From positions 7,225,625-7,289,624 of the forward strand of contig JAQNBH010000011.1 in NCBI GenBank assembly GCA_028752905.1: a stretch of 64,000 nt of DNA, given 5' to 3'. A program made the translations under genes and the position numbers. Shown here in pieces: positions 1 to 64,000 of this stretch. The first letter of the stretch is position 1. Each line of letters begins with the position of its first letter. The DNA comes from Cladorhizidae sp. MBARI D1340-BT2. Taxonomy: Eukaryota; Porifera; Demospongiae; Poecilosclerida; Cladorhizidae. Below the pieces are notes generated by a model, which ran no database searches, was not told where the DNA came from, and worked only from the letters and a program-made list of their open reading frames with translations.

Positions 1-3000
1 TAGAGTGAACTTGGTGTCTAGGAGAGCACATGCAGTCAGACATGCTTACATAACTAGAGTGAACTTGGTGTCTAGGAGAGCACATGCAGTCAGACATGCT
101 TACATAACTAGAGTGAACTTGGTGTCTAGGAGAGCACATGTAGTCAGACATGCTTACATAACTAGAGTGAACTTGGTGTCTAGGAGAGCACATGTAGTCA
201 GACATGCTTACATAACTAGAGTGAACTTGGTGTCTAGGAGAGCACATGTAGTCAGACATGCTTACATAACTAGAGTGAACTTGGTGTCTAGGAGAGCACA
301 TGTAGTCAGACATGCTTACATAACTAGAGTGAACTTGATGTCTAGGAGAGCACATGTAGTCAGACATGCTTACATAACTAGAGTGAACTTGGTGTCTAGG
401 AGAGCACATGTAGTCAGACATGCTTACATAACTAGAGTGAACTTGGTGTCTAGGAGAGCACATGTAGTCAGGCATGCTTACATAACTAGAGTGAACTTGA
501 TGTCTAGGAGAGCACATGTAGTCAGACATGCTTACATAACTAGAGTGAACTTGATGTCTAGGAGAGCACATGTAGTCAGACATGCTTACATAACTAGAGT
601 GAACTTGGTGTCTAGGAGAGCACATGTAGTCAGACATGCTTACATAACTAGAGTGAACTTGGTGTCTAGGAGAGCACATGTAGTCAGGCATGCTTACATA
701 ACTAGAGTGAACTTGGTGTCTAGGAGAGCACATGTAGTCAGACATGCTTACATAACTAGAGTGAACTTGGTGTCTAGGAGAGCAATGTAGTCAGACATGC
801 TTACATAACTAGAGTGAACTTGGTGTCTAGGAGAGCACATGTAGTCAGACATGCTTACATAACTAGAGTGAACTTGGTGTCTAGGAGAGCACATGTAGTC
901 AGGCATGCTTACATAACTAGAGTGAACTTGGTGTCTAGGAGAGTACATGCAGTCAGACATGCTTACATAACTAGAGTGAACTTGGTGTCTAGGATAGCAC
1001 ATGTAGTCAGACATGCTTACATAACTAGAGTGAACTTGGTGTCTAGGATAGCACATGTAGTCAGACATGCTTACATAACTAGAGTGAACTTGGTGTCTAG
1101 GAGAGCACATGTAGTCAGACATGCTTACATAACTAGAGTGAACTTGGTGTCTAGGAGAGCACATGTAGTCAGACATGCTTACATAACTAGAGTGAACTTG
1201 GTGTCTAGGAGAGCACATGTAGTCAGACATGCTTACATAACTAGAGTGAACTTGATGTCTAGGAGAGCACATGTAGTCAGACATGCTTACATAACTAGAG
1301 TGAACTTGGTGTCTAGGAGAGCACATGTAGTCAGACATGCTTACATAACTAGAGTGAACTTGGTGTCTAGGAGAGCACATGTAGTCAGACATGCTTACAT
1401 AACTAGAGTGAACTTGGTGTCTAGGAGAGCACATGTAGTCAGGCATGCTTACATAACTAGAGTGAACTTGATGTCTAGGAGAGCACATGTAGTCAGACAT
1501 GCTTACATAACTAGAGTGAACTTGGTGTCTAGGAGAGCACATGTAGTCAGACATGCTTACATAACTAGAGTGAACTTGGTGTCTAGGAGAGCACATGTAG
1601 TCAGGCATGCTTACATAACTAGAGTGAACTTGGTGTCTAGGAGAGCAATGTAGTCAGACATGCTTACATAACTAGAGTGAACTTGGTGTCTAGGAGAGCA
1701 ATGTAGTCAGACATGCTTACATAACTAGAGTGAACTTGGTGTCTAGGAGAGCACATGTAGTCAGACATGCTTACATAACTAGAGTGAACTTGGTGTCTAG
1801 GAGAGCACATGTAGTCAGGCATGCTTACATAAATAGAGTGAACTTGGTGTCTAGGAGAGCACATGTAGTCAGACATGCTTACATAACTAGAGTGAACTTG
1901 GTGTCTAGGAGAGCACATGTAGTCAGACATGCTTACATAACTAGAGTGAACTTGGTGTCTAGGAGAGCACATGTAGTCAGACATGCTTACATAACTAGAG
2001 TGAACTTGGTGTCTAGGAGAGCACATGCAGTCAGACATGCTTACATAACTAGAGTGAACTTGGTGTCTAGGAGAGCACATGCAGTCAGACATGCTTACAT
2101 AACTAGAGTGAACTTGGTGTCTAGGAGAGCACATGCAGTCAGACATGCTTACATAACTAGAGTGAACTTGGTGTCTAGGAGAGCACATGTAGTCAGACAT
2201 GCTTACATAACTAGAGTGAACTTGGTGTCTAGGAGAGCACATGTAGTCAGACATGCTTACATAACTAGAGTGAACTTGGTGTCTAGGAGAGCACATGTAG
2301 TCAGACATGCTTACATAACTAGAGTGAACTTGGTGTCTAGGAGAGCACATGTAGTCAGACATGCTTACATAACTAGAGTGAACTTGGTGTCTAGGAGAGC
2401 ACATGTAGTCAGGCATGCTTACATAACTAGAGTGAACTTGGTGTCTAGGAGAGCACATGTAGTCAGACATGCTTACATAACTAGAGTGAACTTGGTGTCT
2501 AGGAGAGCACATGTAGTCAGGCATGCTTACATAACTAGAGTGAACTTGGTGTCTAGGAGAGCACATGTAGTCAGACATGCTTACATAACTAGAGTGAACT
2601 TGGTGTCTAGGAGAGCACATGCAGTCAGACATGCTTACATAACTAGAGTGAACTTGGTGTCTAGGAGAGCACATGTAGTCAGACATGCTTACATAACTAG
2701 AGTGAACTTGGTGTCTAGGAGAGCACATGTAGTCAGACATGCTTACATAACTAGAGTGAACTTGGTGTCTAGGAGAGCACATGTAGTCAGACATGCTTAC
2801 ATAACTAGAGTGAACTTGGTGTCTAGGAGAGCACATGTAGTCAGACATGCTTACATAACTAGAGTGAACTTGGTGTCTAGGAGAGCACATGTAGTCAGAC
2901 ATGCTTACATAACTAGAGTGAACTTGGTGTCTAGGAGAGCACATGTAGTCAGACATGCTTACATAACTAGAGTGAACTTGGTGTCTAGGAGAGCACATGT

Positions 3001-6000
3001 AGTCAGACATGCTTACATAACTAGAGTGAACTTGGTGTCTAGGAGAGCACATGTAGTCAGACATGCTTACACATAACTAGAGTGAACTTGGTGTCTAGGA
3101 GAGCACATGTAGTCAGACATGCTTACATAACTAGAGTGAACTTGATGTCTAGGAGAGCACATGTAGTCAGGCATGCTTACATAACTAGAGTGAACTTGGT
3201 GTCTAGGAGAGCACATGTAGTCAGGCATGCTTACATAACTAGAGTGAACTTGGTGTCTAGGAGAGCACATGCAGTCAGACATGCTTACATAACTAGAGTG
3301 AACTTGGTGTCTAGGAGAGCACATGCATTCAGACATGCTTACATAACTAGAGTGAACTTGGTGTCTAGGAGAGCACATGTAGTCAGACATGCTTACATAA
3401 CTAGAGTGAACTTGGTGTCTAGGAGAGCACATGCAGTCAGGCATGCTTACATAACTAGAGTGAACTTGGTGTCTAGGAGAGCACATGCAGTCAGACATGC
3501 TTACATAACTAGAGTGAACTTGGTGTCTAGGAGAGCACATGCAGTCAGACATGCTTACATAACTAGAGTGAACTTGGTGTCTAGGAGAGCACATGCAGTC
3601 AGACATGCTTAATAACTAGAGTGAACTTGGTGTCTAGGAGAGCACATGCAGTCAGACATGCTTACATAACTAGAGTGAACTTGGTGTCTAGGAGAGCACA
3701 TGCAGTCAGACATGCTTACATAACTAGAGTGAACTTGGTGTCTAGGAGAGCACATGCAGTCAGACATGCTTACATAACTAGAGTGAACTTGGTGTCTAGG
3801 AGAGCACATGCAGTCAGACATGCTTACATAACTAGAGTGAACTTGGTGTCTAGGAGAGCACATGTAGTCAGACATGCTTACATAACTAGAGTGAACTTGG
3901 TGTCTAGGAGAGCACATGTAGTCAGACATGCTTACATAACTAGAGTGAACTTGGTGTCTAGGAGAGCACATGTAGTCAGACATGCTTACATAACTAGAGT
4001 GAACTTGGTGTCTAGGAGAGCACATGTAGTCAGACATGCTTACATAACTAGAGTGAACTTGGTGTCTAGGAGAGCACATGTAGTCAGACATGCTTACATA
4101 ACTAGAGTGAACTTGGTGTCTAGGAGAGCACATGTAGTCAGACATGCTTACATAACTAGAGTGAACTTGGTGTCTAGGAGAGCACATGTAGTCAGACATG
4201 CTTACATAACTAGAGTGAACTTGGTGTCTAGGAGAGCACATGCAGTCAGGCATGCTTACATAACTAGAGTGAACTTGGTGTCTAGGAGAGCACATGCAGT
4301 CAGACATGCTTACATAACTAGAGTGAACTTGGTGTCTAGGAGAGCACATGCAGTCAGACATGCTTACATAACTAGAGTGAACTTGGTGTCTAGGAGAGCA
4401 CATGCAGTCAGACATGCTTACATAACTAGAGTGAACTTGGTGTCTAGGAGAGCACATGTAGTCAGACATGCTTACATAACTAGAGTGAACTTGGTGTCTA
4501 GGAGAGCACATGCAGTCAGACATGCTTACATAACTAGAGTGAACTTGGTGTCTAGGAGAGCACATGCAGTCAGACATGCTTACATAACTAGAGTGAACTT
4601 GGTGTCTAGGAGAGCACATGCAGTCAGACATGCTTACATAACTAGAGTGAACTTGGTGTCTAGGAGAGCACATGCAGTCAGACATGCTTACATAACTAGA
4701 GTGAACTTGGTGTCTAGGAGAGCACATGCAGTCAGACATGCTTACATAACTAGAGTGAACTTGGTGTCTAGGAGAGCACATGCAGTCAGACATGCTTACA
4801 TAACTAGAGTGAACTTGGTGTCTAGGAGAGCACATGCAGTCAGACATGCTTACATAACTAGAGTGAACTTGGTGTCTAGGAGAGCACATGCAGTCAGACA
4901 TGCTTACATAACTAGAGTGAACTTGGTGTCTAGGAGAGCACATGTAGTCAGACATGCTTACATAACTAGAGTGAACTTGGTGTCTAGGAGAGCACATGCA
5001 GTCAGACATGCTTACATAACTAGAGTGAACTTGATGTCTAGGAGAGCACATGTAGTCAGACATGCTTACATAACTAGAGTGAACTTGATGTCTAGGAGAG
5101 CACATGTAGTCAGACATGCTTACATAACTAGAGTGAACTTGGTGTCTAGGAGAGCACATGTAGTCAGGCATGCTTACATAACTAGAGTGAACTTGGTGTC
5201 TAGGAAAGCACATGCAGTCAGGCATGCTTACATAACTAGAGTGAACTTGGTGTCTAGGAGAGCACATGCAGTCAGACATGCTTACATAACTAGAGTGAAC
5301 TTGATATCTAGGAGAGCACATGCAGTCAGACATGCTTACATAACTAGAGTGAACTTGATGTCTAGGAGAGCACATGTAGTCAGACATGCTTACATAACTA
5401 GAGTGAACTTGGTGTCTAGGAGAGCACATGTAGTCAGACATGCTTACATAACTAGAGTGAACTTGGTGTCTAGGAGAGCACATGTAGTCAGGCATGCTTA
5501 CATAACTAGAGTGAACTTGGTGTCTAGGAGAGCACATGTAGTCAGGCATGCTTACATAACTAGAGTGAACTTGGTGTCTAGGAAAGCACATGCAGTCAGG
5601 CATGCTTACATAACTAGAGTGTACTTGGTGTCTAGGAGAGCACATGTAGTCAGACATGCTTACATAACTAGAGTGAACTTGGTGTCTAGGAGAGCACATG
5701 TAGTCAGACATGCTTACATAACTAGAGTGAACTTGGTGTCTAGGAGAGCACATGTAGTCAGGCATGCTTACATAACTAGAGTGAACTTGGTGTCTAGGAG
5801 AGCACATGTAGTCAGACATGCTTACATAACTAGAGTGAACTTGGTGTCTAGGAGAGCACATGTAGTCAGACATGCTTACATAACTAGAGTGAACTTGGTG
5901 TCTAGGAGAGCACATGTAGTCAGACATGCTTACATAACTAGAGTGAACTTGGTGTCTAGGAGAGCACATGTAGTCAGACATGCTTACATAACTAGAGTGA

Positions 6001-7999
6001 ACTTGGTGTCTAGGAGAGCACATGTAGTCAGACATGCTTACATAACTAGAGTGAACTTGGTGTCTAGGAGAGCACATGTAGTCAGACATGCTTACATAAC
6101 TAGAGTGAACTTGATGTCTAGGAGAGCACATGTAGTCAGACATGCTTACATAACTAGAGTGAACTTGGTGTCTAGGAGAGCACATGTAGTCAGACATGCT
6201 TACATAACTAGAGTGAACTTGGTGTCTAGGAGAGCACATGTAGTCAGACATGCTTACATAACTAGAGTGAACTTGGTGTCTAGGAGAGCACATGTAGTCA
6301 GACATGCTTACATAACTAGAGTGAACTTGGTGTCTAGGAGAGCACATGTAGTCAGACATGCTTACATAACTAGAGTGAACTTGGTGTCTAGGAGAGCACA
6401 TGTAGTCAGACATGCTTACATAACTAGAGTGAACTTGGTGTCTAGGAGAGCACATGCAGTCAGGCATGCTTACATAACTAGAGTGAACTTGGTGTCTAGG
6501 AGAGCACATGCAGTCAGACATGCTTACATAACTAGAGTGAACTTGGTGTCTAGGAGAGCACATGCAGTCAGACATGCTTACATAACTAGAGTGAACTTGG
6601 TGTCTAGGAGAGCACATGCAGTCAGACATGCTTACATAACTAGAGTGAACTTGGTGTCTAGGAGAGCACATGCAGTCAGACATGCTTACATAACTAGAGT
6701 GAACTTGGTGTCTAGGAGAGCACATGCAGTCAGACATGCTTACATAACTAGAGTGAACTTGGTGTCTAGGAGAGCACATGCAGTCAGACATGCTTACATA
6801 ACTAGAGTGAACTTGGTGTCTAGGAGAGCACATGCAGTCAGACATGCTTACATAACTAGAGTGAACTTGGTGTCTAGGAGAGCACATGCAGTCAGACATG
6901 CTTACATAACTAGAGTGAACTTGGTGTCTAGGAGAGCACATGTAGTCAGACATGCTTACATAACTAGAGTGAACTTGGTGTCTAGGAGAGCACATGTAGT
7001 CAGACATGCTTACATAACTAGAGTGAACTTGGTGTCTAGGAGAGCACATGTCAGTCAGACATGCTTACATAACTAGAGTGAACTTGGTGTCTAGGAGAGC
7101 ACATGTAGTCAGACATGCTTACATAACTAGAGTGAACTTGGTGTCTAGGAGAGCACATGTAGTCAGACATGCTTACATAACTAGAGTGAACTTGGTGTCT
7201 AGGAGAGCACATGTAGTCAGACATGCTTACATAACTAGAGTGAACTTGGTGTCTAGGAGAGCACATGCAGTCAGGCATGCTTACATAACTAGAGTGAACT
7301 TGGTGTCTAGGAGAGCACATGTAGTCAGACATGCTTACATAACTAGAGTGAACTTGGTGTCTAGGAGAGCACATGTAGTCAGACATGCTTACATAACTAG
7401 AGTGAACTTGGTGTCTAGGAGAGCACATGCAGTCAGCATGCTTACATAACTAGAGTGAACTTGGTGTCTAGGAGAGCACATGCAGTCAGACATGCTTACA
7501 TAACTAGAGTGAACTTGGTGTCTAGGAGAGCACATGCAGTCAGACATGCTTACATAACTAGAGTGAACTTGGTGTCTAGGAGAGCACATGCAGTCAGACA
7601 TGCTTACATAACTAGAGTGAACTTGGTGTCTAGGAGAGCACATGCAGTCAGACATGCTTACATAACTAGAGTGAACTTGGTGTCTAGGAGAGCACATGTA
7701 GTCAGACATGCTTACATAACTAGAGTGAACTTGGTGTCTAGGAGAGCACATGCAGTCAGACATGCTTACATAACTAGAGTGAACTTGGTGTCTAGGAGAG
7801 CACATGTAGTCAGACATGCTTACATAACTAGAGTGAACTTGGTGTCTAGGAGAGCACATGTAGTCAGACATGCTTACATAACTAGAGTGAACTTGGTGTC
7901 TAGGAGAGCACATGTAGTCAGACATGCTTACATAACTAGAGTGAACTTGATGTCTAGGAGAGCACATGTAGTCAGACATGCTTACATAACTAGAGTGAA

Positions 8000-8099
8000 N
8001 NNNNNNNNNNNNNNNNNNNNNNNNNNNNNNNNNNNNNNNNNNNNNNNNNNNNNNNNNNNNNNNNNNNNNNNNNNNNNNNNNNNNNNNNNNNNNNNNNNN
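8000..8099. other. assembly gap (100 N)
   Basis: Exactly 100 N interrupt the 54-bp array, with array sequence on both sides. A round 100 is usually a placeholder of unknown size, so the true array may be longer or shorter than shown. Confidence 0.98.
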
Positions 8100-11000
8100 A
8101 TAACTAGAGTGAACTTGGTGTCTAGGAGAGCACATGTAGTCAGACATGCTTACATAACTAGAGTGAACTTGGTGTCTAGGAGAGCACATGTAGTCAGACA
8201 TGCTTACATAACTAGAGTGAACTTGGTGTCTAGGAGAGCACATGTAGTCAGACATGCTTACATAACTAGAGTGAACTTGGTGTCTAGGAGAGCACATGTA
8301 GTCAGACATGCTTACATAACTAGAGTGAACTTGGTGTCTAGGAGAGCACATGTAGTCAGACATGCTTACATAACTAGAGTGAACTTGGTGTCTAGGAGAG
8401 CACATGTAGTCAGACATGCTTACATAACTAGAGTGAACTTGGTGTCTAGGAGAGCACATGTAGTCAGACATGCTTACATAACTAGAGTGAACTTGGTGTC
8501 TAGGAGAGCACATGTAGTCAGACATGCTTACATAACTAGAGTGAACTTGGTGTCTAGGAGAGCACATGTAGTCAGACATGCTTACATAACTAGAGTGAAC
8601 TTGGTGTCTAGGAGAGCACATGTAGTCAGACATGCTTACATAACTAGAGTGAACTTGGTGTCTAGGAGAGCACATGTAGTCAGACATGCTTACATAACTA
8701 GAGTGAACTTGGTGTCTAGGAGAGCACATGTAGTCAGACATGCTTACATAACTAGAGTGAACTTGGTGTCTAGGAGAGCACATGTAGTCAGACATGCTTA
8801 CATAACTAGAGTGAACTTGGTGTCTAGGAGAGCACATGTAGTCAGACATGCTTACATAACTAGAGTGAACTTGGTGTCTAGGAGAGCACATGTAGTCAGA
8901 CATGCTTACATAACTAGAGTGAACTTGGTGTCTAGGAGAGCACATGTAGTCAGACATGCTTACATAACTAGAGTGAACTTGGTGTCTAGGAGAGCACATG
9001 TAGTCAGACATGCTTACATAACTAGAGTGAACTTGGTGTCTAGGAGAGCACATGTAGTCAGACATGCTTACATAACTAGAGTGAACTTGGTGTCTAGGAG
9101 AGCACATGTAGTCAGACATGCTTACATAACTAGAGTGAACTTGGTGTCTAGGAGAGCACATGTAGTCAGACATGCTTACATAACTAGAGTGAACTTGGTG
9201 TCTAGGAGAGCACATGTAGTCAGACATGCTTACATAACTAGAGTGAACTTGGTGTCTAGGAGAGCACATGTAGTCAGACATGCTTACATAACTAGAGTGA
9301 ACTTGGTGTCTAGGAGAGCACATGTAGTCAGACATGCTTACATAACTAGAGTGAACTTGGTGTCTAGGAGAGCACATGTAGTCAGACATGCTTACATAAC
9401 TAGAGTGAACTTGGTGTCTAGGAGAGCACATGTAGTCAGACATGCTTACATAACTAGAGTGAACTTGGTGTCTAGGAGAGCACATGTAGTCAGACATGCT
9501 TACATAACTAGAGTGAACTTGGTGTCTAGGAGAGCACATGTAGTCAGACATGCTTACATAACTAGAGTGAACTTGGTGTCTAGGAGAGCACATGTAGTCA
9601 GACATGCTTACATAACTAGAGTGAACTTGGTGTCTAGGAGAGCACATGTAGTCAGGACATGCTTACATAACTAGAGTGAACTTGGTGTCTAGGAGAGCAC
9701 ATGTAGTCAGACATGCTTACATAACTAGAGTGAACTTGATGTCTAGGAGAGCACATGTAGTCAGACATGCTTACATAACTAGAGTGAACTTGGTGTCTAG
9801 GAGAGCACATGTAGTCAGACATGCTTACATAACTAGAGTGAACTTGGTGTCTAGGAGAGCACATGCAGTTGTCTAGGAGAGCACATGCAGTCAGACATGC
9901 TTACATAACTAGAGTGAACTTGGTGTCTAGGAGAGCACATGTAGTCAGACATGCTTACATAACTAGAGTGAACTTGATGTCTAGGAGAGCACATGTAGTC
10001 AGACATGCTTACATAACTAGAGTGAACTTGGTGTCTAGGAGAGCACATGTAGTCAGACATGCTTACATAACTAGAGTGAACTTGGTGTCTAGGAGAGCAC
10101 ATGCAGTCAGACATGCTTACATAACTAGAGTGAACTTGGTGTCTATGAGAGCACATGTAGTCAGACATGCTTACATAACTAGAGTGAACTTGGTGTCTAG
10201 GAGAGCACATGTAGTCAGACATGCTTACATAACTAGAGTGAACTTGGTGTCTAGGAGAGCACATGCAGTCAGACATGCTTACATAACTAGAGTGAACTTG
10301 GTGTCTAGGAGAGCACATGTAGTCACACATGCTTACATAACTAGAGTGAACTTGGTGTCTAGGAGAGCACATGCAGTCAGACATGCTTACATAACTAGAG
10401 TGAACTTGGTGTCTAGGAGAGCACATGCAGTCAGACATGCTTACATAACTAGAGTGAACTTGGTGTCTAGGAGAGCACATGTAGTCAGACATGCTTACAT
10501 AACTAGAGTGAACTTGGTGTCTAGGAGAGCACATGTAGTCAGACATGCTTACATAACTAGAGTGAACTTGGTGTCTAGGAGAGCACATGTAGTCAGACAT
10601 GCTTACATAACTAGAGTGAACTTGGTGTCTAGGAGAGCACATGTAGTCAGACATGCTTACATAACTAGAGTGAACTTGGTGTCTAGGAGAGCACATGTAG
10701 TCAGACATGCTTACATAACTAGAGTGAACTTGGTGTCTAGGAGAGCACATGTAGTCAGACATGCTTACATAACTAGAGTGAACTTGGTGTCTAGGAGAGC
10801 ACATGCAGTCAGACATGCTTACATAACTAGAGTGAACTTGGTGTCTAGGAGAGCACATGCAGTCAGACATGCTTACATAACTAGAGTGAACTTGGTGTCT
10901 AGGAGAGCACATGCAGTCAGACATGCTTACATAACTAGAGTGAACTTGGTGTCTAGGAGAGCACATGCAGTCAGACATGCTTACATAACTAGAGTGAACT

Positions 11001-13740
11001 TGGTGTCTAGGAGAGCACATGTAGTCAGACATGCTTACATAACTAGAGTGAACTTGGTGTCTAGGAGAGCACATGTAGTCAGGCATGCTTACATAACTAG
11101 AGTGAACTTGGTGTCTAGGAGAGCACATGCAGTCAGACATGCTTACATAACTAGAGTGAACTTGGTGTCTAGGAGAGCACATGTAGTCAGACATGCTTAC
11201 ATAACTAGAGTGAACTTGGTGTCTAGGAGAGCACATGTAGTCAGACATGCTTACATAACTAGAGTGAACTTGGTGTCTAGGAGAGCACATGTAGTCAGAC
11301 ATGCTTACATAACTAGAGTGAACTTGGTGTCTAGGAGAGCACATGTAGTCAGACATGCTTACATAACTAGAGTGAACTTGGTGTCTAGGAGAGCACATGC
11401 AGTCAGACATGCTTACATAACTAGAGTGAACTTGGTGTCTAGGAGAGCACATGTAGTCAGACATGCTTACATAACTAGAGTGAACTTGGTGTCTAGGAGA
11501 GCACATGTAGTCAGACATGCTTACATAACTAGAGTGAACTTGGTGTCTAGGAGAGCACATGTAGTCAGACATGCTTACATAACTAGAGTGAACTTGGTGT
11601 CTAGGAGAGCACATGTAGTCAGAAATGCTTACATAACTAGAGTGAACTTGGTGTCTAGGAGAGCACATGTAGTCAGACATGCTTACATAACTAGAGTGAA
11701 CTTGGTGTCTAGGAGAGCACATGTAGTCAGGCATGCTTACATAACTAGAGTGAACTTGGTGTCTAGGAGAGCACATGCAGTCAGACATGCTTACATAACT
11801 AGAGTGAACTTGGTGTCTAGGAGAGCACATGCAGTCAGACATGCTTACATAACTAGAGTGAACTTGGTGTCTAGGAGAGCACATGCAGTCAGACATGCTT
11901 ACATAACTAGAGTGAACTTGGTGTCTAGGAGAGCACATGCAGTCAGACATGCTTACATAACTAGAGTGAACTTGGTGTCTAGGAGAGCACATGTAGTCAG
12001 ACATGCTTACATAACTAGAGTGAACTTGGTGTCTAGGAGAGCACATGTAGTCAGACATGCTTACATAACTAGAGTGAACTTGGTGTCTAGGAGAGCACAT
12101 GTAGTCAGACATGCTTACATAACTAGAGTGAACTTGGTGTCTAGGAGAGCACATGTAGTCAGACATGCTTACATAACTAGAGTGAACTTGGTGTCTAGGA
12201 GAGCACATGTAGTCAGACATGCTTACATAACTAGAGTGAACTTGGTGTCTAGGAGAGCACATGTAGTCAGACATGCTTACATAACTAGAGTGAACTTGGT
12301 GTCTAGGAGAGCACATGTAGTCAGACATGCTTACATAACTAGAGTGAACTTGGTGTCTAGGAGAGCACATGTAGTCAGACATGCTTACATAACTAGAGTG
12401 AACTTGGTGTCTAGGAGAGCACATGTAGTCAGACATGCTTACATAACTAGAGTGAACTTGGTGTCTAGGAGAGCACATGTAGTCAGACATGCTTACATAA
12501 CTAGAGTGAACTTGGTGTCTAGGAGAGCACATGTAGTCAGACATGCTTACATAACTAGAGTGAACTTGGTGTCTAGGAGAGCACATGTAGTCAGACATGC
12601 TTACATAACTAGAGTGAACTTGGTGTCTAGGAGAGCACATGTAGTCAGACATGCTTACATAACTAGAGTGAACTTGGTGTCTAGGAGAGCACATGTAGTC
12701 AGACATGCTTACATAACTAGAGTGAACTTGGTGTCTAGGAGAGCACATGTAGTCAGACATGCTTACATAACTAGAGTGAACTTGGTGTCTAGGAGAGCAC
12801 ATGTAGTCAGACATGCTTACATAACTAGAGTGAACTTGGTGTCTAGGAGAGCACATGTAGTCAGACATGCTTACATAACTAGAGTGAACTTGGTGTCTAG
12901 GAGAGCACATGTAGTCAGACATGCTTACATAACTAGAGTGAACTTGGTGTCTAGGAGAGCACATGTAGTCAGACATGCTTACATAACTAGAGTGAACTTG
13001 GTGTCTAGGAGAGCACATGTAGTCAGACATGCTTACATAACTAGAGTGAACTTGATGTCTAGGAGAGCACATGTAGTCAGACATGCTTACATAACTAGAG
13101 TGAACTTGGTGTCACATGTAGTCAGACATGCTTACATAACTAGAGTGAACTTGGTGTCTAGGAGAGCACATGCAGTCAGACATGCTTACATAACTAGAGT
13201 GAACTTGGTGTCTAGGAGAGCACATGTAGTCAGACATGCTTACATAACTAGAGTGAACTTGGTGTCTAAGAGAGCACATGTAGTCAGGCATGCTTACATA
13301 ACTAGAGTGAACTTGGTGTCTAGGAGAGCACATGTAGTCAGACATGCTTACATAACTAGAGTGAACTTGGTGTCTAGGAGAGCACATGTAGTCAGACATG
13401 CTTACATAACTAGAGTGAACTTGGTGTCTAGGAGAGCACATGTAGTCAGACATGCTTACATAACTAGAGTGAACTTGGTGTCTAGGAGAGCACATGTAGT
13501 CAGACATGCTTACATAACTAGAGTGAACTTGGTGTCTAGGAGAGCACATGTAGTCAGGCATGCTTACATAACTAGAGTGAACTTGGTGTCTAGGAGAGCA
13601 CATGTAGTCAGACATGCTTACATAACTAGAGTGAACTTGGTGTCTAGGAGAGCACATGTAGTCAGACATGCTTACATAACTAGAGTGAACTTGGTGTCTA
13701 GGAGAGCACATGCAGTCAGACATGCTTACATAACTAGAGT

Positions 13741-14090
13741 GAACTTGGTGTCACATGTAGTCAGACATGCTTACATAACTAGAGTGAACTTACTTGTTGT
13801 CTAGGAGACCACATGTAGTCAGACATGCTTACATAACAAGAGTGAACTTGGTGTCTAGGAGAGCACATGTAGTCAGACATGCTTACATAACTAGAGTGAA
13901 CTTGGTGTCTAGGAGAGCACATGTAGTCAGACATGCTTACATAACTAGAGTGAACTTGGTGTCTAGGAGAGCACATGTAGTCAGACATGCTTACATAACT
14001 AGAGTGAACTTGGTGTCACATGTAGTCAGACATGCTTACATAACTAGAGTGAACTTACTTGTTGTCTAGGAGACCACATGTAGTCAGACA
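13741..14090. repeat. higher-order duplication (265 bp) inside the 54-bp array
   Basis: A 45-bp unit lacking TAGGAGAGC is followed by a 58-bp unit carrying the insertion reading ACTTACTTGTTGTC. This pair occurs at 13751 and again at 14016, exactly 265 bp later (45+58+3x54). The pair of rare variants shows duplication of a five-unit block. A third 45-bp unit is at about 13112, without the 58-bp partner. Confidence 0.85.
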
Positions 14091-14660
14091 TGCTTACATA
14101 ACTAGAGTGAACTTGATGTCTAGGAGAGCACATGTAGTCAGACATGCTTACATAACTAGAGTGAACTTGGTGTCTAGGAGAGCACATGTAGTCAGACATG
14201 CTTACATAACTAGAGTGAACTTGGTGTCTAGGAGAGCACATGTAGTCAGACATGCTTACATAACTAGAGTGAACTTGGTGTCTAGGAGAGCACATGTAGT
14301 CAGACATGCTTACATAACTAGAGTGAACTTGGTGTCTAGGAGAGCACATGTAGTCAGACATGCTTACATAACTAGAGTGAACTTGGTGTCTAGGAGAGCA
14401 CATGTAGTCAGACATGCTTACATAACTAGAGTGAACTTGGTGTCTAGGAGAGCACATGTAGTCAGACATGCTTACATAACTAGAGTGAACTTGGTGTCTA
14501 GGAGAGCACATGTAGTCAGACATGCTTACATAACTAGAGTGAACTTGGTGTCTAGGAGAGCACATGTAGTCAGACATGCTTACATAACTAGAGTGAACTT
14601 GGTGTCTAGGAGAGCACATGTAGTCAGACATGCTTACATAACTAGAGTGAACTTGGTGTC

Positions 14661-15530
14661 TAGGAGACATGTAGTCAGACATGCTTACATAACTAGAGTG
14701 AACTTGGTGTCTAGGAGAGCACATGTAGTCAGACATGCTTACATAACTAGAGTGAACTTGGTGTCTAGGAGAGCACATGTAGTCAGACATGCTTACATAA
14801 CTAGAGTGAACTTGGTGTCTAGGAGAGCACATGTAGTCAGACATGCTTACATAACTAGAGTGAACTTGGTGTCTAGGAGAGCACATGTAGTCAGACATGC
14901 TTACATAACTAGAGTGAACTTGGTGTCTAGGAGAGCACATGTAGTCAGACATGCTTACATAACTAGAGTGAACTTGATGTCTAGGAGAGCACATGTAGTC
15001 AGACATGCTTACATAACTAGAGTGAACTTGGTGTCTAGGAGAGCACATGTAGTCAGACATGCTTACATAACTAGAGTGAACTTGGTGTCTAGGAGAGCAC
15101 ATGTAGTCAGACATGCTTACATAACTAGAGTGAACTTGGTGTCTAGGAGAGCACATGTAGTCAGACATGCTTACATAACTAGAGTGAACTTGGTGTCTAG
15201 GAGAGCACATGTAGTCAGACATGCTTACATAACTAGAGTGAACTTGGTGTCTAGGAGAGCACATGTAGTCAGACATGCTTACATAACTAGAGTGAACTTG
15301 GTGTCTAGGAGAGCACATGTAGTCAGACATGCTTACATAACTAGAGTGAACTTGGTGTCTAGGAGAGCACATGTAGTCAGACATGCTTACATAACTAGAG
15401 TGAACTTGGTGTCTAGGAGAGCACATGTAGTCAGACATGCTTACATAACTAGAGTGAACTTGGTGTCTAGGAGAGCACATGTAGTCAGACATGCTTACAT
15501 AACTAGAGTGAACTTGGTGTCTAGGAGACA
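14661..15530. repeat. possible 16-unit duplication marked by two 51-bp units
   Basis: Two units lack the same three bases (GGAGACATG instead of GGAGAGCACATG), at 14661 and 15522. They are 861 bp apart, which equals 51 + 15x54. Duplication of a 16-unit block or recurrence of the same deletion would both explain this. Confidence 0.55.
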
Positions 15531-16209
15531 TGTAGTCAGACATGCTTACATAACTAGAGTGAACTTGGTGTCTAGGAGAGCACATGTAGTCAGACATGCT
15601 TACATAACTAGAGTGAACTTGGTGTCTAGGAGAGCACATGTAGTCAGACATGCTTACATAACTAGAGTGAACTTGGTGTCTAGGAGAGCACATGTAGTCA
15701 GACATGCTTACATAACTAGAGTGAACTTGGTGTCTAGGAGAGCACATGTAGTCAGACATGCTTACATAACTAGAGTGAACTTGGTGTCTAGGAGAGCACA
15801 TGTAGTCAGACATGCTTACATAACTAGAGTGAACTTGGTGTCTAGGAGAGCACATGTAGTCAGACATGCTTACATAACTAGAGTGAACTTGGTGTCTAGG
15901 AGAGCACATGTACTCAGACATGCTTACATCACTAGAGTGAACTTGGTGTCTAGGAGAGCACATGTAGTCAGACATGCTTACATAACTAGAGTGAACTTGG
16001 TGTCTAAGAGAGCACATGTAGTCAGACATGCTTACATAACTAGAGTTTACTAGAGTTTACTAGAGGTGTATCACTGACTCCTGCAGTTAGTGCTCAGTGT
16101 ATGTACAAGTTCTTTCTCCCATTTCACCCCTTACCCTATCATACCCTTTCTCCCCTCCCCACACACGCACTCTCCCTCTCACTCCTTTCCTGTCTCCCTC
16201 CACATGCAG

Positions 16210-16435
16210 GCCTCAATTTATGGCTCTCTACTTCAACCAGCCCGACCGTGCAGGGCACTCAAGTGGCCCGGACTCTTCTGAAGTGGCAGCTGCCCTTGCA
16301 GAGGTTGACCTGGCAATGCAACTCCTGTGGGATGGGCTACGAGAGAGAAGCATATCTGATTGTGTTAATATTATGATTGTGTCTGACCATGGGATGGCTG
16401 CATACAATGCCAGCCAGTTTGTCAACATCTCTAAT
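16210..16435 (+). CDS. ENPP: ENPP exon a (zinc-site exon)
   Basis: The acceptor is CACATGCAG|G after about 90 bp of C/T-rich sequence, and the donor is AAT|GTGAGT in phase 0. The exon encodes 75 codons with the zinc ligands in FNQPDRAGHSSGP and VSDHGM. The first base completes a codon from an exon outside the window. Confidence 0.93.
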
Positions 16436-19400
16436 GTGAGTTATGGGAACAAGACTAGGGCAGAGCTTGATAAGGCCATTATACTTGATGCTATAAAATT
16501 TTAAGTTTGGGTTGGGGCTTACAAATGTAACTATCTCTTACAATCCAGCTCTAACAAGAATGCTGTATCTTAGCCCCTCTTCCTAGACCTAGCCCTAGCT
16601 TAAATTGTAATCCAAGTCCAAGTGTAGCCTAGCTCTTAATCCAATTCTAGCCCTAGAGCGAGCCCTAGTAGTCCTAACATTTGTAGTAGCCCTAGCCCTA
16701 GCTGTAAGTATGCACACAGCTAGCACAGGACCCATATTGACCTTATATGGACATAGCTGTAAATTATAACTTTTTAAAAAATTAATTAATTATTATTATT
16801 TTTTTATTTTAATTTTATTATTATTATTTTTTTATTATTTTTTTAATTATTTAAGCATGCTCAAACAATCAAGCATGAACAATCAAGCATGTACAAATAA
16901 ATACATCAATCCAGAAGTCACTCCTATAAAACAATTCAAGCCTGTCATCCACCATGGGGGCACAGGAGGGAGGCGGCTGATCCACATAGTGGCATTTCCC
17001 CTCCACAAGCAGATGTAATTCTAACCCCAGGCTGTAAATTCTAAACCGAGGCTTTAAATTCTAACCCCAGGCTTTAAATTCTAACCCCAGGCTTTAAATT
17101 CTAACCCCAGGCTGTAAATTATAACCCCAGGCTGTAAATTATAACCCTAGGCTGTAAATTCTAACCCAAGGCTGTAAATTCTAACCCCAAGCTGTAATTC
17201 TAACCCCAGGCTGTAAATTATAACCAAAGGCTGTAAATTCTAACCCCAAGCTGTAATTCTAACCCCAGGCTGTAATTCTAACCCCAAGCTGTAAATTCTA
17301 ACCCCAGGCTGTAATTCTAACCCCAAGCTGTAAATTCTAACCCAAGTCTGTAAATTCTAACCCCAGGCTGTAATTCTAACCCCAAGCTGTAAATTCTAAC
17401 CCAAGGCTGTAAATTCTAACCCAAGGCTGTAATTCTAACCCCAAGCTGTAAATTCTAACCCCAGGCTGTAATTCTAACCCAGGCTGTAAATTTTAACCCC
17501 AGGCTGTAAATTCTAACCCCAGGCTGTAAATTCTAACCCCAGGCTGTAAATTCTAACCCGAGGCTCTAACTTTAAAAAAAAAAATCTCTTTTTTCCCTTT
17601 TTTCTTCTTTAAAGCGTGCTCAAACAATCAAGCATGTACAAATAAATACATCAATCCAGAAGTCACTATCACATGCTATTGATCTAGCTGAGCATGATAG
17701 CCTTCTTGAACAGGCCCCTGACACCCGATCTAAAGCACTGGCTCTCTCGACTGCCATACCTCATGCGGGTGACTGGATCAACGTCATCCCTTCCCAGACC
17801 CTCGGCCTCCACCTTTACGATGCTGAGTTTCGTTTGTGCCTTCAATACTGGCTGGGACTCAGGATCGTGGAGGAGGGGACTCATTGCCCCATATGCCGGA
17901 CTGAGGCTGACTCCCTCGGTGACCACCAGATTGGTTGTGGTGGTAATGGGGATCGGATTTACCGACACAACTCCCTCAGGGACGCACTGTTCTCTGCAGC
18001 CCAGTCTGCTGCTCTGGCGCCCAGGAAGGAAATGCCGGCTCTAATCCCTGGATCTTCCAGCCGCCCTGCTGACATCTTCCTCCCCACATGGAAAAGGGGA
18101 CAACCAGCCGCCCTCGACATAACAGTCATTTCTCCACTGCAGCAGGCAACAATCTCTGGAGCTGCCACCACTCAAGGCTATGCCCTATCGGTGGCCAGAG
18201 ACCGGAAGATGGCGGCGCATTCAAGCGCTTGTCACTCGGTGGGTGTCAGCTTCATACCTGTTGCTGTGGAGGCATTGGGGGGTTGGGGCGAGGAAGGGTT
18301 GGAGACCATCAGGGCTATAGGCCGGCTTCAGGGACAACGCCTGGGAATACCACCAGCAGAATCAACACGCCACCTTCTCCAACGGTTGGCCATCTGCTTG
18401 TGGAGGGGAAATGCCACGATGTGGATCAACCGCCTCCCTCCCCGTGCTCCCATGGTGGATGGACAGGATTGAATTGTTTTATAGGTGTGACTTTTGGATT
18501 GATGTAATTAATTAAGTAATTATAAAAAATATTAAAAAACTCCTATAAAACAATTCAAGCCTGTCCATCCACCATGGGGGCACGGGGAGGGAGGCGGCTG
18601 ATCCACATAGTGGCATTTCCCCTCCACAAGCAGATGTAATTCTAACCCCAGGCTGTAAATTCTAACCCCAGGCTGTAAATTTTAACCCCAGGCTGTAAAT
18701 TCTAACCCCAGGCTGTAAATTCTAACCCCAGGCTGTAAATTCTAACCCCAGGCTGTAAATTCTAACCCCAGGCTGTAAATTCTAACCCGAGGCTCTAACT
18801 TTTTTTTTTTTAATCTCTTTTTCCCCTTTTTTCTTCTTTAAAGCGTGCTCAAACAATCAAGCATGTACAAATAAATACATCAATCCAGAAGTCACTCCTA
18901 TAAAACAATTCAAGCCGGTCCATCCACCATGGGGGCACGGGGAGGGAGGCGGCTGATCCACATAGTGGCATTTCCCCTCCACAAGCAGATGTAATTCTAA
19001 CCCCAGGCTGTAAATTCTAACCCCAGGCTGTAAATTCTAACCCCAGGCCGTAAATTCTAACCCCAGGCTGTAAATTCTAACCCCAGGCTGTAAATTCTAA
19101 CCCCAGGCTGTAAATTCTAACCCCAGGCTGTAAATTCTAACCCCAGGCCGTAAATTCTAACCCCAGGCCGTAAATTCTAACCCCAGGCTGTAAATTCTAA
19201 CCTCATGCAATGTACAAGCTTCTAAAAGTTCCAACACACCAACGAAACAATGACGACCCAAATACAGTGGCAAAAAACAAAAGCAAGACAAAAACTGCAA
19301 AAACCACAAACAACAACAATAAAAGTCCGAAATCAAATGTGGAGAACGGATGGCCAATCTTCTTAGCCAAAGCCCGGCATTACCGCGCCAGAGGTTGATG

Positions 19401-22400
19401 GAGAGGCGTTGAAAGAGATGGCAGATGGAATCCACTGAAGGTATTCCAAGCCGGATACCCTGCAGGCGACCAATGGCTCTGATGGTGGAAACTGCTTCAG
19501 GGCACCAACCGCCTAAAGACTCGGCCACCAAAGGGATGAAGAGGACACCGACTTCTCGGCAAGCTCCTGAATGAGGTGCTATTTTCCTGTTCACCCCGAT
19601 AGTGAGCGAATGTCCACGAGTGGAAGCGGCCCCAACCTGAGTCAGATGTTGCATAGTTGAAACATCAATAACAGCAGGCTGCCCTCTTTCCCAGTTAGGG
19701 TTGAAAACATCGGCAGGACGACTACAGGTACCTGGGATCAGTGCAGGAACCTCCTTCCTAGGGGCTAGTGCTGCTGACTGGGCTGTAGAGAAGACAGAAT
19801 CTTTAATAGAATCATGACGATGGATTCTATCTCCCTCTGTTACCACCACAACCAACTTGATTATCACCCATAGAATCGGCTATCCTATGGCAGATGGGAC
19901 AGGGCACATTCTCATCAAACATTGGGAGCCCTAGCCAGTAATCAAGACTGAGGCGGAACTCCCGATCATGCGGATGGAGACCCAAAGCCTTAGAGGTAAT
20001 TAACCAGTCTCCAGCATGAGGAAGGGCACAAGAAAGGGCCAGAGCCTTTGAATGGATGTCAGGTGCTTCAGCAATTAAGAGGTCATAACGAGCTTGGTCG
20101 TTGCAACGTGAGAGCTGGCGTTGTTGCAAGGGAACATCAATAGCCTCAAAATCAGACCAATCAAGCCTGCCGGCGGCCAAGGCAAGATCATGAAGGCTGG
20201 GGCCAGATGGAGGGTTCCCAAGGATCCTGATAACTAGGTCACCGGATTGAGTCACAGAGCTGATGTAAGCAGCCGAGGCATGAAGAGAGGCACACCTTAG
20301 GCCTAGACCACCAAGGGAGCAAGGTAGACTGGCCTTCAGCAAACTCCACTTGGATACCCGGCCACCAGAGAGAGCATGCATGGCATTGTCAAAGGCAACA
20401 CAAACATCCTTGGTGTAATTGGGAGGACAAGTACGTAGAGCAAAGACAACCTTTGGAGAGAAAGACAGGAACGGAGAAGAGAACACTCCATTTGGGAATC
20501 CTGAAGATTTGCAACTCTAGCCAGAACAGCCTTCATTTTGACTACCCATTGAAGAACAAAAGTCTCACAATAGGAAGGTGGCCCGATAGGGGACCCTAGA
20601 AGACAAAAACCATCACGCGAGATAAGGATGTCCAGAGGAAGAGGATTGTTGTCGAAATTGGAACTCACAGGTATGTGCAAAAGCGATTTTGAATGGTTCA
20701 ATCTCAACCCACAAGAGTGGCATTCTTCGTCAATGATGGCAAGAGTGGCACAGAGGTCCTTAGCAGAGCCACACAGGGTGCCATCATCAAGATACCATAC
20801 ATTAAGCAGGAGGCCGGGTACTTCATCTCTAATTCTTTCCAAAATGGGCTGAAGGGCCAAAGCAAAGCGGGGACCAAGGGGATCCCCCTGCTGGACACCA
20901 CTACAACTAAGAATGGTACGATCCCCTAGCCTAAGGTAAGGTTGCGCCCCATAACAACACTCCATCCAAGCAGCCATGGAAGGAATGCGGGCTCTCACCT
21001 CCCTAAAAATGCTCTCACGGTCTACATAATTGAAAGCATTTGAGAAATCCAAGAGGAGGGTCCACCAATCGTCGGGCGATACTGTAATTCAAACCCTAAG
21101 CTGTAAATTCTAACCCCAGGCTATAAATTCTAAACCCAGGCTGTAATTGTAACCCAAGGCTGTAAATTCTAACCCCAGGCAGTAAATTCTAACCCAAGGC
21201 TGTAAATTCTAACCCAAGGCTATAAATTCTAACCCAAGGCTGTAAATTCTAACCCAGGGCAGTAAATTCTAACCCAAGGCTGTAAATTCTAACCCAAGGC
21301 TATAAATTCTAACCCAAGGCTGTAAATTCTAACCCAGGGCAGTAAATTCTAACCTCGGGCAGTTAGTTCTAACCCAAGGCTATTGCAGGATAGATGCAGG
21401 GATTTAAATAGTTTTCTCTCTCCCATAGCTGGTCCCTGCTGATGTGAATGTGACGTATGATTCACTTGGAGTCATTGCCAACCTTGACGTGTCTGGGGGT
21501 AAGTCACATGACTATCACCAGATCATTGTATACTGTTTTAAGGCCAGCTGACTCTCTCTGTAGGCATTGCTAATAGCAATGCAGCATTCTGACAGCTCTG
21601 TGGCCATGAAATAAAACTCTTGTTCTCTCGCTATGTCTCCATTGTGCAGGTGATGAAGTAGTGGATCGCGTGTACGATAGTTTTGTGGTGGTAAGTTTTA
21701 TCAATATTGCACTAACATTCTTGTAATATATTTTCTTTCAGCGAACTCTCAGTTGACATAGACCCCATTAATCACTTGAAATTTACTCTCTTTACATTTC
21801 GACAAGATGCTCTAGCCATGAGATGCTGAGACTCGTGTGAGCCGGTAGCTAGCTATCCAGCACGTGTTACAAACCACACCCCACATCCAGCACGTGATAC
21901 TTATTATCGTGCTTTTTCCACATCCGGTTCACATGCTAGATGCATGTGCTGGGGTGTGGTTTGTATCATGTGATGGATAGCTAGCTACCGGTATATAACT
22001 AGCTCGTGCGAGTCTTAGCATCTCATTATTCCTGATAAAGACTAGAGCATTAATTATTGAGAAGGTGATTGTGAGTATATTTATTATTTAAAGTGATACT
22101 TATTCTAGTGCTATTGTGTTACTTATTAGCGTGTGTGTGTGTGGTATGGGTCATCATAGATACCAAACGTGGCATAACCTTTGCAAGGACATTACAGGAT
22201 TCCCAGGCTTCTTCAGGTTATCTGGAATGTTGCTAGTGATAGTTCGTGGAATTAGTCTTAAAGAAAAAGGTTGGGTTTATTAGATCTTGGTACGTACGCA
22301 TGCAGAGATTCACAGATGCTTCCGGTTCCACCAGAGCTGGCGTAGCATGCACTTCCAGAGCAGCAACCAGTCTGCTTTTTGACTGTGCCACTTACAGCTT

Positions 22401-25400
22401 CATTACACGTACTATAGACCTGTTATACTCACTGTAGCTTCACCGAACAGCGTTTAGGCAGAACACTTACTGTACCTACCAGCATCAAACAACCAAGCTG
22501 CTTATGGATGATGTGGGCGTATTTCTGTTCCCCCCTCCCCCTCCCTTCTCTTCGTGACGTAGCTAGGCTTTGGCCAGCTCCCAGAAGCGCTAAGTCCTGC
22601 CCTGAGTATGCTTGCCAAGCAAGCCATATCACTGTTTTAGTGAGGGAGAGAACAGCCAGCACAACATGCGGCCATTCTCCCTGTGATGGCTCATGAAATG
22701 GTGTGGGTGGGGGGGTCCTAAGAAACACACAAGCTTGTGGCTGTACTGTACACCGCTCAATATTTTTTAAATCTATATTCCATCACACACACTCTTTCTT
22801 GTCTCTCCTCCCCACTCTCCTCTCCTCCCCACTCTCCTCTCCTCCCCACTCTCCTCTCCTCCCCACTCTCCTCTCCTCCCCACTCTCCTCTCCTCCCCAC
22901 TCTCCTCTCCTCTCCTCTCCACTCTCCTCTCCTCCCCATCTCCTCTCCTCTCCACTCTCCTCTCCTCCCCATCTCCTCTCCTCCCCACTCTCCTCTCTTC
23001 CCCACTCTCCTCTATTCCCCACTCTCCTCTCCTCCCCACTCTCCTCTCCTCCCCACTCTCCTCTCCTCCCAACTCTTCTCTCCTCCCAACTCTCCTCTCC
23101 TCCCCATCTCCTCTCCTCCCCACTCTCCTCTTTTCTTTTCCTGTTTGTTCTGTTCTCTCCATTAGAATGGGACTGGCCAGGGGCTTCCCTTTAGAGTGTT
23201 TATGAAGAACAGACTTCCATTTCGCCTTCACACTGGTTACCACAACAAACAGTCAGTGAAGCTCTAGAGACTACCCATCACCTTACAGCTTCAACTTTCT
23301 CCAACTCCATCTTCCCCATCCTCTCCCCTCCTCAGTTTCTCTCTGTCTCCCTCTCTTTTCCCATCTCCAACCCTTCTTTCCATGCCCTCAAATTTATCAA
23401 ATTTCTCTCCTCTCTCTATGTGTGTGCCATCTTTTTCCACTTCATCCTCTCCTCCTCTTTGCCGATCCTTTCCAAATCTCTCCTTGTAGACGTTACGGTC
23501 CCATATATGCCACTGCTGATGTGCACGCTTTGATGTACATGTAAGTTGCAACTACCCATTAGGTAGAAATAACGATGCATGGTAGAAGTCTGAGGTTTGC
23601 TACAAGCTTGGAAACGATGAGCAACTTAAAAAGCTGAAAATGGTTTGGGGGGCAGGGCAAAGCCAGGAAGAGCTAATGCTCTAGTTATATTGTCTTGAGG
23701 ACTCTGGGGTGATACCCGGTGTAGTTGATGCAGGCGGAAGTCCCTTGTCCAATCCTCGTCTTAGGCTTTGTGTGTTTTAACTTTTGTGATGAGTTAGTCG
23801 TGAAGAGTTGAAGAGTGTTCATTTGTGGAGAATAGGCCTTGGCGGATTTTGCTAGTATAACTCTGGGGGGGGGATAGGTGCTTCTGAGCGTTAGGAATTA
23901 TTCTAGAAAAAAATAAGTATCACTTCAGCTTATACTAGTCAAATAGTCTCCTCGTTTAATTTAACCTCAATTTCCTAAAACAGTACTTGCAGCATTCTGC
24001 CATGCCACAGGACCTCTGTAGGAAATCATAATATCTCTATAATGGTGTAACTACTGACCAAGGATTCAAAAACCATGATGGAAAATACAACATGTGCACA
24101 AGGCACGATGCAGACCTCAGACTCGGCAGCCGACATGTAACCATCTGCTTGTGAGTTAGCACAATTGAGCATTATTGAGAAAAATAGGTCCTTTGGAAAT
24201 AAAAACAAGAGAATAAAATGAGAGGAGAGTAAGAAGGAATTCTAATAATCCGCCAAGGCTTAGTGGGCATGGAAAAACATGTCTGTCGGTGATTAACTTT
24301 TCTTACACTCGTTGTGTATCCAGGGCCATCAAAAACTACAGACGGTTCAAGGGTAACCATGGTTACGACAACATAGAGAAGGAGATGCAGGTACAGTATG
24401 TTTACCTGACACAGCAGCGGCTCGGGTGATTTTTTTAAGATGACCAGGCCAGGAAGTGGTGTGGGCGTAGCTTTACTAAACTTGTATTGTATACACGATT
24501 GCTGGCCATATTTTTCCACTGCAGAAAGAAGTTGTCAAATACTTGTTGTCATGTTCACCCTAACCTACACAGTTATTTGCAACATTAAATATAATTATTA
24601 CCATTTCCTCTATTAGAAATATATTACCATATTTCCTCTGTTAGAAATATATTACCATAATATTATTTCCTCTATTAGAATGCGCACGTTCCATTCATTT
24701 CATGAGCTGCCTAGCTGTGCCTTCTAATATAGAGGGAGCATTTTATTCTAAGGTGCATTCTAATCGAGATAACACTGTAGTTTGTCTGTGGGGTGATATG
24801 AATATCTACCACTTGGTTCAGTCTTTTTTGTGACATAGTGGAACACAGATAGGAGTTCACTCGAGGCATTGCATCGTTCACTAGTGGTGTTCATGATCGC
24901 ATAAGTAGCTCGAAATGTACATGCGCCTCCTTATAAACCACACCCATAAATTTAATGTTCTCGAAGTGAACCGGCCAAAGCTGCCTCTGTGACGTGATTG
25001 TGTGTGGGGGGGGGGGGGGGGGGGGGGAGATGGGAAGAGGGAGGAGATTTTTTTTTGTCATTATTGTTATTGTATTTTCTGTCTTATCCGAACTTCAGGC
25101 CATCTTCATTGGCCATGGTCCAGCCTTCAGAAAGAACTATACTGTGGAGAGCTTTGAGAATATTCAGCTCTACTCTCTGATGTGTGGTGAGAAGGGCATG
25201 TAATTCTAAGCTCTACTCTCTGATGTGTGGTGAGAGGGACATGTAATTCTAAGCTCTACTCTCTGATGTGTGGTGAGAGGGGTATGTAATTTAAGCTCTA
25301 CTCTCTGATGTGTGGTGAGAGGGAGATGTAATTCTAAGCTCTACTCTCTGATGTGTGGTGAGAGAGACATGTAATTCTAAGCTCTACTCTCTGATGTGTG

Positions 25401-28400
25401 GTGAGAGGGGACATGTAATTCTAAGCTCTACTCTCTGATGTGTGGTGAGAGGAGCATGTAATTCTAAGCTCTACTCTCTGATGTGTGGTGAGAGGGGCAT
25501 GTAATTCTAAGCTCTACTCTCTGATGTGTGGTGAGAGGGGCATGTAATTCTAAGCTCTACTCTCTGATGTGTGGTGAGAGGGACATGTAATTCTAAGCTC
25601 TGCTCCCTGATGTGTGGTGAGAGGAGCATGTAATTCTAAGCTCTACTCTCTGATGTGTGGTGAGAGGGACATGTAATTCTAAGCTCTACTCTCTGATGTG
25701 TGGTGAGAGGAGCATGTAATTCTAAGCTCTACTCTCTGATGTGTGGTGAGAGGGACATGTAATTCTAAGCTCTACTCTCTGATGTGTGGTGAGAGGGACA
25801 TGTAATTCTAAGCTCTACTCTCTGATGTGTGGTGAGGGGGACATGTAATTCTAAGCTCTACTCTCTGATGTGTGGTGAGAGGAGCATGTAATTCTAAGCT
25901 CTACCCTCTGATGTGTGGTGAGAGGAGCATGTAATTCTAAGCTCTACTCTCTGATGTGTGGTGAGAGGGGCATGTAATTCTAAGCTCTACTCTCTGATGT
26001 GTGGTGAGGGGGACATGTAATTCTAAGCTCTACTCTCTGATGTGTGGTGAGAGGGACATGTAATTCTAAGCTCTGCTCTCTGATGTGTGGTGAGAGGGAC
26101 ATGTAATTCTAAGCTCTACTCTCTGATGTGTGGTGAGAGGGACATGTAATTCTAAGCTCTACTCTCTGATGTGTGGTGAGAGGGACATGTAATTCTAAGC
26201 TCTACTCTCTGATGTGTGGTGAGAGGGACATGTAATTCTAAGCTCTACTCTCTGATGTGTGGTGAGAGGGACATGTAATTCTAAGCTCTACTCTCTGATG
26301 TGTGGAGAGAGGGGCATGTAATTCTAAGCTCTACTCTCTGATGTGTGGTGAGAGGGGCATGTAATTCTAAGCTCTACTCTCTGATGTGTGGTGAGAGGGA
26401 CATGTAATTCTAAGCTCTACTCTCTGATGTGTGGAGAGAGGGGCATGTAATTCTAAGCTCTACTCTCTGATGTGTGGTGAGAGGGACATGTAATTCTAAG
26501 CTCTACTCTCTGATGTGTGGTGAGAGGGACATGTAATTCTAAGCTCTACTCTCTGATGTGTGGTGAGAGGGGCATGTAATTCTAAGCTCTACTCTCTGAT
26601 GTGTGGTGAGAGGGTCCATGTAATTCTAAGCTCTACTCTCTGATGTGTGGTGAGAGGGACATGTAATTCTAAGCTCTACTCTCTGATGTGTGGTGAGAGG
26701 GTCCATGTAATTCTAAGCTCTCCTCTCTGATGTGTGGTGAGAGGGACATGTAATTCTAAGCTATACTCTCTGATGTGTGGTGAGAGGGACATGTAATTCT
26801 AAGCTCTACTCTCTGATGTGTGGTGAGAGGGGCATGTAATTCTAAGCTCTACTCTCTGATGTGTGGTGAGAGGGACATGTAATTCTAAGCTCTACTCTCT
26901 GATGTGTGGTGAGAGGGTCTAAGCTCTACTCTCTGATGTGTGGTGAGAGGGGCATGTAATTCTAAGCTCTACTCTCTGATGTGTGGTGAGAGGGACATGT
27001 AATTCTAAGCTCTACTCTCTGATGTGTGGTGAGAGGGGCATGTAATTCTAAGCTCTACTCTCTGATGTGTGGTGAGAGGGACATGTAATTCTAAGCTCTA
27101 CTCTCTGATGTGTGGTGAGAGAGGCATGTAATTCTAAGCTCTCCTCTCTGATGTGTGGTGAGAGGGACATGTAATTCTAAGCTCTACTCTCTGATGTGTG
27201 GTGAGAGGGACATGTAATTCTAAGCTCTACTCTCTGATGTGTGGTGAGAGAGACATGTATTTCTAAGCTCTACTCTCTGATGTGTGGTGAGAGGGACATG
27301 TAATTATAAGCTCTACTCTCTGATGTGTGGTGAGAGGGACATGTAATTCTAAGCTCTACTCTCTGATGTGTGGTGAGAGGGGCATGTAATTCTAAGCTCT
27401 ACTCTCTGATGTGTGGTGAGAGGGAGCATGTAATTCTAAGCTCTACTCTCTGATGTGTGGTGAGAGGGACATGTAATTCTAAGCTCTACTCTCTGATGTG
27501 TGGTGAGAGGGTCATGTAATTCTAAGCTCTACTCTCTGATGTGTGGTGAGAGGGGCATGTAATTCTAAGCTCTACTCTCTGATGTGTGGTGAGAGGAGCA
27601 TGTAATTCTAAGCTCTACTCTCTGATGTGTGGTGAGAAGGTCATGTAATTCTAAGCTCTACTCTCTGATGTGTGGTGAGAGGGGCATGTAATTCTAAGCT
27701 CTACTCTCTGATGTGTGGTGAGAGGGACATGTAATTCTAAGCTCTACTCTCTGATGTGTGGTGAGAGGGACATGTAATTCTAAGCTCTACTCTCTGATGT
27801 GTGGTGAGAGAGGCATGTAATTCTAAGCTCTACTCTCTGATGTGTGGTGAGAGGGTCCATGTAATTCTAAGCTCTACTCTCTGATGTGTGGTGAGAGGGA
27901 CATGTAATTCTAAGCTCTACTCTCTGATGTGAGGTGAGAGGGGCATGTAATTCTAAGCTCTACTCTCTGATGTGTGGTGAGAGGGTCCATGTAATTCTAA
28001 GCTCTCCTCTCTGATGTGTGGTGAGAGGGACATGTAATTCTAAGCTCTACTCTCTGATGTGTGGTGAGAGGGGCATGTAATTCTAAGCTCTACTCTCTGA
28101 TGTGTGGTGAGAGGGAGATGTAATTCTAAGCTCTACTCTCTGATGTGTGGTGAGAGGGGCATGTAATTCTAAGCTCTACTCTCTGATGTGTGGTGAGAGA
28201 GACATGTAATTCTAAGCTCTACTCTCTGATGTGTGGTGAGAGGGGCATGTAATTCTAAGCTCTACTCTCTGATGTGTGGTGAGAGGGACATGTAATTCTA
28301 AGCTCTACTCTCTGATGTGAGGTGAGAGGGGCATGTAATTCTAAGCTCTACTCTCTGATGTGTGGTGAGAGGGACATGTAATTCTAAGCTCTACTCTCTG

Positions 28401-31400
28401 ATGTGTGGTGAGAGAGGCATGTAATTCTAAGCTCTCCTCTCTGATGTGTGGTGAGAGGGGCATGTAATTCTAAGCTCTACTCTCTGATGTGTGGTGAGAG
28501 GGGCATGTAATTCTAAGCTCTACTCTCTGATGTGTGGTGAGAGAGGCATGTAATTCTAAGCTCTACTCTCTGATGTGTGGTGAGAGGGACATGTAATTCT
28601 AAGCTCTACTCTCTGATGTGTGGTGAGGGGGTCATGTAATTCTAAGCTCTACTCTCTGATGTGTGGTGAGAGGGGACATGTAATTCTAAGCTCTACTCTC
28701 TGATGTGTGGTGAGAGGGACATGTAATTCTAAGCTCTACTCTCTGATGTGTGGTGAGAGGGACATGTAATTCTAAGCTCTACTCTCTGATGTGTGGTGAG
28801 AGGGACATGTAATTCTAAGCTCTACTCTCTGATGTGTGCTGAGAGGGACATGTAATTCTAAGCTCTACTCTCTGATGTGTGCTGAGAGGGACATGTAATT
28901 CTAAGCTCTACTCTCTGATGTGTGGTGAGAGGGACATGTAATTCTAAGCTCTACTCTCTGATGTGTGGTGAGAGGGACATGTAATTCTAAGCTCTAAGCT
29001 CTACTCTCTGATGTGTGGTGAGAGGGGCATGTAATTCTAAGCTCTACTCTCTGATGTGTGGTGAGAGGGACATGTAATTCTAAGCTCTACTCTCTGATGT
29101 GTGGTGAGAGGGACATGTAATTCTAAGCTCTACTCTCTGATGTGTGGTGAGAGGGACATGTAATTCTAAGCTCTACTCTCTGATGTGTGGTGAGAGAGGC
29201 ATGTAATTCTAAGCTCTACTCTCTGATGTGTGGTGAGAGGGGCATGTAATTCTAAGCTCTACTCTCTGATGTGTGGTGAGAGGGACATGTAATTCTAAGC
29301 TCTACTCTCTGATGTGTGGTGAGAGGAGCATGTAATTCTAAGCTCTACTCTCTGATGTGTGGTGAGAGGGACATGTAATTCTAAGCTCTACTCTCTGATG
29401 TGTGGTGAGAGAGGCATGTAATTCTAAGCTCTACTCTCTGATGTGTGGTGAGAGGGACATGTAATTCTAAGCTCTACTCTCTGATGTGTGGTGAGAGAGG
29501 CATGTAATTCTAAGCTCTACTCTCTGATGTGTGGTGAGAGGGGCATGTAATTCTAAGCTCTACTCTCTGATGTGTGGTGAGAATTCTAAGCTCTACTCTC
29601 TGATGTGTGGTGAGAGGAGCATGTAATTCTAAGCTCTACTCTCTGATGTGTGGTGAGAGAGGCATGTAATTCTAAGCTCTACTCTCTGATGTGTGGTGAG
29701 AATTCTAAGCTCTACTCTCTGATGTGTGGTGAGAGGAGCATGTAATTCTAAGCTCTACTCTCTGATGTGTGGTGAGAGAGGCATGTAATTCTAAGCTCTA
29801 CTCTCTGATGTGTGGTGAGAGGGGCATGTAATTCTAAGCTCTACTCTCTGATGTGTGGTGAGAATTCTAAGCTCTACTCTCTGATGTGTGGTGAGAGGGG
29901 CATGTAATTCTAAGCTCTACTCTCTGATGTGTGGTGAGAGAGGCATGTAATTCTAAGCTCTACTCTCTGATGTGTGGTGAGAGGGGCATGTAATTCTAAG
30001 CTCTACTCTCTGATGTGTGGTGAGAATTCTAAGCTCTACTCTCTGATGTGTGGTGAGAGGGGCATGTAATTCTAAGCTCTACTCTCTGATGTGTGGTGAG
30101 AGGGGCATGTAATTCTAAGCTCTACTCTCTGATGTGTGGTGAGAATTCTAAGCTCTACTCTCTGATGTGTGGTGAGAGGAGCATGTAATTCTAAGCTCTA
30201 CTCTCTGATGTGTGGTGAGAGGGGCATGTAATTCTAAGCTCTACTCTCTGATGTGTGGTGAGAATTCTAAGCTCTACTCTCTGATGTGTGGTGAGAGGGG
30301 ACATGTAATTCTAAGCTCTACTCTCTGATGTGTGGTGAGAGGGGCATGTAATTCTAAGCTCTACTCTCTGATGTGTGGTGAGAGGGACATGTAATTCTAA
30401 GCTATACTCTCTGATGTGTGCTGAGAGGGGCATGTAATTCTAAGCTCTACTCTCTGATGTGTGGTGAGAGGGACATGTAATTCTAAGCTATACTCTCTTA
30501 TGTGTGGTGAGAGAGGCATGTAACTCTCTTGAGTGCCTTCTCAGTCTTTAAACAATCCTCTCCTTCATGTATGAATATTTCTTCTCTGCACATCTTATCC
30601 TCTTATCCTGGACCTCCTCTCCTACCACCCCTCTCTCTCCATCATGCTGTTTCTCTTCCTATTGCTCCTTCTTCTACAGACCTACTGAACATCAAGGAAG
30701 CCACCAACAATGGCACCTATGGAGCTCTTCATGCCATCCTCGATCCCAAGTTATCTGCCAAGCTCCCACCACCAGTTTCTCCGAAAGCATTGCCAGGAAC
30801 CCTGAAGGTGTGTCCCTTCCCTCAGGATGTGCAAGTGCAGAGAAAGAGGAGTATTTGTGAAGACTGTGTGTGTCGGAGTGGCTACTGTAATATCACCAAC
30901 GACACCATCCTGAGCAGCAATAAGAAACTTTTTGACATCAATTCTACTCAGAGTACGTCTGAGAGATTATGAATTAAAATGTCTGCTCGTTAACTTCACC
31001 TTGTTTTCTCGTCTTGTACAACATTTCTCCCTCACCTCCCCCCCTCTCCATCCTCTCCTTCCTATTCTCTTTCTATTACATGCATCCTCTCTCCCTCTTG
31101 CTCAAGCACTGACTTCTTCTCTTCTCCTTCATACAGTTTTCTCTGTCTTTTGAGTATTGTCCCTGAATGTCAGGGACTGTCATGATGATGGATACACCGA
31201 CAAGCAAGACAGTCCCTGTCAGTCTTCTCACTCTTCCTCCTCAACCTCCGATAATTGTTACCTTTGTCATCTCTTTCTCCCCGACCCTCCTCTACTCATC
31301 TTTCCCACCCAATCCCTCTCTCTTTCTTTCCGCACTTTCACTTTTTCTTCTCCCAAACCCGTCCCTCTCCTCCCCACCTCGTCATTCTCTGTATGCAGAG

Positions 31401-34400
31401 GACAGCTATAAGAGCTACCATAATCCTTGGGGAGTTCCTGTTGGAGGTTACGGAGATGGAGCATGCATTTTAAGCCAATTGGACTACATTAGTCTCTATA
31501 GCAGCACACTGAAGATCCCATTGTGGTCAACATACACGCTCGACCCAGAAGTAAGAATTTCTAATTGATAATGTAAACTAGGTTTTGAACCTCATTCCAA
31601 TAATCTGTCACAGATTGTGAATGGCAAGATGCCACTTGACAAAGCTGCAAGTGCCTGTTGGCGACACGACCCCCGAGTGTCCATTTCTGAATCCACCAAC
31701 TGTTCTACGTACTTGCCAGAGAATGGGAATGGAAGTGTGGAAGATGGAATGCTGGCTGTTCCGTTCCTGTTCCCAGTAAATTCCTCACAGAATCTTTCCA
31801 TGTCTGTGTTTACTAATATTATCTTCCAGTCACGCTCCTTCAATAGTGAGTCATGCTTTAGAACTTTGCTTAAAATTCTTTCATACACTTCAGGGTTTCA
31901 TTTAGGGGGGGGGGGGGGGCAGATGCCAACCCTTGGAGCCTTTTTACCCCCCCCCCCCCCCCCCCCCCTTTGGAAATTGTATTATTAAAATTTATTAGAA
32001 ACTTTGTCACATCTTTAACCATCATGCCATCATGCCCCCATTAAAATCCAGATTCCTCCAGTTGCCCCCCCTTGAACAATTTTTTAAATGAACCCCCTAC
32101 ATTTGCTAAGTTCCATTTCACCAGTTGAATGAGTATAGCTGAGTGTGTGTGGGTGTGTGTAAATTCAATAAATTAATTATTAGTATATAATCTAGTGAAA
32201 GAATCTTATATTTATAGACATTGAATCAGCTTATCACACTCGACCATGAAGAGTATGTATGAAAGCTTGTAGGTGGAGGCTGACCTTTACTAGATACAGA
32301 AAATTAAATATATATAAAAAAAAAAAAAAAATTTAAACATTACACATTTGCCTAGTTGACACCTTACCTCAGACCCTTCAGACCCTGTCAACTCACACAT
32401 CTCACTACACGAGCAAGAGATGACATGCTAAAATTTCACCTCCCCCCCCCCCCCCCCCTAATAACAATGTCTGTGGCACTATTGCCTACAATACTTTCAG
32501 ATCTCATGTCTGCCATGAAAAATGCAAATCAATTTTAGACTTTCACAATTGTAATGAGTTTCTTACAAAAAAAAATTTTCGCACATGAAAATCCTCCCAC
32601 ATTCATGCACTTTTGAAAAACACTGAGGGTTTCATACAGAGGTAGGGGTGCCCTGGGATCCCCCCCCCCCCCCCCCGCACCTGAAATTTCAATAATCATA
32701 ATCTGTCATCAAATGACCACAACGCTAGTCTATGATCTTTGTTGGTTTGTATGCGTCTTACATTTGATTGAAGTAGCAATTGAGAAACGAAGACATCACT
32801 TAATTCTAGATCGAAGACGATTTTTGATATGCTCATTTTACTAAAGGGCAATTCCGGGAAAATGTCAACCAAGGGGTCAAAATTTCAAAATGGGTTTTGA
32901 GTGCTCTAATATACCATTTTGAAGCTAAATAAATGAAGTTTCATATTCATATTCTGCAATTTTTAACCCAATATGACAAATGGGTAACGAGATATGCTCG
33001 TTTTTATGTAATTGCCATAGTAACAGATTATGACAGAAGCTTTGTTCTGTTTTAGATCAGACACCTCCTACAGTTGGGAATTGAGTTTTGCTCCAAATTA
33101 AGTGTATTTGGATCATTTTTATAACTTTTTAAGTAGATTCAATGGAATTTTTTTGGTTACATCCACTAATTAATATTTTACGGTTTGTAGTTTCGGGATA
33201 TAATTGATGCCGTACGTACGCCACAAATATGTGCATCTTTATTAATTATTTCAGTGATATTCAAGTATTAACTAAAACCATTTCATATTCTTTTTTTAGT
33301 TTTCCATCGGCATAACTTCCACCCTTAATGGAAAGGCCACACCCCTATGACTTACGGAAAAACCTGTGACGTACATACAAGGTTCTTGTACGTCCGTCAC
33401 GTACGTATGTCACAGCTTAACAAATTCCCATCTAGACATTGTTAAAAGATGTAGAATTTGTTATTGTACAGCCTTAATCTTTGCCCTTTTCTTTGTTTGT
33501 CCTTCTGCCATTGACAATTCGATCTTCAGAAAAGTTAGAATGGCTACAGCACTAATTCAATCTTCTATTTATAGTTTGCTACCTTACATTTTCTAGAACC
33601 TTCTAAACTGACTAGACTGATAGTCACCATTATACAGCTGACAAGGTTAGGGCTTGGACAAAGGATAGGTTTAGTGCTTGGACCATGACAGGGTTAGGAT
33701 TGGACAAAGGATAGGTTTAGAGGTTGGACATTGACCAGGGTTGGGCTTGGAGAAAGGCTATAGTTAGGGGTTGGAGGATTAGGGCTTGAACAAAGTCTAG
33801 GGTTAGGGGTTGGACATTGACCAGGGTTAGGGCTTGGACAAAGGCTAGGGTTAGGGTTTGGACATTGACTAGGGTTAGGGCTTTGACAATGACTTGAGTT
33901 AGTGCTAGGACAATGACTTGTACAGGTTAGGGCTTGGACCATGACTAGGATTAGGCTTGGACCATGACTAGGATTAGGCTTGGACCATGACCTGGGTTAT
34001 GGCTTGGACAATGACTATGGTTAGAGGTTAGGGTGTAAATAAGCAAAGCTGCCTGAGCCTGTAGCCAGGAAGGTAGGCTGGTAAATAAACAAAGCTGCCT
34101 GAGCCTGTAGCCAGGAAGGTAGGCTGGTAAATAAACAAAGCTGCCTGAGCCTGTAGCCAGGAAGGTAGGCTGGTAAATAAACAAAGCTGCCTGAGCCTGT
34201 AGCCAGGAAGGTAGGCTGGTAAATAAACAAAGCTGCCTGAGCCTGTAGCCAGGAAGGTAGGCTGGTAAATAAACAAAGCTGCCTGAGCCTGTAGCCAGGA
34301 AGGTAGGCTGGTAAAGAAACAAAGCTGCCTGAGCCAGTAGCCAGGAAGGTAGGCTTGTAAAGAAGCAAAGCTGCTGCTTGAGTTATACCTACAAACTGTT

Positions 34401-37400
34401 AGTCATTCCCCAAATACATACACTATCTAGCCTGCAAGTAAAACTATTTTAGCAGCTGGCATTGAGGAAGTTACAAGATCTGTTAAGAAGTACGTAGTTC
34501 ACTAGGTTCCTTTCTGTGTGCTACAGGCATCCCTTTTAGGGAAGAACTGGTGAATATGAATCTATATCTCTGCTGTAAACTCTAGTAGTAGGGCAGCTGG
34601 AGAGTGGGGAAGTTAGATGCAGCAATGTTTGGCTAGACTTTACTAGAGCAGCTGGGGAGTGCAAGTCCTTGGGAAGTGTGTTCCTGTTTCGTCCTTCATT
34701 GAGCAAGTGACTTGTGACGCCACTTCCAAGAAGTGCATGACACGAGAATGCTCAACTGTGTGGATCTGATTGATGAGTTTGCACCACAAAGCAGCTCAGG
34801 GACCTTGCAGTACTACCAGTGAAAGTCTATTGAGCAAGTGACCTGTGACGCCACTTCCAAGAAGTGCATGACACGAGAATGCTCAACCTGTGTGGATCTG
34901 ATTGATGAGTTTGCACCACAAAGCAGCTCAGGGACCTTGCAGTACTACCAGTGAAAGTCTATTGAGCAAGTGACCTGTGACGCCACTTCCAAGAAGTGCA
35001 TGACACGAGAATGCTCAACCTGTGTGGATCTGATTGACGAGTTTGCACCACAAAGCAGCTCAGGGACCTTGCAGTACCAGTGGAAGTCTACGGATAGCCG
35101 AATTGAGAAGGTAGACATGACTGATACAGTGGATGCAGTCTTTAATGAGCTGAAGAAACAGCTGAGTACCTTCCTACTCCATACCTTTGTGAAGAGAGAG
35201 CAAGCAGCTTCGTTTGACTCCTTGAAGAACTCCTGTGATGGTAAATCCATTGTTTTACAAGTCGATTTCTCTGAAAATGCGACGATTGCAGCACAGAAAG
35301 AAGTACAAGCAGCCCACTGGCACCACGCTCAGGCAACCATCTTCACCACTCACACTTTGATCAACAATGCTACTAATTTCAGTATGGTAGTAATTTCAGA
35401 TGACTTTAACCACACGAAATACAGCATTTTTGTTTTCATGTCACAGTATATTTTCCGAAGTCTCCGAGCGAAATTCCCAAACATAGAAACCGTCAATGTT
35501 TTCAGCGATAGGCCAACTTCTCAGTTTAAGCAGAGAGGTTCCTCTTTTCAAATCTCCACTCCACTACTGGGAGCAAGACCATGACATCTCAGATGGATTT
35601 TTTTTGCCACATCTCATGGAAAAGGTGTCATTGACAGGATTGGAGGGACAGTGAAGAGGGCAGTTTGGAGACACATTCTGTCAGAGAGAAGTCATATCAC
35701 CACTCCGCAAGAGTATTCAGCACTCGCCAAACAGCTTTGCCCAAATATTCAAGTTGAATTTGTTGCCAAGAGTGAGAATGATCAACAATCTGCATTTCTG
35801 GATGCCAAATGGGAAGGAGTGATGGCAGTCCCCCAAACACACAAAGTTCATTGCTTCTGGTGTGGATGAGGTCAAAGTAGCCGATACTTCCAACGAGAAG
35901 GAGAAATGTTTCCGAGTTTGTCGAATCCGCAACACCAATGATGTCACTGCTCCGACCAATTCAACAATTGAACAGGATTGTCCAATCGAAGACGATGCCC
36001 AGCCTCAGCTACCAGCACTGAACTTGACAATTGGATTGTGGGTTGTTATGGAGTATGATGGTGAAGAGTTTCCAGGGGAGGTGACCTGTATAGAGGATTC
36101 TTAAACGTCATGCATAGAAGTGCAAATGCTTGGAAGTGGCCGAGACCTGAAGACAAAATCTTCTACTCAAGAAACAAAATTGTACGTATCATTAACCCAC
36201 CAAGTGTTGCAGGCAATCGAGGACAGTTTGCGTTTGAAGACATTTAGCATCTGTTTATGTTATGCTTACAAGTACTTGCTTTGTCTAATAGTGCCTAGCA
36301 ATGCTCAGAATTCATTAATACTATCCTTAATCACACATGTACGTCCATCACGGGTTTTATGTACGTCCATCACAAAGTTTAATGAGGATTAATTTGATTA
36401 TACAATATTCAACAGTTAGGCTTTGGGTATTAAACATTACTTCTCTGCCTTAGTATGAAAACAAGAACAATATCCCTAGTAACTACACAGAGTTTGGACT
36501 TTAAACATTCCTACCCTATAATTTCCCATTTTTCTGCATCCGTCCATCACAACACTTTAACGAGGCCTAACTCCTCCCCTGTGTATTATGAAAGTGAAAA
36601 TAATTTTGACTAATGTCTAGCCTAGGTCAAGCCTTTGCGTGAATATGTATTGTATACAGATTTACCATTTCTGAAACTAGCTATAGCTCAATTTGTTGTC
36701 TGAATTGTACGTACGTCACACCGGAAGTGCCCTAAAGGAAACGCTCGGTGGTAGTCAGTAGAGCAAGCAAGATATTGAAATATCACACCATATGCACCGA
36801 GGACTCAGTCTCTACTGCGCACAAAATGGTTCCCCTGACAAAAAATCCTGTATGACCCCCCCTGAGTCACTATTACATGTTACATGGAGCTCATTATGTA
36901 TTCATTGTATACCGACAGGTAAAGTGTGGTTCACGACTCTACTTAAGATTGAAGCCTGGTTGAAGTTCTACCGCATGCCCCTTCATGTCCTCCTGGGCGT
37001 TGCCTTGGATGCTGATAGAGATGGAATGAGGGACAGGGACTCCACCTACTCTGATAAACACAGAGGCGTGGCCATTCCCACGCACTTCTTTGTGGTGATG
37101 ACTCGTTGTGCAGTAGGTGGAGACCTAAAGGCGTGTGCTGTCAACAATTTGAAGGTCATGGGAATATTGCTACAGCACCCACTGGAAGCAGGAGTGAGTG
37201 GAATATCAGAGTTCATTACAGATTTTTTTCAGGATGGAGAGGGAGGAGTAATAGGGAGAAACCATTGCTTGATCCAAATTTACCCCCAAATGCATGGAAC
37301 CCTAAGCTGGGGGTGTTATGTGCGGTAGGGGGGGGCCATAAAATCCTCATTTATAAACCTCGCTCGTCTATGGTTCATAAATAGAATGTTCGTATTGCCA

Positions 37401-39427
37401 GAGTGTATCTCAGGCAGGGTATTGCTCACCAGCACAAAGTTGGCTATCATTGCAAAAAAATAATAATTGCCGGAGCATACGTCGCACACCAAATAATGCA
37501 CCCACTGAGCAGAATGCCGGAGCTAGAGCAAGCTCTGACCTCAACTCGATGTGATCTGGCTAATGGTAGCGTTATTAACTCGATCTTCTTCTTTCCCCAG
37601 TCTTACACCAGCCTTTTGCTTACTTTATACTCCATTCAGTTCTTCTATTCCCAGACTTCTCTGCAAATGCAACAACCTTGAGCTCAATTAAAATCTGCAG
37701 TATAGCCCATGTACTTAGTTCCAGACATTTCATGCACACACACACACACACACACACGTACACAGAAATCAAGAGCATTGCATCTAGCTGCAGCACGTGC
37801 GTCTAGCTGCAGCACATAGCTATGAGCTCCACTTGCGAGCCAACATGAGCCACTGCAACAACTTATATGCCAGCAAAGTTTGCACATTTGGTGTAGAGTT
37901 GCACTGGGAAATGCAGAGGAATATTTGAGATGCTTCTGCAACCAATACTCTGGCAAATAAGATGCGTCCTTTCACCACACACTGTCTGGATGCATGTGAA
38001 GAACTCTCGTACTGTGCGTGCTGTCAAAGTTTAGCTAGCAAGAATAAGTTACACTATACTTGTCATTGGGAGTGTTGCATTCTGAACATATCGTAGCTAC
38101 TTCACTGTGGAGACCATGCATGCCAATATACATGGTAGCCTCCAACAATATTCAAAGGAGAAAGAAATCCAGCCATCTTTCTGATTGAGGAGGCTAAACA
38201 AAATGACTGGTTACACGACGTAGAAAGAGAAATTACAGAGGTCAGCAATGAAGCAACATTAGAAACTGAGAGGTCTGCAAAGAAGCATCATTAGAAACTG
38301 AGAGGTCTGCAATGACACATTAGAAACTCAGAGGTCAGCAATGAAGCATCATTAGAAGCTGAGAGGTCAGCAATGTAGAAACTGAGAGGTCAGCAATTAA
38401 GCATCATTAGAAACTGAGAGGTCAGCAATGAAGCATCATTAGAAATGGAGAGGTCAGCAACAAAGCACAGTAGAAATGGAGAGGTCAGCAACGAAACATC
38501 AGTAGAAACTGAGAGGTCAGCAATGAAGCATCATTAGAAACTGAGAGGTCAGCAATGAAACATCATTAGAAACTGAGAGGTCAGCAATGAAGCATCATTA
38601 GAAACTGAGAGGTACTGAGAGGTCAGCAATGAAGCAACATTAGAAACTGAGAGGTCTGCAATGAAGCACCATTAGAAGCTGAGAGGTCTGCAATGATGCA
38701 TCATTAGAAACTCAGAGGTCAGCAATGAAGCATCATTAGAAGCTGAGAGGTCAGCAATGTAGAAACTGAGAGGTCAGCAATGAAGCATCATTAGAAACTG
38801 AGAGGTCAGCAATGAAGCATCATTAGAAACAGAGAGGTCAGCAACAAAGCATCATTAGAAATGGAGAGGTCAGCAACGAAGCATCATTAGAAACTGAGAG
38901 GTCAGCAACGAAGCATCATTAGAAACTGAGAGGTCAGCAACGAAGCATCATTAGAAACTGAGAGGTCAGCAATGAAGCATCATAAGAAACTGAGAGGTCA
39001 ACAACGAAGCATCTTTAGAAACTGAGAGGTCAGCAATGAAGCAACATTAGAAACTGAGAGGTCAGCAATGAATCATTAGAAACATAGCATAGAGACTTGT
39101 TAATCTTGACACAATTTGAGCGACTCATAAATGAAGCTTCTGCAGTAGCCCTGTATGCAGCCTTACATTTCTATATTTCCATATTAATTGTGCTAAAAGT
39201 ATATAGTTCGAAAATGGATCTATTAATGTATTCAGAATCATCCTGTACTTCTCATGGATATGTTTTAGGATTATCCTGACGTTGAGCGACTGCTGAGGTC
39301 TAGTCTAACTCCAGTCAGAGACATTGAAAGACTGACAGGCATCAACTTCTTCCCCAATTTGTCTGCAATGGACCAGAACACTTTGGAGCTGAGGCTGCTA
39401 GACCAGCTGTGGCCCACCACAACTTGA
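16210..39427 (+). CDS. ENPP: ENPP-type ectonucleotide pyrophosphatase/phosphodiesterase (3' part, 12 exons)
   Basis: This family comprises type II membrane or secreted enzymes that hydrolyse pyrophosphate or phosphodiester bonds of extracellular nucleotides or lysophospholipids, using two zinc ions and a nucleophilic Thr. The visible part starts inside the catalytic domain. FNQPDRAGHSSGP and VSDHGM carry zinc-ligand Asp/His residues, and GNHGYDN carries the late zinc-ligand His. It continues with SFENIQLYSLMCDLLNI and NNGTYGALHAIL, the Cys-rich linker, and a nuclease-like domain: IPLWSTYTLDPE, the EF-hand-like DADRDGMRDRD loop, and IPTHFFVVMTRC. The C-terminus has VRDIERLTGINFF. This order matches ENPP1/ENPP3, including the nuclease-like domain that short ENPPs lack. 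All eleven exon joins keep phase with GT-AG sites. The nucleophile exon, transmembrane segment and start lie left of the window. Which paralogue it is cannot be told. Confidence 0.93.
16436..16851 (+). other. ENPP intron, degenerate repeats and AT-rich tract
   Basis: This part of the intron has scattered CTAGCCCTAG-type repeats at 16580-16705 and a T/A-rich tract at about 16770-16850 that borders the first LINE 3' fragment. I see no gene. Confidence 0.6.
16852..17015 (-). mobile_element. 5'-truncated LINE 3' end, copy 1
   Basis: The sequence is the reverse complement of the LINE 3' end and 3' UTR seen on the + strand at 18388-18500. The C-terminal codons lie at the right and the UTR (landmark GCTCAAACAATCAAGCATG) at the left. 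It is truncated at CAGATG and joined directly to the 20-bp minisatellite. Confidence 0.8.
17016..17572. repeat. 20-bp minisatellite, block 1
   Basis: About 28 copies of a 19-20-bp unit (AAATTCTAACCCCAGGCTGT) with single-base variants. It is joined to the truncated LINE copy on its left and ends in an A-rich and T/C-rich stretch at 17573-17610. Confidence 0.95.
17612..17671 (-). mobile_element. LINE 3' UTR fragment split by insertion
   Basis: This matches the UTR part of the copies at 16852 and 18840 up to CCAGAAGTCACT. It then breaks into a forward-strand LINE fragment. The rest of the same copy resumes at about 18538, so a later insertion split it. Confidence 0.75.
17672..18537 (+). mobile_element. 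LINE C-terminal ORF fragment, + strand
   Basis: An open frame of 267 codons (17672-18472, no start of its own) encodes the region downstream of a reverse transcriptase. It includes SKALALSTAIPHAGDW, a CCHC-type knuckle CPICRTEADSLGDHQIGC followed by RHN, a restriction-nuclease-like RPADIF...LDITV, and LLQRLAICLWRGNA. This order resembles LINEs with a C-terminal CCHC plus PD-(D/E)XK endonuclease, but the clade assignment is tentative. It is 5' truncated and its tail is AT-rich. It is inserted in reverse orientation into an older 3' fragment of its own family. Confidence 0.85.
18538..18636 (-). mobile_element. LINE 3' end fragment, copy 2 (right half)
   Basis: This is the reverse complement of the coding 3' end, again truncated at CAGATG and joined to minisatellite. 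With the forward fragment ending at 18537 it forms an inverted repeat of about 95 bp arms (18388-18485 and 18540-18636) that could fold. Confidence 0.8.
18637..18798. repeat. 20-bp minisatellite, block 2
   Basis: Eight copies of the same 20-bp unit as block 1. It ends in GAGGCTCTAACTTT and then a T-rich/C-rich spacer nearly identical to the spacer after block 1, showing that the whole module was duplicated. Confidence 0.93.
18838..18991 (-). mobile_element. LINE 3' end fragment, copy 3
   Basis: An uninterrupted copy of the module: 3' UTR at left, C-terminal codons at right, truncated at the same CAGATG. It gives the pre-insertion sequence for the split copy at 17612/18538. Confidence 0.8.
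18992..19205. repeat. 20-bp minisatellite, block 3
   Basis: About ten copies of the 20-bp unit, several with CCGT for CTGT. It abuts the next LINE copy, which lies on the minus strand. Confidence 0.93.
19206..21085 (-). pseudogene. LINE reverse transcriptase remnant, minus strand
   Basis: Read on the minus strand from 21085, it has RT motifs LLLDFSNAFNYVDRES, SGVQQGDPLGPRFALALQPI and WYLDDG (the YxDD catalytic box). Then come SKALALSCALPHAGDW, CPICHRIADSMGDNQVGC (the knuckle His is replaced by Asn), RPADVF and LFQRLSINLWRGNA. The frame shifts near 20480-20340 and again near 19860, so it is not functional as assembled. The palm is incomplete at the N-terminal side, where 20-bp minisatellite follows. 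It belongs to the same family as the fragment at 17672 and faces the opposite way. Confidence 0.88.
21086..21385. repeat. 20-bp minisatellite, block 4
   Basis: About 15 diverged copies, many with CCCAAGG or CAGGGCAGT variants, ending about 45 bp before ENPP exon b. Units contain TTCTAAC followed by CCCAG, which resembles a branch point and 3' splice site. Confidence 0.9.
21429..21498 (+). CDS. ENPP: ENPP exon b
   Basis: The acceptor is CTCCCATAG|CTG and the donor is G|GTAAGT in phase 1. It encodes a segment starting LVPADVNVTYDSLGV, which fits the region after the SDHGM motif where ENPPs have an R-L-x-P-x-D stretch. It is separated from exon a by 5 kb of LINE and minisatellite DNA. Confidence 0.85.
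21650..21690 (+). CDS. ENPP: ENPP exon c (41 bp)
   Basis: A micro-exon with acceptor GTGCAG|GT and donor GTG|GTAAGT. Phase 1 in and phase 0 out are consistent with both neighbours. It encodes GDEVVDRVYDSFVV. The assignment rests on phase and splice sites; similarity is weak at this length. Confidence 0.75.
21765..22105. mobile_element. foldback/MITE-like element in an ENPP intron
   Basis: A long imperfect inverted repeat. The left arm (about 21765-21897) reads AATCACTTGAAATTT, then AGATGCTGAGACTCG and GCCGGTAGCTAGCTATCC. The right arm (about 21945-22105) reads the complement, with GGATAGCTAGCTACCGG, CGAGTCTTAGCATCT and AAAGTGATACT. It has no ORF. A related single arm is at 55665-55860, so it is a dispersed family. 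Confidence 0.8.
22106..22790 (+). other. ENPP intron, no recognised feature
   Basis: Unique-looking intron sequence with a short GT run (about 22131-22142). No exon, RNA gene or element is recognised. Confidence 0.5.
22795..23130. repeat. polypyrimidine minisatellite (about 19 bp)
   Basis: Units built from CTCTCCTCTCCTCCCCA repeat about 17 times. They run into a T/C-rich stretch that ends at the exon d acceptor (23165). The strand bias leaves open frames on both strands; these are composition artefacts. Confidence 0.93.
23166..23251 (+). CDS. ENPP: ENPP exon d
   Basis: The acceptor CCATTAG|AAT sits at the end of a polypyrimidine minisatellite, and the donor is CA|GTCAGT in phase 2. The encoded MKNRLPFRLHTGYHNK matches the Leu-Pro-x-Arg-Leu-His segment typical of ENPP catalytic domains. 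Confidence 0.88.
23490..23540 (+). CDS. ENPP: ENPP exon e (51 bp)
   Basis: The acceptor is CTTGTAG|A and the donor is AT|GTAAGT in phase 2. It encodes RYGPIYATADVHALMY, corresponding to the R-I-x-P-I strand that follows the Leu-His segment. Confidence 0.85.
23541..24323 (+). other. ENPP intron with a possible short-TIR element
   Basis: GCCTTGGCGGATT at about 23837 is exactly inverted as AATCCGCCAAGGC at about 24247, which could mark a small non-autonomous DNA element of about 425 bp. Nothing else is recognised. Confidence 0.35.
24324..24390 (+). CDS. ENPP: ENPP exon f (late zinc-ligand His)
   Basis: The acceptor is TATCCAG|G and the donor is CAG|GTACAG in phase 0. It encodes GNHGYDNIEKEMQ, the conserved G-x-H-G-x-D-N motif whose His is the late zinc ligand. 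Confidence 0.92.
24391..25098 (+). other. ENPP intron with palindromic AT-rich repeat and G tract
   Basis: CCTCTATTAGAA-type units at 24605-24680 and an inverted TTCTAATATAGAGG at about 24723 suggest a small foldback element. A run of 22 G lies at 25006-25027, followed by a purine-rich stretch. Confidence 0.45.
25099..25186 (+). CDS. ENPP: ENPP exon g (source of the 43-bp array)
   Basis: The acceptor is CTTCAG|GCC and the donor is TGTG|GTGAGA in phase 1. It encodes AIFIGHGPAFRKNY then SFENIQLYSLMC, the F-x-G-x-G-P-x-F and F-x-N-x-x-x-Y-x-x-M-C motifs of ENPPs. Its last 19-20 bases plus the donor are the seed of the downstream minisatellite. Reading past the donor gives TAA after six codons. 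Confidence 0.93.
25160..30525 (+). repeat. 43-bp minisatellite made of an ENPP exon end plus its splice donor, about 125 copies
   Basis: Each 43-bp unit contains CTCTACTCTCTGATGTGTG, identical to the last 19 bases of ENPP exon g (25168-25186). It is followed by GTGAGAGGG, the donor of that exon with the following intron bases, and then ACATGTAATTCTAAG. The first unit is the functional exon end itself. Units vary mostly after the donor (GGGAC, GGGGC, GGAGC, GGTCC) and stay close to identical across the exon-derived half. A 33-bp variant (GTGAGAATTCTAAG) recurs from 29581 on at 119- or 162-bp spacing, forming a higher-order repeat. The array fills most of the intron between exons g and h. Confidence 0.95.
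29581..30290. repeat. higher-order repeat within the 43-bp array
   Basis: The deleted 33-bp unit marked by GAATTC occurs at 29581, 29700, 29862, 30024, 30143 and 30262. The spacings are 119 or 162 bp, meaning one short unit plus two or three full units. This part was therefore amplified in multi-unit blocks. Confidence 0.85.
30680..30952 (+). CDS. ENPP: ENPP exon h (end of catalytic domain and Cys linker)
   Basis: The acceptor is CTACAG|AC after about 140 bp of C/T-rich sequence, and the donor is A|GTACGT in phase 1. The split Asp codon joins exon g as M-C-D-L-L-N-I. It then has NNGTYGALHAIL, followed by CPF and a Cys-rich segment with CEDCVC, as at the linker between the catalytic and nuclease-like domains. 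Confidence 0.93.
30953..31398 (+). other. ENPP intron, pyrimidine-rich
   Basis: A strongly C/T-rich intron without an ORF or element. It contains the motif CAGGGACTGTCATGATGATGG, partly echoed by GACAGTCCCTGTCAG about 35 bp later, a short inverted repeat (31169-31222). Confidence 0.5.
31399..31550 (+). CDS. ENPP: ENPP exon i (nuclease-like domain start)
   Basis: The acceptor is TATGCAG|AG and the donor is GAA|GTAAGA in phase 0. It encodes NPWGVPVGG, a conserved Cys in ACILSQLDYISLYS, and IPLWSTYTLDPE, the Pro-Leu-Trp-x-x-Tyr-Thr motif of the ENPP nuclease-like domain. Confidence 0.92.
31614..31845 (+). CDS. ENPP: ENPP exon j
   Basis: The acceptor is GTCACAG|ATT, only 63 bp after exon i, and the donor is A|GTGAGT in phase 1. 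It encodes ACWRHDPRVS, then several N-x-S/T sites and VFTNIIFQSRSFN, the T-N-I-V-P-M-like strand before the core of the nuclease-like domain. Confidence 0.9.
31846..32850 (+). other. ENPP intron with G and C homopolymer runs
   Basis: A 15-G run (31905-31919) is followed 27 bp later by a 22-C run (31947-31968), so the transcript could form a G-C hairpin. Further C runs are near 32441-32458 and 32660-32677, each near AGGGTTTCAT or similar. These look like copies of a small repeat. No exon is seen. Confidence 0.55.
33600..34020. repeat. degenerate GGTTAGGG-containing repeat
   Basis: Irregular units of 20-30 bp built from GGTTAGGG, GCTTGGAC and AATGACTAG. The TTAGGG hexamers are interspersed and not consecutive, so this is not a telomere tract. 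Confidence 0.85.
34045..34375. repeat. 46-bp minisatellite, about 7 copies
   Basis: Nearly identical 46-bp units contain AAAGCTGCCTGAGCCTGTAG and AGGAAGGTAGGCTGG. The last unit is slightly diverged. Reading frames on the minus strand through it are periodic and not credible proteins. Confidence 0.95.
34698..35095. repeat. 133-bp tandem triplication inside the transposase relic
   Basis: ATTGAGCAAGTGAC(C/T)TGTGAC begins units at 34698, 34831 and 34963, with only a few differences. The first two copies end in a stop (CAGTGA); the third continues into the open frame. It is a local duplication of coding sequence. Confidence 0.85.
34698..36104 (+). pseudogene. transposase-like gene of a DNA transposon, broken
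   Basis: Open segments at 34970-35584, 35651-35869 and 35862-36104 lie in different frames. Together they encode a protein-like series: CSTCVDLIDEF, a Cys-rich N-terminal part; VDFSENATIAAQKEVQAAHW, resembling the first catalytic region of a DDE-type nuclease; MVVISDDFNHTKYSI; and, after a frameshift near 35590-35605, SHGKGVID. SHGKG followed by a Gly-Gly motif recurs in a transposase-like family I recall from cnidarian and fish genomes, but I cannot name the superfamily. Frameshifts and stops make it non-functional. It lies in sense orientation in the ENPP intron. Confidence 0.7.
36105..36918 (+). other. transposon 3' flank and end of ENPP intron
   Basis: Non-coding sequence with repeated TACGTCCATCAC motifs, the putative right transposon end at about 36738, then 180 bp to the exon k acceptor. 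I see no other gene. Confidence 0.5.
36919..37193 (+). CDS. ENPP: ENPP exon k (EF-hand-like loop)
   Basis: The acceptor is CCGACAG|GT and the donor is GGA|GTGAGT. Phase 1 in continues exon j across a 5-kb intron holding a transposon relic. It encodes ALDADRDGMRDRD, a calcium-loop-like motif, and IPTHFFVVMTRC, both hallmarks of the ENPP nuclease-like domain. Confidence 0.92.
37194..38235 (+). other. last ENPP intron, left part
   Basis: It contains a (CA)10 microsatellite at about 37735-37756, GCATCTAGCTGCAGCACGTG/GTCTAGCTGCAGCACATAG direct repeats near 37780-37820, and no recognisable exon. Confidence 0.5.
38240..39085. repeat. 32-bp minisatellite, about 27 copies
   Basis: Units of about 32 bp (AAACTGAGAGGTCAGCAATG, then AAGCATCATTAG) with variants of 20-31 bp. 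A block of roughly 350 bp seems duplicated: shortened units with GCAATGTAGAAAC occur at about 38370 and 38752. It lies in the last ENPP intron. Confidence 0.93.
39269..39427 (+). CDS. ENPP: ENPP terminal exon
   Basis: The acceptor is TGTTTTAG|GAT in phase 0, and the reading frame ends at TGA 39425-39427. It encodes DYPDVERLLRSSLTPVRDIE, then RLTGINFF, matching the D-x-E-x-L-T-G-L-x-F-F motif at ENPP C-termini. Confidence 0.92.
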   Translation, partial: DYPDVERLLRSSLTPVRDIERLTGINFFPNLSAMDQNTLELRLLDQLWPTTT

Positions 39428-40365
39428 AGCCTCAACTTGTTATGTCTGAACTCTATGTTCCTGCAGGTGTTCCCTATATATATATATATATCATATGCCC
39501 ATGTGTGTGACTGTAAGTCATAAGAACTTCAGTCTCCTCATTTTAAAATGTTTATCTTTTACATCTGGACAACTTGTTCATTATATTTGGCAGAGTGTAA
39601 GTTGACCACATTATATTTGGCAGAGTGTAAGTTGACCACATTATATTTGGCAGAGTGTAAGTTGACCACATTATATTTGGCAGAGTGTAAGTTGACCACA
39701 TTATATTTGGCAGAGTGTAAGTTGACCACATATTTGGCAGAGTGTAAGTTGACCACATTATATTTGGCAGAGAGTAAGTTGACTTCATAAATGTGCTTTA
39801 AGGTTTCCAAGTTGTTGTACTGCGCGAGTGCAAAGTTGAGGCTCCAGTTCCGATGTTGTTATTATTGTTGTTATTAGTTTGTTTGGGGGCAAAAACTGCC
39901 CAGGAACATACGCAACTCCTTCAACTGTTTCAAAGATGTGTAGTGCCAATAGGTTAGTTTCAACCGTGAATGGATGCAAAGCGTCCAGTATTTGGCCGAG
40001 TACAGTAACACTCCCTGTAATATCTTAAAATTGTGTCAAACTTTAAATTGTGCAGCTAAAATTCACTTTGGCAGCCTCTTGTTATCCTAAACTATAATTT
40101 TAGCTCGAAAAATATTTCAAGCATGCCTTAAATCCTTTGCCAAGGAAGTAAACCGGCAGCCCCCCCCCCCTCTTCCCCCCAAATGGTTTTAAAAAAAGTA
40201 TTCAGGGTTGCAATTAACAAGTAAAGAAAAATGTCCTGGAGTTGCAGTAACTCTAGTAGGAGGTTGCTTGTCAATTAAAACTGTGATTAAACTACTACAG
40301 TCCATCCACTGGTGAGGAGACTAATGAATGTGTGTATTCATTGATTATTTATGTTATCGAAGGTG
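39428..40365 (+). other. region downstream of ENPP
   Basis: ENPP 3' UTR or intergenic sequence with a TA microsatellite (39477-39490), the 30-bp array, and no clear polyadenylation signal in the first 150 bases. No gene is recognised. Confidence 0.5.
39581..39785. repeat. 30-bp minisatellite, 7 copies
   Basis: Near-identical units with TTATATTTGGCAGAGTGTAA and GTTGACCACA, one of them shortened by a few bases. They lie about 155 bp after the ENPP stop, perhaps in its 3' UTR. Confidence 0.95.
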
Positions 40366-40780
40366 GCTGATAAAGGTGATGGAAATATTGCCTAGACAGC
40401 TGGGGTATGGTATCAACCAGGCTCTGCCTACAGAGTTCAAAACAGAATCCTAAAACTAGAGTTTAGGAACTCAATATGTAGTGAGATGGCTGCTGTGAAA
40501 GACCTAGCCCCTGAAATTTATCCTTTGATCCACTCGGCCTATTCCTTTCTCCCCCTCCCTCGTTTGGGAAGATAAGACTCTCCAGTCATCTGAAGGGGTA
40601 TATACAAGGTGACCCTCTTAGCCTACTTCTATTCTGGCTCATGGCTGCCACGGTATTACAGAGCTGCTGGAGTAAGTATAGGTACGCTCTCCCTTGTATC
40701 CACTGCTGTCGCTCTCCGAGAGGCTGAAGTCTTCTAAGAGTTGAGCATTAACTTCATCTCCCAGTTTTAGTGAATCTTTT
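40366..40780 (+). pseudogene. decayed LINE reverse transcriptase fragment
   Basis: Pieces in shifting frames read PRQLGYGINQALPTEFKTE, then KDLAPEIYPLIHSAYSF, an IQGDPLSLLLFW box (equivalent to the usual QQGDPLGPLLF), and EAEVF...ELSINFI. This is the thumb-side order of the RT family also seen at 59258-59805. Several stops and frameshifts make it a dead copy. Confidence 0.75.
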
Positions 40781-41760
40781 TCCAGAAGCCGGAAGTGAAT
40801 TTGATGTCACATTTCCCATAATTACTGAAGTCCTACATTCCTTATTCTTAGCACAGTGGCACTTCTCTGATTGCACATGGGCACGACAGAAGCACGTGCA
40901 GGACGGTCACTTCGTTAAAAAAATGGTAAGAAAAAATAATCTTGCTAATAAATAATAACAATGACATAATTTACAACAGGATCACACATGCATGCATGCA
41001 CATGCACAGAAAGAGAGCGGACGGTAGGTGGTGGTGGGAACACTCCAGTCTGGCCATGCATGTACATACTAACCCAGGAAAAGTTCCTGGAAACAAATTC
41101 TGCAAACACTAGGTAGTATTGAGAGACATAAAATGTTGCAAGTCTACATGAATGTTGAAAGTAGTGGAAGTGCTTGATAACATAGCAGAGAAAACTTGAG
41201 TTACTGTTTGATATGTTTGCCATGGCTAAAATATAAGTTGTGTGGTGCATGTGCATTCTAATATAATGCTAGCTATCATGTCGCTAAGTGGCAGTTACTA
41301 AAAGTGCATTTTACACTGGGCTTGTTGACACTGGTGGAGGACTCTCAGCACCCTTAGGAGTGAAGGTCGGTCTTTTGAAACTAGCACCCTCGGTGTCCTT
41401 GGAAACGAGATGAGTTTTGTTATGATGATGTCTGTATTCTGCAGTGCAGTGTCCCAAGGAGACAGGAGGGCATTGTTATATGTGTGAACTAGGTGGTATG
41501 ATTTCTTTAGATCAATGGGAGAAGCTTTTTCCAAGCACTATTTGCTGCAGATTTCTGTGGGAAAGTAGCCCATGGCTGTGGAATGACGACTGTAGGAGGT
41601 TCCTTTTTCTTTTCTTCAGATTTGTTAGGAGCCATGTTCTGATTTAAAAACAAGAAAGAAATTTATTTGCAAGTTTTGGTTAAATATATATAATATATTA
41701 CATATCTGTGATTTTGGCTTTAATATTTGGTCTACATTCTTATGACAAGCCAATCCCAAT
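40781..41760. other. intergenic sequence, nothing firm
   Basis: I see no supported gene. One minus-strand frame from ATG 41635 encodes MAPNKSEEKKKEPPTVV and about 26 more residues before a stop. It has coding-like composition but no recognised relatives and no confirmed splice sites. Confidence 0.4.
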
Positions 41761-41762
41761 AA

Positions 41763-42390
41763 TTTATAATATATGTTCCATCCAATCTATGAATCTGCCT
41801 GCACAATCTATGAATGCCAATCTATTGCCTGCCAATCAATACACTTCAAAACATGGTAGCATATTAACACCCTTTGCAACAGATTCATAGATTGGATGGA
41901 ACATATCGACCAGTATACTTATTATCGACTAGTTATACTGAGAGAGTGTGCAAGCCAAATATCCAAACCCACCCACACAATATGGGATAGTCGACGGGAA
42001 TTTAAAAAGTCCGCGCTACTCCCACGAAAAGAGAAGAAGGGAGAAGAGCTGTTTGTGAGGCAAGTTTCTCTACATTTGGCAGTTGTGCGAGTGTTCGTGG
42101 GTATTACAAACTGTGCATTATATCTTTTTTGACAGAGCAATATTCTTCAAATATCTTTTTTTGCTCTACACTTGCCATGTCACTAGTTCTTTATCTGCCA
42201 AGTCCATGTGGAACTTTTTCTCAGTATCACTTTTTTCTACATCATTACACTCAATCATCACTTTCTCTGTTTCTCTGTTGCAAAGGGTGTTAATATGCTA
42301 CCATGTTTTGAAGTGTATTGACTGGCAGGCAATAGATTGGCATGGGCAGATTCAAGATTAGATGGAACATATATATATAATATTATATGT
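41763..42390. mobile_element. foldback DNA element with about 100-bp inverted ends
   Basis: The left arm (about 41770-41881) contains GTTCCATCCAATCTATGAAT, CCAATCTATTGCCTGCCAAT and ACACTTCAAAACATGGTAGC. The right arm (about 42281-42383) is its inverse. A second inner copy of the outermost 25 bp lies inverted just inside the left arm (41882-41907). The 400-bp core has no protein I recognise. The ends run into TA-rich sequence on both sides, so a TA target duplication is possible. Confidence 0.85.
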
Positions 42391-43033
42391 ATAGATGTAT
42401 ATATGTATATATATTATATATACTATGTATACATATATATGTATATATATTATATTGCTTTTAAATAAACATTTCTTGGTCATATAAAGCTACAGACCAA
42501 TGCTGGCTAAACTTATGCTCGAGTAGAAACTAGTTGTTTAATGAGTTGTTACCATTAGCATAGGAAGGTAAGGTAAGAGGGACTAAGCATGCTGATAGAA
42601 GTAAGTATACTGATGCGAGATAAATTAGTCTAGTCAAATTGGTGTAAGAATTATCATCGTATATAATCATCATACTTTCAATAATCGTCTTTTTCGTTCT
42701 GGAGCAAATAATGACATGGATGAAGTGGGCGTGTACCTGAAGCAATGAAATATAACATCTTTAATTTTGCCTTCTGTCCCAGCCTCGTTACTCTTCCCTT
42801 TTCCCTCTATTTTTACACAATCTCTCCCTCGTCCTCTTCATTTCTTTCCCCCTCTCTCCTTGCACACATGCCCACACATGCCCACACATTTATCTCTCTA
42901 TCCCTTCTCCTTTCTTGCTCGTCTCTATCTACCCATCACCCAACTCCTCCTTCTTATTCATAACATATTCTATAACTTTCTATTTCCTCTCCATAACTCT
43001 CCCTGTCTTCTATTATATTTCCATTCTCATTCC
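42391..43033. other. region between foldback element and CNBD gene
   Basis: TA-rich palindromic microsatellite at 42370-42460, then a C/T-rich stretch on the + strand (42770-43050). No gene is seen apart from the end of the minus-strand CNBD gene. Confidence 0.5.
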
Positions 43034-45158
43034 TTACATTTCCATCTCCAGCACCACAGTATTAATGTATCTCGCACTATTCGGACTTCTACCAACTAAA
43101 CGCTGAATTAGTAATGCTGAATTGGAAGGGTGTAGTTTCCTTTTTTCCTCTTCGTCTGTTTTTCCTTTCTGCTCAGCATTTGTTCTTCTCGTTGGTTCCT
43201 TGTTCCCCATACTCTGTGACTTATTGCTGTTTCTAGGCATGTTGATGGAATGAATGTCCCCTGCCACTGCCTCATTGTTTACACCAATTAAACTGCTGTT
43301 TGTTACCAATTCAACATGGTCATCAGATTCTCGGGAGGCCGCCTTACTTTTCTCGAGCTCATGAATGAGCTCACGCGAGTCGAAATCAGGTTCTGGAGTA
43401 AGCAAGTGAAGCTGTCTAATTGCTTCCTTATTTATATTGGGACACTGTTTCTCTCCGTAAAAGTCATTTTTTCTCTGAGATAGATTTTTGTTGTAAAGCA
43501 CTTGATATCGTATTTGAGCAAGATGTTTTCTATTCATGCCATTTGCATGTGAAGTTGGTGCACAAGCGATATTCTGGTCACTAATATTATTCCCACTGAC
43601 TCCTAAATGAAGCTCTCCTAGGTTTTCTTCGTGACTGGTGCTGGATAAGTGTGATGGCATGGAAAGATTCTGTATTTGTTCTGTAACAGATGTCTTTGAA
43701 AGAGGCAATGCATTTGGAATTGAATTGGGTTTTGATGGGCCGTCAATACAGCTAGTCTTTCCAAATGAAACTGTGGTGTCTAAATAAATCGGGTTCTTCT
43801 TTCTTGAATTCAGAGCACTGGTCTTGTTCAACCGTGGTTGATAGGAATCTGCTCCCAAATGTAACTTCTCAGGAAAAACAAGACCTTCCAACTGTGGCAT
43901 GGAACTATGACCGTCAGAAAATTCCTTGATAGAGGAATTAATAATGGCAGGGAACTGTAAGGTGAGATGATCATCTTCCCTGCTTCCCCCTGAAACAGGC
44001 AGATCCATCATCTTCCTGATAGCAAGTATTCTATGTCTAGAGTTTTGCTGAATCTTACCTACCATCTTGTGCGCTTCAAATTCTTTTTCCATCTGGTCCA
44101 TCACTTCAACCAGAGTATCAAAGAATGGAATGCTGGTGTGCTTGGAGTGCCATAATTTAACTTGCTGTGTGACACGGTCTATCACCTGGTATGTGAACTT
44201 ACTCAGTCCCTTGTTGAGAACAGCTTTAAAGAGCAAATATTTGAGCTCATAGACAATTACATTTGATGTACATACTGCGCTGAAGAGGTGCCTATTCAGC
44301 TTGCAGATGGCTTCAATATCACATAACATATCTCCAGGACCTAAGCTACATATGTAGATGTTATTCCCTCGGGGTTTGGGCTGGTGAAGGACAAACCCCA
44401 TGACCTCCAAAGAATTTGGCTGTAAGCAGTTCTTCATATATTGGCTTGGTGGAGTGGTCCCTGAAGGTGCTGCGCTGAATAAAGTAGGTTGACCTTGCGA
44501 ATCACCGTAAGAATACCTTTGCTTTATTTTGTCTTTTTGGGGGGGAGAAACTTCCATTAGAATCTCACGGAGGTAATCCTTGGGAGGCTGAATCTTTTCT
44601 TCCAATTCCCGTGGTGGGCTTGCTCCGGAATCTGTAGAGATCTTCACAGAGCCCTGGCCAATCACTTTCAGAGAATCACAGGCCATGTTCTGTCTGTACA
44701 TGCATTCTCCAAATTTGTATTGATTCTCTCTTAGTAGAAGGGCAAGAATGAGGATTACATCTGGGGCGCAATTTTGAAATAGCTCCATCCCAGCAAGCAT
44801 CTGTGCCCTATTAAAAATTATTTCTTGAAAGTGAGATTTCAATGCCTCATCAAAGTGACCAGCACCGATGGTTATTAGCTCTGTATTCTCGATGCAGCAT
44901 ACAGTGTAGAGCAACCTCCCTTTTCTTACCAGGAGAGCATGTTCTCCGAAGTAATCACCCTTGGACAGTTGCCACATCTCCTTTGAGTGAGTGTTCCTGA
45001 CTGTGGTGCTTCTCTCCTTCTTTACAAATCCATCGAGTTGAGCATGACCCAGTTTTCTTTTGACTTCTTGTCCAGATGTACAGGAGGTGTGGCACACTCG
45101 CTGGAGCAATGCTGTATCGACCATTGCTGACAGGGACCCTCTCAACACAACATAGAAT
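43034..45158 (-). CDS. CNBD2-like large 3' exon
   Basis: The acceptor (minus strand) is CCTCTGTGCAG|A at 45158, and 708 codons follow to TAA 43034-43036. It encodes the CNB core from FYVVLRG on, the second CNB-like repeat, and a long polar tail. Just before the stop the sequence GAAAT|GTAAGG would also serve as a donor, so a further exon cannot be excluded. Confidence 0.8.
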
Positions 45159-45936
45159 CTGCACAGAGGGCATGACATGAATCCTGAATCACATGCGACT
45201 GAATGCATAGCAAACCACCTCACGGCTTAATTGTGTTCCCATCTAAATGTGATCGACTTATCACAATAATGATTGTGTATATATTTTGTGTAACTCTTGT
45301 GTTATTAATAAAATCCAGGTGATTTATATAATATGTAACACATATTTATGTATAGATGTGGAAAAAAATCCCCAAGAAGCTGCAGATAATTTCTTAATCT
45401 GACATAATATACACACAGAAGCTATGCACATTTATAATATATTGTGTGCCTACTTCTGAGCATAATCTTCTTGTTCAAACACCACTTCTTTAGGAGAGTA
45501 AATTTCCAGTGCTACTGATTCCAGAATCAACTTCAGAGCTAAACAGTCACAACATTGAGGGGAGGGTGTTCAGACAATACCATAAATGAAAGATTATTTT
45601 CCTACACATGGTTTGCAGCATATATATCCTGCCCTCAAGGTCACAAAAACAAAGAATAAAAAAGTGGATGTAAGTAAATAAAAAGGAATAATTATTTAGG
45701 GAGAAAGCAAGACAAGTTCATTTACAATGGCTAGAAATCAACAAACCTGAAGATTTCACATTTCTAAAAAACGGGACATTCTCCAGCAGCCAGTTTTCCA
45801 AGAAATCAATATTTTTTCTACTTCTTATGCCAGGACTCTGGAGAATTCGTCTACCTTTCATGTACTTCTTCACCAAAACTTTGCTTGTGCTTTCCATTTT
45901 CTTAACATTTTCTACAGCTTGTTGGTAGGTGTCAAT
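43034..45936 (-). CDS. cyclic nucleotide-binding-domain protein, CNBD2-like (3 exons seen)
   Basis: The minus-strand exons 45936-45747, 45538-45454 and 45158-43034 join in phase. Together they give an N-terminal helix region with FLENWLLENVPFF, then LESVALEIYSPKEVVFEQED, FYVVLRGSLSA and GDYFGEHALLVRKGR. This is a CNB domain with the phosphate-binding-cassette Gly-Glu and Arg retained, so nucleotide binding is plausible. A second, more divergent CNB-like repeat follows (LFQNCAPDVILIL, CMYRQNMACDSLKVIGQGSV, then PGDMLCDIEAICKLNRH). The C-terminal 300 residues are polar and low in recognisable domains. Two CNB-like repeats without a kinase or channel domain resemble CNBD2, a sperm-associated protein in mammals. 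ATG 45897 is a possible start, but earlier exons may exist. Confidence 0.8.
45454..45538 (-). CDS. CNBD2-like middle exon (85 bp)
   Basis: Minus strand: acceptor ACTGTTTAG|CT and donor CAGAA|GTAGGC. Phase 1 in and phase 2 out join both neighbours. It encodes LKLILESVALEIYSPKEVV and FEQEDYAQ, the first strands of the CNB beta-roll, supplying exactly the segment missing before FYVVLRG. Confidence 0.85.
45747..45936 (-). CDS. CNBD2-like 5' exon (left border uncertain)
   Basis: The frame is open on the minus strand from 45936 to the donor TCTTCAG|GTTTGT at 45747. It encodes KVLVKKYMKGRRILQSPGIR and FLENWLLENVPFF, the usual helical lead-in to a CNB domain. An in-frame stop lies at 45937-45939. 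ATG 45897 could be the start, or an upstream exon may splice in. Confidence 0.65.
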
Positions 45937-46979
45937 TCAGATAGTGCAAATTAGCATAAATTTAACAAAATGTTTAACACCGTGATTTTCACTCCTACGA
46001 ACAATTTGCACTGTGCCACAGAAACTCTGGTTCCAAAACTGAGGCAAGTGTACTTTGCGGAGGTAAGTGGAGGCTTTATCTCTTGCTTTGATAAATTTAA
46101 GCAACTATACTTATGTGTAAGCAAGAGAGATATGGCCAGTATATGGCCAGTATGATTGAGCGAGAGAGGGACAGGAGTATAATGTTAAGCAAACCTCAAG
46201 GGGACATTTGTATATGAACTAAATCACAGTCTTCAGCATTAAAATGTTTTCAAAGGGTATATTTTTGTTTGAAGAATAAGTGTCATGACAATTTCAAGTA
46301 AGATACTGATGTGTGTAATGAGATAACCCAACCCTTTTCAAGCATGCCTCACACATGAAAGAGAAACATGCCGAGTAGCAGCAAATACAGGAGACCAAAT
46401 TGTAACACAACTAAACAAAAGTCTCAGATACTTCAGGGAACACTCACACTGGATACCACGGAGTGTATACCCGGTCATGTCATCATATATGAGTATATGA
46501 CTTGTGACGCATTCTGTATCATCATCAACAAGAAGAAAAAAATGGAATCGACTCTCAAGGCTGCAGTTTGTCTTCACTTTGTCACCACAGAATAATTGGA
46601 AACAATCAGACAAGGAAAATATGACACCTTCATCAAGAAGTAAATAGCTATATACAAATGCACACTAACTAGAACTAGCTAGTCTCCCTCATCCCAACCA
46701 CTGAGTACAGGTGCTAGTAAATGGTAATATATATATATAACAGCTAGCTAACCATATTAGTCGGGGGGAAAAATCATCATTCCCTCTAAAAGAGAAGGTC
46801 AGAGAGCTTTCAAATTTCCACATAGACCGATTTACGGCCATCTTGGACTTAAACTAATGAGTAGGGGGGGTTTACTTGAAGTCCCGCCCTAATTCTGACT
46901 GCGGGTGTGTCTTCGATGGCGCATGCGCAATTGTCTTGAGGGAAGGGTCGGCATCGCACATCTGGTTTTCGTTTTTACT
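45937..46979. promoter_or_regulatory. shared upstream region of divergent CNBD2-like and DAPP1-like genes
   Basis: About 1 kb separates the two oppositely oriented coding starts. No TATA box or defined element is evident. The right half has CpG-containing sequence (CGCATGCGCAATTG at about 46919) next to the DAPP1-like start. A minus-strand frame at 46338-46613 could be an upstream exon, but nothing supports it. Confidence 0.3.
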
Positions 46980-47864
46980 ATGGCTACGTTTGATATATCC
47001 CAGAAAACACGCTCGCCAGAGAAGAGCGTTTCCACGACGAGTTTTTCCTCCACGAGCTTCATGGTAGAACGAACTGCAGCTGTATGCGGAGGAACTGATG
47101 GAAAGAATGAGTTAGTGTCAATGCTGAGCTGGTATCATCCTGGCCTTACCAGACATGCAGCTGACTGCATGCTCATTGACAACGCTCCTGAAGGCTCGTA
47201 CCTTCTCAGACCCTCCACTGATCACGAAAGAGACAATTCGTACGCCCTCTCTGTGAAGCTTTCTTCCTCAGTGCAGCATATCAGGGTTGCTAATGTTAGC
47301 GGGAAGCTGATGTTTGGCAATAGCACATTTGAAAGTATTAAAAGTTTCAGAAGACACTTTGAGCAAGCAAGGCCTGTTATTGGAGATGATTCTGGAATAA
47401 CAGTGGTGCTGAAATTTCCTTACAAGAGATATGTCAGAGATAGTCATTTTTACACTGAGGTGGTGCATCATGCGGTGACAAACATGCTTGGATCATCCTC
47501 TGACTCGAACGATTCTTCAACGGAGAACCTAGCCAATCAATCTGTAGATACGCCTTTCCCTCAAGCCGTCAGCTCAAAGGAAGGCTACCTCACAAAGCAG
47601 GGCTGGATCAGAAAGACTTGGAGAACAAGGTGGTTTGTTTTGCGGGGTAATAAGCTCAGTTACTTCAAAACTAGACAAGCACCACGCCCTATTGACAGCT
47701 TGAACCTGAACAGAGCACATGCAATAGGCTATGATTACTCCAGGCATAAGCAACACTGCTTTAGCATCAAGTTCAGAGAACGGACTTATTACCTGCAGGC
47801 ATCCTGTGCAGATGACTGCCGGCTGTGGGTTGAATTCATTCGCTCGAAACTACGAACTTGCTGA
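46980..47864 (+). CDS. DAPP1: DAPP1-like SH2-PH adaptor, single exon
   Basis: 294 residues. Residues 51-148 form an SH2 domain (WYHPGLTR...GSYLLRPS, with the phosphotyrosine-binding Arg at 77). Y158 in SHFYTEVVHHAV aligns with the linker tyrosine that is phosphorylated in vertebrate DAPP1/Bam32. Residues 200-291 form a PH domain (KEGYLTKQGWIRKTWRTRWF) with the K-x(n)-K/R-x-R-x-W pattern that binds PI(3,4,5)P3 or PI(3,4)P2. The family recruits tyrosine-phosphorylated receptors' partners to PI3K-marked membrane. I chose ATG 46980 because the 25 extra residues from 46905 have no family resemblance. Vertebrate DAPP1 genes have several introns; this copy has none and is intact. Length fits the family (about 280). 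Confidence 0.92.
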   Translation: MATFDISQKTRSPEKSVSTTSFSSTSFMVERTAAVCGGTDGKNELVSMLSWYHPGLTRHAADCMLIDNAPEGSYLLRPSTDHERDNSYALSVKLSSSVQHIRVANVSGKLMFGNSTFESIKSFRRHFEQARPVIGDDSGITVVLKFPYKRYVRDSHFYTEVVHHAVTNMLGSSSDSNDSSTENLANQSVDTPFPQAVSSKEGYLTKQGWIRKTWRTRWFVLRGNKLSYFKTRQAPRPIDSLNLNRAHAIGYDYSRHKQHCFSIKFRERTYYLQASCADDCRLWVEFIRSKLRTC

Positions 47865-49254
47865 CATGTAATGTCAGTAAAATAGTCAAATGGATTCAAA
47901 TACATTCAACAAAATATGGATGTCTCAGTTCACTTCACTCTAATTCTCTTCATGTTCTGAGTCCATGCCTTGTTCACCACGATTCCTTTTTTGCAAATTC
48001 TACTTACACACATACTATTCACAATTGTTATTTTTAATGGAGCTCGTGATACGTATGTACTGCTATCCTGAAATGACCTGAAATGACAGGAGTATTGACC
48101 TAACTAGGGAAGTATCACACATACACATATAACCCCCTTGGCCAGAGTCATTGTCATCTTGCAATACTATATTTGTACAAAAACACACGCATGCACCATC
48201 ACTACCTAGTTCAATAGTAAACACCCTAGATATAAATGTCGATAATCTACATCCATGCATAATGCATGACCATGTGTAGACGTCATTGCTCAGTTCAGGT
48301 AGAGATACCATCAACATCTTGTATGCTGGAGTAGGTCTACCAATTCCCTCGTATAGGCATCCCTTCCCCCTCCCTCTGTCAGTCATGTGCAACACACTCG
48401 GTCAAGAACCTGATAGCCACAGTCACTGAAGGAGTTTCTCAAGGCCTGATCACATGCAGTACCAATTCAAGTGAAACTCAATAATCCACAAAAGAAATAA
48501 TTCACCCAACAAAGGAACACATACACACATGACACAAGAAGGATTTCCTGTGATAATCTTCTCAAAAAGGCACGGTTCAAGATTTCCTTCATGGTAGTGT
48601 TTTGGGGAATGTACTGTCGACATTCCTAAGTTTGCTGGCTCCCCATGTGTGCACACACTTCTCTGCCAATACAACAAAAGCAAAATGCCATTACTCATCC
48701 ACTCTTCCTCACTCGTCATCATCTCGTCTGTGGAAACAGGGTTTATGAACGTTTATGCTAGCTGGTAGCTAGGTGGTTAAAGAACACTTTTTTTCCACCA
48801 CATATCTGAGATTTTGAAAACCTGGCCAACTTGCCCAGATCCCCTTTCCTCCCAATTTTTCTCTCTGGGACAAAAGAAAATGGTCTGACTCGTGAGAGCC
48901 ATGGTGATGACACAGCTGGCTAGATCAGTGAACACAAAATGCATAGATCATGAACACCTTTCTGACGTTTTTTAATCCTGGAGTTGTCTCTTCTAGAGTC
49001 AAAATTACATACTTTGTAATAATAGAACCACAAAATTTTATATTGTGAGTGACATATGCATGAAGCTGTGTTGTTGTCATATCAATATATATAACTACTT
49101 GTAAGCATAAACATGAAGGCAAACCAGATGTTCAGCATGGAGATGAAGGGGTCAGCACAGTTTTGTTTTAACCCTTCTCTGTTCAGGATAGTCAGATTCT
49201 CTGCTTTTTCTGTATACTGGTGGAGATGTTAACTACTGACCAATGGGCATGCAG
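47865..49254. other. intergenic sequence after DAPP1-like gene
   Basis: No supported gene. A possible minus-strand exon with acceptor GTATTGGCAG at about 48663 is too short and has competing frames. There is no polyA tail or target duplication directly after the DAPP1-like stop. Confidence 0.45.
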
Positions 49255-49314
49255 TCTTGCAAGCCTGAACTTCACGTCTATTTCTGTAAACATCAAACAG
49301 AGAATGAAGGGAAG
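49255..49314 (+). CDS. possible 60-bp exon abutting the 23-bp array
   Basis: GGGCATGCAG|TCT ... GGGAAG|GTGAGG flanks 60 open bases encoding CKPELHVYFCKHQTENEGK after Ser. The spacing of Cys, His and the Leu-x-x-Phe-Cys core is faintly B-box-like. No neighbouring exon is found, so this is speculative. It is listed because the adjacent array starts at its would-be donor. Confidence 0.2.
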
Positions 49315-52300
49315 GTGAGGGAGTGCACGAGGAGGAGGTGAGGGAGTGCACGGGGAGGAGGTGAGAGAGTGCACGAGGAGGAGGTGAGAGAGTGCACGAG
49401 GAGGAGGTGAGAGAGTACACAAGGAGGAGGTGAGAGAGTGCATGAGGAGGTGAGAGAGAGTGCACGAGGAGGAGGTGAGAGAGTGCACGAGGAGGAGGTG
49501 AGAGAGTGCATGAGGAGGAGGTGAGAGAGTGCATGAGGAGGAGGTGAGAGAGTGCATGAGGAGGAGGTGAGGGAGTGCACGAGGAGGAGGTGAGTGAGTG
49601 CATGAGGAGGAGGTGAGAGAGTGCATGAGGAGGAGGTGAGAGAGTGCATGAGGAGGAGGTGAGAGAGTGCACGAGGAGGAGGTGAGAGAGTGCATGAGGA
49701 GGTGAGAGAGTGCACGAGGAGGAGGTGAGAGAGTGCATGAGGAGGAGGTGAGAGAGTGCATGAGGAGGAGGTGAGAGAGTGCACGAGGAGGAGGTGAGAG
49801 AGTGCACGAGGAGGAGGTGAGAGAATGAACGAGGAGGAGGTGAGAGAGTGCATGAGGAGGAGGTGAGAGAGTGCACGAGGAGGAGGTGAGAGAGTGCACG
49901 AGGAAGAGGTGAGAGAGTGCACGAGGAGGAGGTGAGAGAGTGCATGAGGAGGAGGTGAGGGAGTGCACGAGGAGGAGGTGAGTGAGTGCATGAGGAGGAG
50001 GTGAGAGAGTGCACGAGGAGGAGGTGAGAGAGTGCACGAGGAAGAGGTGAGTGAGTGCATGAGGAGGAGGTGAGAGAGTGCATGAGGAGGAGGTGAGAGA
50101 GTGCACGAGGAGGAGGTGAGAGAGTGCATGAGGAGGAGGTGAGAGAGTGCATGAGGAGGAGGTGAGGGAGTGCACGAGGAGGAGGTGAGTGAGTGCATGA
50201 GGAGGAGGTGAGAGAGTGCACAGGGAGCAGGTGAGAGAGTGCATGAGGAGGAGGTGAGTGAGTGCATGAGGAGCAGGTGAGAGAGTGCATGAGGAGGAGG
50301 TGAGAGAGTGCATGAGGAGGAGGTGAGTGAGTGCATGAGGAGGAGGAGAGAGTGCACGAGGAGGAGGTGAGAGAGTGCACGAGGAGGAGGAGAGAGTGCA
50401 TGAGGAGGAGGTGAGAGTGCACGAGGAGGAGGTAAGAGAGTGCACGAGGAGGAGGTGAGAGAATGCACGAGGAGGAGGTGAGAGAGTGCATGAGGAGGAT
50501 GTGAGAGAGTGCACGAGGAGAGGTGAGGGAGTGCACGAGGAGGAGGTGAGAGAGTGGACGAGGAGGAGGTGAGAGAGTGCATGAGGAGGAGGTGAGAGAG
50601 TGCACGAGGAGGAGGCAAGAGAGTGCATGAGGAGGAGGTGAGAGAGTGCATGAGGAGGTGAGAGAGTGCATGAGGAGGAGGTGAGAGAGTGCATGAGGAG
50701 GAGGTGAGAGAGTGCACGAGGAGGAGGTGAGAGAGTGCATGAGGAGGAGGTGAGAGAATGCACGAGGAGGAGGTGAGAGAGTGCATGAGGAGGATGTGAG
50801 AGTGGACGAGGAGGAGATGAGAGAGTGCATGAGGAGGAGGTGAGAGAGTGCACGAGGAGGTGAGAGAGTGCACGAGGAGGAGGTGAGAGAGTGCATGCGG
50901 AGGAGGTGAGAGAGTGCACGAGGAGGAGGTGAGAGAGTGCATGAGGAGGATGAGAGAGTACATGAGGAGGAGGTGAGAGTGCACGAGGAGGAGGTGAGAG
51001 AGTGCATGAGGAGGAGGTGAGAGTGGACGAGGAGGAGATGAGAGAGTGCATGAGGAGGAGGTGAGAGAGTGCACGAGGAGGTGAGAGAGTGCACGAGGAG
51101 GAGGTGAGAGAGTGCATGCGGAGGAGGTGAGAGAGTGCACGAGGAGGTGAGAGAGTGCACGAGGAGGAGGTGAGAGAGTGCATGCGGAGGAGGTGAGAGA
51201 GTGCACGAGGAGGAGGCGAGAGAGAGCACGAGGAGGAGGTGAGAGAGAGTGCACGAGGAGGAGGTGAGAGAGTGCACGAGGAGGAGGTGAGAGAGTGCAC
51301 GGGGAGGAGGTGAGAGAGTGCACGAGGAGGAGGTGAGAGAGTGCACGAGGAGGAGGTGAGAGAGTGCACGGGGAGGAGGTGAGAGAGTGCACGAGGAGGA
51401 GGTGAGAGAGTGCATGAGGAGGTGAGAGAGTGCACGAGGAGAAGGTGAGAGAGTGCGCATGAGGAGGAGGCAAGAGAGTGCACGAGGAGGAGGTGAGAGG
51501 GTGCATGAGGAGGAGGTGAGAGAGAGTGGACGAGGAGATGAGAGAGTGCATGAGGAGGAGGTGAGAGAGTGCACGAGGAGGTGAGAGAGTGCATGAGGAG
51601 GAGGTGAGAGAGTGCATGAGGAGGAGGTGAGAGAGTGCATGAGGAGGAGGCAAGAGAGTGCACGAGGAGGAGGTGAGAGGGTGCATGAGGAGGAGGTGAG
51701 AGAGTGCACGAGGAGGAGGTGAGAGAGTGCACGAGGAGGAGGTGAGAGTGCATGAGGAGGAGGTGAGAGAGTGCACGAGGAGGAGGTGAGAGAGTGCATG
51801 AGGAGGAGGTGAGAGAGTGCATGAGGAGGAGGTGAGAGAGTGCACGAGGAGGTGAGAGAGTGCATGAGGAGGAGGTGAGAGTGCATGAGGAGGAGGTGAG
51901 AGAGTGCATGAGGAGGAGGCGAGAGAGTGCATGAGGAGGAGGTGAGAGAGTGCATGAGGAGGAGGTGAGAGAGTGCACGAGGAGGTGAGAGAGTGCATGA
52001 GGAGGAGGTGAGAGAGTGCATGAGGAGGAGGTGAGGGAGTGCATGAGGAGGAGGTGAGAGAGTGCACGAGGAGGTGAGAGAGTGCATGAGGAGGAGGTGA
52101 GAGAGTGCATGAGGAGGAGGTGAGAGAGTGCATGAGGAGGAGGTGAGAGAGTGCACGAGGAGGAGGTGAGAGAGTGCATGAGGAGGAGGTGAGAGAGTGC
52201 ATGAGGAGGAGGTGAGAGAGTCCACGAGGAGGAGGTGAGAGAGTGCACGAGGAGGTGAGAGAGTGCATGAGGAGGAGGTGAGAGAGTGCACGAGGAGGAG

Positions 52301-53005
52301 GTGAGAGAGTGCATGAGGAGGAGATGAGAGAGTGCATGAGGAGGTGAGAGAGTGCATGAGGAGGAGGTGAGAGAGTGCTTGAGGAGGAGGTGAGAGAGTG
52401 TACGAGGAGGTGAGAGAGTGCATGAGGAGGAGGTGAGAGAGTGCACGAGGAGGAGGTGAGAGAGTGCATGAGGAGGAGGTGAGAGAGTGCATGAGGAGGA
52501 GGTGAGAGAGTGCACGAGGAGGAGGTGAGAGAGTGCATGAGGAGGAGGTGAGAGAGTGCATGAGGAGGAGGTGAGAGAGTCCACGAGGAGGAGGTGAGAG
52601 AGTGCACGAGGAGGTGAGAGAGTGCATGAGGAGGAGGTGAGAGAGTGCACGAGGAGGAGGTGAGAGAGTGCATGAGGAGGAGATGAGAGAGTGCATGAGG
52701 AGGTGAGAGAGTGCATGAGGAGGAGGTGAGAGAGTGCTTGAGGAGGAGGTGAGAGAGTGTACGAGGAGGAGGTGAGAGTGCATGTGGAGGAGGTGAGAGA
52801 GGCACGAGGAGGAGGTGAGAGAGTGCACGAGGAGGAGGTGAGAGAGTGTACGAGGAGGAGGTGAGAGTGCATGTGGAGGAGGTGAGAGAGGCACGAGGAG
52901 GAGGTGAGAGAGTGCGAGGAGGAGGCAGAGTGCATGAGTAGGAGGTGAGAGAGGCACGAGGAGGAGATGAGAGAGTGCGAGGAGGAGGTAGAGTGCATGA
53001 GGAGG
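49311..53005. repeat. 23-bp purine-rich minisatellite, about 160 copies
   Basis: Units of 23 bp (GAGGAGGAGGTGAGAGAGTG plus CAC or CAT) with variants of 17-25 bp. The plus strand is almost pure purine with GGAGGAGG blocks. The minus strand lacks stop codons in all three frames over about 3.5 kb, giving three overlapping frames of about 1,170-1,280 codons rich in Ser, Leu, Pro and His. These are composition artefacts. A roughly 310-bp block is duplicated near 52070-52750 (the rare GTGCTTGAGG and GTCCACGAGG variants recur). Confidence 0.96.
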
Positions 53006-53865
53006 TGTTTGCACTGACATGTAGACAACCTCAATTACAAACTTAATGCTATTAGTAATGCTGTAACTCATTAACCCTTTAAATTACAAACCCAACCATG
53101 GGTTGCACACAAGATCTGTTTGCCACTTTCAATTGTCATTCGCATATATATATTTTTTAATCACAGAAGAACTCCTTCCCAACAGTAGTCTGGCCCAAAC
53201 CCTCCTGCCAATAGGATTCTCCTGAACCTTTCTCCCCAGCAAGTCTATGCTAAACCTCGTGTTATTATGTAGAGTCACAGCTAATGTCTAAACACTTTCA
53301 TTACTACAAATCCTAAACTTCATTTCTAAGTCACTCGCAACATATTGGTTCATGATTACATACATAACATTTATTCTGTCTGAATAGTACCAGTGGTAAT
53401 CTTGAGATTAGTCCTAATGTATAATATGTGATTTGTCATGTGATCAGAACCATCCAAGGTGCCCATTAGCTTGGGCTAGGGTCCTTTGTATAACAGTAAC
53501 TGTGTAAAGATACGGTGACCTCAGATATTTATCATCTCTGTACCAGGTACCTAGCAGGTCAGTTATTGCAATAACTGAGTTCATAAAGTATTCAGTCTTT
53601 ATCCAAAATATATTTAGTGAAAAATAAAGTCTCGCAAGAAAACTTGTTGGACAAAACTACTTGGTGCAGCAAGTCAGATCCTGATAGGTGGCCATTAGTG
53701 CATATTAAAAAACTTAAAAAACCTGGATAACTTGAAGCTCTGACTTGGTGTATTCCTCCTTCACTCAAAACATAAAATGTTCCTATTGATGACCTTTCAA
53801 TGGACCACAACATAATTTACCATTTAAAATCTGCTTTTAATGATTGTCATATAAGTGTAATGGAT
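53006..53865. other. unique sequence, nothing recognised
   Basis: A/T-rich sequence with no credible exon, RNA gene or element. Confidence 0.4.
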
Positions 53866-53990
53866 CTAATCTACTTATAGTCTACACTAACACAGTCTAA
53901 TCTACTTATAGTCTACACTAACACAGTCTAATCTACTTATAGTCTACACTAACACAGTCTAATCTACTTATAGTCTACATAACACACTTG
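53866..53990. repeat. 31-bp minisatellite, 4 copies
   Basis: Units of 31 bp with CTAATCTACTTATAGTCTAC and ACTAACACAG; the last is truncated. Confidence 0.95.
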
Positions 53991-54119
53991 CTGCCTTTTT
54001 GTTTGTTTTTAGTTAGTTCTTAATATATATCTAATAATATATATAACTCATGGCAGTACTTATCACAATTGCATTAGATCATCGGGATGACCTCATCTAT
54101 ACTTCAGCACCAAGACTGT

Positions 54120-54750
54120 ATGCAATCCAACAATGCTAGGGCTAGGGCAGTAGCTAGGGCAATGCAATCTAATAATGCTAGGGCTAGGGCAGTAGCTAGG
54201 GCAATGCAATCTAATAATGCTAGGGCTAGGACAGTAGCTAGGGCAACACAATATAATAATGCTAGGGCTAGGGCAGTAGCTAGGGCAATGCAATCTAATA
54301 ATGCTAGGGCTAGGACAGTAGCTAGGGCAATGCAATCTAATAATGCTAGGGCTAGGGCAGTAGCTAGGGCAACACAATATAATAATGCTAGGGCTAGGGC
54401 AGTAGCTAGGGCAATGCAATCTAATAATGCTAGGGCTAGGGCAGTAGCTAGGGCAATGAAATCTAATAATGCTAGGGCTAGGACAGTAGCTAGAGCAATG
54501 CAATCTAATAATGCTAGGGCTAGGACAGTAGCTAGGGCAATGCAATCTAATAATGCTAGGGCTAGGACAGTAGCTAGGGCAATGCAATCTAGTAATGCTA
54601 GGGCTAGGACAGTAGCTAGGGCAATGCAATCTAATAATGCTAGGGCTATGGCAGTGGCTAGGGCAATGGCTAGAGCAATGCAATCTAACAGTGCTAGGGC
54701 TGGGAATAATAGCTAGGGCAATGGCTAGGGCAATGCAATCTAACAATACT
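54120..54750. repeat. 42-bp minisatellite, about 15 copies
   Basis: Units of 42 bp with AATGCAATCTAATAATGCTA and GGGCTAGGGCAGTAGCTAGG. Because 42 is divisible by three there are open frames on both strands, 14-residue-periodic; I do not consider them genes. Variants (AACACAATAT, GGACAG) recur at intervals of three units (126 bp), which suggests higher-order duplication. Confidence 0.94.
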
Positions 54751-54859
54751 GGGATTTCAGAATTCCATATGCATAATGACATACTTGGCAGGTGCTTCAA
54801 CTTGCCACACAATGCCTTGCATTCAAAACTCCTGGTGGCAACAACCTGTAAAACATGTT

Positions 54860-54990
54860 TTTTAAACTTTGTACTTTGTTGTACACTAAAATGCCATGTC
54901 TTGTTAACATTGTTGACTGCACCCATGCAGGGCCAACTAAGCCGCCTTCAAGGGCTTGGTAATGGTTGGACAGGAGAATGAAATGAAGTA
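54860..54990. mobile_element. diverged copy of the hAT-associated inverted arm
   Basis: ATGCCATGTCTTGTTAACAT, GTTGACTGCACCCATGCAGG and AGATGTTTTGGTGAGA match, with many differences, the arm at 55100-55190. It seems to be an older copy of the same element. Confidence 0.5.
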
Positions 54991-55090
54991 GATGTTTTGG
55001 TGAGAAAGCTTTGAACTGTAATACTGCTGTCTTCCATTTCAATAAGAGGGGGTCAATCTCATACAGGAAGTGATGTCACCACATATGGCA

Positions 55091-55285
55091 TGCTGTGCAC
55101 ATAGCCATATCTTGTTGCTATAGTTGACTGCACTCATGTAGGGGCCTTCAAGCTCCACCAATAAAACAGCAGATGTTTTGGTAGAGTGTCAACTACAGCC
55201 TGCCTTGGTATCCAGTCAAGGGGGGGGGAGGGCTGGGGGTGCTTGAACAATGCAATTGTGATTAATCTTTAATTGAAAGCTGTTG
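55091..55285. repeat. left arm of 195-bp inverted repeat
   Basis: It matches the reverse complement of 56256-56450 with only a few differences, including AAAACAGCAGATGTTTTGGT and TTGGTATCCAGTCAAG with the G-rich tract. The two arms frame the hAT-like remnant. Confidence 0.92.
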
Positions 55286-56275
55286 ACCCCTGCATGCCAT
55301 GTGGCCATAATCCAGCTGGCATTTTATTGCAAAATGTCACTGTACAAGTATTTCAAAGCACAGGCAGCAGCACCATCACAAGCTGAAGGGGAGATATCTG
55401 AACCTGACTGTTCTGTAAGTGAAGGTGATAAAGTGTTTGTGACAGTGATCAGCTTCATTGGGGTCTAGACACCCTCGAGTGGAATCTGATACATTGCAAT
55501 GCAGTGATATAGCAAGTCAGTTCATTTTATTTATTTATTTATATTTATTTATTTACGTATATATATATATATATACTTAGAAGGTAGTTTGCTGAGAAGG
55601 CTACAAATAGTGCTCAATGCTGTATTAAGGCAGAGCTATTTTCTATATATATATATATATATTTTTTATACATCTGGTGCACGTGCTAGGTGCATGTACT
55701 GGCACATGGTGGATAGCTAGCTACTGGTATATAACAGGCTCACGTCAGCCTTAGCGTCTCATTATTCCTGATGAAGACTAGAGCATCTAGTCCAAACGTC
55801 GAGTAAATAAAAATTGAAGTTGATTATTGAGAAGGTGATTCATGGTGATATTCCTGATATTTGACAAGTATGAGCTGTTGACCAGTCATTTCAGATCTGG
55901 CAAAAATTATGGATTTTCAAAGATTGCTATATAATGGTCGCTCATTTCAACCACAGTAGTTTAGGCTGTACCCTTGGCTAGTGTATAGCCAGCAGGTCAG
56001 TGGTGGGTTTTGCTATTTGCCTAGAGCCACTGATGCAAGAAATGCCACCTATACATCAGCTGATATTCAAAACCAAATTATTGGCATTCTTGGAGAGCAT
56101 TCAGAATGTGAAAATCTCCTCATTTACAATAATAGCAGATGAGGTCACTGACTTAGCTAATAGAGAGCAGCTGAGTCTTGTCATTAGGTATGTTCTTCCT
56201 GATGAAAGCCTTGTGAGGGAAGACTTCCTCACATTCCATGAATGTGACACTGGTGCAACAGCTTTCAATTAAAGA
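55286..56275 (+). pseudogene. hAT-like (DUF4371/ZMYM type) transposase remnant
   Basis: An N-terminal piece starting MSLYKYFKAQAAAPSQ (ATG about 55336) resembles the start of hAT-like transposases. The segment 56000-56272 encodes SFTIIADEVTDLANREQLSL and VIRYV, the conserved D-E-x-T-D / E-Q-L-S region of DUF4371-type hAT proteins, then FLTFHECDTGATAF. In between, TA-rich DNA and a foldback arm (55665-55860) replace the coding sequence. The end of this frame runs into the right inverted arm. It is non-functional. Confidence 0.75.
55665..55860. mobile_element. single arm of the 21.8-kb foldback family, with hammerhead-like motif
   Basis: GGTGGATAGCTAGCTACTGG, TATATAACAGGCTCACG and TCTCATTATTCCTGATGAAG match the right arm of the element at 21945-22060. 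Here it reads CTGATGA, then GACTAG/CTAGTC (a 6-bp stem), CAAAC, GTC. This resembles a hammerhead-ribozyme core with the GAAA box changed to CAAA. Confidence 0.6.
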
Positions 56276-56450
56276 TTGATCACAATTGCATTGTTCAAGA
56301 ACCCCCAGCCCTCCCCCCCCTTGACTGGATACCAAGGCAGGCTATAGTTGACACTCTACCAAAACATCTGCTGTTTTATTGGTGGAGCTTGAAGGCCCTA
56401 CATGAGTGCAGTCAACTATAGCAACAAGATATGGCATGCTGTGCTATGTG
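56256..56450. repeat. right arm of 195-bp inverted repeat
   Basis: Inverse of 55091-55285 (CAATTAAAGATTGATCACAA, the C-rich tract, AAAACATCTGCTGTTTTATT). It begins inside the last codons of the DUF4371-like frame, so the arm includes coding sequence. Confidence 0.92.
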
Positions 56451-57945
56451 CAGTGTGTTCAAACAAACAACAACAACAACAAAATAAACTATTTTAAACC
56501 CCAAAAAGTTTTATTTAAAACCAAGAAACTCTAATTGGATCGACCTGTTAAAAAAACAGGAAACAGGACTGAACCCATGTAGACCACAACCAGTGAAGTC
56601 CCTTTACCATTTATAATCATTGACACAAATAAGCGCTAGTTTGTGGTCTACATGGTTACAGTCGTTCATAGATCCTTGAAGATGAATGTTCAAAATTTCC
56701 ATGTGTTTTCTACTACTGCTTGAACAAAGAGTTCAAGGTACAGTGTAGCAGGTGTGATGAGTTTGAGATGTAAGATTTTTTCCTTTTTTTTGGTGGGGGG
56801 GGGGGGGGGGGGGGGGGGAGTCCATCCACCATTTTAAAATGTGAGTCAAACCAGTTACTCTGTGACTGATATGTTTCTTACTGATTACAAACTGGAAGAT
56901 TGCACTGACTTGCAGTATAATAATGGGAAATAATAATGGGAAGGCAGCCTTGATGCAGAAACATGCTTGTGAAGTGCATCTGACACATTAGGGTGTGTCC
57001 AATATCATATGAAATGTGCTTTCTCTGGAAGATGGAAAGCACACCAAGAGTGAGGCCATCAGTCTGTGGTTGCTAGCTGACAGTATCCTGAAGGGAAGGC
57101 CCATGTAGAAGCTGACAAGAACTTCAGTCATTTTTTTTAAGAGATAGTTTGCACTCACTGTTTGTGCTTCCAGTGTGCTCTCCATCATCTTTCCTCTATT
57201 GAAAATATGCCTTAGTTATCTCCTAATGATGTAACCAGCTCTCGCTTGTACTTACTGTCCAATGGAACAGCAGAAAAAAGTGAAAGAATGCCTCTCTAAT
57301 TAGAGAGCAAGGCTCTCTCAATCACTTTGTGGCCTTGGAGATTGGCTCACTTGGCTACTACATCAAGTACACAATCATTACTTTTCAGAAGTTCCTCCCA
57401 GACATCCCTCTTCGAACCATCAAAAAATTATTGCTTCACATCGCCAAAAAAAAATCAATAAGAACTATTTTCAATGCTTAGCAAGGTCCCCCCCCCCCAC
57501 TACCCTTATTCACTCATTGGAACTAATTGGAACTAATCTGTTTCCATCTTAAGCCTTCTTTCCCAGGTTTGTTTCCTTGTTGTTGTTATATCACTCTCCT
57601 CGTCAAGTCCCTATATCACAACTTTCTTTGTGACTAGGGTCATCTTGAGCCTAAAGATATGTGTGCATTGCTATCAATAAATGTGTAAGTGTTCCTCTCC
57701 CAAAACATGCAAGAATTGCCTTTTACCTACTCTACTAATCTTACCTGAGGAATTGAGTAGCTATGGCACTTCAGCACCTTTTCCATGACAGCTATTAACC
57801 TTGCAGCCATTCTCACTCCTGTGCAACCAGTTCAACCATGATCAAATCTGCAGCCGTTTTCTCAATATTTTCTGTTGACCATTTTATTTGAAGCAGGTGA
57901 CCAGTTGACATTTTTACTGGGGAATTGACCAGGTCTCATTCAGAA
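56451..57945. other. unique and low-complexity sequence
   Basis: It contains a 14-bp inverted repeat (CATGTAGACCACAA at 56577, inverse at about 56652), a G run of about 24 at 56794-56818 and a C run at 57488-57498. No gene is recognised. Confidence 0.45.
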
Positions 57946-57949
57946 ATTT

Positions 57950-58245
57950 CTGCTTGTGTACCCCACTCCAAAGCTCTGGCCCTCTCCTTTGCCATCCCGC
58001 GTGTTGGAGATTGGTTGACTGTCATTCCATCTCTCTCACAGTTTAGGACTGCATCTTCATGACTAGGACTTCTTGCTGTTTCTCTAGTGCTGGCTGAGAA
58101 TCCAGATGGGAGAGGGACCAGATGCCCCAGATGCATGGCCATTGGACACTTGAAGACAAACTGAAGCAATAAGGACGGTTCAGTAGTTCCCGTAGATATG
58201 ACTCTTTTGGAGACCATGGAATTGGCTGTTTCTCCACATCAAAGT
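57950..58245 (+). pseudogene. LINE C-terminal fragment, decayed
   Basis: The frame reads SKALALSFAIPRVGDWLTVI, matching SKALALSTAIPHAGDW of the LINE at 17.7 kb. In other frames follow a CPRC-like knuckle half and DSFGDHGIGC, matching D-S-L-G-D-H-Q-I-G-C. Stops and frameshifts are present. It is the same family, older and more decayed. Confidence 0.75.
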
Positions 58246-59257
58246 CCTAGTATTACATCTACACACAACATTTCTATACATAGTAACATACTATGATCCA
58301 TGGTAGCTTATGGTAGTGTAGAGTGGTGTAGAGTAGTGTAAGATAGTGCAGAGTAGTTCATAGTAGTGTAGAGTAATGCATGGTTGCTTAGTAGTGTAGG
58401 GTAGTCATAATGGCATCGGGTAATGCAAGTGCATGGTATAACCATTGATGTTACTTCTTAGAACAACGAATGAGAAATGTATGTCCTTGTATTTGAGTGT
58501 CTAGGGATCCATTCTAAAAGAAGACGGGAAATATATATTGGATGACTTCAAAACAGAACGCGAGCAAGAATTAACCAATGCAGATCCCAAAACCTGCAGA
58601 TCCCAAGAACCTTAACCTTAAAAAAATTAACCTAGATTTGTGGTCATTATTTTGGAAGGTAAAGTGTCCACTAAATGGTCGTGGTCAACATCAGTAATTT
58701 TCCCCTTCATTATTTTTAAGTATTTTTTGTTTTGACTCCTGCTGTAGTAGAGCGGTCTCCTTCAAGAACTTTGTAACTGCTCAGATAACTCCAGAACTAG
58801 TAATATTTATTACAAAATAAACACACATAGACAAGTGGTTGACATGGTTTTTGTTGAAGCTCTGTGCTGATCCGAGTATGTTCTAAGTAAAGCCTTCACG
58901 GCTATTTTATAAGGTTTCTATTTGGTTTTTCTAAAGAGAAACCTTAAAGTAGTTATTATTATTATATGCATCAAGAAAAAAAAAGTTTTATTAATATATA
59001 TGGTATTGACTAGTCAAAAAGAAGAAAAAATTGAAACAAGAATTTACGGTGGAAGACAACAATAATTGATAGGAGCATTTACATGTTAAGACCAAATGGG
59101 TAAAAAGACTAATACACAAGTAATATATTATCAACCAAAGGTACCAAAACAATAATTAACAAATTAATTAACAAACATCTCTAATTAATAATTACTACTA
59201 TTATATCTAAGTAGAATACATTACTAATAACTAATAAATAAACAAATAACTAAATAA
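58246..59257. other. A/T-rich intergenic sequence
   Basis: Short TAGTGTAGAG-type repeats at 58290-58420 and TTAATTAACAAA-type repeats at 59150-59250. No gene is seen. Confidence 0.5.
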
Positions 59258-59805
59258 CTAAAAAGCTAATGACAAGTCAACTCGGAGTGGCTCCCGACCA
59301 ACCCCCAATACAGTTAAGGCATTCCCCCACTGGACTGCCACTGAGAGATGCTGAAGGAGGTGAGCAAAAAGGTAGAGTATAGGTGCTAAGGTATAGACAG
59401 CTTCCAATATCCTGTCTCTGCGCACGGAATTAAATGCATTTTTGAGGTCAAGCTTTACTACTGCATGGACAGCTGCTTCTCCACCCCTATGATTCCAAAA
59501 CCCAGCTTCCCAGGTGCTAGCAGGGATGCCATGTCCTCGTTGACCACAATCCCAAGCTACCTTGGCCACTAGCGTGCTCTTATTGCCATGTGTCTGACCA
59601 CACACCCTTGCTTCTCTAGAGACAACCGGGTAGCTCCCAAGAAGAAAGGACGTATAGAGGAAAGAATGCTTCCCTCTAGGACATAGAGAAGGCAGCTAAG
59701 ATTGAGAGAAGGGTGGAGACTTCATTGGGAGGCTTCAGCATGTCCTTCAGATGTTGTGGTCTTAACCCATCCGGACCACCAGCCAACCCACAGGGAGATC
59801 TAGTT
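59258..59805 (-). pseudogene. LINE reverse transcriptase fragment, minus strand
   Basis: Minus strand: GGPDGLRPQHLKDML at the right end, then (shifted) a V-L-S-S-W-E-L-P region, LVAKVAWDCGQRGHGIPAST and VVKLDLKNAFNSVRRDRILE. The G-G-P-D-G-L-R-P-Q-H-L and K-x-D-x-x-N-A-F-N-S-x-R-R-D motifs identify a non-LTR RT fingers/palm. Stops interrupt the N-terminal half and there is no YxDD box, so it is a truncated dead copy. Confidence 0.82.
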
Positions 59806-59814
59806 GTTTGTTTC

Positions 59815-60165
59815 AAAATAAAAATGTATTTTTTTAATTTTATTATTATTATTATTATTATTTTGTTGTTATTTGTTTTTGTTATTTTTTGTTTTTGTTT
59901 TTTGTTGTTATTTTTTGTTGTTATTATTTGTTTTTGTTGTTTGTTTTTGTTGTTATTTGTTTTTGTTGCTATTTGTTGTTTTTGTTATTTGTTATTATAT
60001 AGTTGTTATTTGTTTTTTGTTGTTGTTTATTTTGTTGTTGTTGTTATTTGTTTTTGTTGTTATTTGTTTTTGTTGTTATTTGTTTTTGTTATTTGTTTTT
60101 GTTGTTATTTTTGTTGTTGTTATTTGTTTTTGTTGTTGTTATTTGTTGTTTCTACGTGTGTGTGT
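59815..60165. repeat. TTG/TTATTTG-rich microsatellite
   Basis: Imperfect TTGTTGTTATTTGTTTTTG units. Apparent reading frames rich in Phe, Val and Cys are artefacts. Confidence 0.93.
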
Positions 60166-60354
60166 GATGGTTGAGGGTGGAGAATTACACTGTTTAACTG
60201 CAAAGCACAACTCGTAGAGCGAAAACTCACAATAAAATAGCTGCTTACAATACATCAGCATAAACGGTCTCTATTAAATAAAAGACACATGAGCTATATA
60301 CTGATGGATCTATTCCATTTCAACACCAAATGAACCAGATCTTAAAATGACATC

Positions 60355-60780
60355 ACTGGTGTTCTGTGTTTATTGGATGACATTCTAGTATTTGGAGGTG
60401 ATCAAAAACAGCATGATGATCTATGCCTGAAAAGAGTAAGAGAAACTCGAATCTGCTGGTGTCACTCTGAATGCAACAAGTGTGAGTTAGCTCGAGATGC
60501 TCTGAAATTTCTAGGCCACTGGATCGACACCCATTAGCGAGATGGAAATTCCACTAACATTACAAATTTACATCAATTCCGTCACTAGTAGCCCTCTATA
60601 CCCTCAGAGCAATGGACAAGCTGAATGCATAGTAAAAACAACGAAGAGACTCCTGAAGGAATGTGCAGACTTTTGGCACTACTCACATATCGAAATGCTT
60701 GATGCCTTGATGCAACTTGAGTCCTGCCGAGTCGTCAATTGGGTAAAGGATGAAGACTGTAATGCCACAAGCTAAGCAAC
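60355..60780 (+). pseudogene. Gypsy-type LTR retrotransposon remnants
   Basis: LLDDILVFGGDQKQHDD is the catalytic D-D-I-L-V-F box of a Gypsy RT. It is followed (shifted) by CELARDALKFLGHWID, the connection to RNase H, then by SPLYPQSNGQAECIVKTTKR, the end of an integrase core. The RNase H and most of the integrase are deleted. No LTRs were recognised. Confidence 0.85.
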
Positions 60781-61440
60781 TGTTATTCCCACAGAAGACG
60801 TACGTGAAAGAATTTTGAGAAGTTAACGAGGTTTAATGACCTACAAAAGAGGAATTTTGATTGAGAGACATTGAGTGAAAAATTTACCCGATATATACCA
60901 CAGGATACGAATGTTTGGATCACATCAAATAACAGCAGAGAGTTACTTCTCACCACCAAAGTCCACGGTCGTACATTGTTGACACTCCAACGGGATCCAG
61001 TCGGAGTCTTCCATGGTAAAAGTATGATGATATGCAATTTAAGTGTGGATATAGCTACAGATACATGGACAAAAAGGTTTTATTAAAACAAAAAATGGAT
61101 CAACAAACGATGACCCTTTACCTGTCTCCAAAAGACATTATATTAATAGGTAAAGGGTCATTTATGTGTTTACTGTCTACATTGCTAAATTCTTGTTTCA
61201 CTTCTTTTTTGACTAGGACTAGGACTAGGCAATCAAATACAATATTTTTAGCTTTTAAATTTATTTTTGTCTTGTTTCTATTTGTCTTTATAGTCAATCA
61301 GTTGCTCAGTGTAACACCAGAATAACCATTATTACTCAAGTAGATTCACATGCTTTTATATCATATAATACAGTATTCTGAGGAATCAAGAAATACCAAT
61401 CACTGAAGGCGAGAGCAATTTATCTATCCACAAGTAACAT
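60781..61440 (+). other. possible Gypsy tail and short hairpin
   Basis: An open frame at 60871-61086 with DTNVWITSNN might be the G-D-x-V-W-I segment near a Gypsy pol C-terminus (weak). ATGACCCTTTACCT at about 61108 is inverted as AGGTAAAGGGTCAT at about 61148. Confidence 0.35.
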
Positions 61441-61551
61441 GACTGTAACCAAGCAACTTCAAGTGCAGAAATGGATTCTAACAGTGGCACAACTGAAGGC
61501 TTCAGTGAAGTAGCAGTAAGTTAGTGCAGTAATCTTACTCGGTGTAATTCA

Positions 61552-61905
61552 TTGTCCCAAACTAAGTTACTAGAATTTAGGGTACTTAAGAAACCATTTC
61601 AACCTCAGGAACCATTTCAACCTTACTCTAAGGGATTTTTCCCAAAGAGAAAGTTTGGCCAACAAACCCAATTATCACTACATTCAGCTTTCTTGGTTAA
61701 TGAATTGTGGATTAAATGGCTTCACTGGGAGACCATAAATGATAAAGCTTATTGCTTTTTTGCCAAATGTGCATGCTCATAATCAGTTCACTTTCTCCAA
61801 AAGTCAGAAGGAGCGTTTATAATTAAAGGCTTTAAGAGTTGGAAAGATACCACATGAGTATTTCAAGTGCATCGTAAAACTATCTGCCGTAGTGAAGCAG
61901 TCATG
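61552..61905 (+). pseudogene. hAT-like transposase N-terminus with TTF-type zinc finger
   Basis: The frame encodes FFPKRKFGQQ, then NELWIKWLHWETINDKAYCF and FAKC, the W-L-H-Y-D...A-F-C-x-x-C core of TTF-type zinc fingers of hAT-family proteins. After a stop, the frame continues in register-shifted form with GAFIIKGFKSWKDTT and a T-I-C-R-S-E-A-V segment, corresponding to the G-F-x-x-W-K and C-H-x-E-A-V end of that finger. From there it dissolves into the 38-bp array. It is not functional. Confidence 0.78.
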
Positions 61906-64000
61906 GAGTGGGACCAACATAAGGAGGTAGTGTAGCAGCAGTCATGGAGTGGGGTCAACATAAGGAAGTAGTGGAGCAGTCATGGAGTGGGTCAACATAA
62001 GGAGGTAGTGGAGCAGTCACATAAGGAGGTAGTGGAGCAGTCATGGAGTGGGGTCAACATAAGGGATGTAGTGGAGCAGTCATGGAGTGTGATCAACATA
62101 AGGAGGTAGTGAAGCAGTCATGGAGTGGGTCAACATAAGGAGGTAGTGGAGCAGTCATGGAGTGTGATCAACATAAGGAGGTAGTGGAGCAGTCATGGAG
62201 TGGGATCAACATAAGTGAGGTAGTGGAGCAGTCATGGAGTGGGGTCAACATAAGGAGGTAGTGGAGCAGTCATGGAGTGGGATCAACATAAGGAGGTAGC
62301 GGAGCAGTCATGGAGTGGGTCAACATAAGGTAGGTAGTGGAGCAGTCATGGAGTGGATCAACATAAGGGAGGTAATGGAGCAGTCATGGAGTGTGATCAA
62401 CATAAGAAGGCAGTCATGGAGTGGGATCAACATAAGGAGGTAGTGGAGCAGTCATGGAGTAGGATCAACATAAGGAGGTAGTGGAGCAGTCATGGAGTGT
62501 GATCAACATAAGGAGGTAGTGGAGCAGTCATGGAGTGGGTCAACATAAGGAGGTAGTGGAGCAGTCATGGAGTGTGATCAACATAAGGGAGGTAGTGGAG
62601 CAGTCATGGAGTGGGATCAACATAAGGAGGTAGTGGAGCAGTCATGGAGTGGGGTCAACATAAGGAGGTAGTGGAGCAGTCATGGAGTGTGATCAACATA
62701 TGGAGGTAGTGGAGCCATCATGGAGTGGGGTCAACATAAGGAGGTAGTGGAGCAGTCATGGAGTGTGATCAACAAAAGAGGTAGTGGAGCAGTCATGGAG
62801 TGGGATCAACATAAGGAGGTAGTGGAGCAGTCATAGAGTGGGGTCAACATAAGGAGGTAGTGGAGCAGTCATGGAGTGGGTCAACATAAGGAGGTAGTGG
62901 AGCAGTCATAGAGTGGGTCAACATAAGGAGGTAGTGGAGCAGTCATAGAGTGGGGTCAACATAAGGAGGTAGTGGAGCAGTCATGGAGTGGGTCAACATA
63001 AGGAGGTAGTGGAGCAGTCATGGAGTGGGGTCAACATAAGGAGGTAGTGGAGCAGTCATGGAGTGGGATCAACATAAGGAAGTAGTGAAGCAGTCATAGA
63101 GTGGGATCAACATAAGGAGGTAGTGGAGCAGTCATGGAGTGGGTCAACATAAGGAGGTAGTGGAGCAGTCATGGAGTGGGATCAACATAAGGAAGTACTG
63201 AAGCAGTCATAGAGTGGGATCAACATAAGGAGGTAGTGGAGCAGTCATGGAGTAGGTCAACATAAGGAGGTAGTGGAGCAGTCATGGAGTGGGATCAACA
63301 TAAGGAGGTAGTGGAGCAGTCATGGAGTGGGATCAACATAAGGAGGTAGTGCAGTAGTCATGGAGTGGGTCAACATAAGGAGATAGTTAAGAATTCATGG
63401 AGTGGGATCAACATAAGGAGGTAGTGGAGCAGTCATGGAGTGGGGTCAACATAAGGAGGTAGTGGAGCAATCATGGAGTGGGTCAACATAAGGAGTTAGT
63501 AGAGCAGTCATGGAGTGGGGTCAACATAAGGAGGTAGTGGAGCAGTCATGGAGTGGGTCAACATATGGGATGTAGTGGAGCAGTCATGGAGAGGGGTCAA
63601 CATAAGGAGATAGTGAAGAATTCATGGAGTGGGATCAACATAAGGAGGTAGTGAAGCAGTCTCATGGAGTGGGTCAACATAAGGAGGTAGTGGAGCAGTC
63701 ATGGAGTGGGATCAACATAAGGAGGTAGTGGAGCAGTCATGGAGTGGGGTCAACATAAGGAGGTAGTAGAGCAGTCATGGAGTGGGATCATCATAAGGGA
63801 GGTAGTGGAGCAGTCTCATGGAGTGGGTCAACATAAGGAGGTAGTGGAGAAGTCATGGAGTGGGTCAACATAAGGAAGTAGTGAAGCAGTCATGGAGTGG
63901 GATCAACATAAGGAGGTAGTGGAGCAGTCATGGAGTGGGATCAACATAAGGAGGGAGTGGAGCAGTCATGGAGTGTGTCAACATAAGGAGGTAGTGGAGC
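61900..64000. repeat. 38-bp minisatellite seeded by the hAT zinc-finger coding sequence, about 55 copies
   Basis: Units of 37-39 bp contain GTGGAGCAGTCATGGAGTGG and ATCAACATAAGGAGGTA. The first unit (61893-61930) is continuous with the transposase frame and reads E-A-V-M-E-W-D-Q-H-K-E-V, so the monomer is a piece of that ORF. Length variation (GGGTC, GGGGTC, GGGATC) shifts the frame in every copy. The array continues past the right edge of the window. Confidence 0.93.

What the first reader, a model, noticed from the sequence alone, without database searches (positions are those of the whole stretch)
25160..30525. A 5.4-kb minisatellite made of an exon end plus its own splice donor
The 43-bp unit carries the last 19 bases of ENPP exon g and the GTGAGA donor. 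About 125 near-perfect copies of the exon-donor junction lie directly downstream of the real one. Seen directly: the exon-derived part and donor stay intact in almost every unit, while the post-donor bases vary. Inference: the copies may act as decoy 5' splice sites or soak up U1 snRNP. Splicing at any later copy would add TAA in frame shortly after exon g. It could tune ENPP expression, or simply be tolerated because only the first donor is used.
Basis: partly seen in the sequence, partly recalled or inferred. Interest (0 to 1): 0.85.

Follow-up and report, generated by a model that had tools for sequence, protein, structure and literature searches.

The report
Sponge ENPP intron of repeated splice donors
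In a sponge, the end of one protein-coding exon together with its splice signal has been copied about 126 times in a row into the next intron; it looks like a side effect of a genome full of such repeats rather than a switch, but it is a natural test of how cells pick the right splice site.

Summary
A 43-bp minisatellite (25166-30527, 126 units) begins inside exon g of an ENPP1/3-like gene. Each unit carries the last 21 nt of the exon plus the donor; 121 of 126 keep GT. The family is private to this locus: 126 forward and 1 reverse match in 857 Mb. An ENPP paralog 121 kb upstream has the same intron position, one donor and no such array, so the exon came first.
It is most likely a 'mirage' minisatellite: a tandem duplication across an exon-intron boundary, expanded inside the intron and tolerated because exon definition favours the donor closest to the exon's own acceptor. 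The host is very likely a demosponge (COX1). In 46 other exon loci of this genome I found 2 more boundary minisatellites, one at a donor and one at an acceptor, against roughly 0.4-0.7 expected if array edges fell at random (P 0.05-0.15). Donor-bearing arrays are not enriched genome-wide. GT is not better conserved than the unit's other slow positions, so there is no sign of selection for decoys.
Closest precedents are amphioxus mirages and the human ABCA7 VNTR, where next-copy donor use and length-dependent exon skipping are reported. Mis-splicing here is therefore plausible; regulation is unsupported. New member of a known kind.

The parts
24355..24390 (+). 3' end of ENPP exon f (NHGYDNIEKEMQ), donor CAG|GTACAGT
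   Evidence: junction seen once within 8 kb
25099..25186 (+). ENPP exon g, 88 nt, AIFIGHGPAFRKNYTVESFENIQLYSLMC|(D)
   Evidence: 72 of 88 nt identical in a paralog
25187..25192 (+). authentic 5' splice site GTGAGA of exon g (copy 1)
25166..30527 (+). 43-bp minisatellite, 126 units; each = last 21 nt of exon g + GTGAGA + about 16 nt of intron
   Evidence: TRF; units; 121 of 126 keep GT
29556..30269 (+). 3' stretch where the six 33-bp deletion units (units 103, 106, 110, 114, 117, 120) recur every 3-4 units, a sign of recent block amplification (inference)
   Evidence: unit order; 23-mer positions
30486..30527 (+). last unit (AGCTATACTCTCTTATG...), diverged; its donor at 30507 would leave a 173-nt intron
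30528..30679 (+). single-copy rest of the intron (152 bp) with pyrimidine-rich acceptor cttctacag
30680..30952 (+). ENPP exon h, 273 nt (multiple of 3), DLLNIKEATNNG...
31399..31550 (+). ENPP exon i (EDSYKSYHNPWGV...), boundaries approximate

Best explanation
A 'mirage' minisatellite. A segment of about 41-43 bp spanning the exon g/intron boundary (last 21-25 exon nt, the donor and about 16 intron nt) was tandemly duplicated, and the copies expanded on the intron side by ordinary minisatellite turnover to 126 units. The intron would have been about 0.2 kb without the array and is now 5.5 kb. Because all extra copies lie inside the intron, the protein is unchanged as long as copy 1 is used. Copy 1 is favoured because it is the donor closest to exon g's acceptor (an 88-nt exon; exon definition), not because of its own sequence, which 106 other copies share from -21 to +6. 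Leakage to copy 2 or later gives a premature stop and probably decay of the transcript; skipping of the in-frame exon h is also possible. Shown: anatomy, local origin, exon older than array, stop on later donors. Inferred: tolerance through exon definition, leakage products, origin by duplication then slippage or unequal exchange.
For: Exact 21-nt exon identity and contiguity. Family private to the locus: 126 forward, 1 reverse in the genome with <=2 mismatches, reversed-pattern control 0. Tandem ENPP paralog at C2:7129327 has the same intron position, one GTAAGT donor, the next exon within about 1 kb, and no array at the donor (TRF lists a 0.3-kb TTA microsatellite and minor repeats only), so array sequence derives from exon. 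10 of 11 ENPP junctions tested are single-copy, all but this one. The 164-kb region is 47% minisatellite. Two more boundary minisatellites in 46 exon loci: a kinase donor (L091, about 42 bp, 18.8 copies) and a kinase acceptor (L070, 51 bp, 44.1 copies). Predicted U1 pairing is -8.1 kcal/mol for copy 1 and for 116 of 126 copies including it. Among near-equal donors the upstream one is preferred under exon definition (PMC9225289, abstract, section 6). Amphioxus mirages are reported not to interfere with regular splicing in the cases looked at (PMC3087553 passages; PMC3902484 passage).
Against: No RNA data: use of copy 1 is not shown. Copies 2 to 5 would still make exons of ordinary size (131 nt for copy 2), and the upstream preference in PMC9225289 is only 60% over all near-equal events, so leakage may be large. 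The human ABCA7 VNTR, built much the same way, does leak to the next copy, and exon 19 skipping rises with length (PMC5954066 passages), so 'harmless' may be too strong. Intron-definition rules would favour the last copy (173-nt intron). The duplicated ancestor is inferred: the unit has TTCTAAG where the exon has TTCAG. Copy number rests on one assembly whose reads I could not see. The exon sample is small (2 of 46).
Confidence: 0.85

Rival explanations
1. Functional decoy array: the extra donors bind U1 or compete with copy 1 to tune ENPP output through nonsense-mediated decay, exon h skipping or U1 protection of the transcript, in proportion to copy number.
For: 121 of 126 copies keep GT; 107 of 126 are identical at -21..+6; all 125 later donors give a stop; exon h is in frame; in ABCA7 one-unit retention occurs, exon 19 skipping rises with length, and in much brain tissue the alternative transcripts together exceed the canonical one (passages).
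Against: GT varies in 5 of 216 cells against 17 of 3888 at the other slow positions: not better conserved but worse (p 0.005, variants not independent). Donor-bearing arrays are not enriched against the reversed pattern: 2282 against 2589. An acceptor-side counterpart exists in an unrelated gene. The paralog lacks the array. In ABCA7 the one-unit retention itself did not change with VNTR size.
Confidence: 0.08
2. Pre-existing satellite or mobile repeat inserted next to exon g and happened to match it.
For: The genome is crowded with minisatellites. One reverse-strand match with <=2 mismatches exists whose place was not listed.
Against: No second array of the family in 857 Mb. The 21-nt match is coding sequence of ENPP, 23 of the last 25 nt of exon g shared with a paralog that has no such array.
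Confidence: 0.02
3. Assembly collapse or expansion artefact.
For: One assembly only; a long array of near-identical units is hard to assemble.
Against: Units differ in ordered ways, including six 33-bp deletion units in one stretch and scattered 44-bp and one-base variants, which a simple stutter would not make (inference); the contig is 55.6 Mb. Exact copy number remains uncertain.
Confidence: 0.05

Closest known systems
'Mirage' minisatellites of amphioxus (Adh3, globins BflGb6 and BflGb9, TnC, PGBD5)
   Same: Minisatellite-like tandem duplication spanning an exon-intron boundary, contiguous with the real boundary, at donors or acceptors; splice signals repeated.
   Different: Demosponge instead of cephalochordate. 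BflGb6 has 3 or 6 units of 150-160 bp (Adh3 units 10-72 bp) against 126 units of 43 bp here; I did not see the Adh3 copy numbers. No RT-PCR here.
Human ABCA7 intron 18 VNTR (25 bp, about 12-427 units)
   Same: The unit holds the exon's own donor; array directly downstream of the exon; a next-copy donor gives an out-of-frame product.
   Different: As described, the ABCA7 unit begins at the donor GT, whereas here it also carries 21 nt of exon. Population length variation and splicing effects are measured there, unknown here.
Variable internal tandem repeats at exon-intron boundaries of human genes in segmental duplications (PMC2812944)
   Same: Tandem repeats at exon-intron boundaries that can change splicing.
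   Different: Those repeats vary between recent paralogs and can be kept in the exon; here the copies lie in the intron and would add a stop.
Lipomyces [D] stwintrons (PMC7138796)
   Same: Proposed duplication of an intron's donor element next to itself.
   Different: 4-7 nt duplications making nested introns, not a minisatellite.

Membership tests
mirage minisatellite | Repeat unit spans an exon-intron boundary | tested here: met
   21 nt of exon g + donor + intron in the unit; 114 of 126 keep all 21 exon nt, 121 of 126 keep GT
mirage minisatellite | Array contiguous with the authentic boundary | tested here: met
   Copy 1 is the real junction, 25186|25187
mirage minisatellite | Locus-specific, derived from the neighbouring exon rather than a dispersed family | tested here: met
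   126 forward + 1 reverse match genome-wide; paralog without such an array
mirage minisatellite | Normal mRNA splicing preserved | not testable with these tools
   no RNA data for this organism
mirage minisatellite | Length instability between alleles or somatically | not testable with these tools
   one assembly, no reads; variant units and 33-bp recurrences only suggest turnover
ABCA7-type donor VNTR | Unit contains the exon's donor, array directly downstream | tested here: met
   121 of 126 units keep GT
ABCA7-type donor VNTR | Copy number varies in the population and changes splicing | not testable with these tools
   no population or RNA data
introner-like element (intron gain by dispersed copies; definition recalled) | Related copies at many loci, new intron position | tested here: not met
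   family private to the locus; paralog shares the intron position without the repeat

The most novel reading that the evidence does not exclude
Array length sets ENPP output. With 120 further intact donors after exon g, a copy-number-dependent share of transcripts is diverted into stop-containing products or in-frame skipping of exon h, so that minisatellite instability makes individuals, or cell lineages within one sponge, differ in ENPP activity. More broadly, in this minisatellite-rich genome boundary arrays at donors and acceptors would be common enough to be a standing source of splicing variation.
Probability: 0.1. Interest if true: 0.72.

Novelty: new member of a known kind. Interest (0 to 1): 0.42.

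Why it matters
It is a clean natural experiment on splice-site choice: 107 of 126 junctions are identical from -21 to +6, so local donor sequence cannot explain which one is used, and exon-centric and intron-centric rules predict opposite ends of the array (an 88-nt exon with copy 1, a 173-nt intron with copy 126). It extends exon-boundary minisatellites, found in my paper searches in amphioxus and human genes, to a demosponge. It also suggests that where minisatellites fill about half of a region, such boundary copies arise at about the rate that random array edges would give.

Tried and rejected
Other repeated donors in the neighbourhood: of 50 merged arrays in 164 kb, several have donor-like units (49313-53005 GAG|GTGAGA; 34035-34374; 99240-99742 minus strand). 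In the flanks of 49313, 34035 and 99240 that I read in three frames by eye I recognised no exon running into the array, so I did not call them mirages; no protein search was made there. The 18-kb 54-bp array in an upstream ENPP intron starts about 0.5 kb after the exon motif and is not a boundary array.

Genome-wide excess of donor arrays: the triple AGGTAAGT pattern gave 1337+945 matches against 1640+949 for the reversed pattern; no excess. The counts are of match instances, so long arrays weigh heavily. Five such arrays were read by eye: the longest open run up to the first exact donor was about 32 codons, and I recognised no exon; for some the array goes on upstream of the first exact copy, so this is weak. 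One search was a failed version of that script. A second pattern (GGTGAGA x3) did not complete.

Random-edge model: 50 arrays per 164 kb gives 0.37-0.67 expected edges inside 80-92 exon ends, 2 seen, P 0.05-0.15. A modest excess cannot be excluded. The array density comes from one region, not from the sampled loci.

Exon sample: 40 loci from the 122 PKA-query rows and 6 from the 112 ABC-query rows. Not every match end is a true splice boundary. One search flagged 9 loci with repeated 14-mers within 45 bp of a match end (L056, L058, L059, L070, L082, L085, L091, L094, L095). Only L070 and L091 were seen to repeat exon sequence; L085's array starts at the donor with almost no exon. For L056 and L058 I read only the printed 3' ends. 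The kinase subtypes named for L070 and L091 are by eye.

The paralog's intron length was not computed (that line failed); the next exon shows within 900 nt. Only two exons of the paralog were seen.

Not settled: Pfam family searches (PF01663, PF00069) and a G-alpha query did not complete. Original amphioxus Adh3 papers did not appear in my searches. No related-species genome was available.
Full report
What is there. The window is C2:7225625-7289624 of an 857-Mb, 325-contig genome. A COX1 copy from that genome reads through with TGA as tryptophan. So the host is very likely a demosponge. On the plus strand lies an ENPP1/3-like gene. Its exons g (25099-25186) and h (30680-30952) join as ...FENIQLYSLMC|DLLNIKEATNNG..., which aligns across the junction with ENPP1 in the PDB sequence search. 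Between them is a 43-bp minisatellite, 25166-30527, 126 units. It starts inside the exon: the last 21 nt of exon g are the first 21 nt of unit 1.

How regular it is. 121 of 126 units keep the donor GT; 107 of 126, the real one included, are identical from -21 to +6; predicted pairing with the U1 5' end is -8.1 kcal/mol for 116 of 126 copies, the real one among them, with 2 at -9.7, 3 at -8.6 and 5 at -3.6. The 23-mer around the junction occurs 126 times in the window; the largest number in 100 shuffles was 0. Every one of the 125 later donors would retain an in-frame TAA (SLMCGEKGM*). Variation in the 108 43-bp units sits at positions 28-32 (82 of 540 cells). The exon part shows 12 of 2268, GTGAGA 8 of 648, GT alone 5 of 216, and the intronic tail 33-43 only 2 of 1188. 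GT is somewhat more variable than the other slow positions (5 of 216 against 17 of 3888, p 0.005, variants not independent). The exon part and donor are thus not specially protected; the whole unit looks young and homogenised apart from one variable spot. Six 33-bp units recur every three or four units near the 3' end, which suggests block amplification.

Where it came from. The family is private: 126 forward and 1 reverse match with up to 2 mismatches in the whole genome, reversed-pattern control 0; the place of the reverse match was not listed. A paralog of the gene lies 121 kb upstream on the same contig. Its exon g shares 72 of 88 nt, its intron sits at the same place, it has one GTAAGT donor, and the next exon follows within about 1 kb; TRF on that locus lists a 0.3-kb TTA microsatellite and minor repeats but no array at the donor. 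The coding exon is therefore the source and the array the later addition. In the array the unit joins CATGTA to ATTCTAAGCTC, against exon ATTCAGCTC, so the first duplicated segment may have reached 25 nt into the exon, with a two-base change (inference).

Is it special to this gene? Of 11 ENPP junctions tested, only this one is repeated. But the 164-kb region is 47% minisatellite (list). I sampled 46 exon loci found with human kinase and ABC-transporter probes (40 loci from 122 rows; 6 from 112 rows). Two carry boundary minisatellites: L091, a kinase exon (S6K-like by eye) ending ...WWSFGVLM|GTGAGT, whose last 9 nt and donor recur in units of about 42 bp, 18.8 copies downstream; and L070, a kinase exon (MARK/SIK-like by eye) whose acceptor and first 21 nt recur in 51-bp units, 44.1 copies upstream. 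Both came from the kinase probe; none of the 6 ABC loci had one. If array edges fell at random, 0.4-0.7 such cases would be expected (P 0.05-0.15). So boundary arrays arise at about the rate that the abundance of minisatellites predicts, at donors and acceptors alike. A genome-wide count of tandem donor consensus shows no excess over the reversed pattern (2282 against 2589).

How it most likely works. The array is intron growth by minisatellite turnover from a duplication across the boundary. The protein is safe as long as copy 1 is used. Copy 1 is the donor closest to the exon's own acceptor. Published data show that among near-equal donors the upstream one is preferred under exon definition, though by a modest margin (60% over all near-equal events; PMC9225289, abstract, section 6). 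The opposite rule, closest across the intron, would pick copy 126 and leave a 173-nt intron but a 5.4-kb exon. In the human ABCA7 gene a 25-bp VNTR whose unit begins with the exon 18 donor shows retention of one unit and exon 19 skipping; skipping increases with VNTR length, one-unit retention does not (PMC5954066, passages). A leak of the same kind is plausible here, and exon h, 273 nt, could be skipped in frame. That is inference; no RNA was available.

What is known. Amphioxus 'mirages' are tandem duplications of exon-intron boundaries in Adh3, globin, TnC and PGBD5 genes, reported not to disturb regular splicing (PMC3087553 passages; PMC3902484 passage). Human repeats at exon-intron boundaries are described in PMC2812944 (passages). 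In PMC7138796 (passages) donor duplications are proposed to make nested introns. A C. elegans paper links a minisatellite to alternative splicing regions (PMC4039745, abstract). My searches listed no sponge case among the rows shown, but the library lacks most subscription papers. The feature is a new member of a known kind, notable for its size, its near-identical donors and its setting.

Noticed in passing
whole 164-kb region around the window (C2:7165625-7329624): 47% of the sequence is tandem arrays (period >=10, >=3 copies), several of 10-18 kb, e.g. a 54-bp array of 18 kb in another ENPP intron (-1988 to 16046 in window coordinates) and a 46-bp array of 9.7 kb.
   Followed up: partly
C124-C128 of the same genome, L019-L022: 98 COX1 matches: many apparently identical full copies on a few contigs, one (L019) beside an ND5-like frame (by eye), plus shorter copies on chromosome-size contigs: odd mitochondrial concatemers or assembly debris, and nuclear copies.
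   Followed up: no
L070/L096 (C6:18743392-18746770): Acceptor-side counterpart: 51-bp units, 44.1 copies, with the acceptor AG and the first 21 nt of a kinase exon.
   Followed up: partly
window 34698-35077: 132-bp unit repeated 2.9 times at 98% inside open reading frames (KSIEQVTCDATSKKCMTREC...), apparently a recent repeat of coding sequence downstream of the ENPP exons; identity not determined.
   Followed up: no
window 17576-21088: Reverse-transcriptase-like and related reading frames (by eye) on both strands within an ENPP intron, flanked by 20-bp arrays of one family (AATTCTAACCCCAGGCTGTA).
   Followed up: no
window 49313-53005: 23-bp array of 164 copies with a strong donor-like GAG|GTGAGA in its unit, downstream of an SH2/PH-like reading frame (family named by eye), with no exon recognised at its edge.
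   Followed up: partly
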